Positions 1 through 64,000 of a stretch of DNA of 64,000 nucleotides are shown here, piece after piece. Below the pieces are notes generated by a model. The model had not been told where the DNA came from, did no database searches, and was given only the letters and a program-made list of their open reading frames with translations. The position numbers and the translations under genes are program-made. The stretch is from Voacanga thouarsii (taxonomy: Eukaryota > Streptophyta > Magnoliopsida > Gentianales > Apocynaceae): NCBI GenBank assembly GCA_026120185.1, contig JANUWF010001659.1, positions 5,208,001 to 5,272,000 on the forward strand. The letters are read 5' to 3'. Every line of letters begins with the position of its first letter. The first letter of the stretch is position 1.

Positions 1-2
1 CT

Positions 3-1690
3 TTTATACAACAAGGACCTCGAAGATCTAATAGGGTTCGTCAACAACTTGAGAGATACAGATTGCTCATCATTCACGATCATAATATGGAGCTTATGGT
101 TAATAATGAGCCCACTTCCTATAAAGAAGCCATTAAGAGTTCTGACTCTAGAAAATGGCTAGAAGCCATGAAGTCTGAAATGCAATCCATATATGATAAC
201 CAAGTCTGGACATTGGTTAATCCACCTGAAGGTTCAAAAACCATTGGGTGTAAATGGGTTTTCAAAAGGAAAATAGACATGGAGGGAAATATGCATACTT
301 ACAAAGTACGACTAGTAGCAAAAGGTTATAGACAAACTCATGGTATAAACTATTATGAAACCTTTTTCACCGGTTGTAATGTTTAAATCTATTAGAATTC
401 TTCTTGCTATAGAAGCATATTATAATTATGAGATTTGACAAATGGATGTGAAAACCACGCTCCTTAATGGAAACTTACTCGAGGATGTGTACATGACACA
501 ACCTTAGGGTTTTAATGATCCTTTGAATTCTAATAATATGTGCAAGCTTCAACAATCTATTTATTGATTGAAGCAAGCATCTCAAAGTTGGAATCTTCAT
601 TTTGATGAAGCAATTAAAGAATTTAACTTTATCAAAAATAAAGATGAGCCCTATGTCTATAAGAAAACTAGTGGGAATGCAATAGTCTTTTTAGTACTTT
701 ATGTTGATGATATCTTACTCATTGGAAATGACATCCCAACTCTAAAAAGTGCAAAGACATGGTTAGGAAATTATTTCTCAATGAAAGACTTAGGTGAAGC
801 TACCTATATTTTAGCTGTAAGAATCTATAGAGATAGATCTAGAAAGCTAATTAGACTAAGTCAAAGTGCATACGTTGGCAAGGTACCAAAAAGATTCAGT
901 ATGCAAGACTTTAAAAGAGGATTCTTGCCAATGTCATATGGCATTAAGCTCAACAAAACTCAATGTCCTTCCACGAAGAATGAAGAAGAATGCATGAACA
1001 AGATACCATACGCTTCCGCTATAGGATCTACCTTGTATGCCATGTTATGTACTCAACCCGATGTCTCCAATGTATTGAGCATGATGAGCAATTTCCAGTC
1101 AAATCCCGGAGAGCCACGCTGGACTGCAGTTAACAACATACTGAAGTACTTAAGAAGAACTAAAGATATGTTCTTAGTTTATGGAGGACAAGAACGTGGG
1201 CTAGTAGTAAATGGTTACACTGGTGCTAGTTTTTAGTTCGACATAGATGATTACAGATCGCAATCAAGTTTTCTATTTTATTTGAATGGAGGTGCTATAA
1301 GCTGAAAAAGTTTAAATAAAGACACCGTGGTCGATTCTACTACAGAAGTTTGTTATGTAGCTGCCTTAGCTATAGCTAAAGAAGCAGTTTAGATCAAAAA
1401 GTTCATTACAGAACTAGATGCAGTTCCTAGTATTGTAAACCTAGTAAATCTTTATTGTCACAACAATGGAGCCATTGCACAAGTTAAGGAACTAAGATCA
1501 CATCAACGATCTAAACATATACTTAGATGTTTTCATCTCTTTCAAGAAATTATTGATAGAGGAGATGTAAAAGTATGCAAGGTATCAACGGATGACAATG
1601 TTGCAGATCCACTGACAAAGCATCACCCATCGTCTAAACATCACAGTCATACTAGAATAATGGGATTACGGTTTATGTCAAATTGTTCTT
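3..1690 (+). pseudogene. copia-1 pol remnant (reverse transcriptase and RNase H)
   Basis: The frame is open from the window edge to 386 and carries the RT entry motif GCKWVFKRK. A one-base gain in a T run near 361-366 then shifts the frame, and stops follow near 428, 505 and 565. A second open stretch (568-1236) has the catalytic YVDDILLIGND at its residues 45-48. The RNase H part (1237-1620) is recognisable by CHNNGAIAQ and DNVADPLTK but holds further stops. In copia the YVDD box is the polymerase centre and RNase H closes the polyprotein. The gene is dead; no intact frame spans either domain. Confidence 0.88.
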
Positions 1691-1706
1691 AGTGTAAGTG
1701 GGAGAT

Positions 1707-2911
1707 TATTTGGGATATACCTTAGACCAATTTGTACTTATACTATTGTCGTTATGCAATAATACGAGGCATTTCTTTCCATGAATAGTATAATTAATTT
1801 TGTGATCATCAAGTACATGACTTGATAGTGAAAACCCTATAACAAATATAATGACTATTCTTAAATCGCCCCTGATCGATTATTATTAGTGGAATAATAA
1901 TAAATTAAGATTAGTATGTTTGTGACTTTATAGCTATGTTTTACTGGTCATAGATATATGTGATATCAAGTTAAAACATAAATAAATATTAGAGAACATT
2001 GTAATGGATATGACCCACTCTGAAAGTACTTTATGAAATATGTCATAAGTACTTTCAAGCCATAATGATATTAAAACTCCTTCGACCTGATTATATCATA
2101 GTTTCCTACCAAATAAATTCTATATTTTAATGTTGTTTAAAGTTTCTTTAACCAGATAATAAAATTGACTACAGTTGGATATAGAATAAACCAGGGAGAG
2201 GAATATGATTGATAGTGAAGGAATTTGTCCTTCTCAATTTTGGGAGAGATGTTCATGGCCTCCTTGATAAGTTAGACTATTAAAATGCATGGTCGTGCTC
2301 AAATATATCAATTTGAGATATTGATATCATTTGTTTGAACAGTCTACTATAAGATCAAGATATGATTGATTAAGTTTAATATGGATGACATACTCCGTAC
2401 CTTATGCTTAATCTAGATATCATGTGACAAAAGAACTAAATATAAACTTATGGTTTAGTTCAAAGAGATCATAGATCTTTATTTGACCTGGATAGTTATA
2501 ATGTTTTGCTAGAAATCGCTTATAACTTATGAGCCATTTAAATGTTATTTAGGCATACTGTTAGTGTTAAATGAATCTATAGGGTTAGACATTAAGCGAA
2601 CAAGTTGGGTTATTTTTCTAGTAACCAGGTTTGATATATCTAGGAATATGTCTAGGTTAATCGAACCTAGAAAAATGACCAGATATAATGAATCTATAAA
2701 TATGTCCATATTCGATATATGTAGATGATGTCTAGATTATAAGAACTTGACTCAAAAATTAATTACTTAAATTACCAAAATAATTACAGAATCTTATCAT
2801 ATCAATTTTATTTTAATTTTAATTTAAAATAAAATATGATAAGATATTATGAGAGCTGGACTCCAAGAAGTTGGGGTGGTTTTTAAAAGAAAACCCTAGC
2901 TGTCTTCTTTA
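1707..2911 (+). repeat. 3' LTR of copia-1, truncated
   Basis: Follows a purine-rich tract at about 1692-1706 (GTAAGTGGGAGAT) that acts as plus-strand primer in this family. It starts TATTTGGGATATACC, a decayed form of the TGTTGGGGATATGCC start of its relatives at 9937 and (reversed) 24934. It aligns along its length with those copies, including the GGACTCCAAGAAGTT block near 2855, and then ends at about 2911. The terminal CA and about 420 bp of U5-side sequence are absent. Confidence 0.82.
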
Positions 2912-3602
2912 GTGAGCTCTTTATCTGTGAAAGTGATGAAGTACTCAAAACCCCTCTAGCTAGTGTAGACAAGGGACCACACACATCAGCGTGAACAAAA
3001 CTCAATACCTCCTTGGCTATGTCTGCCTTAAGGGTAAATGACCTTTTGGTCATCTTTCCTATTAGGCAGGATTCATACTGATGCCAATTTTCCAATCTCA
3101 ATGAGCCCAAAGACCCATCATGGATTAACCTCTGAATCCTGGTTGAGTTGATATGACCCAACCTTAGATGCCAAAGATAAAAGTCATTGACATTGGTTTT
3201 TCTCCTCCTTGTTAAAGGTTTAGATTAAGCGTTATTTAATTAATTGTTAATAGGGTTTAAGAAGAATAGATTCCCATACATGTGCCCAGTATATAAAATT
3301 TCTCCATCTCTACTGATAGAAATACCAGAATGGAAAGATACAGAATATCCTTGATTTATTTGTTTCGCAACTGAAATCAAATTCTGTCGAAATCTAGGTA
3401 CATATAAAATATCCTTTAAAATCATTATTCTATTACAATAAAAAATAAGATCTAGCTCTCCCACAACAAAGGCCTAGACTTGTGCTCTATTTCCCACGTG
3501 TAGTCCATGTTCGCCTTTCTAGAGTGTTCTAATCTTTCTAAATCCCTGCAAGGAGTTACAGATGTGATCAGTGGCCATTGAATCAACAATCCAAGTGGAA
3601 GT
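2912..3602 (-). pseudogene. copia-4 protease and integrase N-terminus remnant
   Basis: From the 3602 end on the reverse strand, a protease-like segment reads TWIVDSMATDHIC. The usual active-site triad DSG or DTG is DSM here, which would abolish aspartic protease activity. Next is the protease-integrase linker (3464-3240, with LKDILYVPRFRQNLISVAKQ) and then the GAG-pre-integrase zinc region (3161-2912, with MGHINSTRIQRL, ESCLIGKM and the catalytic-core start HADVCGPL). Two stops lie between 3465 and 3530, and the sequence breaks off a few residues into the catalytic core. Confidence 0.75.
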
Positions 3603-4447
3603 TCATCCAACTATTGATATAGACTCTAGATAGAAAATATTACCTGTAGGGTTTTTTTTGGCTTGAAGATCTGGACACTCTTTTTTCCAGTGCCATTTCA
3701 TGACACATTTGAAGTACTTGCCCTTGGGTTTGTCCTTGGGTTGGGTCTTTAGCTGGGCTGCTGTGTTTCCTTTCTTCTTCTTGAACTTTCTGGGCTTCAG
3801 ACCAGTTCTAAAAAATAAAGCCTTAGCAATCATAGCCTTAGATTGTGGCTTCATGACCTTCTCTACCATCTGGAGTGCCTTCATTAACTCAGTTAAACAC
3901 ATGTTTAACTTGTTCATGTTGTAATTCAACTTGAACTGAGTAAAGGAACCCGGTAGAGATTCGAGAACCATGTCCAGTTAGCTTCGGGGTCAATAACAGC
4001 CCCTAAGATTTTTACCTCCTCGAAAACAGCAATCATCTTGACCATATGCTCTCTAACTGATGCTCTCTCAGCCATCTTAGTGTTTATGATAGTTCGAAGA
4101 GCCTCTAGCCTTGCAGGCTAGCTCATATTCGCGAACATCGTGGCTACTAATTAACTTATATCGTAAGCAGAAGCCATGTGCTCATGTTTTGACTGGAGCA
4201 CGTTAGACGTGAAGGCTAACATATAGCAGCGTGCCATTTTGTCAGCCTTCTTCCATGCCTTCTCAGCCTCTCGCCTTTTAGTGGTGGAACCTTCCCCGAT
4301 AACAGGGCAGGCTTCGTAAAGGACATACTTATACTCTTCAGCTGTGAGTATTATGTCCAAGTTTCTCTTTCAATCCACATAGATTAGTCCCATTAGCTTA
4401 TTCTCTCGGAGAATAACGGCCAATGGACTAGAAGAACCTCCCACCAT
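3603..4447 (-). pseudogene. copia-4 gag remnant
   Basis: Starts at the ATG at 4447 (MVGGSSSPLAVILRENKLMG) and soon meets a stop. The body is in two open pieces (4360-4151 and 3971-3603). Residues about 86-101 of the second piece form a zinc-knuckle-like stretch, YFKCVMKWHWKKEC, in which the first cysteine of the CCHC set is replaced by tyrosine. Gag forms the virus-like particle and the knuckle binds RNA; this copy could do neither in one piece. It is assigned by position between leader and protease and by the knuckle. Confidence 0.7.
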
Positions 4448-5989
4448 TTCTGAAAAATCGAAAATAAAAGAAAAAGATTTAGTTTGTGAAACAAAACAAA
4501 TTTGTGCACTTTATCCTTATATCAAAACTGATAATAATTAATTTGCCTCTTAGGGAAATTGACATAGCTTCTTGGGAAGATTAATAGTTCCCTAAGCTAA
4601 GTGTGTTGACCACCACAAATTAATTTTCCTTCTAAGTAATAATCTAGAGGATAACTCCATCGAGGGGATGGCCGTCTCCTCTCATTTCCTATGGACATAC
4701 CTCACACTATAATCTCCAACGTGGGCTGGCCGATCACAGTACGTGTTTCAAGTTATTAATTACATCCCATCTATTAAATCTAGATCTTTATTGTATCCTC
4801 AGCCTATACGGGTTCACCACCAGGGTGACACGAGGGGACCCATGATCTCTAATGAGGATTGTGATGGAAGCCGTGGGGCCGTTGGAGCCCCTTTCCCACT
4901 TAGTCTTTTAAAATAAGGGTTTTCTGAAAAATAAGGTTTATATCATTTGAGAGATTTTTCCATGGACTAATTTTATTTAAGTTAAAAACTTAATGATTTC
5001 AAAAATTTTCAAATTAAAACTTTCTAAATAGACTTTGGTCTTAAGTTTATTTGACAAAACATTTTTTCTTGTGCAAAAATAAAACAAAATGGCTTTCTAT
5101 TTTAACTTACAAAAATATCTAAATCCAATATATTTTCTATGTCAAGGATTAAATGTTTTGAGAAAATATCTAAGGATTAATTTTTGTTCAAGTTAAAATA
5201 ACCATTCAATTTGGAGAAAAATGTTTTTCTTGTCAAAAATATTTCCAAAGACTTTGGTGTTTGAGAAAACGTGCACATAGGTACTCAAAAATAAATAGCA
5301 TGCTAGAAAACAGTAGATGATTTCATGCTTTTCTATTGTTTGACATAAATGCCCAGATATTAGAATTAAACACATCAATTAATTAATTAATGGTCTTGTT
5401 TAATCCTAAAATCCCTTACTAATAATTTTCATGCAAAAATATTCCATGAATATTAACTATTGCAAAAATATTAACTTCGCCTGGTATGAACCCCAAAACT
5501 AAAAAGAAAATGCAAGAAAATTACAAGGAAAAATAAAAAATTTCTCATTGGTCCATTGTACCCGCCACACTGGATTGAAGCCGTTCTGCGCTGCGGTCCA
5601 CAACACCTGCCGCATAGAACTAGACCTCGCGGGCGACCCACGTGCAGACCCGAGCTGGCGCCGGTTCTGGTTTGTCCGAGTTTTCTTTCTGCAGATTTTT
5701 CTACTGTTTCTTCTCTAGTTTTCTGCAATTTTCTTCCTCCATTAGCTCTCCGATTTCAATCCTAACACAATGAAATCAACAAAAACTAACAATCGTCTAT
5801 ATCCATTAACATTAGGCTTGCACGATTTGCTAAGGAAAAACCAGATTACATTTTACCTATACCTCTATCAGAGAAGTTTAACAGAGAATCTATCCATACA
5901 AAAAATAGCAAAAGATCACAGTTTAATCACACATATGTATCTAATTTTATTCAACTAAATGCATGCTTCCTATATTTTCACAAAACCTT
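4448..5989 (-). other. copia-4 untranslated leader
   Basis: A stretch of 1.5 kb between gag start and primer site with no convincing reading frame. The short open stretches on either strand near 5470-5960 have no recognisable motif and are not called as genes. A GC-rich segment near 5610-5675 contains GAGCTGGCGCCGGTTCTGG, a motif that recurs in the Athila-type element (see findings). Long leaders are also present in copia-2 and copia-3. Confidence 0.55.
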
Positions 5990-6006
5990 CATGCTCTAAT
6001 ACAAAT
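5990..6006 (-). other. copia-4 primer binding site (degenerate)
   Basis: On the reverse strand this reads ATTTGTATTAGAGCATG just inside the LTR end. The plant copia consensus, complementary to the 3' end of initiator tRNA-Met, is TGGTATCAGAGC; I count two changes in the core. Its position next to the LTR end and upstream of the leader fits. Confidence 0.6.
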
Positions 6007-7799
6007 TGAAGGTTTAAAAGGGGGAAGTAAGTCATGCAGCGGAAACAAAAATTGGAAAACTGAAGAACAAGAAACACACAGACCAGTGCCGGCGCTGGTC
6101 ATGGCCTGGCGGGACTCCAAGGGAAATTTTTTTTTACCTCTTTTCCTTGTTCTTAGAATTGCCTGGACTAGAATGTGTGGGATTGGGGTAGGTGCGCTGG
6201 TGGAAACTTCTGGTGTGATTCTTGCAAGCCTTCTACTTTGTCTATACATGTATGTGAATGCCAACCTCTCGATATTCCAGTATTTGGTGAACAACTCACA
6301 GGGCTAAGGAATTTTTCTTGGAGAGAGAAAGGCGGCATCTTTTCCTCACACCAGAAGAATGAGAGAAGCAATGTTTTTTTCTTTTTTTTTTTAACACTGA
6401 GAAGAGGAAAACAACATACTGCTTTATTCTCCTGTTTAACCTAAATAAAACCCTAGGTTGAACTGGACTAGCCCATTGGACTCTTAGTTTAGCCTTTTGG
6501 ACTAAATTAATTATTCTAATTAGAACCAAATAAATGGCCTAATAAATAATTAATTTTCTAGCCCAAATAAACTAGTCCAATTAACAAGCCCATATTAGTT
6601 TAGTCCCAAGTTAATCTTTAATTATTCAAACTAGGCCAAATCCTTGAACAATTAGTTAATCCACCAAACCAATTTAATGAATTCTCTCTCTCCACAGACC
6701 TTTTATTTTATTCTAACCTAATAATTAAATCATACTACTTAAATAAAATAAATTTCATTTAATTTAATTTAAGACCAAAATCCTTAGCCTTTGTTTAATT
6801 AGGACTCACGGTCTATACTAGGGATCAAAAGACACACCGCCTTGGCTATTAAAATGACTAAAATACCCTTGTCATATAAATAGCTGTATTTTACATTTTA
6901 AATATTTCCTAATATCACCATAGGGAAATATTAACCCCAAGGACGATGCTGCGTTAGCAAAGTCTTCGACTTACAACAGTAATGACTAAAATACCCCTCT
7001 ATACATCGCCGTACATTTAGAGAGGAAGAAATGTACTAACACCTCTCTAAATGACATCTACCATCATTAGGCTTCCAGTCCAATGATCCACAATTTCTTG
7101 GATTGTTTCCGCTTTGCAAAGGAGGTACCCTAAAGCAAACATCCAAGTTGGGTTTCCCTCAGAGGCGATATGGTATATTTAGATCATTCAGACAACCCCA
7201 GAGGAGATATGGTATAGAAACTATCTTGTACAAGTCTGTCTTAACTAAGTAGTCACATATACACAACATGCAAGTATGTTGGTCCTCCGATAGAGCCTCA
7301 ACTATAGCATATCAAAGTATATGCTTCCAGCTTCGTCAAACCACCAACTCATACTGAAGTTGTAGAGTACTAGTATACGCTATAGTGATAGTAGTCTAGG
7401 TTTCTACCATATAGTACTTTAAGAAACCACTACTACAGGTCCTATTCTACACATTTGAAATATGCTTATGTCATGAAGTGAGTGGACTACTCACTGGCTA
7501 AAGATAAGCCATTTCCCATTTGGAATTCACAACATAATAACCTAAATATGATGAGATTTCCATTCTCATCAATTGGTTAAGAACGAACGTTTATGTGTTA
7601 AGTAATCTGTGATCTATACCTTACTGTGAAAGACTACCATTCACATGGACTACTTACTTAAATATAATGGGTCTTTTCCAAAAGAAATTGTGCACAAATA
7701 AAAAGTAAATTCAAAAATAATTTCTAAAAATAAATTTTTTTATTAAAACATTCGATATTCACATCAGAAACCTAGTTTAAGAAGGCATATTTTTCAACA
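6007..7799 (-). repeat. 5' LTR of copia-4
   Basis: On the reverse strand it starts TGTTGAAAAATATGCC at 7799 and ends CCTTCA at 6007, giving the TG...CA ends of an LTR of about 1.79 kb. The start resembles the TGTTGGGGATATGCC start of the copia-1 family, as is common among related copia LTRs. The flank after 7799 is chromovirus LTR sequence. No second LTR is present, so no age estimate is possible. The palindrome-like GACCAGTGCCGGCGCTGGTC lies at 6081-6100. Confidence 0.7.
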
Positions 7800-8286
7800 A
7801 TTTTGACAAGAGGGTTGAAACGTTAGCTAAACATGATGAGTTACACTGTGTTATTTTGATACTTGGGTTGGAAACGTGGATATTTTACTTTCTAAATGAG
7901 TTTATTAAATCTCAAGTATTCAAACTCAAAAACAATTCCTTACTCTATCACTAAACAATTTGGAAATTCTATTACGAAAAATAACATTTTGCAATCAAGC
8001 TAATCAATGAATTTCAAAAAAGATGAAATGATTCTGCCCCTAAATGGGGAATGTTGATTTGTTTATTTTATTTTGATTTGTATTTCCTTCAAGGGATGTT
8101 TGTTAGTTTTGATCTCTCGGATTTGTGTAAGTTTTTCCCTCAGGTGTAATAAGAGTGTTTTTATTATTTTATTTAGTTAGTTTTTTTAATATTATTTATT
8201 ATTTGTAATTCGTTATAAAGACCCCTGGTCCTTTGGACGGGGCGACATTACGCTCTATCGTGTTACATAGGCAGTGGGGTGTTACA
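7800..8286 (+). repeat. 5' LTR of gypsy-1, 3' portion only
   Basis: Aligns with the LTR at 39443-42843 from about 41765 onward (shared GAGGGTTGAAACGTTAGC and GGTTGGAAACGTGGAT), then skips roughly 580 bp corresponding to about 42015-42600, and resumes to the conserved end (AAAGACCCCTGGTCC ... GTGTTACA). The 5' part of this LTR was separated by the copia-4 insertion and is not in the window. Confidence 0.8.
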
Positions 8287-8288
8287 AG

Positions 8289-8300
8289 TGGTATCAAAGC
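8289..8300 (+). other. gypsy-1 primer binding site
   Basis: TGGTATCAAAGC two bases after the LTR end. It is complementary to the 3' end of initiator tRNA-Met, with one change from the usual TGGTATCAGAGC. The matching site of gypsy-2 is at 30859. Confidence 0.8.
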
Positions 8301-8423
8301 CTAGGTTTAGGCAAATGATATTATTGAGTAGCACCTAAACTTTAGAGATTGAGGTTTTTTGAATAGTGTTTGAACTCTAGTGAGTGAGATTTAATTCTGA
8401 TTTCTTTATGTTTCTTTCATAGG

Positions 8424-9143
8424 ATGTCTAGAAGATCCATAGTTGTGACCTAAGACTGGCCATTTATGTACACTCCTGCAAGTGGCAGAGCATCTAGCCC
8501 TATACCTATACCAGATTCCTCATCATCTGAGTCAGAGATGGAACCTGAGGGTGGATAGATCCCTAGTGAGGATGAGATCGACCATGAGTCGCATATAATG
8601 GAAGACATTGGGATAGAGGAAGGACCGAAAAATCCAGCACCTGAGATACATGCACTTGAGTAGAATAAGAGCTTAGCAGAGTATGAGGGTGATGATGAGG
8701 GGGAGATTGTAGGTGGAGGAGCGCTTGAGGATAGGAGTGAGAATGAGTTGGGAGGACTTGGGGTTGAGGGAGAAATGCGAGAGCTTGGGGCAGAAATGAT
8801 TGAGGATAAGGGTAGAGTAGACACACCTGCGACCCTACCTATAGAAAAAAGAACCCTAACATTACCGGGAAGTGAGTCTTATGAGTCGGAGCCAAGGACA
8901 CCTAAGAGTGCACTGATACTGGCTATGGAGAAACTGAGGGATGTAGAGTTGAGAGCCAAGTTAAGGGGTAGAGAGTCTAGAGAGTTCATGCTATGGAAGC
9001 CCACGAATAAGCATAGATTCTTTGGTTTTGCAAAAGATTGCGGTGTAGATTGTAACATAGATCATGACAACAACAGTGTGAGATGGCTAGTCGAACCTCT
9101 TTCAAAGACTATCGAGGAATCCGGCGACTCTAGTGATGCTTAG
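8424..9143 (+). pseudogene. acidic ORF upstream of gag in gypsy-1 (ORF0)
   Basis: One frame from the ATG at 8424 to the stop at 9141-9143 (about 239 codons) with three internal stops near 8451, 8556 and 8661. Rich in Glu, Asp, Ser and Gly; the C-terminus reads SVRWLVEPLS followed by an acidic tail. Gypsy-2 has the counterpart at 30956-31744, sharing the ATAGGATG start context, the acidic body and the GWLVEPVS tail. Two related copies preserving frame and tail suggest it was once a protein. I do not recognise the family and assign no function. Bases 9144-9451, between this and gag, show nothing further. Confidence 0.65.
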
Positions 9144-9451
9144 AGTTTTAGGACTATTAGTGCTAATTCTTTATTTTGAGATTTTTGTTTATTTATTTGA
9201 TTCAGAATTAATTCTTTATTTCAAATTTTGTTTAGCCAGAATAAAAAGGGGTACCTAGTGGGAACTCCCTTATTTTGTGCCAATTTGGAATTGGTTAATA
9301 AAAGTGTGATTTATTTGATTTCTTTATCCTACTTGGAGCATTATTTGCAAAATTTATTTATCGAGGCATTGCAAATTATTTCAAATCTATAAGTTGTTCA
9401 ACTGCATGCTATGAACTTCCCCTTACTAAGATTTGTATTGGGTGGAAGTAG

Positions 9452-12053
9452 ATGGCACCAAGGCATAGAACTACTATGCGAGAAAGAACCATTCGGGAGA
9501 GAGGGTTATCAATTCCTAAGTTCGAGCAGATGTGTCGGTCCACCCCAAAAGTGGAAGAAGAATATAAGCAAGAGTGGGAATTGACATCTAGAGGACCCGG
9601 GAGGTGACCATGGGGCAGGCCTTCGACAAGATGGCTGCCATTCTTCAAAACATGGCCGAAAAAGTAGATAACATGGATAAAAAAGCCCCCAGGGTTGAGG
9701 ATGAGGCTCTGGAATGATTCCTGAAGTTCTAACCTCCAACATTTCTGCAAGAAGTGGCGTAAGATGGAAAGGCAGAGTAGTGGATTGAACAAATAGAGGA
9801 TATCTTCGCAACTCTTCAGCACACTGAGAAGAGGAGGGTGAAGTTTGTTGTATTGAAGCTAAGGTAACCTACTCGAACATGCTGGCAGCGAGTCCAAGAG
9901 GATTGGGAGAGAAAGAATAGTGACTGGACATGGGAGTGTTGGGGATATGCCCTAGAGTCAATTTGTACTTATACAATTGTCATTGTGTTTTATATAATAA
10001 TATGAGGCTTTCCTTTCCATGAATAGTGAGTTTTGTTTTGTTGGTCATCAAGTACGGGACTTGATAGTAAAACCCTACAATGAATATAATGACTATTCTA
10101 AAACTGTCCCTGATCGATTATTATTATTGGAATAATAATAAATTAAGATTAGTATGTTTGTGACTTGATGGCTATGTTTTACTGGCCATGGATATTTGTG
10201 ATATCGAGTCAAGACATAAATAAATGTTAGAGAACATTGTATTGGACATGACCCACTGTGAGAGTACTTCATGGAACATGTCATAAGTACTTTCTAGCCA
10301 TAATAATATTGAAAGTCCTTCGACCTAAATTCATCATAGTTTCTTACTTGATAAATTCTATATTTTGACATTGTCTAAAGTTGTCTTTAATCAGATAATA
10401 AATTAGACTACTGTTGGATATAGAATAAATCAACGAGAGGAATATGATTGATTGTGAAGGAATTTGTCCCTCTCAGTTATGGGAGAGATATCCATGGGCC
10501 CCTTGATAAGTTAGTCTGTTAAAAATGCATGGCCGTGCTCAAATATATCAATCTAAGATATTGATATCATTTGTTTGAACAGTCTACTATGAAATCAAGA
10601 AATAATTGATTAAGCTTAATAAGGATGACATGCTCCGTGCATTATGCTTAATCTGGATATCGTGTGACAAAAGGACTAAATATAAAATTATGGTTTGGTT
10701 CAAAGAGATCACCGATCTTCATTTAACCTAGATAGTTATAATGTTTTGCTAGAAACCGCTTATAACTTGTGGGCCATTTAAATATGATTTAGGCACACTG
10801 CCAGTGTTAAATGAACCTATAGGGTCACACAATAAGTGAACTTATTAGGTTATTTTTCTGGTGACCAGGTTCGATGAATCTGGATGATATCCAGATTATA
10901 AGAATCTGACTCGGTAAAATAATTAGTTAAATTACCGAGATAATGGCAGAATCTTATCATATCAGTTTTAATTTAATTTGAATTTAAATTAGAATATGAT
11001 AAGATATTATTAGGGTTGGACTCTAAGAGGTTCGAGGGTTTTTAAGAAAACCCTAGCCGTCTTTTCAAGTCCAATTTTTCGGTTGAGAACATTCGTGCCA
11101 TTCTCTACCAGAAAAAAAAAAAACCTCTCAAACCCTAGGCGCTTGCACTCCCCGAGTATCGAGTGAGTTCGCGGTGTGTATCCGATAGAGGAAGTTCGCA
11201 TACTGCAGCGTCTGGTGATTGTTCGGGTTGAACGTACAACAGCGCAACCAGAATCGAAGGATTTCGATTACAGCAACCAGAGGTAATTCTTAAAGCTTAG
11301 ATCTTCTTAATCGTTTACTTGGGTCATCGGGAGGGATTCGTAGATGTTTTCCGCGTTTAGGAGTCCACGAATCCTAATAGGGAGAACATTGTAGAGGCAT
11401 TCCGAGTGGAGTATATACCAAGATGGGTAGTAGAGAAGAGGGAGAATGAATTCCAGACTCTCAAGCAAGGAGGAATGATCATGGCTCAGTATGTATGCTG
11501 CACGGTTTAACCAACTGTCCAAGTATTGCAAGTGCCAAGTAGATACTGAGCAGAAGCAGACATGTCAATTCGTGAAAGGTCTCAAGCAGGATTTGGGGAA
11601 GGCACTGGCACAATCTCTACCTGTTACATATACGGCCGTAGTAGATGCAGCAACTTGAACGAAAAATGAGGATAGAAGCTGGCCTATGAATCGGCCATTC
11701 CAGCCGAGCCAACAACCAATGAGACCCCTGACTCACAAATGACCCGCTGGTCCATTGCAGTAGGGAAATAAGGGAAAGCAACCCAGGACAGTACCACTAG
11801 GAACATGTTGATGTGTCGTAATTGCAAGAGGCTAGGTAATACTGAAAGGGATTACTACTCACGGGGAGTGATGAAGAGATGTTTCAACTGTGGAGACTCG
11901 AATCACCTGAGAAACAACTATCCAAGACCACTCAGAATGGGGCAAGGAGTTGCAACTCAACCAGTTGGGGTAGCTAGAGGAGCACCTGTTGGGACGACTG
12001 GAGGAGGAGGCCAGAAACCTCAAGTGAAAGCTAGGGTCTTCACTCTAAACTAA
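9452..12053 (+). pseudogene. gypsy-1 gag, split by a solo LTR
   Basis: Starts at 9452 (MAPRHRTT), matching the gypsy-2 gag start at 32058 (MAPSRRIV). Frameshifts and stops occur between 9600 and 9900. At 9932-9936 the reading is broken by the solo LTR and resumes after 11384 with AEVfriendly capsid-type sequence homologous to gypsy-2 32555-32800. The C-terminal open piece (11805-12053) contains two zinc knuckles, CRNCKRLGNTERDY (last Cys lost) and CFNCGDSNHLRNNY (last Cys lost), so neither CCHC set is complete. Gag would package the RNA; this copy is defunct. Confidence 0.8.
9937..11379 (+). repeat. solo LTR of the copia-1/copia-3 family
   Basis: Starts TGTTGGGGATATGCC and ends CACGAATCCTAATA (final CA decayed to TA). 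It is flanked by perfect 5-bp direct repeats GGGAG at 9932-9936 and 11380-11384; removing the LTR and one repeat restores the gypsy-1 gag alignment. There is no internal sequence, so this is a solo LTR left by LTR-LTR recombination. It is 1443 bp against 1526 bp for the copia-3 LTR; the difference is mainly a block between short GAATCTGGA-like repeats near 10880 that the other copies keep. Confidence 0.92.
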
Positions 12054-12614
12054 GAAGAGGTTGCTTGAAGGTATGCTTTCTGTGCAAGGTCACTCTATTT
12101 CTGTTTTAATAGACCCTAGATCGACTAATTTACATGTGAACAATAAGTGTGAATGCCATTTGGGTTTGGACGACATAGAGTTGCCTTCTACCATGTTGGT
12201 GAGTACACCTTTGGGGAGGTAGAGGGAAATGAGTAAGTTAGTTTAAGGGTGTGATATTGTGGTTGGAAAAGAGATTTTGAAGGCGGATCACATAATCCTA
12301 CCCATTGATGACTATGATCTGATTCTGGCTATGGATTAGTTAGCGAGGCATAGAGCAAGAGTGGATTGCAAGGCTAAGACATTGTAGTTTGCTAGACTCG
12401 GATGCGATGTATTAGAGTTTAGCGAGAGGAAGGCAAGGAAGTTGAAATTTTTGATAGCTGGAGCAAAGGCGCAACAAAAGCTAAAGAAGGGTTGTGTAGG
12501 TTATCTAACTTATCAAATCAATAAGCCCAATGATCGGTGTCCTTTAGAAAGCACCGAGGTGGTGATGGACATCACAGAAGTACTTCTAGCTGAACTTACT
12601 TCTCTTCTACCTTC
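12054..12614 (+). pseudogene. gypsy-1 protease and linker remnant
   Basis: Aligns with gypsy-2 33180-33795. The protease active-site region reads VLIDPRSTN, so the DSG triad is lost, and stops break the frame before the conserved flap region near 12300-12350 (DYDLILAMD, followed by a stop). The open piece from 12442 carries the linker [17 protein letters not shown], also found in gypsy-2. It is cut at 12614 by the insertion of copia-2 and resumes at 21699. Confidence 0.75.
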
Positions 12615-14289
12615 TGTAGGATTTCTATCATGCATAATCAGATTAAGCGTAGCGGAAAACAACAAGAAATCCAAGCCATGGATCACGGGTTTGCAATAGA
12701 AACGGGAAAAAGAGAAGATTGCGTCTATTACCTCGTGAAGTCGGAATTCAAAAATTTCAAAAACAAGAACGCAGGCGCGATCCAGATTATCCAAAACCGT
12801 TCACTGCAGCTCAACTGAAGTCCAAGAAAGAACTCCCTCTAATGATAATCCACACAAGATTGAATGCTCACAATCTCACAATTCTATGCTAGTAGAATTC
12901 GGGAGGCTGGGGTTTTGATCAAGAAGAGAGACGGCTAGGGTTTGATCAAGAGAGAGGAAGAGAAACGGTTTCTCTGTTATTGCGTGAATAGTCTATCTCA
13001 AAACCCTAAGGAAACCGTTTCCCTATATTTATAGATTTATAATTACCATAAATTGCAACTTAGTCCTTCAACGTCCAATTGTCAACAAATTGGTCCTTGA
13101 AGTTTACTTAATTACAATTAGGTCCCATGAATTATAACAAACTTATAATTCACCTATAAATATATTCACTTCTCTTAATTAACCCCACAATATTATCAAA
13201 TAATATATTTGAGCATTCAAACCTTTATTGTGTGTGACCCATTAGGTTTCCTGGTCTTATTGGTAGCATAATATGAATTAATTCTAACAATATTAGAATT
13301 AATAATCCTTAATAAAATAAAGGATTAAATTTATTAATTCTCTAATTAATAAATTCATATTTAGCATATCAAGAGCGACATCTAGCAATGACTCTTGACC
13401 ACCCAAAAGTCCAGAAAGTCAAGTGGCTTGACATGAACCTTTAATAGCAAATTATCAGTGCAATAAATTCCTTTCAACATACAATATCTCATTCGGTCTA
13501 GAGCATGGAATTAGTGCCAACTCCCTCCAGAATATTATTAATTCTGGCCCGAATATTTTAGTACTTGTTCAAGAAATCCATTACTCGATATGTATATCAA
13601 TTGGAACCATTTCCATCACATAGTCGCCTTGGCCAAGGACTTCATGAGTAATGATTTCTACAAGTGGCCTTGAGATATACTCTCCTACTATTAGGAGTGG
13701 TGAATCCTTTATTGACCCTCTCAACTACTTTCGTTTACTTTACGTTGTACCCAATATCCATCCCATAGGCGGTCTTAGATAAGACTCCAAAGATTAGAAT
13801 CAAAGTACAACGCTCGATAAACAAAGTACGTTGGAGATCTCAAGTCTAAGGATACTTGCACACTTGCTATAATGAGATCCTATCACTGGCACTAAATAGT
13901 TATCCAAGTAATTATCTCGTAGCTAGGTCATCCAATGAACTTGTTTCAAAACAAACATCCACACGTTAATTCTGAGTATCCCAATACCCACGGATATGAG
14001 AACCACCGCTTGATCTAATCAAGAGACTTGGCGTATTAATAATGTCCCATCTTAATAATACTATGACTGGGGATTATTTAAGTACAAACACTGCATAGTG
14101 TAGTAGGAATCTCACATCATGATCTCTATCATGATTTCCTTAACACTGTGTTATACTAGGGACTTTATCTAACGGTTTGTACACATATTTAGATTTAATA
14201 ATCAAACTGAATGATAAAGAATGCCTCTTATTAATTTAATATGCAATATACATGGTACAAGTGATTGCCTCTAGGGCACAACACTAACA
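12615..14289 (-). repeat. 3' LTR of copia-2
   Basis: On the reverse strand it runs TGTTAGTGTTGTGCC (14289) to CATGATAGAAATCCTACA (12615), 1675 bp. It lacks a segment of about 17 bp present in the partner LTR near 21419-21436 (right copy ATATAAAATGTGCCAGT). Most differences from the 5' LTR are scattered substitutions, concentrated by eye in the first 200 bases at the U5 end. A TATA-like box is at 13023-13034. Confidence 0.92.
13022..13035 (-). promoter_or_regulatory. putative TATA box in copia-2 3' LTR
   Basis: Reverse strand CTATAAATATAGGG, a good plant TATA box (TATAAATA) in the middle-to-late part of the LTR, where the U3/R border would be expected. The same sequence is in the 5' LTR at 20412-20425, where it would drive the element. 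Assigned from sequence and position only. Confidence 0.5.
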
Positions 14290-14305
14290 AACTCCCACTT
14301 GCACT
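14290..14305 (-). other. copia-2 polypurine tract
   Basis: Reverse strand AGTGCAAGTGGGAGTT directly before the LTR start TGTTAGTG. It is near-identical to the tract of copia-3 (24935-24950), which fits the plus-strand primer role. Confidence 0.8.
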
Positions 14306-14720
14306 AGAGCCAATCATTCATGTATCGAATACCAAATCACTCAACATATTTATCATGTTTCTTCTGGGAAAGCGCTTTAGTGAGTGGATCAGCTATGTTC
14401 TGATCCGTGGGAATTCTCTCTATCTTTACATCTCCTCTATCTATGATTTCTCTAATCAGATGATAGCGTCTAAGTACATGCTTGGATCGTTGATGAGATC
14501 GTGGTTCCTTTGCCTGTGCAATGGCTCCATTGTTGTCACAATACAAAGGTATCGAATCAACAATGCTGGGCACCACTCCAAGTTCAGCGATGAACTTCTT
14601 GATCCATACCGCTTCTTTAGCCGCTTCGTAAGCCGCTATGTACTCGCTTCTATAGTCGAATCGGCAGTAGTCTCTTGTTTGGAGCTCTTCCAACTAATCG
14701 CCCCACCACCTAATGTAAAT
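14306..14720 (-). pseudogene. copia-2 RNase H domain
   Basis: Open from 14693 to 14337 on the reverse strand. Visible motifs are SEYIAAYEAAKEAVWI (conserved Glu), YCDNNGAIA (conserved Asp) and DQNIADPLTK near the C-terminus, the standard end of a copia polyprotein, about 50 bp before the polypurine tract. The junction with RT at 14694-14720 is out of frame, so RT and RNase H are no longer fused. Confidence 0.82.
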
Positions 14721-16196
14721 ACGTAGCCGATTGTGATTTGAAGTCGTCCTTATCTGACCGAAAGCCGGCATCGTATACCCTCTTACTTGTAAATCACCAT
14801 CTCCATATATCAAGAATGCATCCTTAGTCATTCGTAAGTACTTAAGGACATTCTTTATAGCCGCCCAGTGACCCTCTCCAGGATCAGATTGGTATCTACT
14901 CGTTAAACTAAGAGCACACGATACATCGGGCCTAGTACATATCATAGCATACATAATAGACCCAATTGCCGAAGCATATGGAATTCTACTCATGTGATCC
15001 CTTTCAATTTGTATCTTTGGAGACATTGACTTTGAAAGGCTTACACCATGTGTCATAGGTAAGAATCCTCTTTTGGATTGATCCATGCTGAACCTTTTCA
15101 GCACTTTGTCTATGTATGTAGACTGTGAAAGACCTAGCAACCTTCTAGATCTATCTCTACAGATCTTTATTCCCAGAATATAGGTTGCTTCTCCAAGGTC
15201 TTTCATGGAGAACATCTTGGACAACCAAATCTTCACTGATTGAAGAGTGGAAACATCATTTCCTATAAGCAATATGTCATCTACATAAAGCAATAGGAAA
15301 ATAACTTTACTCCCACTAGCCTTTTTGTACACATAAGGTTCATCCATGTTTTGAATGAAGCCAAATTCTTTAATTGTCTCATCAAAATGGATATTCCAAC
15401 TCCTAGATGCTTGCTTAAGTCCATAAATGGACCTTTGCAACTTGCACACCTTTGTGCCATCTTTGGATATGAAACCTTCAGGCTGTGTCATATACACTTC
15501 CTCAATCAGGTTTCTATTAAGGAAAGTTGTTTTCACATCCATTTTCAAGACCTCATAATCATAATGAGCGGCAATGGCTAGGAGTATTCTTATGGATTTC
15601 AACATCGCAACTGGTGAAAAAGTTTCCTCATAGTCAATACCTTGTCGTTGACGATAACCTTTTGCTACCAAGCGAGCCTTATAGGTAACCACATTACCAT
15701 CCATGTCAGTTTTCTTTTTGAAAACCCATTTACACCCTATAGGCTTGATTCCTTCAGGTGGATCAACCAAAGTCCATACTTGGTTGTCATACATGGAATC
15801 CATCTCTCGACTTCATAGCTTCGAGCCATTTGTCGTATTCTCGAACTATTCGTAACATCCTTGTAAGTAGTAAGCTCATCGTCATCTATGAGCAATACGT
15901 CATTATGGTCACTTATGAGAAATCCATATCTCTCGAGTGCCACTCGTATCCTACTTGACCTACGAAGCTCTTGTGTGTTAGAAGGTTCATCTATTTGAAT
16001 AGATACAGAGTTCGTAAGGTTGATCAATATTTGTTTGCTCTTCTTGAACTTCACTAAGTTCAAGCTTGCTCCCACTATCTTCTTTGAACATGTGCTCCTT
16101 CTCTAAGAAGACAACATGTTTTGAAATAAAAACTTTATTTTCGTAAGGAAGATAGAAGTAATATCCAAACGATTCTTTTGGATATCCAACAAACAA
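14694..16196 (-). pseudogene. copia-2 reverse transcriptase with N-terminal linker
   Basis: The main open frame (15803-14694, 369 codons) covers nearly all of RT: GCKWVFKKK at about residues 23-31, KMDVKTTFLN near 87-96, QRSIYGLKQASRSWN near 123-137 and the catalytic YVDDILLIGND from residue 173. The upstream integrase-RT linker is in other frames (16075-15737 and 16196-15987, the latter with FVGYPKESFGYYFY), so frameshifts lie near 15780 and 16030. The RT domain itself looks chemically intact. Confidence 0.88.
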
Positions 16197-16345
16197 ACAT
16201 TTGTCGACTTACTTTCAAGTTTGTCTCGACATTACCTTTTTAACAAAAACAGGGCAACATTAAATCCTTAAATGAGATAACTTTGGTCTCTTACCAAAGA
16301 ATAACTCATAAGGAGTGGTATCAACCGTTTTTGATGGAACTCTGT

Positions 16346-17300
16346 TTAAAATGTAAACAAGCAGCCTCCAAGTGCGTACCCCCAAAACGATTTTGGTAGG
16401 TCTGCAAAAGCCATCATGGTCCTTACCATGTCTAGAAGGGTTCGATTCATTCTCTCAGATACACCGTTATGTTGAGGTGTATATGGTGGAGTCCATTGAG
16501 ATAATATTCCGTTATCTCTTAGATACCTTAGAAACTCTTGACTTAAGAATTCACCTCCTCGATCGGATCTAAGAGCTTTAATACTTTTTCCAAGTTGTTT
16601 CTTTACTTGATTCTTGAAGTCTTTGAAACGGTCAAAGGCTTCAGATTTGTATTTCATCAAATACAAATACCCATATCGAGAATAATCATCAATAAAGGTA
16701 ATGAAGTATTGATAACCTCCTCTTGCCTGTATTGACATTGGGCCACATACATCTGAATGTACGAGTTCTAATAACTCTTTTGCCCTTTCTCCTTTTCTTG
16801 AAAAAGAAGTTTTAGCCATTTTTCCAAGTAAACAAGATTCGCATGTGTCATATGATTCGTAGTCAAATGACCCTAAGTCACCAAATTTGTATAACTTAAA
16901 CACACGTTTTTCATTTACATGGCCTAAACGACAATGCCATAAGTAAGATGAGATTAAGTTATTCTTTTTATGTTTCTTTTTACTTATATTGAGAATTGGA
17001 TTATACATGTCTAGAACATATAAACCATTGATCAAAGTCGCAGAACCATAATGAATATCATTTAATGAGAAAGAACAACATTTATTCTTAAAAACTTAAA
17101 TGAAATCTGAATAAGTCTAAACAAGCAACTGAGATAATATATTTCAACAAAACTAGTACAAAATAACAGTTTTGTAGTTCTAAAACTAATCCATAAGGTA
17201 GATTGAGATGATAAGTCCCCACAGCTAGAGCAGCAACTTTTGCTCCATTTGCAGCTCGTAGGTCCACGTCACCTTTCTCTAACCTTCTACTGTCCTTTAG
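16346..17300 (-). pseudogene. copia-2 integrase
   Basis: The open frame from 17035 to 16346 carries the HHCC zinc set (H34, H39, C65, C68) and the catalytic triad D95, D158 and E194 (HSDVCG, SDRGGEF, VSERMN). The last two are separated by 35 residues, as in the D,D35E family. The C-terminal part is out of frame after about 16360. The segment 17036-17300 is the protease-integrase linker with stops and frameshifts. Integrase joins the cDNA to target DNA; only the catalytic core survives here. Confidence 0.87.
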
Positions 17301-18242
17301 TCCCTACAAATTATTGCATAAATGAGATCCACAACCGGTATCCAATACCCATATCTCATTATTAAAGGCAGTATTAATCTCAATCATAAATATACCAGGA
17401 TTAGAAGTAGAAGTGCTTGCAAGCTTCTCCTTCTCCTTCCTTTCCTTCACAGTCTCCAAGTAGGCCTTGCAGTTACACCTCCAATGGCCCATTTTGCCAC
17501 AATGATGACATGGGCCTTTAGGGGCAGCCTCCTTCTTCTTGACACCTAATTTGGGCTTAGTAGGAGTGTTCTTCTTCTTCTTCTTCTTAGAAACCTTTTT
17601 CTTAGAAGATGAAGAACCTACTAACAAGATTGCCTTATCATCCTTTTTCATAGAGGACTCATTAGTCTTAAGCAGATTGATTAGCTCAGGTATTGTGGTC
17701 TCAACATTATTCATGTGGTAGTTGATCACAAACTGCGAAAAACTACTTGGTAATGATTGTAGAATTAAGTCAATACTTAAGTCATGATCCATTACGAACC
17801 CAAGAGACCCAAGTTTTTCAATGTAGCCCAACATCTGCAGCCCATGAGTGGCCACTGAAGCACCCTCAACCATCTTAGTACGGAACAGTTGTTTAGAGAT
17901 CTCATATCTCTCTCGTTCTAGCTTGTTTATCAAACAGCTCTCTAAGATGGAGGATCATTGATTGAGCATCCATATGCTCATGTCGTTTTTGTAGCTCAGG
18001 AGACATTGACGCCAAAGCATGATACAAGATGTCGTGTCGCTATCTTCTTTGTGCTTCTTGTGGATAGCATGCTCTTCAGCAGCAGCATCTTGAGCTGGAG
18101 GTGGCAGAATAGGAGCTTCTAGCACGTAGAGCAACTTTTCCGACTTGAGAACGATTCTCAAGTTTCTATACCAGTCCAAATAGTTTAATTCAGTGAGCTT
18201 GTTTGTTTCCAAGATGCTACGCAAGTTTAGGTTTGTTGACAT
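17301..18242 (-). pseudogene. copia-2 gag and protease start
   Basis: Starts at the ATG at 18242 (MSTNLNLRSILETNKLTE), with LDWYRNLRIVLKSEK typical of this copia gag. The first piece ends at 17955 after a frame change. The second (17933-17304) runs through the capsid, a lysine run (KKKVSKKKKKKN), an intact zinc knuckle CHHCGKMGHWRCNC at residues about 141-154, and the protease active site WVLDTGCGSHLC with an intact DTG. A stop then follows NNL. Gag and protease were one polyprotein with pol. Confidence 0.88.
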
Positions 18243-19990
18243 GATGCAAATGACCTAGATGTAAAGATAGAATTATTAGAACATGTATATGCAAATGCAA
18301 TGCAATTAATTAGGTCTTTAATTAAGCGCATAATTATTCCACTATTTTACTCAAACCAATAGCCCTCACTATTGACTCGGAAAGCCCGTTGGAAACTTTC
18401 TTAGTGGATCAAGATTCAAATTCCTTAAGAATAACCTTGGGTTAGCCCAACAAGCCACTCTTAAGTTCAAGTGGTAGGTATCCAATACCAATTACATCAA
18501 AAAGTAACTACTGAATCATTGGGTGATTAACATCTTTTAATCATTAAAGTATCAAATACTAGCCCAACTTTGCCTCTAATTTTCTTTATGCTTGGGTTAG
18601 CCCAACCGGGATAAAGAAATTAGTTAAATCCAACCCATTAACATGAATTTAAATTCTATAGCTTGAACAGACTTAATGTCAAGTAGGCTTGGGTTTGCCC
18701 AACAACCTGGTCTCGAAAAAGAGCTCTCGTTCTCACTATATTAATGGAAGGCATTAGATTTAATATTATTTGAGGGATTTATTCCTTTTAGTGGTCTCAT
18801 TGTTAGGCATGCATACAATTTATCAATAAACATCATAAATTGATAAACATGGTAATAAACAATTACGTGGCATGGTTGTGGATTTTCTAAATTAATTTCC
18901 TCGAGCCACCAAGGGAATTAATATGGTCAACCCTATGTGTTCATGCATGATACAGGTAGAGGGTCTTACCATCTTGCCTTATTTTGTACGCCATTTTCAA
19001 AATCTTGAAAATAAAATTCTACTTCAATCTAACCTATATAATGTAATTACATAATTTCCTAAAAGGAGAAACCTCGAGTTACATTCGAGGAGAGTTAGAT
19101 GAGAAGAGAATTACATCAGAATTTGAGAGAAGGCAGGGACACGCAGGCCCTATTTCATTAAAACAAAGCGGTAAAAAAAAAAATGCATGAACAGATATAA
19201 TTTGTTTTAGTCCATAACCATCCACCATGCCATTAACTATGCTTAAACAAAATAAATATATACTTTTATTATTCCAAAATCAATATTTTGGGAAAATAAG
19301 ACAAATTCTACAATCAACATTTAAGAAAAATACATTAATTTTAAATTTTCAAAATCACTATTTTGAAAAATAAAATTGATTGTCTCAAAACTAATTTTGA
19401 GAAAATGCTTCTGGGTCCCGTCACGCAAAGATAAAATGCGGGGGTCAGGGGGGCAGCGCCCCCGTGGAAAAATTTTTATTTTACCACCTCTCATCAAATG
19501 AGATTTTCCCTTTCAAAATTCTATTCCAGAACCTTTTTTTTTTTTTTTTTAAAAAACCGAAGAGTAACCACCGCGTGCGGCTCGGATTTTCTGGAATTTT
19601 TTTTTTTTGGGTTTAGTTCGGGGCCGTTCCAAGATCAATCAAAACCAGTTTTTGACGTTGACCTTTGTTAATCTTTATTAACAAACCATTGTGATCATTC
19701 TCACAATCAATTTAACAATCCAAATTGTTAAACGCAAGGCTTAATTACAGGATGAACATCAACTGAAGCCAAAACCTGAACACAAATGCAGAACCATTCT
19801 GCAATATTTTCAAAAGCGTAAAACCCACAACGCAGAAACGATTTCTGCAACCGAGATTATTCAAAACAAAACCTAGACGATTACATACAAACCAGCAGAC
19901 ATGATCATACAATTAACATGCTGTAATCATGCAATTTACATGCTTGAACAATTTAAAGCAATAAAACATCCCATTAAAACACAAACCCGT
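18243..19990 (-). other. copia-2 untranslated leader with stem-loops
   Basis: About 1.75 kb between primer site and gag start, AT-rich with no credible gene. Two inverted repeats stand out: a GC stem at 19448-19463 (GGGGGGCAGCGCCCCC) and a perfect 5-bp stem CTCAT-CAA-ATGAG at 19490-19502. The copia-3 leader has counterparts in the same order and spacing (29811-29825 and 29855-29867), so they are probably functional RNA structures of the family. Short repeats of TTGGGTTAGCCCAAC occur at 18428-18700. Confidence 0.6.
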
Positions 19991-20004
19991 TGGCTCTGAT
20001 ACCA
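19991..20004 (-). other. copia-2 primer binding site
   Basis: Reverse strand TGGTATCAGAGCCA, one base from the 5' LTR end. It is a perfect 12-base complement to the 3' end of initiator tRNA-Met in its core and the best-preserved primer site in the window. Confidence 0.9.
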
Positions 20005-20005
20005 C

Positions 20006-21698
20006 TGTAGGATTTCTGTCATGCATAATCAGATTAAGCGCAGTAGAAAACAACAAGAAATCCAAGCCATAGATCACGGGTTTGCAATAGAAACGGGAAA
20101 AGGGGAAGATTGCATCTATTAGCTCGTGAAGCCGGAATTCAAAAATTTCAGAAACAAGAACGCAGGCGCGATCCAGATTATCCAAAACCGTTCACTGCAG
20201 CTCAACTGAAGTCCAAGAAAGAACTCCCTCTAATGATAATCCACACAAGGTTGAATGCTCACAATCTCACAATTCTAAGCTAGTAGAATTCGGGAGGCTA
20301 GGGTTTTGATCAAGAAGAGAGACGGCTAGGGTTTGATCAAGAGAGAGGCAGAGACACGGTTTCTCTGTTATTGCGTGAATAGTCTGTCTCAAAACCCTAA
20401 GGAAACCGTTTCCCTATATTTATAGATTTATAATTACCATAAATTGCAACTTAGTCCTTCAACGTCCAATTGTCAACAAATTGGTCCTTGAAGTTTACTT
20501 AATTACAATTAGGTCCCATGAATTATAACAAACTTATAATTCACCTATAAATATATTCCCTTCTCTTAATTAACCCCACAATATTATCAAATAATATATT
20601 TGAGCATTCAAACCTTTATTGTGTGTGACCCATTAGGTTTCCTGGTCTTATTGGTAGCATAATATGAATTATTTCTAACAATATTAGAATTAATAATCCT
20701 TAATAAAATAAAGGATTAAATTTATTAATTCTCTAATTAATAAATTCATATTTAGCATATCAAGAGCGACATCTAGCAATGACTCTTGACCACCCAAAAG
20801 TCCAGAAAGTCAAGTGGCTTGACATGAACCTTTAATAGCAAATTATCAGTGCAATAAACTCCTTTCAAAATACAATATCTCATTCAGTCTAGAGCATGGA
20901 ATTAGTGCCAACTCCCTCCAGAATATTATTAATGCTGGCCCGAATATTTTAGTACTTGTTCAAGAAATCCATTACTCAATATGTGTATCAATTGGAACCA
21001 TTTCCATCACATAGTCGCCTTGGCCAAGGACTTCATGAGTAATGATTTCTACAAGTGGCCTTGAGATATACTCTCCTACTATTAGGAGTGGTGAATCCTT
21101 TATTGACCCTCTCAACTACTTTCGTTTACTTTACATTGTACCCAATATCCATCCCATAGGCGGTCCTAGATAAAAGAATCCAAAGATTAGAATCAAAGTA
21201 CAACGCTCGATAAACAAAGTATCTTGGAGATCTCAAGTCTAAGGATACTTGCACACTTGCTATAATGAGATTCTATCGCTGGCACTAAATAGTTATCCAA
21301 GTAATTATCTCGTAGCTAGGTCATCCAATGAACTTGTTTCAAAACAAGCATCCACACGTTAATCCTGAGTATCCTAATACCCACGGATATGAGAACCACC
21401 GCTTGATCCAATCAAGAGATATAAAATGTGCCAGTCTTGGCGTATTAATAATGTCCCATCTTATTAATACTATGACTGGGGATTATTTAAGTACAAACAC
21501 TGCATAGTGTAGTAGGAATCTCACATCATGATCTCTATCATGATTTCCTTAACACTGTGTTATACTAGGGACTTTATCTAATGGTTTGTGCACATATTTA
21601 AATATAACAATCAAACTGAAAGATAAAGAATGCCTCTTATTAATTTAATATGCAATATACATGGTACAAGTGATTGCCTCTAGGGCACAACACTAACA
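20006..21698 (-). repeat. 5' LTR of copia-2
   Basis: On the reverse strand it starts TGTTAGTGTTGTGCC (21698) and ends CAGAAATCCTACA (20006), 1693 bp. It is the partner of 12615-14289. The putative TATA box is at 20412-20425. Confidence 0.92.
20412..20425 (-). promoter_or_regulatory. putative TATA box in copia-2 5' LTR
   Basis: Reverse strand CTATAAATATAGGG, identical to 13022-13035. In the 5' LTR this would be the promoter for the genomic RNA. Confidence 0.5.
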
Positions 21699-22532
21699 CA
21701 TTCCCGAGAAGTCGAGTTTACTATCAATCCAGTTCCTGGAGCTGAACCGGTATCGATGACTCCTTATCAGTTGGTGCCCGAGGAATTGAAAAAATTGAAG
21801 GAGCAGCTAGAAGAACTAGTTAAGCAAGGGTACATAAGACCCAGTACATCCCCTTGGGGAGCCCCAGTGTAATTTGTTAAGAAGAAGGATAGGACGCCGA
21901 GGTTGTGCATAGACTATAGAGGGTTGAATAACATCACGAACAAGAACAATTATCCCCTACCCTTGATTGATGAGTTGTTTGATCAGTTGCAAGGCTCTTG
22001 TTACTTTCCAAGTTAGATCTTTGGCAAGGTTATTACCAAGTGCGAATCAAGAAGGAGGATATTCTCAAGACAGCTTTCAACTTTAGATATGGCCAGTACG
22101 AGTGCGTGGAGATGCTGTTCGGAGTAACTAATGCACCCGCCGTTTTCATGTATCTTATGCACAGGATTTTCCAGCCATACCTGGATAAGTTCGTGGTGGT
22201 GTTCATAGATGATATTTTGATCTACTCGAAAATTCTTGAGAAGCATAAGAGCCATCTAAAGTCAGTGCCGGAGAAATTCAGAGAGCATAAACTCTTTGCT
22301 AAGTTTAGCAAATACTAGTTTTGGTTAGATTCAATGGCCTTTCTTGGTCATATGATATCTAAAGATGTAATCAAGGTGGACCCATAAAAGGTCGAGCCTA
22401 TCTTAAATTGGAAGCAACCGGAGAGCGTAACCGAGATCAGGAGTTTCCTTAGATTGGTAGGATATTACTGTTATTTTTTTAAGAACCTATCTACGCTAGC
22501 GACGCCGATGACCTAATTGCTAAGAAAGGACT
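21699..22532 (+). pseudogene. gypsy-1 reverse transcriptase remnant
   Basis: Resumes gypsy-1 after copia-2. Recognisable pieces are [27 protein letters not shown], then after a frame change [17 protein letters not shown] and the catalytic [10 protein letters not shown] in the open stretch 21998-22318 (FIDD replaces YVDD, as in gypsy-2). Stops occur near 21868, 22316 and 22386. The alignment to gypsy-2 ends at LLRKD near 22533, where RNase H and the integrase N-terminus have been deleted. Confidence 0.82.
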
Positions 22533-23290
22533 CTATGAAAAAGTTAGCTAAGACTTATATTCATGAAGGGGTTAGATTGCATGGTGAACTATCGAGTATT
22601 ATATCTAACAGGGATCCCAAATTTACCTCGAGATTTTGGACCAAATTTTAAGAGTTAATGGGAACAACTCTGAAGCTCAGTACTTCTGCTCTTCCACAGG
22701 CAAATGGAAAATCCATAAGAGTCATCCAAATATTGGAGGATATACTTAGGGCTTGCATGTTATATTTTGGGGATAAGTGGTTGGATTGCATACCTTATGC
22801 CGAATTGGCCTACAACAATAGTCATCAGACATCAATTGGAATGCCACCCTACGAAGCGTTTTATGGGAGGAAATGTCAAGTGCTGTTGTCTTGGGGTTGG
22901 ACAAAGGATGGTTAAATCAGCAAGGCTGGGGAAGTGACTATTGAAGAAATGGCCGACAAAGTAAAGATGATAAGGGAGAGACTGAAAACTGCTCAAAGCC
23001 GACAGAAGAGTTATGCCAACAACAGAAGAAGGGAGTTGGAGTTTCAAGTGGGAGATCGGACTTTTCTAAAGATAACGCCAGGCAGAGGAATTCTGCAGCA
23101 TTCTAAAGGAGGGAAGCAGAGTCCTAGATATTTAGGACCTTTTTCCAGTGATTGAAAGGATCGGACCCGTAGCAAATCGATTGGAGCTGCCAAAAGGCTT
23201 AGAAAGAATTCATGATGTGTTCTATGTGTCCCAATTGAAGAAGTACAACGCTGATCAGGAGTATGAATTGAATGAAGAATCGTTGATTCT
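22533..23290 (+). pseudogene. gypsy-1 integrase remnant
   Basis: Begins after the deletion with KKLAKTYIHEGVRLHG, then SNRDPKFTSRFW (catalytic Asp) and, in the open piece 22658-22915, LPQANGKSIRV, where chromovirus integrases usually have a GQxE/GQSER-type catalytic Glu (the Glu is lost here). It continues through YAELAYNNSHQTSI and, from 22934, the C-terminal region to RYLGPF. Several frameshifts. This copy keeps the integrase part that gypsy-2 lacks. Confidence 0.8.
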
Positions 23291-23408
23291 TCAGCTTGAT
23301 TTGAGCTAGGTGAAGAAACCAATTAAAGTTATAGATCATAGTGTCAAGATGTTGAGGAATAAGCAGATACCGATAGTGAAGATTTTATGGGAGCATCACG
23401 GTTCTCAG
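23291..23408 (+). pseudogene. gypsy-1 chromodomain start, truncated
   Basis: Reads KKPIKVIDHSVKMLRNKQIP then VKILWEHHGSQ and is cut exactly at the copia-3 LTR. Gypsy-2 has the same segment completed by ATWETEKWLRRKYP. A chromodomain fused to integrase targets this lineage to heterochromatin; the aromatic W of KILW is visible. The end of this domain, the polypurine tract and the 3' LTR of gypsy-1 are missing. Confidence 0.8.
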
Positions 23409-24934
23409 TGTTAGAATTCGTGGACTCCTAAACACGGAAAACATCCACGAATCCCTCCTGAGGACCCAAGTAGATGATTAAGAAGATCTAAGGTTTAAGA
23501 ATTACCTCTGGTTGTTGTAATTGAAATCATCCGATTCTGATTGCGCTGTTGTATGTTCAACCCGAACAATCACCAGACGCTACAGTATGCGAACGTCCTC
23601 TATCGGATACACACTGCAAACTCACTCGATACCCGGGGAGTGCTAGCGCCTAGGGTTTGAGAGGTTTTTTTTCTTCTGCTAGAGAATGGCCAGATGTTCT
23701 TAACCGAAAAATTGGATACTTGAAAAGACGGCTAGGGTTTTCTTAAAAACCCCCGAACCTCTTAGAGTACAACCCTAATAATATCTTATCATGTTTTGAT
23801 TTAAATTCAAATTAAATTAAAACTGATATGATAAAATTCTGCCATTATCTCGGTAATTTAACTAATTATTTACCGAGTCAGATTCTTATAATATGGACAT
23901 CGTCCAGATACATCAAATGTGGACATATTTCCAGATTCAATGTATTTGGTAAATTTTCTAAGTACGATTAACTTAGACATATTTCCAAATTCATCGAATC
24001 TGGTCACCAGAAAAATAACCTAACAAGTTCGATTATTGTGTAACCCTATAGGTTCATTTAACACTGGCAGTGTGCCTAAATCATATTTAAATGGCCCACA
24101 AGTTATAAGCGGTTTCTAGCAAAATATTATAACTATCCAGGTTAAATGAAGATCGGTGATCTCTTTGAACCAAACCATAATTTTATATTTAGTCCTTTTG
24201 TCACACGATATCCAGATTAAGCATAAGGCACGGAGCATGTCATCCTCATTAAGCTTAATCAATTATTTCTCGATTTCATAGTAGACTGTTCAAACAAATG
24301 ATATCAATATCTTAGATTGATATATTTGAGTATGGCCATGCATTTTTAACAGTCTAACTTATCAAGGGGCCCATAATTGAGAGGGACAAATTCCTTCACA
24401 ATCAATTATATTCCACTCCTTGATTTATTCTATATCCCTTGATTTATTCTATATCCAACAGTAGTCTAATTTATTATCTAGTTAAAGACAACTTTAGACA
24501 ATGTCAAAATATAAAATTTATCAAGTAGGAAACTATGATGAATTTAGGTCGAAGGACTTTCAATATTATTATGGCTAGAAAGTACTTATGACATATTCCA
24601 TGAAGTACTCTCACAGTGGGTCATGTCCAATACAATGTTCTCAAACATTTATTTATGTCTTAACTCGATATCACAAATATCCATGGCCAGTAAAACATAG
24701 CCATCAAGTCACAAACATACTAATCTTAATTTATTATTATTCCAATAATAATAATCGATCAGGGACAATTTTAGGATAGTCATTGTATTCATTGTAGGGT
24801 TTTACTATCAAGTCACGTACTTGATGACCACAAAACAAAACTCACTATTCATGGAAAGGAAAGCTTCATATTATTATATAAAACATAATGACAATAGTAT
24901 AAGTACAAATTGACTCTAGGGCATATCCCCAACA
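23409..24934 (-). repeat. 3' LTR of copia-3
   Basis: On the reverse strand it starts TGTTGGGGATATGCC (24934) and ends CCACGAATTCTAACA (23409), 1526 bp with intact TG...CA ends. It contains a local duplication TTGATTTATTCTATATCC near 24419-24460, not seen in the solo LTR. Confidence 0.9.
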
Positions 24935-24950
24935 GTCTCCCACTTGCACT
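24935..24950 (-). other. copia-3 polypurine tract
   Basis: Reverse strand AGTGCAAGTGGGAGAC directly before the LTR TG. It matches the tracts of copia-1 and copia-2. Confidence 0.8.
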
Positions 24951-25513
24951 AAGACCAATTTGGCATAAGCCGTAATCCCATTGATCTGGTATGACTATCA
25001 TGTTTAGACGATGGGAGAGGCTTTGTCAGTGGATCTACAACATTGTCATCAGTTGGTACCTTGCATACTTTGACATCTCCTCTATCAATAATTTCTCGGA
25101 TGAGATGAAAACGTCTAAGTATATGTTTGGATCACTGATGTGATCTTGGTTCCTTAGCTTGTACAATGGTTCCATTGTTGTCACAATAGAGATCCACTGG
25201 GTTCACAATACTAGGAACTACATCTAGTTATGTAATGAACTTTTTAATCCAAACTGCTTCTTTAGCTGCAGCTGAGGCAGCTATATACTCAGCTTCTGTA
25301 GTAGAATCGGGTGTCTTGCTTTGAACTTTTCCAGCTTACAGCACCTCCATTCAAATAAAATAGAAAACCTGATTGCGATCTATAATCATCTATGTCAGAC
25401 TAAAAACTAGCATCAGTGTAACCATTTACAACTAGCTCGCCTTCTTGTCCTCGATAAACTAAGAACATATCTTTAGTTCTTCTTAAGTACTTCAGTATGT
25501 TCTTGACAACAGT
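24951..25513 (-). pseudogene. copia-3 RNase H domain
   Basis: Aligns with copia-1 1237-1650 and copia-2 14306-14700. Readable pieces include YCDNNGTIVQAKEPRSHQ, EAVWIKKFI and DDNVVDPLTK. Stops and at least one frameshift near 25320 separate it from RT. It closes the polyprotein just before the polypurine tract. Confidence 0.78.
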
Positions 25514-26715
25514 CTAGTGTGCCTCTCCAGGATTTGACTGGAACCTGCTCGTCATGCTCAATGCATATGATACATCGGGTCGAGTACATAACATGGCATA
25601 CATGATAGACCCTATAGCAGAAGTGTATGGTATCTTGTTCATGCGCTCTTCTTCATCCTTCATAGAAGGACTTTGAGTTTTGCTGAGCTTAATGCTATGT
25701 GACATTGGTAAGAATCCTCTCTTAGAGTCTTGCATACTGAACCTTTTCAGTACCTTGTCAACGTATGCACTTTGACTTAGTCCAATTAGCTTTCTAGATC
25801 TATCTCTATAGATCCTTATACCTAGAATATAGGCAGCTTCACCTAAGTCTTTCATTGAGAAATAATTTCCCAACCATGTCTTTACACTTTGTAGAGTTGG
25901 GATGTCATTTCCAATGAGTAAGATATCATCAACATAAAGTACCAAAAAGACTATTGCATTCCCACTTGTTTTCTTATGGACACAAGGCTCATCTTCATTT
26001 TTGATAAAGTTAAACTCTTTAATTGCTTCATCAAAACGAAGATTCCAGCTTCGAGATGCTTGCTTCAATCCATAAATGGATCTTTGAAACTTGTACACTT
26101 TATTAGAATTCAAAGGATCATCAAAACCCTTAGGTTGTGTCATGTACACATCTTCGAGTAAGTTTCTATTAAGAAACGCGGTTTTGACATCCATTTGCCA
26201 AATTTCATAGTCATAATATGCTGCTATGGTAAGAAGAATTCTGATAGATTTAAGCATTACAACTGGTGAAAAGGTTTCATCATAGTCTATACCATGAGTT
26301 TGCCTATAACCTTTTGCTACCAGTCGTGCTTTGTAAGTATGCACATTTCCCTCCATGTCTGTTTTCTTTTTGAAAACCCACTTACACCCAGTGGTTTTTG
26401 AACCTTTAGGTGGGTTAACCAAAGTCCAAACTTGGTTATCATACATGGATTGCATCTCAGACTTCATAGCCTCTAACAATTTTCCAGAGTCAGAACTCTT
26501 AATGGCTTCTTGATAGGATGTGGGCTCATCATTAACCATAAACTCCACATTGTGATCGTCAATGATGAGAAATCCATATCGCTCAGGTTGTTGACAAACC
26601 CTATCAGATCTTCGAGGTCCTTGTTCTATAGATGTAGGCTCATCTTGGACTTGTGAGCCATCTAATCGAGATTCATTATTTGGTTCAAGCACTAATTGTA
26701 GCTCTTGAATCTCAT
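25514..26715 (-). pseudogene. copia-3 reverse transcriptase
   Basis: A 392-codon open frame (26692-25514) including the integrase-RT linker (QGPRRSDRV), GCKWVFKKK near residues 102-110, QMDVKTAFLN near 166-175, QRSIYGLKQASRSWN near 203-217 and catalytic YVDDILLIGND from residue 253. All RT motifs look intact; a stop separates it from integrase upstream and another break from RNase H downstream. Copia-1 encodes nearly the same sequence with more damage. Confidence 0.88.
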
Positions 26716-26716
26716 C

Positions 26717-27635
26717 TTAATAAGGTTCAGGCACTAATTGTGGTCCTTGAATCTCATCAAGATGTATTTTACTCTCACTGATTCTTTTGGAAATAAATTC
26801 CTTTTCAAGAAAGAATCCATTTCGAGCAACAATTACTCTATTTTTTTGTGAGATAAAATTGATATCCTTTAGTTTCTTTAGGATACCCCACAAATATGCA
26901 TTTATCCGATTTAGGTGCAAGTTTATCAGATAATAAACGTTTTACATAAACTTCACAACCCCAAATCTTCAGAAATAACAAACTAGGTTGTCTCCCAGTC
27001 CATATCTGATATGGCGTTTTCTGAACCGATTTAGATGGAACTCGATTTATTATGAATGCAGCAGTCTCCAGGGCATAACCCCAAAAGGAGATTAGAAGAT
27101 CAGTTTGACTCATCATTGATCGAACCATATCTAATAAAGTTCGATTTCTTCGTTCAGATACACCATTCCATTGAGGTGTTCCTGGTGGAGTTAATTGGGA
27201 AATAATTCCACAATTTTTAAGATGCTCATCAAATTCGTGACTTAAGTATTCACCACCTCGATCCGATCGAAGTGTTTTGATACTTTTGCCAAGTTGATTT
27301 TGTACTTCATTTTGAAATTCTTTGAATTTCTGGAACGATTCAGATTTTTGTTTCATCAGATATAGGTAGCCATACCTGTTGAAATCATCTGTAAATGTAA
27401 TGAAGTACTGAAATCCTCCTCTAGCATGTGAATTCATTGGTCCACATACATCAGTATGTATTAGGCCCAATAAATCAGTTCCCCTTTCATTTTATCTCTT
27501 GAAAGGCGCTTTAGTCATTTTGCCTAATAAACAAGAATCACATGTTTTGTAAGATTCTAAATCAAACGATTTTAGAAGCCCATCATTATAAAGCTTTGTT
27601 ATGCGTTTCTCAGTTATATGGCCTAAACGATAATG
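26717..27635 (-). pseudogene. copia-3 integrase
   Basis: Main open frame 27470-26838 with catalytic D7 (HTDVCGP), D70 (SDRGGEY) and E106 (VSERRN); 35 residues separate the last two. It continues through VPSKSVQKTPYQIW and CIFVGYPKETKGYQF, and then a frame change leads to 26920-26717. The HHCC zinc region upstream (27471-27635: HCRLGHI-like, then SCLLGKMTK) contains a stop where the main frame begins, so the N-terminal domain is uncoupled. Confidence 0.85.
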
Positions 27636-28946
27636 CTAGAAGTAAGTCTGATTTAAATCATTGGATTTCAATCTCTTAGTATTTGTATTATAGATAGATA
27701 TGTTTGAAGATCCACGAAGATTTAGAATATAGAGCCCATTCGATAATGAAGCATCTCCATAAAAAATGCCATTTTTATTAATGGAGCAAATGTTATTCTT
27801 AATAACAAATTCAAAACCTTCTAAATCCAAACAAGAAACTGAAATAATATTCCTACTCATAGCAGGAACATAAAAACAATTGTTCAGTTCTAAAACAAGC
27901 CCACTGGGCAAAATTAATTCAAAAGTTCCCACAGCTACTGCAACAACTTTTGCTCCATTCGCAACTCGTAGGTCCACCTCACCTTTTGCCAAGGCTCTAC
28001 TCCTTTTTAGACCCTGCACGTTTACACAAATGTGAGATCCACAACCGGTATCCAATACCCATGAATCAAAAGTAGATAAATTAATTTCAAAAACATAAAT
28101 ACCTGAAGCGACAGTCTCACTGTCCTTCTTTTTCTTTGCTTCCAAATAGAGCTTGCAATTTCTTAACCAATGTCCTTGTTCTCCACAATGGTGGCAAGTT
28201 CCCTCCTTTGGTGTCTTGGCCTTAAGTTTGGGCTTGAACTTGGACTTTGCCTTGTCCTTACCCTTACTAGCCATGACCTTGCCCTTTTGGTTGTTCTTTT
28301 TGCCTTTTCCTTTTTGAAACATTAGAATACTAGGAGTATTCTTCTTAATGTTCATTTCAGCTTGTTTTAGCATCCCATGCAATTTAGTAATGGATTTCTC
28401 CATATTATGCATGTTAAATTTCATGACAAACCGGTCATACTCAGCAGGTAAAGAGTCCAAGATCAAATCTGTGGCCATGTCATGATTAACAGGAGCACCA
28501 ACCTTAACAAGATGATCTAGATAGCCCTTCATTTTAAGGACATGAGTACTTACCGAGGTGCCAGAAACCATCTTAGATGTATTTAACGCCTTGTGAGTTT
28601 CAAATCTCTCTTGTCGTGCATGCTCTTGGAACATTTCCTTGAGATGCACAATCATGTCATATGCCTCTGCTTCTTCAAACTGTTTTTGAAGTTCAGAGTT
28701 CATGGTTGCTAGCATGAGGCAAGTAACATTGTTGGAGTCATCTTTGTGCTTACTATAAGCATCTTTTTCAGCTTTTGAGGCGTTATTTGCTGGAGCAGGG
28801 GGAATAGGATTTTCAAGAACATAGAGCCTTTTTTCTTGCTTAAGAACAATTCTTAAGTTTCATGCCCAATCAAGAAAGTTAGTCCCACTAAGCTTGTCTT
28901 TCTCAAGCACAGATCGCAATGAATTATTCCAACTATTTGTTGCCAT
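27636..28946 (-). pseudogene. copia-3 gag and protease
   Basis: Start ATG at 28946 (MATNSWNNSLRSVLEKDK). A single TGA after LDWA near 28863 interrupts the N-terminal block. The frame then runs open, including 28715-27636, through the capsid (SLPAEYDRFVMKFNMHN), a lysine-rich stretch, an intact zinc knuckle CHHCGEQGHWLRNC at residues 174-187 of the long piece and the protease centre WVLDTGCGSH (D222), then the linker to integrase (LYILNLRGSSN). It is a nearly complete gag-protease with one early stop. Confidence 0.88.
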
Positions 28947-29330
28947 TATCTACATACAAAAATATGCAAAGTAATTATTTTTTGAGACTTTAACGAAAAA
29001 CTCCCACTAAAAGCATTTAAACTTTTTGAAACTTCAACATTTTGATGTTTTGTAGTGGGGAAGTAAGCTTTGGCTTTAATCTTATAATTAAATAAAACTC
29101 AAATTTTAAATGAGATAGACATCAAATGTCCCGGCTAAAAATATCTCATATAATGCCCTAGGCCCAAAACCATTTTGATAGCCCAGTTAAGTCAAACCAT
29201 ATCAAACATATAGAAAACTACTTTCCATCTTATCTCACTCAGATAATCAAAAGCATCCTACTTTGGTAGGAATGACCATATGATGATCCAAGTAATAACA
29301 AGTGTTTGATTTTGGAAGGCATTTAACACT

Positions 29331-29367
<37 letters not shown>

Positions 29368-30276
29368 TTTGATTGTAGTAAGCAGGAAATAAACATATCA
29401 AATATGCATGCAAGACATAAATAAAAGTGACATAGCATGGCCCATAACCTATGTTGATCATCACGAGAAAAGTAAAGATCAAGGTGGTCAATCTAGGTAT
29501 ATGAACTCCTTAAGCATTCTCTAATGCCTTGAGCATACTCCTTTTTGGTTGTAAATGTTGGCTGCCGTCTTCATTTACATTGGATAGTAAAACTAAGATA
29601 ATTCCTATTCTACGAAAGTAGTACAATTTTACAACAATGAAAAACCACACTCAGGCCGTATTTAAAAATTACAACTTAAAACAACCATAATGCAACCAGC
29701 CAATCACATTGGGATAAAACGGGCCATGCTATGCATTATTCAAAATAATCCACAACTACAATAAAAAACACTAACGAATAACACACAACGAACAGTTAGT
29801 TGAGGTTCTAAGGGGCAACACCCCTGCGGGGTCCCGCTGACGATTTTTCCTTCTCTCATTGAATGAGATTTTGCCTTTCGATTTTCGAATATTAATCAAA
29901 TTAACGTTCGGACCCCTTAGTAACCATCGCCATGAAAATTCATATTACAGACAATATGCATTCTTTTAATCATATTTATACAGATAACATATTATCATGG
30001 CCGATTAATACAAACAATTCGCAAATATAGAACGACGGATAGCATGCTTGCGATACCATATCATATTAAAATAGACCAATTTACGGACAATCTGCAACTA
30101 ATTTGGTCTGATCGGGCAACTAAGATGCACATATTAAACCTAATTCAGGCAGTCTGAATGCTAAGTATTCTAAAATCATAACCATGCGAACATGCTGATA
30201 CATACCGTTTAAATTCACATATACATATCATACATGTATTCAACAATACGATTAACACAGATGAATCAACCCGAGG
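28947..30276 (-). other. copia-3 untranslated leader, truncated
   Basis: AT-rich, no gene. Contains a TA microsatellite (29334-29364) and two inverted repeats matching those of copia-2: AGGGG-CAACA-CCCCT at 29811-29825 and CTCAT-TGA-ATGAG at 29855-29867. It ends near 30276 close to where the primer site should start (copia-2 keeps ACAAACCCGTTGGCTCTG there; here GAATCAACCCGAGG precedes foreign sequence). Confidence 0.65.
29334..29364. repeat. (TA)n microsatellite
   Basis: About 15 TA units inside the copia-3 leader; not seen at the matching place in the copia-2 leader. Confidence 0.9.
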
Positions 30277-30856
30277 AACACCAAACGTGTGGTAATCTGG
30301 TCCGGACAAGATGCACAAAGTGTGGTGCCTTGGCCATTTTGTTCTCATGGAGCCCAACGTATGGGACATGACTGTTTATTCGAGTGGAGGATTTATTTTG
30401 TACAAAGTGTGACAATGAGAAAAACCTACTCCTTGTGAAAAGAGATTGTTTATGACTTGCCAAACTATTTCTACAAATGTTTGCACTTTACATACACGTA
30501 CTATTCAAAACACCATGTGCACACATAGGTCTTACTGAGATTTATTCTCACACTGTTTTACATCATGTTTTCATGAGATAGATTGGGTTGAGGCAGCAGC
30601 GCTTGATAGTAGAGGCTTCGGCTATTTTTCCTATACTGTTCTAGGAGACTTTTGTCGTTTATACTTCTGAACAATATTTGTTTTATTTCGTTTTGCTCCA
30701 AGTTGAGCCTGATATAATAAGAGTATTTCTTTATTTATCTAAGTTGATTCCTTTGGAGATTGCCTTTATATCTTATACCTCATTCTAAAGACCCCTTGTC
30801 CTACGGGACGGGCGACATCCCCGCCCTTTTAGGGTACGTAGTCGTGGAGTGTTACA
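30277..30856 (+). repeat. 5' LTR of gypsy-2, 3' end only
   Basis: Matches 38740-39323 almost base for base from CGTGTGGTAATCTGG to the end GTGTTACA. The upstream 2.6 kb of the LTR is missing; it is replaced by the copia-3 leader. Confidence 0.88.
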
Positions 30857-30858
30857 AG

Positions 30859-30870
30859 TGGTATCAGAGA
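30859..30870 (+). other. gypsy-2 primer binding site
   Basis: TGGTATCAGAGA two bases after the LTR end; 11 of 12 bases match the initiator tRNA-Met complement. Confidence 0.85.
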
Positions 30871-30955
30871 CAGGTTTAGGCAATTACTTGACTTATGGGG
30901 TTCTTTTTTCTTAAGTATTCTGATCAGGTGCTAATTTTTATCTTTTGTTTATAGG

Positions 30956-31744
30956 ATGGTCAAAAGAGTTGTTTCGACTGTCAGGGACTGGCCCGCTGGC
31001 TGCGGGAATCCACCTGCTCCACTACCCGTAGCTGATCCACCCACGTACGATTCAGAGAGAGAGCGTGAGCCGTCAGTGCTAGACGACCCAGGGGTTGAGA
31101 CAAAGATAGAGGTCGAGGAGAGCTTAGGGGAAGATGAGGGAGATGAGGAGATGACGGAGTTGAGTGAGGGAGAGATAGATGAGCTAGGGAATGAGGAAGA
31201 TGATGAGAATGAGGGAGAGATGGCTGGGGTAGAAGGAGAGGATGAGGAGGTAATGGAGGTTCCCTGGACCCCGCAGATAGGGGAAGTTGGTAGGACCCCT
31301 ACTTGCCATAACCCTAAAGGGTCTAGTGGTGAGGGATATACGCCGAGAGATGAGGTTGTCCCGGGAGAGAGAGACCTTAGGCAGTCAGCTCTAGGAGGGG
31401 TAGATACGGGAAAGAAGAAGCTGGAAGAGAGTCCTAAGGGGTGTGGACTCCGATATGGACTAGGCGTAGATGCCATGCTAAGGAGAAAGGGGTTGGTTGA
31501 TCCATCTGACTTGGGGAGTGAGAGGCCTGCACCTAAGGGTGGGGTTAGGTTAGCATTGGATGAGTTCTATGAGACGGCCATAAGAGCCATGAGAGGCCGA
31601 GAGGATGGGTCAGGGTAGCCAAGTGGGAGTGTTGGTTTCGCGAGGAACTACATAGGGAGACTCGATAGCTCTGTGGGATGGCTCGTGGAACCGGTCTCTG
31701 ACGACTCTGATACCTCTGTTGAAACTAGGGAGAGTCAAACATAG
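30956..31744 (+). pseudogene. acidic ORF upstream of gag in gypsy-2 (ORF0)
   Basis: Starts at ATG 30956? (ATAGGATGGTC context, shared with gypsy-1). Open for 220 codons to a TAG at 31616-31618, then continues in the same frame to 31744 with GFARNYIGRLD and GWLVEPVSDDSD, which aligns to the gypsy-1 tail GFAKDCGV ... WLVEPLS. Without that stop it would be about 262 residues. Strongly acidic middle (EDEGDEEMTE, NEEDDENEGE). The ATG follows a T-rich tract ending TTTATAG, resembling a splice acceptor, but this is only suggestive. No known domain recognised. Bases 31745-32057 show nothing further. Confidence 0.68.
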
Positions 31745-32057
31745 AAGACCAACAGCTTTTACTTTTCTTTCTTTGGGATTTGCATACCTTTGTTTGTTTA
31801 TCTCTTTTAAGGGAGCATGTGGCTCATAGGGCTTATTTATCATTTTAAATAAAAAGGGTATCGTATGAGATGACCCCTTCTTTTCTACAAAGAATGGTTT
31901 ATATGACAAGCATGAGTTCCGTTTATTACTTGATTTACCACTGCACGTTATCATCACATTCTCTTTTAGATGAGTACATTGCTATCAACTGATCATGCAT
32001 CTAAGCATATTCTTTTCCCCCTTGGTAACTAACTGACCCTGAGTGAATGTGATTAAG

Positions 32058-33120
32058 ATGGCACCAAGTCGTCGAATAGTTGTGCATAGCAGAATGGTGC
32101 AGGAGAGTGCATCCTCCACCCCGGAATTCGAGCAGATGCATCGTTCCACCCCCGACGTGGAGGAGCATCGGCCACGTGAGCAGGAATTGGCTTCGGAGAG
32201 GTCACGAGATTTACCATGGGTCAGGCTTTTGACAAGATGGCCTCGATCCTATAGAACTTGACTGAACGAGTGGACAAAGTGGCCAAGAACCACCACGGGG
32301 AGAGGATGAGGCTATGAAGCATTTCCTTAAGTTCCAACCTCCCACATTCCAGGGGGAGGTGGAACAGGATGAGAAAGCCAAGCAATGGATTGAGCAGATG
32401 GAGGACATATTCGCTACTTTGCAGTACTCGGAAGAGAGGATGGTGAAGTTCGCTACTTTTCGGCTGAGGGGACCGTCTCGAGCAAGGTGGCAGCGGGTAC
32501 GAGGTGATTGGGATAAGGAGGAGCAGGAATGGACGTGGGACAATTTTACGGAGGCTTTCCGGGCCGAGTACATTCCTCGATGGGTAGCTGAGAAGAGGGA
32601 GGACGAATTCCAGACCCTCAGGCAGGGAGGCATGACCGTGGCCCAATATGCAGCCCGATTCATGCAGTTGTCCAAGTACTACAAGTGCTTGGTAGATACG
32701 GAGCAGAAGTGCACCTGGCAATTCATGAAAGGGCTTAGGCCAGAGTTGAAGAAAGCATTGGCCCCATCGCCGCCTACATCGTACACTGCCTCTATGGACG
32801 CAGCTTCTCAGACGGAGAACGAAGATCAGCATCGACCGGTGAACCGACCCTTCCAACCAAGTCGTCCACCTATGAGGCCTTCTGGAAATAAGCGACCTGC
32901 GGCCTTTATACCGTGGGAAAACCGGGGTAAGCCTCGAGTGCCAGTAGTAGGGCCGATGCAAGGCAGCCTGAATTGCCGGCTGTATGGGAAGCGGGGCCAC
33001 ACTGAAAGAAACTGCTGGGGTAATGGGGGTGCGAGGAGGTGCTTCAATTGCGGAGACCCGGGACACTTGAGAAACGTCTGTCCCAAACCCTTAAAGATTG
33101 AGCAGACCGCGCCGGCCTAA
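32058..33120 (+). pseudogene. gypsy-2 gag
   Basis: Start at 32058 (MAPSRRIVVHSRMV). A frame change and stop at 32215-32300 split the N-terminus from the main open piece (32314-33120, 268 codons). That piece has the Ty3/gypsy capsid core (PPTFQGEVEQDEKAKQWIEQ at residues 9-28; FRAEYIPRWVAEKREDEFQT near 82-101) and two zinc knuckles: CRLYGKRGHTERNC (residues 221-234, second Cys replaced by Tyr) and CFNCGDPGHLRNVC (243-256, intact). Gypsy-1 has the same arrangement. Confidence 0.88.
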
Positions 33121-33600
33121 CCCATGGGAGGAAATAGAGGCGCCGCTGCTAGACCAGCCAGAGTGGGAGGCCTAAATCCCCAGGTAAAGGCCAAAGTTTT
33201 TGCCCTGAGCTGAGAAGAAGTCAGAGCAGATGCTGCCGTGATCGAAAGTAACCTTTCTATCTAGGGTTGTCTTGTTAATGTTCTGATAGATCTAGAATCT
33301 ACACACTCTTATGTAAGTAAAGTATGTGCTTCACGTCTGGGTTGGGAAGGAAATGAGCTGCCTTATACCCTAGTAGTTAGTTCCCCCTTGGGAAAGGTGG
33401 TGGAAGCAGGCAAGAAAATGGGAAGTTGTGGAGTTGAGGTTGGGAAGGAGATTCTGGAGGCCGACCTTACAATCCTGCCCATGGACGATTATGATTTGAT
33501 CTTGGGCATGGACTGGTTGTCGAAACACGGAGCTCGTGTGGACTGCAAGATCAAGACGGTGCAGTTTGTGAGACCTGGACGGGATGTAATTGAATTCAAC
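33121..33600 (+). pseudogene. gypsy-2 protease
   Basis: Begins after gag with stops near 33119 and 33210. The active-site region reads [14 protein letters not shown], so the catalytic DSG is DLE (Asp kept, Ser and Gly lost). The flap and C-terminal segment is well kept: [20 protein letters not shown] in the open frame from 33388. Retroviral-type aspartic protease, inactive by sequence. Confidence 0.82.
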
Positions 33601-35090
33601 GGCAAGCGAATGAAGGAACTGAAATTTCTTATTGCTGGAGCTAAAGCCCGGAAGTTACTCAAGAAAGGATGTACGGGATATTTGGCGTATCTCCTAAACA
33701 AACCAAAAGACCAGTGTACGTTGGAAAGTACGGAGGTAGTGAAAGACTTTTCGGATGTGTTTCCTACGGAGCTCACTTCCCTACCCCCTGAACGGGAAGT
33801 TGAGTTCACCGTGGATCTGATTCCCGGAGCAGAACCGGTATCAAGAACCCCCTACCGGATGGCACCGATAGAGTTGAAGGAGTTGAAGGAGCAATTGGAA
33901 GAATTGCTAAGGCAAGGCTACATTCGGCCGAGTAAGTCATCGTGGGGAGCCTCGGTGTTATTTGTCAAGAAGAAAGAAGGAACCTTGAGGCTATGTATCG
34001 ACTATCGGGGATTGAACAATCTAACTATCAAGAATAAATACCCTCTACCCTTGATCGATGAGTTGTTTGGTCAACTGCAAGGTGTTGCTTACTTTTCAAA
34101 GTTGGACCTACGGCAAGGATACTATCAGGTGAGGATCAAAGAAGAAGACATTCCTAAGACTGCATTCAACACGCGGTATGGCCACTACGAATTTGTAGTA
34201 ATACCGTTTGGTGTAACCAACGCACCGGTAGTATGCATGGATTTGATGCATCGCATTTCCAACCATACCTGGACAAGTTCATGGTTATATTCATCGATGA
34301 CATTTTGATCTACTCCAAAAATCCAGAGGACCACGCGGAGCACTTAAGATTGGTCCTAGAGAACCTGAGGGAATTCAAGCTTTACGCCAAGTTCAGTAAG
34401 TGTGAGTTTTGGCTGAGCTCGGTGTCTTTCCTCGGACACGTGATATCCAAAGTGGGGATCAAGGTGGACCCTGCTAAGGTAGAAGCTGTAGCTAATTGGA
34501 AACAACCGGAGAACATTACCGAGATACAAAGTTTCCTTGGGTTGGCCGGGTACTATCGGCGTTTCATTAAAAATTTCTCTACTTTAGCTTCACCAATGAC
34601 GCGACTGTTGAAGAAGGATGTCGTTTTTGCTTGGAGTGAGAAGTGTGAGAAGAGCTTCCAAGAACTTAAGAGGAGGTTGATTACAGCACCCGTGCTGAGT
34701 CTGCCTGAGGCTGATAAGCCCTATGCACTCTATATAGATGCATCCAAGGAAGGACTAGGAGTTGTGCTGATGCAGGAATGGAAAGTCATAGCTTGTGCAT
34801 CTAGAAAACTAAAGCCGCACGAAGCTAATTATCCCACGCATGACCTAGAGCTAGCAGCTATAGTGTTCTCCTTGAAGAAATGGCGACATTACTTGTATGG
34901 TGCGCAATACGAGATTTTCACGGACCATAAGAGTTTGAAGTACATCTTCACACAAAAGGACTTGAATCTCCGGCAGCGTAGGTGGATGGAGTTCCTGGAA
35001 GAATATAAGTGCCCTATCAACTATCATCCGGGTAAAGCGAATGTGGTAGCAGACGTTTTAAGTCAGAAGGTGAAAATGGCACACCTGAGA
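33601..35090 (+). pseudogene. gypsy-2 reverse transcriptase and RNase H
   Basis: RT runs from about 33790 ([20 protein letters not shown]) through [20 protein letters not shown] and [13 protein letters not shown] one-base loss near 34250 shifts the frame just before the catalytic [10 protein letters not shown], which is read in the next open piece (34233-35555, residues 20-29). RNase H follows with [10 protein letters not shown], the Glu of DLELAAIVF and FTDHKSLKY, ending with [13 protein letters not shown] near 35055. Catalytic acids of both domains are present; only the frameshift breaks the polypeptide. Confidence 0.9.
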
Positions 35091-35860
35091 ATACAAGAGG
35101 TGTCGGCAATCCAGGATATCCTGGATAAAGAGGCACAAGTGCAAGACAGGAAGATCTGCGTGAGCAACTTGACCCTGAAACCCGATCTGGACCAAGAAAT
35201 TATATCAGGTCAACAAGGCAGTGCAGAAGTTCAAACTTTCAGGGAAAAAGAGATCGTGAGAGGAGGAAGCGATTTCCGAACCGATGAGAATGGGGTATTA
35301 TACTTTCGGGACCGGATTTGTGTACCGGACATCCAAGACTTGAGGAAGAGGATACTGGACGAATCGCACAAGAGCAAATATACCATACACCCTGGGGAGG
35401 TAAAGATGTACCAAGACTTGAAGAGGAAATATTGGTGGGCTAGAATGAAGAGGGATGTAGTTCAGCATGGGTCAACCTGCCTGACGTGCCAAAAGGTTAA
35501 GATGGAGCATAAGAAGTCTGCAGGTTTACTGCAACCATTACCGATTCCTGAGTAGAAATGGGAAGAGGTGACCATGGACTTTGTGACTGGCCTTCCGATG
35601 ACCAAGTCACACAAAGATGCGATCTGGGTGGTAGTGGACCGATTGACCAAGACAACGCACTTCATACCGGTCAACGTAAGGGACTCGATAGAAAAGTTGG
35701 CTCAGACATATACACGAGAAATTGTAAGGTTGCATGGTGTACCGTCGAGCATCGTGTCGGATAGGGACCCTAGATTCACTTCATGGTTCTGGGGTCGAAT
35801 AAACAGTGATGTATTCCATGTCTCTTAGTTAAAGAGGTACAACCCCTATCCGAGCCATGT
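35091..35860 (+). pseudogene. gypsy-2 integrase, second half deleted
   Basis: HHCC zinc region at about 35365-35500 ([10 protein letters not shown] ... [10 protein letters not shown]), then an in-frame TAG at 35553-35555 where Trp is expected (before KWEEVTMDFVTGLP), the first two catalytic Asp (TMDFVTG, SDRDPRF), and an abrupt jump at about 35793 (SWFWG to INSDVFHVS) into the region just before the chromodomain. The third catalytic residue and C-terminal domain are lost. Confidence 0.86.
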
Positions 35861-36073
35861 ACTCGATGAGGAACCATTGGAGTTGCAACCCAATCTGAGT
35901 TATATGGAGAGACCCGTCAAGATCTTGGAGCGGAGTATCAAGACGCTTCGAAACAAGCAGATACCCATGGTGAAGATACTTTGGGATCATCATGGAGCCC
36001 AGGATGCAACGTGGGAAACGGAGAAATGGTTAAGACGGAAGTATCCGGATATGCTCGAAGGGTATGAAATCTG
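35861..36073 (+). pseudogene. gypsy-2 integrase C-terminal chromodomain
   Basis: Reads ERPVKILERSIKTLRNKQIP, then VKILWDHHGAQDATWETEKW and LRRKYPDML before the stop at 36071. The spacing of W in KILW, the ATWE signature and the C-terminal helix fit a plant chromovirus (Tekay/Del-type) chromodomain. The fold appears complete even though the integrase it belongs to is not. Confidence 0.85.
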
Positions 36074-36091
36074 AATTTCGGGACGAAATTC

Positions 36092-36108
36092 TCTTAAAGG
36101 GGAGGGGA
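36092..36108 (+). other. gypsy-2 polypurine tract
   Basis: CTTAAAGGGGAGGGGA right before the LTR TGTAATACCCC. The miniature element at 39324-39442 has the counterpart CTTAAGGGGGAG. Confidence 0.85.
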
Positions 36109-39100
36109 TGTAATACCCCGCCCAAAACCACCTTTGACTATGGGGAAAAGTTATGTATTGCATAGCATTTCGCATTTTATGTGGTAGCTTAGAATTATTT
36201 TATTTGCATGGATGCATGTGAATTTTTCCGTTGCTCTTACCTTTGAATTAATTGATATGAAATAGTGGTGTTGTTAAAGATTTGGATAAGGGGGGGTTGG
36301 TCGAAGATTTGGAAGAATGCGTATTAGGGTGGTGAGAACTGATTGTGAAAAAAAAAAAAGTATTGGAGTTGTTTTGGAATAGCGGGGAGGTTGGTGATTT
36401 CCTTTGGTGACCCGAGTTCGAATCCTACTTTTTGTGAAGTTAGGTTCTCTTCTTGAAAATTCCTTTCCTTAGAGTTTCCATGTCTTGGCCGAAAAAGATC
36501 TAGCAAACCTAGAGAAATTTTACTGTCATTATTCCAAGGAAATAAGTCTCTATGTTTATTCCCTAAATTTAAGGACCTTGATGTGAATAAAGTTCACTTT
36601 TAATTTCCAGCTTTTATCCTTTAGGATTTTCGAAAAAACCTTAGCTAATAAATAAAATTCCAGCTTGATTTTAGCTTAATGGATGTTACCATGGATAGTT
36701 GGAATTAAAGAGTCATTTTCCTAGTAGAAAACCTTGTTGATTTTAATCCTAGGATGTTAGCTAAAAATCTGGAAAAAAATTCTAGATTGTGCCACCACTT
36801 CTTAGAGGAACTTTAGCTAAACTCAAACTCTTCCAAAGCTAGGAGATCTTATCCTAAATCCATTAGCAAATCAGACTTTTATTTCAATCCAAATTCAACT
36901 AGGATTTTCTTCCTTATCCTAGCAGAATTTCGGCAGCTTTGTGTCAACATAAGCTGTCCGAAATTCCAGCATCTTTAGCTACAATCCAACTCTTCAAACC
37001 CTAGCTCAAAACACCTAAATACTCCTCATCAATTCAGGGTACCTTAGCTGCACAAAACCAGAATTTTACTCACACAAAATCACTGAAATTCGTCCAGCTT
37101 GTACACAGGATTTTTGGCAGCTTTGTGCAGGGAATTTTGACCAGCCTTGCACACCTATTCCAACCGCAATTCTACACACATAACCCACGAAAAAACCCCA
37201 GTTGAGCAAGATATTTCCAGCAGCCAAAACCCTCAATTTTCCTCTGAAAATTTCGGAAGACTGCAGCAGCCAAAACAGTCCAAAGCTTGTTATTCTCGCA
37301 CAGAATTTTCACACAGCTTGCACAAGATTTTCAGTCACCAAAATCCACACAAACTCTTTCTTGTTTGGCCCAAAATTCTGAACACACTTAACATTTCTCT
37401 TGAGCATTATTTTGGCCAGCCTAGGGGAGCAAGTTGCAGATTACTCTCTCCCCTTAAACTCACCTAAAATCGGCAGTAAGGAGAGACATCACAAGCTGAA
37501 ATTTTCGCCCTTGCTGTCCAAGAAACCTAAAGCTATTAGGAGTCTTTCTAAACATCACCATCTAACCCTAAACCAATCTTCCCCAACTCTAAATCATAGC
37601 AACCGTCTACCCTCTCCATTCTACACAAAAATTTCAGAAACTTCTCTTTGTAAATTTTCGAAAACTCAAGAACTACTCTAAGCAAAAATCGAACACACCT
37701 TAAGGTAAGCAAAAATCCTCTCAACCTCTTAATGCTGTTTTCTCTAATGATTCCTTTCTCCTTCTTCTTCCCTTAAATCACGCCCCATAGAGGCTGATTT
37801 CATCTTCTTCTTTAATTTTCGATCAAAAGGAGCAAATGAGGTAGCTTTTCTCTTCTTCTCAAGCGAACTCGGGACGATCACCATAGGAGCATCAAGACTT
37901 CATTACCCGGTTGTTGCAAGGTAAGGGAATACCCACCCTTGATGCTGAAAATAAAGTTTAATGGTGTTTATTAGCGAGATGAACATGTGGTCGTGGTATA
38001 TGATCTTTGGGGATTGGATAGTTTACTTGGAGTTAAAAAGGGGATTGTGAATTGTTGTGAAAATAAATGAGATTAGAGCATGTTTGAATTAATTGAGACC
38101 CTGATCATGATATTATATGGTTTAGATCAGGAGGATAATTGAGGAAAGCAAGCTGTGAATTTATCACGTTTATCTGAGGCATATCAAGTAAGTCCTTGCA
38201 TAAACTCTTTTATTAAATGTTGTGATGGTAAGTCCTTATATAAACTGTTTTGTTAAATGTTGTGATGGCAAGTCTATGTTGTGAAGCTTAGTAAATCTAT
38301 TGTTGAACTATGATTATTTGGGTTGTAAACGTGGATGATTATTCTTTAAACGGGTTTGTCAAACTAATAATTTTATCAAGAAAACTATTCTTTCCTAAAT
38401 TTTTAGAAAACTCTTTTAGAGATAAACTAAGTTGTACAAAGCCAAGGTGTGGAGATATTTTGAATCAGGAATTGAAGGATATGTTCGTTGAGTACTCAAT
38501 AAGGGTAGGCTAACAATATTAGTCTTGGAGGGCTAGCATAAGTCTTCTGGTAGGAGGCCACCTCCAGAAGATGAGCTCTACTTGAAAAGGCAACAGTGTT
38601 GGTTGGTCAGGCCAGTCCGAGCTAGCATGTGTACCTGGTATGGTATTATTTATATTCCCGGCATGGACACCCGGATGGTTTTGTTGGGTGTAGAGATGGA
38701 GGAGTATCTCACCCGGTGGGCTGTACACTCACCTTGATCAAAACACCTAACGTGTGGTAATCTGGTCCGGACAAGGTGCACAAAGTGTGGTGCCTTGGCC
38801 ATTTTGTTCTCATGGAGCACAACATGTGGTGACATGACTGTTTATTCGAGTGGAGGATTTATTTTTTACAAAGTGTGACAATGAGAAAAACCCACTGCTT
38901 GCGAAAAGAGATTGTTTATGACTTGCCAAATTATTTCTACAAATGTTTGCACTTTGCATACACGTACTATTCAAAACACCATCTGCACACACAGGACTTA
39001 CTGAGATTTATTCTCATACTGTTTTACATCATGTTTTCAGGAGATAGATTGGGTTGAGGCAGCGGGGCTTGATAGTAGAGGCTTCGACTATTTTTCCTAT

Positions 39101-39323
39101 GCTGTTCTAGGAGACTTTTGTCGTTTATACTTCTGAACAATATTTGTTTTATTTCGTTTTGCTCCAAATTGAGCCTGATGTAATAAGAGTATTTCTTTAT
39201 TTATCTAAGTTGATTCCTTTGGAGATTACCTTTATATCTTATACCTCATTCTAAAGACCCCTTGTCCTACGGGACGGGGCGACATCCCCGCCCTTTTAGG
39301 GTATGTAGTCGTGGGGTGTTACA
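36109..39323 (+). repeat. 3' LTR of gypsy-2 (LTR A)
   Basis: 3215 bp, TGTAATACCCCGCCC to GGGTGTTACA. No gene inside: the short open frames are chance. It is followed at once by a primer binding site, so it also serves as the left LTR of the deleted unit at 39324-39442. The U5-side block AAAGACCCCTTGTCCTACGG is shared by all chromovirus LTRs here. A 50-bp partial duplication (GTAAGTCCTT(A/G)(C/T)ATAAACT ... TTGTGATGG) occurs near 38190-38270. Confidence 0.9.
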
Positions 39324-39442
39324 AGTGGTATCAGAGAGAGGTTTAGGCAATTACTTAACTTATAGGGTGAGGAGGAAGTATCCGAGTTTGCTTTAGATGA
39401 ATAGCACTATAAATTTCGGGGCGAAATTCTCTTAAGGGGGAG
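39324..39442 (+). mobile_element. miniature internal remnant between two chromovirus LTRs
   Basis: Only 119 bp: primer site TGGTATCAGAGA (39326-39337), about 40 bp of leader like gypsy-2 (GGTTTAGGCAATTACTTAAC), then directly the end of a pol gene (GAGGAGGAAGTATCCGAG, the chromodomain tail), the ATTTCGGGGCGAAATTCTCTTAAGGGGGAG polypurine region and the next LTR. All of ORF0, gag and pol has been removed. The left LTR and the right one are different sub-families, so this is a recombinant junction. Confidence 0.85.
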
Positions 39443-42400
39443 TGATATAGTACCCCATATTAAGTCACCTTTAGTATGTGGGAAAAGTCATGCATGTCAT
39501 AGCATTTCTTTTATATTGCATTTGGTAAATTGAATTATTTTTATGAAAATCTGTGTTTCAAGAGTTATTGGTTCATGAATTAATTTGCTCTTAAAGTGGT
39601 CGTGCTATTTGAGTTAGTTGTGTTTTTTATATTGTTGTGGAGAATTTATTAGAAAAAGGATGAAGCTTGTGAGTCGGAATTAAGAGAATTTAATAGGAGA
39701 ATATTTACACAAGAATTGTTGTGGAATAGTGGACAAAGCTTAGTGTTTAATTCTTGATGGGCTTGAGTTCAAATCCTAACTACTTCAAATCCTTTCATTT
39801 CTTTTATTTTCTTCTTCCCTAATTTTTTCTAAGCCTTGGCCAAAATACTCCTAGGGTAGCCACCACCTGGAACAAATTTTCTAAAATTTAGGAGTGTGAT
39901 TTATCTTGCAAATTATTTTATAAAATATTTGAAGACAAATTAAAATTTTATTTATAATATCTAATCATAATCCTTTAGAGAATTTTAAATATTACTAATC
40001 TGAATTTTTAAAATGCTATATCTAAGTAATTTATTAGGACATAATGTATTTGAATATATATATCTTGTTTTAATGTGGTAGTTGCCACTTCATAAGGAGA
40101 TAAGTCTCCATTTTTAAATTTTCTTCAAATAACTTTTTTAGAAGAAAATAAAAGGATAAAAGCTAGTTTTTAAATGAAGTCTTTATCTCTTGGATAAGGA
40201 TTTTTGAAATTTTGGGTAAAAGGAAGAAGGATTTCAGGCAGCTTCATGGAAAGAAGGAAACAAGATAATTCTTCTAAATTACTCAAATTAACATAGGGAA
40301 TTAATTAAATTATTTCCTAAATAAATAACCTAATTCTTCATGTGTTTTTCTGGAAAATCTCTCAAAGCTACTGTCACACATTAGAGTAATTGTAGCTCAA
40401 CTAAAACTCTATAAAACCTAGGTAGGGTCATCCAAGAAAATCTTAATCAATTAGGACTTCATTTTAGCCAAAAAATATACCAAAGTTTCACCTCCCAATC
40501 CTTCATATTTTCGGCCACAATCAGTATCATACTGCATGAAAATTCTAGCAAAAAACCTACTCAAAAACCTCTCTAGCTATCGCACAAAAATACAGCTACA
40601 CAAAGGCTCACTTTTCTTCTCTTATTCTCAGTACTACAGAGACCGAAGCCAACCAGATTTCTTCCCTCCTTTTGTCCAGATTTTCATCCATCATGAGCAT
40701 AAAAAACATAGCAGTAATAACACCTAAACTACTGTCCAGTTTCGACACTCAAAGAAGGATCAAGAATCTATAGTAAAGTAGAACTCCTCCAAACCCCTAA
40801 ACACCAAACCCTAGACTTTTCTACCCAGCAAACCACGAAATCTCACTCTCTCAGCCTCTCAAACTCATGAAACAAATTGCCTTCATCCCACTCAAAAATT
40901 CGGCCAGCACACTCCAAACATAAAGCCAAAACCAAAACACTACAAGGTAAACAATCTTCAACCTTTCTATACATCTCTTACTCCATTCTTTTACTCTTTT
41001 CTCCCTTAAATCATGTCCATAAGGGACTGATTATATCCCTTTCTTGGTGAGTCTCAATCAAGGACATCTAGGTGGACTAATCCCTTCAACTATCGATTGA
41101 AGTCGAGCTAGTCATCAAGAAGTTGTCGTGTTTTAAGCCCAGATCACTAAGAGGTAATCAAGATCCTATCTTTATTGATTTAAATGGCCTTAATCTTTAA
41201 ATTATTACTTATGAATGCTTATGGAGTCTAGCATGAAAGAATTAATGAACTAGAATGATCAATATGTTAATGTAAGCCATAGACAATGCATGTATGAGAT
41301 AGGACATTGACGCATCTTGTCATGATGAATCTAGATCTATGCTAAGTAGGAAAAGATGAGATCTTTTAATGTTTATAGGGATGATTATGAAGATTTTATG
41401 CTAGTTGAATATAAGAGTTGTCTATAGTGATTTGAATTGGATGAATGCATGGTTATAATCAATAGCATGGTAAAGGAAGTTGTGCATGTGATCTAATGAA
41501 TTAAATTACATAGATACCATAGATGAATTAGGTGATTAATAAGATCATGAAAAGTCATGTTGCATGAAAATAGTGGATGTAATATTTGGATTCTAATTAT
41601 AGAATCAGTTGTTCTAGATAAAGAAGGAGTGGAAGTAAGGGCAATCAATTGAGTTGGGTTTAACTGTTGATTTATCCAAGTAAGTCTCTGCATAGCCGTT
41701 TTGATAAATGTTACAGGTTTGCAAATAATTTTTACAATGTTATTTGGAATTGATGTCAATATGATGTTTTGATAAGAGGGTTGAAACGTTAGCTAAACAT
41801 GATGAGTTACATTATGTTGTTTTGATACACGGGTTGGAAACGTGGATGTCTTGCATTCTAAATAAGTCTTTTAAATCTCAACTATTCAAACTCAAAAATG
41901 ATTCCATTCTGTATCACTAAATGATTTGGAAATGCTATTACAAAAAACCACGTTTTGCAATCAAGTTTATCAAAGAATTTAAAAAAAGAGAAAATGATTC
42001 TACCCCTAAGTAGGGAGCGTTAAGCTTAGCGGGAGTAGGCTAGTGGTGCAAGTCATGAAGAGTAAGAATGTGTCTTCTGGCAGGAGGCCATCTCCACAAG
42101 TTGAACTCAACTTGGAGAGGTGATAGTACTATTTAGTCAGGCTATCCGAGATAGCATATTAGTCCATGTGGACATTGTTGATCCGGGTTGGACAATTGGA
42201 GTATTAGGTGTAGAGATGGAGGTGTATCTCACCCTAGTAGGAGGATCCCCCACTGCCCACTATTAAAAGAATATATTGGAATGCTACCATGATGGTAACC
42301 ATGATATAGATTATGATACTATTGTTTGAATCATTGTTAATCCCTATTTAATGAATTATGAATATAATAAAATGATGATTTATTGTGAACTATTTTGGAT

Positions 42401-42843
42401 TCATTGAGCAAGGCTCCTTTGTATAACTGTTATTGATGCAATTGACTTGCAAACACGAGCTTGTGATTTTGATAAACCTGCATGCACGAAATGGTTATAT
42501 TTGACACTTGCACACACGGGACTTACTGAGATGCCAATCTTACACCTTTTATATCATGATTTCAGGGGAGTACTTATATTTGGCAGGTTGAAGGAATAAG
42601 CGATGATCGCCCATTAGTTTATTTTATTTTGATTTATATTTCCTTCTAGAGATGTTTAATAGTTTTGATCTCTCAGATTTGTATAATTTTTCCCTCGGAT
42701 ATAATAAGAGTATTTTATTATTTTATTTAGTTTGATTTTTTTTTATTATGATTTATTATTTACACCTCGTTATAAAGACCCCTAGTCCTCTGGACAGGGC
42801 CACATCCCGCCCTATCTGGGTACGTAGATAGTGGGTTGTTACA
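39443..42843 (+). repeat. diverged chromovirus LTR (LTR B)
   Basis: 3401 bp, TGATATAGTACCCC to GGGTTGTTACA. It is related to LTR A at both ends (CACCTTTAGTATGTGGGAAAAGTCATG; AAAGACCCCTAGTCC) but much diverged, and closer to the LTR remnant of gypsy-1 (7800-8286). No gene inside. The right flank enters a SIRE-type copia, so the gypsy unit probably inserted there. Confidence 0.85.
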
Positions 42844-44683
42844 TGTTATTTTTTATGAATCTTACATTTGTACATCAAGAAAAGATGATGATGATGATGT
42901 AGGAAGTTCAAAAGAAAGAGGGAAAGAACAACACAAAGCACCACTGCTGGACATTCATGGCAAAGAAGAGGAATTGGAAGAGCAAAATGCTGAGCAAAGC
43001 AAGCAAGAAATTGAAGAGCTCACAGATTAAGGATTACCAAGAGATTGGAAGTACAAAATTGGTCATTCTAAAGAGCAAATCATTAGTGATCCAAGCAGTG
43101 GAGTTATAACTAGACAGTATTTTATAGACAATTTTGCTCTACTTTCTAGTATAGAACCTAATTGTATTGATGTGGCCTTGCAAGATGATTTTTGTATAAT
43201 AGCTATATAAGAAGAGCTGAACCAATTTGAGAGAAATTAAGTTTGGAAACTCATCCCTAGACCACTTGATTATTCGGTTATTGGTACTAAGTAAGTTTTC
43301 AGAAACAATCTTGATGAAAATAGAGTGGTGATTAGAAATAAAGCCAAACTTGTTGCCAAAGGATTCAATCACGAAGAGGGTATTGAGTATAATAAAAAAT
43401 TTGCTCCCATTGCTTGATTAGTGTCCATAAGAATGCTCCTTGCGTTTGCATCTTTAAAAAATTTCATGCTTTAACAAATGGACGTTAAAAGTGCATTTTT
43501 GAATGGTTTTATTGAAAAGAGGATATATGTAGAACAACGTCTGGGCTTTATTCTTGAGCACTTTCCAAATAACGTTTTCAAACTCTCAAAGGCTCTTTAT
43601 GGTTTAAAACAAGCCCCAAGAGTTTGGTATGAAAGGCTTAGTGGATTCTTGCTCTCAAAAGATTTTTCAAGAGGCTTGATTGATCTTACACTATTTATTA
43701 AGTCAAAAAATTCTGATGATCTTCTTATTGTTCAAATTTTTATTGATGATATCATTTTTTGTGCTACTAATAACTCCTTGTGCAAGATATTTGCTAAGAC
43801 TATGCAGTAAGAATTCGAGGTGAGTATGATGGGAGAACTCAACATTTTTCTCAGGCTACAAATCAAACAAACCAAGGATGGAATTTTTCTAAATCAAGCT
43901 AAGTACGCTAAGGAACTACTCAAAAGGTTTGGTAAGAACGAAGCCAAAGAAATCAGTACACCTATGAGCACTTCTCTAAAGCTTAACAAGGATCAAAAGG
44001 GTAAAAAGGTAGACAAGTCCAATTACAAAGGTATGACTAGAAGTTTACTATATCTTAATGCTAACTGACTAGATACTATGTTTTCAGTTTGTTCTTGGAA
44101 CAGATTTCAATCGTGCCCAAAGGAATCTCACTTATGTACCGTAAAATGCATCCTTAAATATTTGTTTGGAACATATGATTATAGCTTATGGTATCCTTGT
44201 ACTAACACATTTGATCTTATAGGCTATATTGATGCGGAGTATGCAGGCTACAAAGTGGAATGAAAAAGCACTAGCGGGCACTGCAAATTTCTTGAAGACT
44301 CTCTAGTATCAAGGCATAACAAAAAATAGGTCTATGTATTCTTATCCACAACTGAGGCTAAATACACTGCAGTAAGGAGTTTTTGTGCACAAATTCTGTG
44401 GATGAAAAACACTCCACTTGATTTTGGTCTCAATTTTGATTGTGTACCTATACTGTGAGATAATACAAGTGCAATCAATTTAACTAAGAATCCTGTTAAA
44501 CATTCTAGGACCAAGCATATTAAGGTTAAACATTATTTTATTAGGGATCACGTGCTCAAAGGAGATTTATGTGTTGATTATATTTCAACTAATGATCATC
44601 TTGCAGATATTTGCACGAAACCTCTGGCTGAAGAAAGGTTCAATAATCTGAGAATAGGTTTAGGAATTACCAAGATTATGTGA
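42844..44683 (+). pseudogene. SIRE-type pol remnant (RT and RNase H)
   Basis: Recognisable from GLPRDWKYKIGHSKEQIISD (43035) through EELNQFERN, the RT entry, QMDVKSAFLNGFIEKRIYVE (43478), ALYGLKQAPRVWYERL and catalytic FIDDIIF (residues 88-94 of the 43478-43810 piece), then MMGELNIFLRLQIKQTKDGI (43820 on). RNase H: YIDAEYAGYK, STTEAKYTA, DNTSAINLTKNPV, HLADICTKPL, stop at 44681. At least seven stops or frameshifts. Confidence 0.86.
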
Positions 44684-45900
44684 TTGACATATTGGCCAAA
44701 GATTTGTTGTTTTTATTTGCAGAACTAATGAATATACAACTTATGGACAATGATTTTGGACACAGCATTCTGGAGAGTAAATCTAAAAATCAGTTTCCAA
44801 AACTCTCTATTTATGGAGTTCCTTTTTTGGATGAGCATTTCAGATGAAGCCTGAATCCAAAATGAAATCAACCCGATGCTTCATATATCCTTCAAAAATA
44901 ACTGTTTCCAGATTATTCTTTTTGAAATTCAAAATAGTAGCGCTTTTCTCAAGATAGCTTTTGAAATCTCTGAGGAAAAGTCTTTTTCCAATGTAATTGA
45001 GTGTACTAATCGTCATAATATCCTAGGAACTCCTAAAAGTTTTTTTTCTCTATTTTTTCTCCTGAATTCTGAAATCAACCAGGTTCTATCTTTCTTCCCT
45101 CAAATTTTTCTAAGCTTTTCTCTGAACAACCAAAAGCCTAAGCCTTCACCATCTGATTACAGTGGCAAAATCACCAAAATCAACCAAACCTAAGTTAAAG
45201 AAAGTTCAAAAAATCACTCCGGTGATGAGGAAGAAATTGACTGCAATAGAAAATGGTAAGAAGTCGCTCCTGAATGCTCGACTTCTCAGACCGACGCTTC
45301 TAAATTATCTCCAGAATAGGAAAGTTTTGAGACCCAGGTACCTTAGTTTTTAGATTCTAAAAGTGAATCTAATTTTAATGAATGGGTCTCAAGAAGTCAA
45401 ATGGTGATGATGAAAAAGAAAGTTGTTAAAGGTAAAGGCTGAAGGTAAGAGTGCCTTATCTACCAGAGGAAAGAAAAAGTTTCAGTTAGAAACTTATGAA
45501 GAATCCTCTACAAAGGGCGAACAGAGAACTCAGGTCACAGGCAGTAATGAAAGCATTCTAGAGGCAATTAATTTACTGGCTGTTGAGGTGGACAGTCTCA
45601 ATTCTAAAATTTAGGTTCTTGGAAATAGGCTAACTGCAGTAGAAGAGAAGGTTAAGAAATATGAAACCATACCTGCTCCATCAGCGCTATCCCCAAAGAA
45701 GGTAATTAAAGAACAACCTGCCATTAAGGAAGAAGAAGAAGCTGTGAAAGAGAAACAGGATAAGGGGATGATGGCCACTAAATGAGGAAGGCCGACATCC
45801 CCATATCAGGAAGAATCGGCACCCCTTGCCCCTACTGAAATCCCTATCTTATTTGGAAAAAAGATAAAATCATGTGGTTGTCAAGATGAAGTCCAGTAGG
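44684..45900 (+). pseudogene. env-like ORF region of SIRE-type element
   Basis: In SIRE elements an extra ORF lies after pol. Here the matching place has only fragments: 44876-45193, 45162-45353 (lysine-rich, KPKLKKVQKITPVMRKK) and 45423-45614 continuing past a stop at 45613 with SLNSKI, VLGNRLTAVEEKVKK, a heptad-like pattern suggesting a coiled coil, and acidic/lysine stretches to about 45780. No signal peptide or membrane helix is evident. The call is by position and composition. Confidence 0.45.
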
Positions 45901-47285
45901 TTTGCTGGACAGTATTCCCGAAAGGGTGTCGGGTCCAAGATAGAGACTGTTCATATTTCCTAAGTGATCATTTCTATGGATTGATTCCCAAACTCCCTCT
46001 ACTAGAAACTCTTTACTACTTTTCCATTAACAACTTTTTTTATTACTGCTCTAGTGTTTGAACATTTTTCCTTCTACTTTTTAGCTACTTTCTCTACTTA
46101 GTATATACCTGCTTAATACATATCTTCTAGTCCCTATATTTACTATTTATTCTTCTTATTCTAAACTTTGATTGATGACAAAATGGGGAGAAAAATGGTA
46201 GTTGGGATTGTGATGGTGTACTGCTTGTGCTATGTTGTGCAATCCTGCAGTATGCCATTGGAATGCACTACTGTTGGCTGATGTTGATGGTTATTATTGG
46301 TTATCATTAGCTTATGTACTGTTGTTGATAGTTGTAATTGGTTATTTTTAGCTTATGTACTGTTGTGTTAGGGACTGATGTTGAGTGAACTGCAATTGGA
46401 TGTTGTGCGGTATGGTTCTATAGATTGGAAATAGTTATTGTGTTTTATACTGTAATGTAATTATGTTTAGACTCTAAATATACCTTAAGATCCTATGAAA
46501 CACTCTATGGGTTTCATGTTGGGATTTGGGTTTGATCAAACTAGCATGTGGTGCTAATTTTTCTTTGTATAAACTATGATTTATGATCATGTACCCATTA
46601 TATATTAGTCTATGATAAGTATGATCTGTGATTTCTGATTAATTATGATCATAGTATGCTACGGCCTACGAAGATTTAAGTTATTCAATGAAAACTAGTT
46701 TGAGATCCTATTTTGGTCAAAGGAATTTGAAGCATGTGCATAAAGTTATCATTGAGATTAGGGTTGTTGAACAATTTATTTTGAAAGCTATTATGACATG
46801 CTCTATATTAAAAATCTCAAATGGTAAGGATAGTTATTCATATGTCTTTCATTGCTTAAAACTTTTCTTGAAGTTTGAAATTTCTCGAGAAAACTATCTT
46901 AGATCAAAATCTCTAAAAACTCGCTATTTCCTACACATACACAGGGGGAGTTTTGGACGCACACTTTCTTGATCCCAAAGTCCAGTCCAAAAATGGATTT
47001 TTAAAAGGGGATAGCTTCTGTCTAACTTAACGCTATTTTTGACACAAGTTCTAGACATCCGAACCCTAAAGTTTAAAAGTTTCGTAGTCTTACTCCACCT
47101 AGTTTTGGATGCACATATTGGAAGTCCAAAGTTTGAATCTAGTTTTCTCTCAAATCACACTTTGTGATCTCATATCCGATATTCATATATGTACATATTA
47201 AAGGGGAGCATTTCATCTAATGAATTATATTCTATTACCTCCTTATGTACATATTCATACATTCATCACTCAAAAAGAGGGAGAT
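45901..47285 (+). other. untranslated 3' region of SIRE-type element
   Basis: No gene visible. It holds ATTGATGACAAAATGGGGAGAA (46161-46190), a purine-rich tract of the kind found internally in SIRE elements, local near-repeats of TGTACTGTTGTTGATAGTTG (46250-46390), and the terminal polypurine tract AAAAAGAGGGAGAT at 47272-47285. Confidence 0.6.
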
Positions 47286-48577
47286 TGTTAGCCCTAAGGG
47301 CATTCTCCTATGTTTTGACTTATGAAAAATATTGATGAGGATTAACTTGTGTGACCTGCATGTGATAGGACATGTTTGATCTCAGTTCTTCCAAGGCGTG
47401 CAAATAAGATTGCTAAGCAACTCTTAAGCAATAGAATCTAAGAATGGCTGATGAAGTAGAAGACCAAGCTTAACAGATTACATAATAAGATATCTTTGTG
47501 GAAGAACCTTAAACTAGGAATTTATGTTAAGGTATTATCTACGTAAATTTCTATGTCTTCCATACCTTATGATTCAGTTTATTTCTACCTTGAAGTACAC
47601 AAACAAAAAGATTTCAAAGTTTTAAGTCTTCAAAATTTTGGATTGAGTAGTTTAGATAACTTTGCATCCAAAAGCTTCATTCAAAACTTTGTGAACAGTG
47701 TCAAATCGATTCTACCTAAAAAAGTGTCATTTTGGACTTACCTTTTGAACGCACCATCGTCCGATCAATGAGTCCAAAACTATAGCAAATCTAACAGGGT
47801 GAAACTAGCTATTTCTAGCCATTTGAGGTCTACTTTTTACTTTTATAAAAGGTTTCAAAAATAAATTTTAAAGTTGATTTTTGTCATATCTTTCTAAGAA
47901 ACACACTTACTCTCTAGAAAATAAAAATCTCCTTTTCATAGTGCTTCAAAGTGAAATCAAATTGACTCAAAAAGCTCAAGGTTGTTTGAGCTCATTTGTT
48001 TTTATATCTGCTCAAAAGAGTGAGCGATCTTTATTTCAATCGTATAATCCTCTTTGTGTATCAAAGTTGTGGTGTAAAACCCATTTGGAGTGAACCTTAA
48101 TTTATTTTTTGATTGAGATGCTTTGGTAAAACCAAATATGGTGATCTTATTATATAATTAGTGTAGATAGACACCATCAAGTTGGCTGAATAAAATCTAA
48201 TTAAAAATCCTTAAGTGTGAGCTTAAGGTAGTGGATGTAGACGTTGATAGATTAAACCCCTATAAATCTTGTGTTCTCTCTCTCTACACTTAATTTCGGC
48301 CAGCTGCAAACTTCCTTGCGTAAAATTTCTTAAATCTCTCAAAAGAAATCTTTATAGTTCTCACCAACCCATTTTCACTCTTATATAAATTGCATCGTGT
48401 GTCTTACCTCATTCATATTTTTGTTGATCTTTAAGGCATTTCAAAAGCTTCTGTTGTATCAAATGCAATTTTTCCAATCTGAAATATAAAGGAGTTCCTC
48501 AAAATAGAATTTTTGAAAAGCATTTTAAATTTGCCAAAAAACCTTATTCACCCCCCCCCCCCCTCTATGGTTTTTCA
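47286..48577 (+). repeat. 3' LTR of SIRE-type element
   Basis: TGTTAGCCCTAAGGGC to GGTTTTTCA, 1292 bp. It ends shortly after a run of about 14 C (48551-48564) within ATTCACCCC...CTCTATGG, a pattern often seen at the U5 end of SIRE LTRs. Geminivirus-like sequence starts immediately after. Confidence 0.78.
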
Positions 48578-49862
48578 GTGGGTCTCAATGGTAACATGGT
48601 GGGCCATCTGACCTGATAAACTATACAAGTGTGGTGCGATCAATCGTATCAGGAATGTATAATTGGAGGCTATGTCTTCATGGAGAAGATTTAAATAGTC
48701 AATATGAAAATGACATCGTGTTGCAATAGTCAGTGAGATTGTTGTATTCAAATTAAATGCATATCTGAAATGACATCTAAACTTTTGTGGGGTTTTAAAC
48801 TAAATGTAGGAGTTGTTAGATGTGAAAAAATGCTAGCAATTTCGGTGAAAGTTACAACCGGTTCATTTTGAAGATATATAGGATTAGACTAATTTATAGC
48901 AGTAATAAAAACTGGAGAGATGGTAATTATGTTAATAGGAGTGGAAATATGCACGTATTGGTACAGTAGATGAGACTATTATTCCTGGGTCGGTCGTTGG
49001 TAGTGCTTGTGTGATTGAAGACTTTCCTACAATGCCTTCATTGAGGAGTCTGCATTCGCAAAGAAGGAAAATAGGATTTGTTTGGGGTCTGTGAATTTTA
49101 ACGGATCATTTACTATTGTGAATTCTCTAGTTATAAAAAATGAAGATGTGATAGGGGAGAGTGATGTTAAGCCTTATCCGTTGATTGAAGTAGTGTTGTC
49201 ATTTTTCCTAGTACTTGACAGTTGGCCTGGAAGAGATGCGAAGCCATAATTGGCAAATTTTTTTGATGCTCCAACCAGTTATAATGGGTTCAAGACCAAT
49301 CTTCATAGTAATGCCCTTTTTGTAACATTTTGAATTAATAGTCGTATAGTATTTTATAATTAAGGTGGCATTTTGACAATCTTCTTATGCATTTTATTGG
49401 TTAAATATATCAAAAGTTGAAAGAACTTCAATTGCTAATTTGGTTACATTTTAAAGTCTAAACAATTTAAACTAATATCTTGAGCGGTGTCACCGTTATA
49501 GATAAATAAAGCTCAAAGTGAAGTTTAATGGGCCATTTACAATGGATATGCTAATTAAAAAACAAAACATGTTCTATTTTACATTGGCTGCATAGCGGGA
49601 TACAAAAGGAATACAACGTTAAATATTTAAATTGGCCTGCCACATGGCTGAGGTTTATTCTTGTGATACAGTGAAGCAATGACATAGGTCATTTTCATAT
49701 TTCTGATAATTAGGCTAGGTCCAATTGAATAGTATTGGATATACTATTTGAACCCTCTTGCGAAATAGATGTTGGGCTATCAAGCACATGCCTAATATTC
49801 GGAAGCAGATTGCTCAATATCATCAGTGCACATGCCTGATATTGGGAAACAGATGGCGCAAT
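48578..49862 (+). repeat. partial second viral copy, inverted (left arm)
   Basis: Aligns along its length with the reverse complement of about 49863-51375, from GTGGGTCT...ACATGGTGGGC to the junction tandem repeat. By eye roughly four bases in five match. It carries a more damaged copy of the shuttle-protein-like gene. The part that would contain the origin is missing, cut at the SIRE LTR. Confidence 0.85.
48874..49333 (+). pseudogene. BV1-like (nuclear shuttle protein) pseudogene, left copy
   Basis: Parallel to the right-arm copy (51069-50354). The start codon ATG is ATA here (48874). Recognisable short matches include VDETIIPGS, TMPSLRSL and VLSFFLVLDS. Stops and frameshifts occur after about 49080. 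About 165 bases present in the right copy (between NLH and the SNAL segment near the C-terminus) are deleted. It ends at TGA 49331-49333. In begomoviruses the BV1 product carries viral DNA between nucleus and cytoplasm; this copy cannot be translated into it. Confidence 0.68.
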
Positions 49863-49883
49863 ATCATCAATGCACATGCCCGA
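49784..49883. repeat. 44-bp tandem repeat at the inverted junction
   Basis: Two 44-bp units start at 49784 and 49828, with a partial third at 49872, each beginning GCACATGCC and containing CAATATCATCA. They sit between the two opposed viral arms, so the junction is palindromic overall but holds this directly repeated block. Confidence 0.85.
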
Positions 49884-50044
49884 CGGCCCAGCATCTATTT
49901 CCCAAGTGGGTTCAAATATTGTATCCAATAATATTCAATTGGACCCAACCTGATTATAAAAAATAGTCACATCCCCTGTCATTGTTGCACTGGATCACAA
50001 GAATAAACCCTAGTCACGTAGCAAGCCAATTTAAATATTTAATG

Positions 50045-50230
50045 TCATTTTCTTTCTGAATCCCATTGTGCGGACAATGAAAAATAGAACATGTTTTGTT
50101 TTTTAATTAGCATATCCATTATAAATAGCCCATCAAACTTCACTTTGAGCTTTTTCTTATCTACTATGGTGACACCGCTCAAGATATCAGTATAAATTGT
50201 TTGCACTTTAAAATGTAACCAAATTAGCAA
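50045..50230 (-). other. unidentified open stretch shared by both viral arms
   Basis: Reverse-strand frame reading TDILSGVTIVDKKKLKVKF with continuation FDGLFIMDMLIKK. The left arm has the same segment with stops (49440-49600, TNILSGVTVIDK). It lies between the end of the BV1-like gene and the unit boundary, where the 3' ends of the two DNA-B genes normally face each other. I do not recognise it. It might be a displaced coding segment of the virus or chance. Confidence 0.35.
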
Positions 50231-50353
50231 CTAAAGCTGCTTCAATTTCTAATATATTTAACCAATAAAATGAATAAGAAGTTTGTTGAGATTCCACCAT
50301 AATTATAAAACACTGTACGACCATTAATTGAAAATATTGCAATACTTAGGAAT

Positions 50354-51069
50354 CTACTTTCCCCAAGTTATAAAATAAATAAGGGCATTACTTCTAATAT
50401 TGCCATAATTACCCCCTGTATGACCTATATCATCTCTGAAAGACGTATAAAAACAACTATAACCAAATAATACTTTGAACTCATCAAATGAAATTACACG
50501 ACCAAGCCCCACTCCTTGAACAACTTCTTTGAACCTCATCAACACCCTAAATTGATCTATTTCATTAGAACTGATATGAAGATCGATATTGAATCGATTA
50601 TAACCAGCACGACTCCTAATAAAATTAGCATGTGATGGCTTCGCATCTCTTCTAGGCCTACTGTCAAGTACTAGGAGAAATGACAACACTACTTCAATCA
50701 ACGAATAAGACTTTACATCACTCTCTCCCATGTCGTCTTCATTCTTTATAATTGAAGAATCCACAATAGTAAATGATCCATTAAAATTCATAGACCCCAA
50801 ACGGATCCTATTTTGCCTCCTTTGTGAATTCAGAATCCCTAGTGAAGGCATTGTAAGAAAGTCTTCAACCACACAAGTACTATCAACGGCTGACCTAGGA
50901 ATAATAGTTTCATCCACCATTCCAGTATGTGCATATGTACTATGACTGTAATTTTCACGCAATCTATGTCTATTAATATATAAAAAAAATTCCTTTTCTC
51001 CCTCCCACTAATATTATTACCACCTCTCCTATTATTAGTACTACTATATATTGGTCTAATCCTATACAT
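50354..51069 (-). pseudogene. BV1-like nuclear shuttle protein pseudogene, right copy
   Basis: ATG at 51069 begins MYRIRPIYSSTNNRRGGNN, an Arg- and Asn-rich N-terminus of the kind begomovirus shuttle proteins have for nuclear import. A base loss in a T run near 50982-50990 shifts the frame; the remaining 202 codons (50962-50354) are open. The total would be about 238 residues against about 256 in the family. Matches to the family by recognition are the beta-strand block LIEVVLSFLLVLDSRP, the SFDEF/LFG segment and a C-terminus of the pattern NYGNIRSNALIYFITW. It lies about 410 bases downstream of the origin, as in DNA-B. A coat protein, the distant relative, is the alternative. Confidence 0.72.
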
Positions 51070-51479
51070 CTTGAAAATGAACCAATCGTAACTTTCACCG
51101 AAATTACCAGCATTTATTCATATCTAACAACTCCTATATTCAGTTTAAAACCCCAAAAAAGTTCAGAAGTCATATTAGATATACCTTTAATTTGAATAAA
51201 ACAACATCATTGGCTAGTGCAACATGATGTCTATTTCATATTCACTATTTAAATATTAACCCTGAAGAAATGGCATCCAATTATACATTCCAGATATGAT
51301 TGACCACACCGCACTTGTACAATGTATCAGGTCAAATAGCCCACCATGTTGGCATATAAGACCCACAACATAAACTTTACATCCTAAATTCAAAATTTTA
51401 ATTTGAATTTAAATAGTTCCCAACAATAAAGTTACTTCAATTGGTGTGGGGCCCACTATTTAGTCACTCTAAATCCGGA

Positions 51480-51508
51480 GGACATCCGGTAATATTAAAC
51501 AGATGGCC
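51480..51508 (-). other. geminivirus origin of replication stem-loop
   Basis: On the reverse strand the loop holds TAATATTAC (51489-51497), the invariant geminivirus nonanucleotide where Rep nicks. It is flanked by GGCCATCTG (51508-51500) and CGGATGTCC (51488-51480). Seven of nine stem positions pair; the arms resemble the GGCCATCCG stem of begomoviruses. The placement between the two divergent genes is as expected. Confidence 0.85.
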
Positions 51509-51510
51509 GG

Positions 51511-51553
51511 ACAAATGGAGTGTGGAGATGCAACCCAAAAGACTTCTATAAAT
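51511..51553 (+). promoter_or_regulatory. common-region elements: iteron-like repeats and TATA box
   Basis: Next to the stem-loop on the BC1-like side, TGGAG occurs twice (51516-51520 and 51523-51527), the size and position of Rep-binding iterons. TATAAAT at 51547-51553 lies about 140 bases before the BC1-like ATG on the same strand. Short motifs, so moderate confidence. Confidence 0.5.
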
Positions 51554-51691
51554 TCCATTGTAGTTATTCCAATTCAGGGCACATATTAAATTATAGTGAG
51601 TTTAGGAGCATCTACAATAAGTTCATTATTTTCTTAAATACCAATAAGTCTCCATGATTTAAAGAAGTGAATCTGTCTACCCACCACAGCA

Positions 51692-52390
51692 ATGAAGTTC
51701 TCTGATGTTAAATCACTTGACCAATACTTTAGCTAAAGAACATGTGAATCCTTTATGACATCTAACCTCACAGAGATCAAGCTCGCATTCCCTACCTAGC
51801 TTGAAACCTCGCTACAATATCTTGGAGGACATTCCCTTTATATCGACCATCATGAAATTCAATATAAACCAAAGACCCCATTCAGTGTGTAGTAAATTTT
51901 AACAATGTGTGTTTTTAACACTAGATTGATCAGTCCTGGCCAATTACTGGTAGAATACAAATTCCCCATTAACTCCTTGTTGAATTACACTATTATGGGT
52001 AATCTTACATCTCAATAAGCGATCCTTGTCCCCAGAAAATCTTGTATAAGGTCACACAATTGAACATTCACTCAAAGACTAAATTATATGAAATAAAGGC
52101 TTTTGTACAACTCTCCAGTGTAAAGAAGCCAATGGAGATGAAGTATTGACAACCGACGACAACAATACATTCGGATGTGTTCACTCAAAATGACATCAAT
52201 TTTTTGGCATGTCGGCTAGAAACCAACACCTGAAATATTGTACTAGTCAATGTCATCTTCATGTGCCAGAGAAAGTCAGTCATTCCAAATTCCACAGGTC
52301 ATTTCTTTCCAAAAGGCCAGATCATAACTTTCAGAAGGCCCAACATCAAATATAGGACAAACATTAAATATTAGCCCAGCCATATGTAAT
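51692..52390 (+). pseudogene. BC1-like movement protein pseudogene
   Basis: From the ATG at 51692 (MKFSDVKSLDQYFS, then a stop), the same frame holds NLTEIKLAFPT, YIDHHEIQYKPKTP and GQLLVEYKFPINSLL. A later frame holds HSDVFTQNDINFLACRLETN. These resemble, in order and spacing, the N-terminal half of begomovirus movement proteins. Many stops and at least one frameshift. The 3' end would, by circular permutation, continue around 49900-50200. In the virus the BC1 protein moves DNA through plasmodesmata. It is judged by recognition and by position on the complementary strand beside the origin. Confidence 0.6.
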
Positions 52391-52458
52391 GATGATATTG
52401 GGCCATCTATTTTCTAAGTAGGTTCAAATAGTATATCTATTACTATTCAATTGGACCC

Positions 52459-53910
52459 TGATAGGGGCTAAAATTACCATTATTTTTCTACTCATTTGAG
52501 GTTATTTTGTGATACATTAGTTATAATAACTAGACATATTCCTTCCTATTTTACACTTTACTTGTAAAAAGGGTTTTTGGCAAATTTGTGCAGATTTGAG
52601 AAAAAATCGAGTAGAAAGTGAAAAATTATAGAATGTACCTGGCGCCAAACCCAACCAAAGAACTAGGCGCCGAGTCTATTCTAGTCCAGCAGAAGAATTC
52701 GATCAACTTTCAATACAAAAGCAGAACAGACCAGGTGCCAAGTCTAGCAAGAGTTCCTGTCGTCAGGTCCATTCTGTCTACTGAGGAGAAAAGAAAAAAA
52801 ACAGAGCAAAAACAAAGGAAGAACAGAGTGCACCTGGCTCCCAATAGGTCAAAGGTACTCGGTGCCAGGTACGCTCTAGAGGGCAAATATTCTATGCACG
52901 AATTTTGGAATTCTCCAATGATTTTAGTATTTTTTGAATCCTACTAGGGCAAGACTTCCTAAGCCAAGAATTGAGCATCCAAGAGTCCTATAAAGAAGCA
53001 TTATTCAAGTAAGCTACTTAATGACCACTTAAAGGAGTATTATTCAAAGTTGGTTTTCAAGAGAAGAAGAAGTGTTTGTCTATGAGTTTTATCATTTATC
53101 CTTTGTTTACTTTTCTAGAACAATGTTGTGCTTAATATTTTGATTGTAATTGGATATTATTTTGGAGATTATGATTTTAAGTTAATTGGATTTTTTGATC
53201 AATTGATTGTTGTTCTTGTGATTTGATTACTTATTTTTCTTACGGAGTTGGTTGATTGATTTTTGTTATTAACTTGCTTCAACAAGAGGTTGGTAATGAC
53301 TTCAATTAATTAATTTTCATATTTGTTATCTCTTATCTTATTTGAAAAATGGGTTAATTGGTTATAATATTGGTAATCAAATGTTAGTTGATGATTACTA
53401 GAATAAGGATTCATTGACTAATTTCATGTTTTAAATCACCTAGAATACCGGGGTTTATATGAAGATTGATTTTAATGTATCTTTTGGATATGTTAGTCTA
53501 GACAGAATATGTTCACTAGTTTAACTAAAAAATAGTGATTTATGGATTACAAACGAAGTAGGTCTATGTTAAATCCTTCATGATGCAAAGACGACGATTG
53601 ATTGTGATGAATACTAAGTGATTTAATATTATGTTTTCAAGATAATTGTCTAGTTACATGAAATTGCATCCTTCAGTTATATCTATTTTTATTTTTATTT
53701 ATTTTCCTTTTTAGTCTCTTCTTATTTTATTGGCTAAACAATAAAGATTTGGGTAAAGTAATATGGGAACCTAAGTTCTCGTGGATTCGATACTTGCTAT
53801 TCCCTATACTATACAATTGGTATACTTGCCTGTATGTTTGGTTTTAATGGTTGGCATTTTAATTAAAGCTTGATTGATTGTGTAACTTGTTGGTAATATT
53901 TATTCTTGGA
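52459..53910 (+). repeat. Athila-type LTR, forward
   Basis: Starts TGATAGGGGCTAAAATTACC and aligns with the reverse complement of the LTR ending at 55428 (shared TTTTGTGATACATT, AACTAGACATATTCCTTCCT, CGTGGATTCGATAC near the end). No internal Athila sequence follows it, so it is a solo or truncated LTR. Its 3' end is uncertain. It contains several GGCGCC-centred motifs (52642, 52667, 52735). Bases 53911-53989 separate it from the opposing LTR and show nothing distinct. Confidence 0.72.
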
Positions 53911-53989
53911 CAAGCTCTTCTATCTGTTTCATTTTATTTATGGATTTGGGTATAAAAATCATTAAAAAAAAAAGCACATTCCCAATCAA

Positions 53990-55428
53990 GTTTAAATTAA
54001 AACGTTCAACCCGAACTACACATATGAGCAAGCATACTCATCATTAACCAAGCATAGGGTTCAAACGAGTGTCGATCCTCAAGAAACAAGTAGACATTAA
54101 TCATTTTTCTTTCATTGTTTAACTGACTCAATAAAGTGAAAGAGAAATAAAATCAAACAAAAGAAAATAAAAATAAAAATATATACATGTCAAGGATGGA
54201 GAATGTAACTCAAATCATTGTTTAGACAAGCACGATCTCAAAGTACCTAACCATTATCATAACTAATCATTCTCTTGGCACCATAAAGAATTAGGATAAA
54301 TTAGCACCACTTGGTCTATCTCAACTAATTCATCCACAAGATGCATTAAACACAATCCTTGATTAAATTTCCTTAGTTTGGCAAATTTAAAACATGAAAT
54401 TAATCAACGAATCCTTGGTCTAGCAAACATCAATTAACCTTTAATTACTCAATCCTCAACAATTAACCTCTTTGGTCTAGCAAGTTAACAACCAATAAAT
54501 ATGAAATTAATCAATTGCAACCACCATCAACCTCTTTGGTCTAGCAAGTTAATAAAAAGAAACAACCAATTAATCTTGTAATACGCCCAAGTAATTAAAT
54601 ACCAAGAAGAACAATCAATTAATCAAAAGATCAAATAACTCTAAAAATCATGAATATCTAAAACAATGTCAAATTACAATAAAACAATTAACACATCATT
54701 GTTCAAGAAAAAGAAAACAAAGTAAAAGAAAGCACTCATAGATAAGCCTTATTCTTCTTCCTTTGAAGACCTTCTTGCACAACCCTCATTTTAATTGAAG
54801 AATTCCTCCTTTGATTGAGTGATTTTCTATGATGATCAATGAATTCCTCCCTTTTCCCCTGTGTTTTCCATCTATTTATAGGCTTAGGAAGTGCCCAAAC
54901 TCGTAGGTACAATGTTCTTGGCCAAGTAGAATTTGAAAAATGCTAAAACTCCACAGATTACCAAAAATCGCGTAGAAAAAATCAAGTACCGCCTTAACTT
55001 CAGGGCATAGCCGGCCCTGCCTTGACTCTTGGAACCAGCGCCGGTTGTGTTCTAGTTCTCTACTTGTTCGCCGATTTTTTTTGAATTTTACACAATGAAG
55101 ACCAGAATGCAGCCAGCGCTGCCTTGACCCTTGGAGTTGGCACCAGTTCCACTTTGTTTTGCTCTGTTTCACCAATTTTTTCCATTGCTTCAAAGTTTGT
55201 GTCAATAATGCATGGTCGTCGCTAGTTCTAGTGCCCTAGCCGGCGCTGCCTATAATCTGTTTTGCGACGTTTTTGTTTTATTTTATCCCAAAAATCTGCA
55301 ATAATGATTAAAATACCTTTCTAAGGGTAAAATCTCAAATATGAAGGAATATGACTAGTTATTGAATAAAATGTATCACAAAAGAACTCAAATAACTAGG
55401 AAAAATATGACTAATTTAGTCCCTATCA
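53990..55428 (-). repeat. 3' LTR of the Athila-type element
   Basis: Reverse strand start TGATAGGGACTAAATTAGTC at 55428; the left end is estimated near 53990. It contains repeated GC-rich motifs such as AGCCGGCGCTGCC (55237), CCAGCGCCGGTTG (55035) and CAGCGCTGCCTTGACCC (55113). Confidence 0.75.
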
Positions 55429-55480
55429 TATTCCCCCACAATTAGCTCTTTGCTTGTTCTCAAGCAAAGCATAAAAAACG
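55429..55480 (-). other. Athila-type polypurine tract region
   Basis: Reverse strand CTTTGCTTGAGAACAAGCAA, then AGAGCTAATTGTGGGGGAATA, directly before the LTR TGATAGG. The TTGCTTG...CAAGCAA hairpin followed by GTGGGGGAAT is a hallmark of Athila-like 3' ends. Confidence 0.85.
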
Positions 55481-57158
55481 AGTAGGAAAACACAAGGTTT
55501 GACTCAATCAATTTCAAAACACTATCTCTAATGCTTTTTTTATTCAAGAACATAAGACACATGGTACTACATCTTTCACAACCAATACAATACTTGTGTA
55601 AGTGATAAATGACTTAGTAGAACCATCTCAATACATGGCAACATTTTCAAACCATTAGAAAGAATTTAACTCAAAAAGATTATGCATTCTATAAGCTTAC
55701 TTTTCATACACTCTCTCTACTAATCCGAGACATATCATAATTCTACTTAGATCAAGCAGGATTTTTAATCTTATAATGTAAGGCTAAAGGCTTGTAATGT
55801 AGCTTATCAAACGAAGGATATGGGAGAATCAAATATAAAAAAAACTGAGAGTTCACAAGAAAAGGATAAACAAATGAATCAATAATTTCCAACTTTTCTT
55901 GCTCTCCTATTTCAAAAATCAATCAAACCATAACCTTATATAGCAATTACAATTCCACTCAAGCAAATCCTGCATTTTCTCTTTTTTCTCAACTCTTCTC
56001 ATCAACTCTTCTTTATTTTTTCTACAAGATCACATAAATTTCTAGCAATGGTGTCAAGTACTTTATATGAACTTAACTTTTTACAGCTCAATCACCATTC
56101 CTTTTGTGATCTTTTCTTTCGTCTTCTTTTAATAAGTTTTTTCTCTCTCTTTCTTTCTTTTTCTTTTCTTGTGTTCAATCTCTCTTTTCTTTTTCTTCTC
56201 TTTCTTTTTTTTTCCTTTTCCTTTCCAGCTCAACTTGTTATTGATCTATGACTGAAAGTAACAAGTCATGATCTTTATCCCATATTCTTCCTCAACATTT
56301 TCTTTCATATACTTTCATCCATGAAGAGCAAAAAAAATTGGAAAATTATTTAAACTCTCAGCAACAAGTAATGGACAAAGTATTGTGACGGGTTTTAAAG
56401 AAAGAAATCAACCATTTAGGCTCAAAATAGGCACTAGGGATAATATAACAATAGGTAGGCTTGAAAAGCTCAAACTATCCAAAGAAGGCCTATTACCGTC
56501 ATCCCTAAGTTAAATCATGACTGTCTTTCTTATTTCACCTCGAGGGGGATTCAAGTAAGTTCTAGAATGCTCTATGATTTTTAGTAGAAAAAAAGGCTTA
56601 AGAGCAATGCAAAGCATTTGATCAAGAACTACTTCATCCAAGTGAGTGTAAAAAGTTATGCATAAGCCATAAACGATCTAGAACATATACTCTATAATCT
56701 ATCATAAACACAAGCATTAAAAATATAGCTTGAAATCTCAAGAATTTCAAAAACAAATTCAAAAATTTTCGCTCAAAATTTGCTTCCAAGAAGGCAAAAG
56801 TATATGTATAAAAGACTTGTCAATCAAATCACTTGCCCACACTTAAAATGGTCATTGTCCTCAATGGCCAAAGAAATATAACAAGAACTAAACAATGCCA
56901 TGGGACAAAAAATATAAAGGAGAAGAGATAAGAAAAACAAACTTCCATTCATTGTGCATTGTGCTATACAAGAGCTGAACGCTGGAAGAATGAGGCATTG
57001 GCAAAGTACCTAAAAAGAAAAATAAAAAAAACACACCAAAGTATAAAAACTAGAAAAGAAAATAAATCAGAAAGAAAAGAAAGAAAATAGTACAAATAAA
57101 CAACCGCCGCACGATAAACCAAAAAATTCTACGTGGAAGCGTCGAAAAGCATCTCCAC
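55481..57158 (-). other. non-coding 3' region of the Athila-type element
   Basis: In complete Athila elements an env-like ORF may lie here. I see no frame longer than about 70 codons with any motif; a pyrimidine-rich stretch (56110-56230) makes a chance open frame. Probably decayed or never coding. Confidence 0.6.
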
Positions 57159-58597
57159 CTACTCCGTGTTGGGAAGACCTTCTCCCACATAGTGTTTTAT
57201 GCGATTGCCATTGACTTTGAAGGTGCCCCTAGTGGGGTGAGTGATTTCAAAGGTGCCAAAAAGGAATATCTTACTCACTGTGTAGGGTCCCCACCACCTT
57301 GATTTCAATTTCCTTGGAAAAAGTCTTAAACGAGAATTGAAGAGCAACACTTGATCGCTTTTCTTAAATTCATGTTGTTGAGTGATATGCTTATGATGCC
57401 ATCTTTTGACCCGCTCCTTATATCGCATTGAACTATCATAAGCCTCTGCCCGCAATTCTTCTAAGGAGGTCAGTTGAAGCAACCTGGACTTACCAGTTGA
57501 CTCAAGATCAAGGTTAGCAAGTTTAATAGCCCAATAAGCTTTATGCTCAATTTCAACAGGTAAGTGACATGCTTTGCCATAAACTAACAGAAACAGAGTC
57601 ATGCCAATTGGTGTCTTAAAGGCTGTCCGATATGCCCAAAGAGTATCGTCCAATTTTAGACTCCAATCCTTCCTAGTATGGTTAATTGATTTTTCTAAGA
57701 TTTTTTTAATTTTCCTATTGACCACTTCGACCCGTCCACTGGTTTGGGGATGATAGGGGGTGGCTAACCTATGGTTCACACCTAGGTGTTTGAGAACTTT
57801 TTTCATTTGTGCATTACAAAAATGAGGCCCCCTATCACTAATGAGTACCTTAGGCACACTAAAATGGGTGAAAAGCTTTTTCAAAAATTTTACCACACCC
57901 CTTGCATCATTAGTAGGTAAAGTTTAGGCTTCTACCTATTTAGAAACATAATCCATTACCACCAAAATATATTTATTCCCCAAAGAACTAGGAAAAGGTC
58001 CCATGAAGTCTATCCCCCAACAGTCAAATACTTCACAAGCTTAAAAATTTTGTAATGGCATCTCATTAGATTTAGAGATGTTACATGTACATTGACACCT
58101 ATCACAACTTTGGACAAACTTGTGGGCATCTTTGAACAACGTGGGCTAATAGAATCCTATGTCAAGCACCTTTCTTGCAGTGTTGTTAGCTTGGTAGAGG
58201 CCTCTAGCAAGTCCTTCATGGCAATGTCTAAGAATATCGTCGCCTTCCTTAGAGTCCACGCATCTACGAATGATTTGGCCCGCACAACACTTAAACAAAT
58301 ATGGGTCTTCCCAAAAGTAATGCCTTACTTCGAAGAGGAATTTCTTCTTTTATTGCATCATGAGATCTTTTGGAGTAATTCCTGCATCCAAGTAGTTAGC
58401 AAAATCGGCGAACCATGGGGTGTTTGGAATCTCACCTTCGATGAGCTAGAGTTGCTCATTCGGAAAAGCATCATCGATGTCCTCTTCTATCAAGGATTCC
58501 AATTTGGATTGTCTAATCTTAAAAAGTGATCCACAGCCAAGTTTTTTGTACCCTTTTTGTCCCTAATCTCCAAATCAAATTCCTGCAACAATAGAAC
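57159..58597 (-). pseudogene. Athila-type integrase
   Basis: Open frame 57896-57159 (245 codons) holds the second catalytic Asp (ISDRGPHF, D21) and catalytic Glu (GRVEVVN, E57) with 35 residues between them, then [13 protein letters not shown] and the C-terminal [19 protein letters not shown]. The N-terminal zinc region and first Asp (57897-58597) are recognisable only in fragments with many stops (for example [13 protein letters not shown]). No chromodomain, as expected for Athila. Confidence 0.85.
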
Positions 58598-59076
58598 TCA
58601 TCTTATCAACCTTGGTTTGGAATCATGTTTGGTTAGTAGGTACTTTAGGGCTGAATGGTCCGTATAAACAATGACTTTGGATAGAATAAGATAAGAACGT
58701 AATTTATCAAAGGCAAACAGTATAGCACGCAATTCTTTTTCCATTATTGTGTAGTTTTCCTGCACATCCATTAAAGTCTTGCTCGCACAGTATATATGTT
58801 GGAAGTGCTTATTCCGCCTTTGTCCCAATACTGCACCACCTGCAAAATCACTTGCATCACATATTAATTCAAAGGGAAGAGACCAGTCAGGTGCAATTAA
58901 AATAGGTGAATTAATCAACTTCTCTTTGAGTATGGTAAAAGCGTTGAGACATTTTTCATGAAAATTAAACACAGCATCCTTTTCAAGTAAAGAGGTAAGA
59001 GGTTTTGAAATTTTTGAGAAGTTAAAGATGAACCTCCTGTAGAAACCTGCATGACCAAGAAAGCTTCTTATAGCTT
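58598..59076 (-). pseudogene. Athila-type RNase H
   Basis: Open frame 58972-58598 with catalytic acids D39 (LICDASDFA), E80 (MEKELRAI) and D105 ([12 protein letters not shown]). It is separated from RT by 100 bases with a frame change (58973-59076). RNase H degrades the RNA template during cDNA synthesis. Confidence 0.83.
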
Positions 59077-60158
59077 TTACCGAAGTAGTGGGAGGTAGCT
59101 TCTCAATTGCTTCAATTTTGGCCCTATCACCTCTATACCCTTCCTTGAAATTTTATGCCCCAACATAATACTTTCTTGAACCATAAAGTGGCATTTTTCC
59201 CAATTAAGCATTAGGTTAGTCTTTTCACATCTTGCTAGAACATTTTCAAGATTAGATAAACACAAATCAAACGAATCACCAAAAACTGAAAAATTATCCA
59301 TAAATACCTCCATGATGTCCCCCACGAGTCCTTCAAAGATAGCTGTCATAGACATTTGGAATGTTCCAGGACTATTGCATAGACCAAACAACATCCGACA
59401 ATATGCAAAAGTACTATATGGACATGTAAAAGTTATTTTTTCTTGGTCTTCTGGAGCTGTGGGAATTTGTAGGTAGCCCAAAAACCCATCCAAGAAAAAA
59501 TAGTACTCATGTCCAGCTAACCTTTCCAATATTTGGTCAATGAAAGGGAGAGGAAAGTGATCTTTCCTAGTGGCTTTGTTTAGCATCCTATAATCTATGC
59601 AAAATCTCCAATCTGTGATCAATCTCATAGGGACTAGCTCATTTTTATCATTGGGACTCACCGTCATTCTCCCTTCTTAGTTACCACTTGAGTAGGACTC
59701 ACCCAAACACTATCAGAAATAAGGTAAATGATGCCTGAATCTAAGAGCTTAACCACCTCACCTTTTACCACTTCACTCATATGTGGGTTCAACCTACGTT
59801 GGGGTTGTACTACAGGTTTTGCACCTTCTTCCATTAAAATCTTGTGAGTGCAGAATGATGGACTAATGCCCTTAATATCAGTAATCTTCCAAGCTATAAC
59901 TCTCGTATATTTTCCCAACATACTTACTAATTTGGTCTTTTGTTTAGTATTGAGATCTTTGGCAATGATGTCAGGCAATTTACATCCTATAAATAAGAAA
60001 ACGTATTCCAAATGCTCGGGCAGGTCTTTGAAGTCTAATTTGGGAGGATCTTCTATGGATGATTTCATTCTCCCTAAACTGCTTTTCTTAATTTCCAAAT
60101 TATGCATACTATCCTCATTGTGAAAGTCCTTTAAATACACCATTGATGTTTCTATCAA
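59077..60158 (-). pseudogene. Athila-type reverse transcriptase
   Basis: Two open pieces (60158-59664 and 59667-59077) meet at a frame change near 59665. The first carries the pre-RT linker and the RT start (GAKPVVQPQRRLNPHMSEVV). The second has RFCIDYRMLNKATRKDHFPL, the first catalytic Asp (FLDGFLGYLQI, D60), and the active-site box VFMDNFSVFG at residues 121-130, in which the second Asp is Asn. That change alone would abolish polymerization. Confidence 0.87.
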
Positions 60159-60364
60159 CTCCTTCTCAATGGATTCCTACATCAAATCAAAAATAGGTTC
60201 GTCGAGAATATAAACTCTTAGATAAGAATCATCAGAAAACACAGGGTGTTGCATGCTCTTGTGGACTTGAATGACTACTTCTTCATCCCCAACCCTAAGT
60301 GTCAACCTCTCCCCCCCCCCCCCCCATGAACATCAATTAATGCTTTTGCTGTAGCTAGGATGGG
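60159..60364 (-). pseudogene. Athila-type protease-RT linker
   Basis: Connects protease with RT. A run of about 16 C at 60309-60325 lies inside it, breaking the frame by length. Nothing else is recognisable. Confidence 0.55.
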
Positions 60365-60703
60365 TCAACCTAAGATTAAAGGGACTTTCGAATCTTCATC
60401 CATGTCAAGAATAACAAAATCCACAGAAAATATGAATTTATCAACTTTTACCAACACATCTTCTATTATGCCCCTAGGATATTTGATAGATCTATCCGCG
60501 AGTTGAATACTCATTCTAGTGGGCTGTAGTTCTCCTAGGCCTAGCTTTTTAAATGTTTTATATGGCAATAAATTAATGCTAGCACCTAGGTTAGCTAATG
60601 CATTACATACATAAAGAGCGCCAATTAAATATGGGATAGAGAAACTCCCTGGATCATTTTCTTTATTGGCAAATTCAGTTTGTCCTGCAAGATAGCTGAG
60701 CAT
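60365..60703 (-). pseudogene. Athila-type protease
   Basis: Reads ALANLGASINLLPYKTFKKL then TRMSIQLADRSIKYPRGIIE and FVILDMDEDSKVPLILG. The catalytic position of this family (usually DLGAS) is NLGAS here, so the active Asp is lost. It overlaps in another frame with the end of gag (60625-60703), reflecting a frameshift. Confidence 0.83.
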
Positions 60704-61396
60704 TCTTTATTGAGGACCACTGTGGACAACTCTTCCAATTGCTTTTTGTTGACGAGCATGCTTTTAAGAAACTTGGCGTATTTGGGCATGTGAATTAAAT
60801 CTTCACTGAGGGCGATGTTTTTGTGTAGTTGTTTAAATTCGTCAAGAAATTTGTCGAATTGGGCATCCTTTAAGGCTTTGTATAAACGGGTAGGATACGG
60901 TATGTTAGGCTGAAAAGGAGGCTTTTCCGGAGATGGACAGGGGGTAGCCGGCGCCGGTTCCAGTGCTTCGGCTGGCGCCGGTTCAGTTCTGGGTGGCTGG
61001 GTCTCAGGGTTATCGGATAGCCGGCGCTGATTCTCTTCTTCCAGTTGGCACCAGTTGCCATCTGTAATGTCTGGCAACTCTTTTCCACTTCGCAATATGA
61101 CAGTAGCTATTTCCTCACTGGCTATTGGGGTTAGTCCGTGAGATTTTATCACCATGTCCGTCAAAAACTAAATTTTTTGTTCCATGTTGTGGATAATCGC
61201 TTCGAATTTATCAAAGGTGGAATCTATTTCTTGGAAATGCCTCGTGACATGAACAACAAATTTCCCAATTATGGTTTCGAGCTCTACTGATTCTGATGCT
61301 GCACGTGTTATTTCTGAAGTGTAATGGGGGTACTGCCCTTCATTAAACATCCTCTGATTCCAATTCACCATTTCTCCTAAACATAGAAGTGAGTAA
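60704..61396 (-). pseudogene. Athila-type gag C-terminal part, cut by an insertion
   Basis: From 61396 on the reverse strand: LGEMVNWNQRMFNEGQYPHY, then a stop at about 61165, then EEIATVILRSGKELPDI (Athila gag C-terminus) and a Pro-rich stretch (EPAPAEALEPAPATPCPSPE) at 60930-61010. The LQHKNIAL/MPKYAKFLK segment leads into protease. The rest of gag, 5' leader and LTR lie beyond the Tekay-type LTR that starts at 61397. Confidence 0.82.
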
Positions 61397-63031
61397 TGTA
61401 ACACCCCGCTACCTAGGCCCACCAGGACCGGGGATGTCGGCACGTCTAAAGGACAAGGGGTCTTTATAACTAGGTCACACAAATAAAATTGCGGAATAAA
61501 AATAATACTTTAACTTAAAAATTTATTACAACCCAAAGAAAACTCCAAAAATAAATCCATGAATTCCCAAAACAAAACCATAAATAAAATTATCCACTCT
61601 TGTCTCCCCAAAACAATACATAGAATTAAATGACAAAAATCTCTTCCAAGGCAGATACTACTAGCTACTCATCCCCACAGCAGGATTGACCTGAAGTCAT
61701 GGTAAAAAGGTGATGAGACAGAAATCTCAGTAAGTCCGTGTGTGCTTTGGGTATTTAATGAAAGCAGTTCATGGATGCAAAGTGTGAAATCTTTATAAGA
61801 GAAATATTGGCAAGCAATAAACATTAGTCAAAAGCAAAAGTGGCGTTTTAGCTATTCTAGCCATACATGATCAATAAAATCAACCACTCATAAGAAAGGA
61901 TTATGAGTTACCACACGTTGGGTCCCACAACCGGATGGTCAGTATGCCACACTTTGTGCATACCGCCGGTCAGAATGTCACACTTTGTGCAGACCGACAA
62001 AAGTAGGTGATCGGCCTACTGGCCAAGATACTACTCCTTCTCTATACCCAAATAACAACCGGGTGTCCATTATGGTAAAACACAGTCACTTGACTGAAAA
62101 GAACACTGCTAGCTTGGACCGGCACGACCCACTGGACTGACGTCCTATCCGGGAAGGACTCACCCCTCAGAGGTGGCCACCTGCTGAGAGACTTACCCTA
62201 ACGCCTCAAGGACTAGTCCTAGTACTCCACCCTTATTGAGTACTAAACGGCATTTCCCACTTGGGATAAAATGAACAAAACATGATTCCACATGAAACTG
62301 GCAATTTAGGGGTCTCCAAAGTCGTTATCAAAATCAGTTTTAGAAAGTATTTTGAGTTTGAGTAAATCTGCTCAATAATACAATTGTTTGAAATAAGGAA
62401 GAATCCCTCCCTCAATTGTCTTTGCATAAATGAGTGTCCATACACTCTACATTTAGCTTGCCATAAGAAAATATTTCACATCAATCAGGTTTTATGCAGG
62501 AGCTTACCTAATTCTTGCTCACAACAATAAGGTCTCCAACAGCTGACCTAACCCCACATGGGCAAATACAAATCACAATCAATTCTAAGCCAAAATCCAC
62601 TTCATCAATTTTAAATCAACACAACTTACTACTACCATGATCCTAGTGTCCCAAGATTTAAGGTTAAACACTAAGTAAATAGGTTTAAGAGTTGAGCCTA
62701 GTGTGATATTTAAAATAATTAATGGTTTGGGAAATAAATTTTAATAAGTTAAAAGCTTAAATCTTGTTAAGGAAAACTTAAAGTTTATTTGATCAAGAGT
62801 CCTAAGAAGTTTTAGGTAAAATAATGATTTATTAGTACTTTAGTTGTTAGAAAATAATTGATAGCTAAACTAAGTTGAAAATGAATTTAATGAGTCTTGT
62901 TGGAAAAATAATAAATAAATTCTTATTGGGTTTTGATTAAAAGAGAATAATCAAATTTGTAGTAATAAATATTTCACTAATCATAATTATTTCCATAAAA
63001 GGCTTTAATTGATTTCATTATTTTAAATAAC

Positions 63032-63053
63032 ATATATATATATATATATATAT
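63032..63053. repeat. (TA)n microsatellite
   Basis: About 11 AT units inside the Tekay-type LTR. Confidence 0.9.
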
Positions 63054-63767
63054 TATTTTCTAGCAAAGCTGTTATTTATTTGACTAAAATATCCTTATTG
63101 TTTATAATAGTCCAAATCTACCCTTCCTAGGGTTTTTCCAAAAATACAAAAGAAACATTATTTTGTTGAATATTTTATTCAAGAAGTAAAATTAGTTTAG
63201 GGACAACTAGATCATGATTCAATTTCCTATGGCTAACCACAATCAAGAACATATGCAATCCTTCCATTCATCAAATCGACCAAATCGTGCACATAAGCAT
63301 AGTTCTAAATTTATTAAGACATGATCTAACCTCTACTAGCATAAATATGATCATGGCTTCAATAATCTAACATGCATATAAATTATATTCACCAAAGGTG
63401 ACATAATCTCTAGCATGCTTTATCTCAAATACTTCATGCATCAAACCTCAAATCATCACACAATCAATCAAGATAATCCTCACATGCATAAATCTCATCC
63501 CCTTCACAATCATACAAATGTTCATACTTCAATCTCAACAATATATATATACTCGAATCCTATCACCATCCGCCTACAATCAACATCATCTTAGAGACAT
63601 AATTCTAGAGTTTAAAAGAAGGATTGAAGGCACTTACTTGATTGATGAATGCCTGGAAGGAGTTTAGAGTATATCTCAACTCCTAGATGTCTAACTTTGT
63701 CCAAGGGAGATGGCGAGAGCATGATTAGGGGAGAAGGAGTCATCCGGCCAAGAAAGAGGAATTTCGG

Positions 63768-63770
<3 letters not shown>

Positions 63771-63840
<70 letters not shown>

Positions 63841-63848
63841 AGGGAGGG
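63771..63848. repeat. (GA)n microsatellite with GGGA tail
   Basis: About 32 AG units followed by GGGAGGGAGGGAG. Open frames crossing it on either strand are artefacts of the repeat. Confidence 0.95.
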
Positions 63849-64000
63849 AGAGATCATTAGTATGTTTATTCACATAGGTTTTCACTAGAGATCAAGTTTG
63901 GAGAAGATGAAGTTGATAGAGTAAATTTACCTTGAAGATGTTCTTGTCCTTCACAGAAATTTCTGGTTTTGATCCGAAGTAGCAAGATGATTTGAGGAGT

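Follow-up and report, generated by a model that had tools for sequence, protein, structure and literature searches.

A common region shared between the two components is a hallmark of bipartite begomoviruses. The GRD repeats of Nicotiana are reportedly tandemly repeated begomovirus-like inserts, an arrangement also met in the genome studied here, and are said to hold Rep and origin sequences only. Endogenous geminiviruses, with hints of the nuclear shuttle protein (NSP) and BC1, were already known, and clustered, decayed geminiviral inserts resembling those described below have been reported from tea, yam and other plants (PMC7758297). In that survey, Dioscorea alata and Camellia sinensis were noted to have 'potential nuclear shuttle proteins' close to Rep, and a BC1 label was attached to Camellia transcripts; the search was seeded with Rep, and the text, supplementary tables aside, describes neither a near-unit DNA-B nor a common region of two endogenous components. 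The tandem, begomovirus-like Rep units of yam EGV1 and EGV2 (2,642 bp, in which a coat protein was not detected; PMC5014472) resemble the Rep units of the family described here, but they are described as carrying Rep and REn only, and DNA-B terms are absent from the text of that paper. An Olea europaea geminivirus is likewise bipartite and divergent with a PF00845-type movement protein, but according to the text of its description its DNA-B encodes this protein in virion sense, has no BV1-type gene and is reported not to be integrated (PMC8000510). In the literature searched we met no account of a single genome in which the two components occur together and have a common region between them.

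In this study we analysed a 64,000-nt stretch of a Voacanga thouarsii contig, here called the window, and its segment 48578-52458 is almost certainly the decayed, integrated DNA-B of a bipartite begomovirus-like geminivirus that is extinct or unsampled. The sequence-only reading had proposed an integrated DNA-B at this place, and the proposal is borne out by BC1, BV1/NSP, the origin between them, a unit of 2512 nt and a common region shared with Rep units; its remark that such an insert would be unusual has to be softened, as there are earlier hints of DNA-B genes in plant genomes (PMC7758297, main text). Like the DNA-B of bipartite begomoviruses, the element is about 2.5 kb long, carries two divergent genes around a TAATATTAC origin, a PF00844-type one on the virion strand and BC1 on the complementary strand, and shares a common region with a Rep component; it differs in that the window copy is integrated, broken and accompanied by an inverted second copy, and no free relative was found. 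Flanking retrotransposon sequence, the 6.64-Mb length of the contig, and stops and frameshifts mark the copy as host-integrated and decayed. The features are listed in the table.

Features of the DNA-B-like locus and its right flank (window coordinates)
Feature	Position	Strand	Remarks
Inverted partial second DNA-B copy	48578..about 49878	-	inverted repeats I1-I6; 83.3% identity
44-nt tandem repeat, 2.3 copies	49779..49880	.	at inversion centre; resembles BC1 3' end
Main DNA-B copy	49872..52458	+	slightly more than one unit of 2512 nt; direct repeat at both ends; full-length matches elsewhere in genome
Terminal direct repeat, left copy (BC1 3' end)	49892..49946	+	partner 52404-52458
BV1 / putative nuclear shuttle protein gene	50354..51069	- (virion sense)	frameshifted; PF00844 match
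Common region shared with Rep (DNA-A-like) units	51423..51630	.	208 nt, 79.3% to L023
Origin nonanucleotide TAATATTAC	51489..51497	-	exact, in decayed begomovirus-type stem between BC1 and BV1
BC1 / movement protein gene	51692..52458	+ (complementary sense)	several stops; protein matches reach 52203, remainder by similarity to other copies
Terminal direct repeat, right copy	52404..52458	+	partner 49892-49946
Host LTR-like repeat	52459..53904	+	abuts viral right end

The length of the DNA-B unit is marked by the terminal direct repeat, whose two 55-nt copies are 85% identical and lie 2512 nt apart (blastn E about 1e-11); the repeated segment noticed earlier is thus real, with its spacing corrected from about 2505 nt. 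This unit contains no Rep match, and its size fits a component of about 2.5-2.7 kb. Overall, the insert comprises roughly one unit together with the partial inverted copy, and the larger region around it contains copies of both A and B; tandem DNA-B units lie on the same contig. Locus L024 is one case of tandem DNA-B and also provides a full-length counterpart of the main copy (2553 nt, 79.8% identity). Scans of the window for tRNA genes and Rfam families gave no matches, and IMG/VR yielded no viral relative either by protein or by origin pattern.

Profile and protein searches agree that BC1 and BV1 are divergent, on opposite strands, one on each side of the origin, as the sequence-only reading had it, and neither a transposon nor a host gene family accounts for these genes. 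BC1, which had been expected at 51692-52390, was found from 51692 onwards on the plus strand, by PF00845 (E=4.5e-8 on the piece 52003-52146, the only one of six BC1-side pieces to reach Pfam) and by tblastn, in which all 16 begomovirus-type BC1 proteins matched the window (E 5.8e-13 to 7.7e-17) and none matched the reversed window. Sampled BC1 proteins are 35-37% identical to the window BC1 in the best stretch. The window's two matches in the genome-wide BC1 search (E=1e-15 and 2.8e-5) contain three and four stops, and the reading of BV1 passes between the frames 50839-51117 and 50354-51007, so both genes are broken, as had been claimed. The tree proposed with the sequence-only reading was built for BC1, against 16 reference proteins from which Old World sequences are absent. 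Its support is weak: the endogenous fragments fall outside the references (support 79/38), and the tree has one long branch.

The PF00844 profile, which covers the coat protein/BR1 family, matches 50354-50962 on the minus strand (E=2e-12), that is, at the place and on the strand expected for BV1. Its position, and the way it differs from the coat-protein genes present elsewhere in this genome, suggest that this gene is probably NSP rather than a coat protein. A direct match to a named NSP was never obtained: neither the BV1 frame of the window nor the NSP open reading frame of another family of copies, family X, hit a protein at E<=0.01, and in a single-sequence search of the PDB the window frame had no matches and the family-X frame no viral one (best E 0.31).

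Taken alone, the nonanucleotide TAATATTAC does not exceed chance, with 1.21 occurrences expected in the window. The 17-nt pattern TAATATTACCGGATGKC, by comparison, occurs 13 times in the 1.35-Gb genome vs zero for the same pattern read backwards. Of the stem-loop described in the sequence-only reading, the nonanucleotide stands, exact and between the genes, but the stem is decayed, and the best fold of 44 nt is a different hairpin, and the z-score is only -1.35. The common region is shared with L023, a Rep unit on the window's own contig, and is also present beside Rep at other loci.

The inverted copy aligns with 49872-51372 at 83.3% identity over 1212 aligned columns; it includes the greater part of BV1 together with the 3' end of BC1, stops short of the origin and has internal deletions. 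This copy, the 44-nt tandem repeat and the LTR-like repeat had all been missed when the sequence was first read. From its TG start and its family copies, one of them 83% identical at L024:940-2417, the repeat on the right flank is probably an LTR, and its target-duplication pattern is at chance level. For the viral insert itself, neither a target-site duplication nor an empty site was demonstrated. A transposon carrying the virus was considered, as a 22-nt inverted pair (48527-48548 and 52566-52587) resembled terminal repeats, and was rejected; the right-hand member lies inside the LTR-like repeat.

Across the genome we found 98 BC1, 74 Rep and 66 PF00844 (coat/NSP-family) matches, with none for any of the three in 14 control genomes, and the BC1 matches form 51 clusters. 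The DNA-A expected elsewhere in the genome was found as DNA-A-like Rep, also on the window's contig, which carries Rep units in tandem at spacings of 2450 and 2444 nt. Outside one coat-protein cluster, 36 of 57 PF00844 matches have BC1 within 2 kb. In family X, coat protein and NSP are separate genes, and the A and B components have a common region of their own. Those window-family Rep units that were examined have lost the coat-protein gene, and family X kept one: in 4 of 13 examined stretches of window-family Rep units, only the last 15-26 residues of the coat protein are retained, beside a 124-bp repeat. A 264-aa open reading frame at L033 gave no capsid match in the PDB (single sequence).

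Could these sequences come from an episomal virus, or from contaminating DNA, that ended up in the plant assembly? The olive virus report notes in its text that free geminiviruses may be widespread without causing symptoms (PMC8000510), but the stops and frameshifts, the 17% divergence between the two copies of the locus, the abutting LTR-like repeat, the long contig and the many BC1 clusters make this scarcely credible. Citlodavirus-like viruses have a monopartite gene order with a BC1-like movement gene. A fossil of such a virus, rather than of a DNA-B, is very improbable: PF00845-type proteins do exist outside begomovirus DNA-B, for instance in virion sense in the olive geminivirus (PMC8000510, main text), but that virion-sense feature is not seen here, BC1 being complementary-sense, the 2512-nt unit lacks Rep, with the nearest Rep match 61.7 kb from BV1, and what Rep units share with the window unit is limited to the common region and a single stretch of 77 nt.

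Taking the locus as an integrated DNA-B, we also considered how its copies multiplied. That window-family copies arose mainly inside the host, through segmental duplication or because one ancient A+B insertion spread like a transposon, is possible though somewhat doubtful. These copies differ almost neutrally, with codon position-3 to position-1/2 ratios of 1.09 for NSP (18 rows), 1.22 for Rep (20 rows, including 3 from family X) and 1.18 for BC1 in the L018 frame (18 rows), and the coat-protein remnant with its 124-bp repeat recurs at different loci. On the other hand, BC1 in the L008 frame has a ratio of 1.94 (20 rows) and other pairs, which were hand-picked and of which L008/L026 is the most extreme of 20 rows, also show selection, so that at least some copies come from separate viruses; no shared flank or two-ended target duplication was found where flanks were compared, which was in part. 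The window copy itself decayed neutrally, and the selection-marked divergence between other copies shows that several viral lineages are present genome-wide. By assumed rates the age would be 7 to 96 Myr, and the window element probably has no present function.

By analogy with the known family, Rep encoded by DNA-A in the live virus would have nicked the nonanucleotide in the common region that the components share and replicated the two of them by rolling circle, and viral DNA would have left the nucleus via NSP and reached the next cell via the movement protein. Illegitimate recombination may then have brought multimers and A/B joints, partly inverted, into the plant germ line, and the integrated copies would afterwards have decayed and been fragmented by retrotransposons. 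A more speculative and rather unlikely proposal is that the window's family stems from a two-component geminivirus-like replicon already without a coat protein, which repeatedly entered the germ line and led a particle-less, insect-free life within the plant lineage; its component A would comprise Rep, probably TrAP and the coat-protein tail, and component B NSP and the movement protein. Bipartite begomoviruses are able to spread through the plant without a coat protein, and therefore such a replicon could live without particles or insect transfer. The loss of the coat protein, common to several window-family loci, makes this origin testable.

Since Rep-seeded searches miss DNA-B loci without a nearby Rep, such as that of the window, DNA-B endogenisation may be under-counted. 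The genome of a single plant preserves remains of the two halves of bipartite geminiviruses, and several lineages are represented. Dating the insertions through sites that sister species have in common would give direct minimum ages for the two-component plan and for the NSP/BC1 pair, and such minimum ages for the bipartite plan are not obtainable from living viruses.

The decayed element at 48578-52458, taken in the sequence-only reading for an integrated DNA-B of a bipartite geminivirus, was borne out in its coordinates, with a direct repeat, an exact nonanucleotide and gene matches at the places proposed. The nonanucleotide by itself is at chance level (1.21 expected); the extended origin of 17 nt occurs 13 times genome-wide, against 0 for the backwards-read pattern. 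The origin stem is decayed, and another fold scores better. The inverted partial copy, unremarked in the sequence-only reading, differs by 131 transitions and 72 transversions and has deletions within its BV1 part. A tandem repeat of 44-nt units, likewise unremarked, sits at the centre of the inversion. Of the LTR-like repeat that follows the viral sequence, an inverted relative ends at 55428 and an 83% copy is present in L024, another stretch of this genome. Members of this repeat family start or end directly beside viral sequence, at differing viral positions, in the window and in three further stretches (L024, L025 and L027). Much of the remaining window is occupied by ORFs (568-36000 and 57159-61164) which, by eye, we take to resemble retrotransposon gag, integrase and reverse transcriptase; tRNA and Rfam scans of the window gave 0 matches.

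Features of the integrated DNA-B and its right flank (window positions)
Feature	Position	Strand	Remark
Inverted partial copy	48578 to about 49878		83.3% identity across 1212 aligned columns
Direct repeat	49892-49946 / 52404-52458		55 nt, 85% identity, spacing 2512 nt (blastn E about 1e-11)
In common with Rep unit	50080-50156		77 nt, 80.5%
PF00844 match (BV1)	50354-50962	-	E=2e-12
In common with Rep unit	51423-51630		208 nt, 79.3%
Origin nonanucleotide TAATATTAC	51489-51497	-	exact match
Matches of BC1 proteins	51692-52203	+	16/16, E 5.8e-13 to 7.7e-17
PF00845 match (BC1)	52003-52146	+	E=4.5e-8, profile 95-142
LTR-like repeat	52459-53904		adjoins viral right end (last viral nucleotide 52458)

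The BC1 ORF of L001, a related copy, retrieved 16 proteins, all PF00845 (best E=5e-48, identity 36-40%), and the 15 that bear names are all geminivirus movement proteins. In the window each of the 16 found a match, which for 15 runs through two colinear stretches, against 0 for the reversed window, and residue 1 of one reference aligns at 51692, in agreement with the BC1 expected at 51692-52390. Besides the piece that matched the PF00845 profile, the remaining five BC1-side pieces of the window had no profile match. The BC1 tree placed the endogenous fragments outside the 16 references, but with support of 79/38, one long-branched reference and a reference set without Old World sequences.

PF00844, which spans both nuclear shuttle protein (NSP) and coat protein, was matched where BV1 had been anticipated (50354-51069). 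The window gene clusters with NSPs (33-42% to family X, a second geminivirus-like family of this genome, and up to 61% inside its own family) and had 0 matches in PDB; a profile built from ten NSP pieces had there a sole match, at E=0.012, to the Capsid protein 6ek5. On this grouping, on its position and on the contrast with this genome's coat-protein genes, we call the gene an NSP; protein searches with the window BV1 frame and a family-X NSP ORF matched no named NSP directly.

Genome-wide, PF00844 gave 66 matches, 60 of them over cut-off. A separate geminivirus-like cluster (G000:C552:997396-1022943, part in L036) holds nine coat-protein-type PF00844 matches, eight at E 4.5e-29 or better, with 3 Rep and 0 BC1; a piece of one matched a PDB chain named Capsid protein (E=4.9e-24). 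Outside C552, 53/57 matches start at profile position 59 or later, and BC1 lies within 2 kb of 36/57, Rep of 11/57. Of the four early-starting matches, all but that on C1050 were looked at. The one on C1051 (L041) is a window-family NSP adjoining BC1, while those on C443 (L040) and C1805 (L037), at 81% identity, represent a single gene; its relatives, found in L014 and L010, sit across an origin from Rep. Since a piece of this gene also matched PDB capsids (8ugq E=4.9e-8, 6f2s 7e-4), coat protein and NSP are, judged by sequence, separate genes in family X. Besides a stem sequence of its own, this family (L010, L011, L012, L013, L014, L037, L040) has genes for BC1, NSP, coat protein and Rep, and L011 holds a Rep-NSP fusion joint. 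Another stretch, L033 (G000:C864:772100-777099), contains an open Rep piece of 249 aa (PF00799 E=1e-47) and an ORF of 264 aa that matches PF00844 weakly (E=0.005); its stem is of begomovirus type, without match to the window's common region.

The DNA-A-like Rep units of the window's family, with origins 2448 nt apart in L023, contain Rep domains, a 124-bp repeat in about three copies and, below cut-off, a weak match to TrAP (PF01440, E=0.0057 and 0.095); the genome-wide profile search found no PF00844 in the Rep units on contig C829. In 4/13 virion-side stretches examined (L031, L032, L034, L035, with L032 and L034 near-identical), the match to the family-X coat protein covers only its final 15-26 residues (full-query E 4e-7 to 0.01), and the reversed protein matched 0 at E 1. 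This fits a shared coat-protein deletion predating the spread; either the virus or a single integrated copy may have been where it occurred. Yam EGV1/2 are likewise described without detectable coat protein in the text available (PMC5014472).

Between the window unit and a Rep unit on the same contig (L023:7012-9440), two stretches are in common, the 208-nt common region and one of 77 nt, with nothing beyond them at E 1e-3. The A and B sides of family X have 323 and 345 nt in common at 88%. In the accessible texts, the region common to both components of bipartite begomoviruses is about 180 or 200 nt (PMC6669703, PMC8000510).

A matching DNA-A had been suggested as a search target, and the 1.35-Gb genome yielded 74 Rep matches (52 clusters), some on C829, of which the window is 5208001-5272000, together with 98 BC1 matches (51 clusters, 20-kb gap); BC1, Rep and PF00844 were each found in 0/14 control genomes. 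Rep copies on C829 at 5184761, 5187211 and 5189655 (spacings 2450 and 2444) precede the left end of the window by 18-23 kb and the element by about 67-72 kb. A further one is at 5196465, and a head-to-tail DNA-B stands about 20 kb beyond the element (L024:2445-4889, then 4890-5510). Among 26 loci (L009-L034) picked from BC1 and origin matches, thus not a random sample, 14 carry a >600-nt match to the window's DNA-B body and nine combine Rep fragments with DNA-B (L017, L018, L019, L020, L023, L025, L026, L027, L031). BC1 lies within 5 kb of 24/71 Rep matches outside C552. The near-identical inserts L032 (C827) and L034 (C1104) may be two assembled haplotypes, or may stem from a duplication of recent date. 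A ribosomal S3Ae domain at L029:3733-3930 (PF01015 E=2.7e-9), about 0.5 kb past a Rep fragment, is apparently host exon sequence.

Endogenous geminiviruses were known before, and the open-access texts, PMC7758297, PMC8000510, PMC8626973, PMC6669703 and PMC5014472 among them, showed Rep-centred ones. The claim that a DNA-B-like insert is unusual is qualified by reports of potential NSPs from two species and by Camellia transcripts labelled with a BC1 (PMC7758297). Searches of the open-access literature, without supplements or subscription papers, yielded neither a near-unit endogenous DNA-B nor a single genome with two components sharing a common region; hence, within that literature, these are what is new here.

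The inverted pair has a K2P of 0.193, from which, at assumed substitution rates between 1.3e-8 and 1e-9 per site and year, we infer an age of 7 to 96 Myr, or a lower one if the copies had diverged before they integrated. Differences between the window's two BV1 copies are near-equal across codon positions (23/14/22 of 115 each, p=0.23), as neutral decay predicts. The ratio of position 3 to positions 1/2 was 1.09 for NSP (18 rows), 1.22 for Rep (20 rows, 3 of family X) and, for BC1, 1.18 in the L018 frame (18 rows) versus 1.94 in the L008 frame (20 rows). A position-3 excess was found in 3/6 tested pairs, L001/L005 (p=1e-14), L001/L013 (p=6e-5) and L008/L026 (p=1e-8), the last being the extreme case among 20 rows, but not in L001/L011, L018/window or the window pair, so several viral lineages entered this genome, alongside copies with a common source or long decay afterwards.
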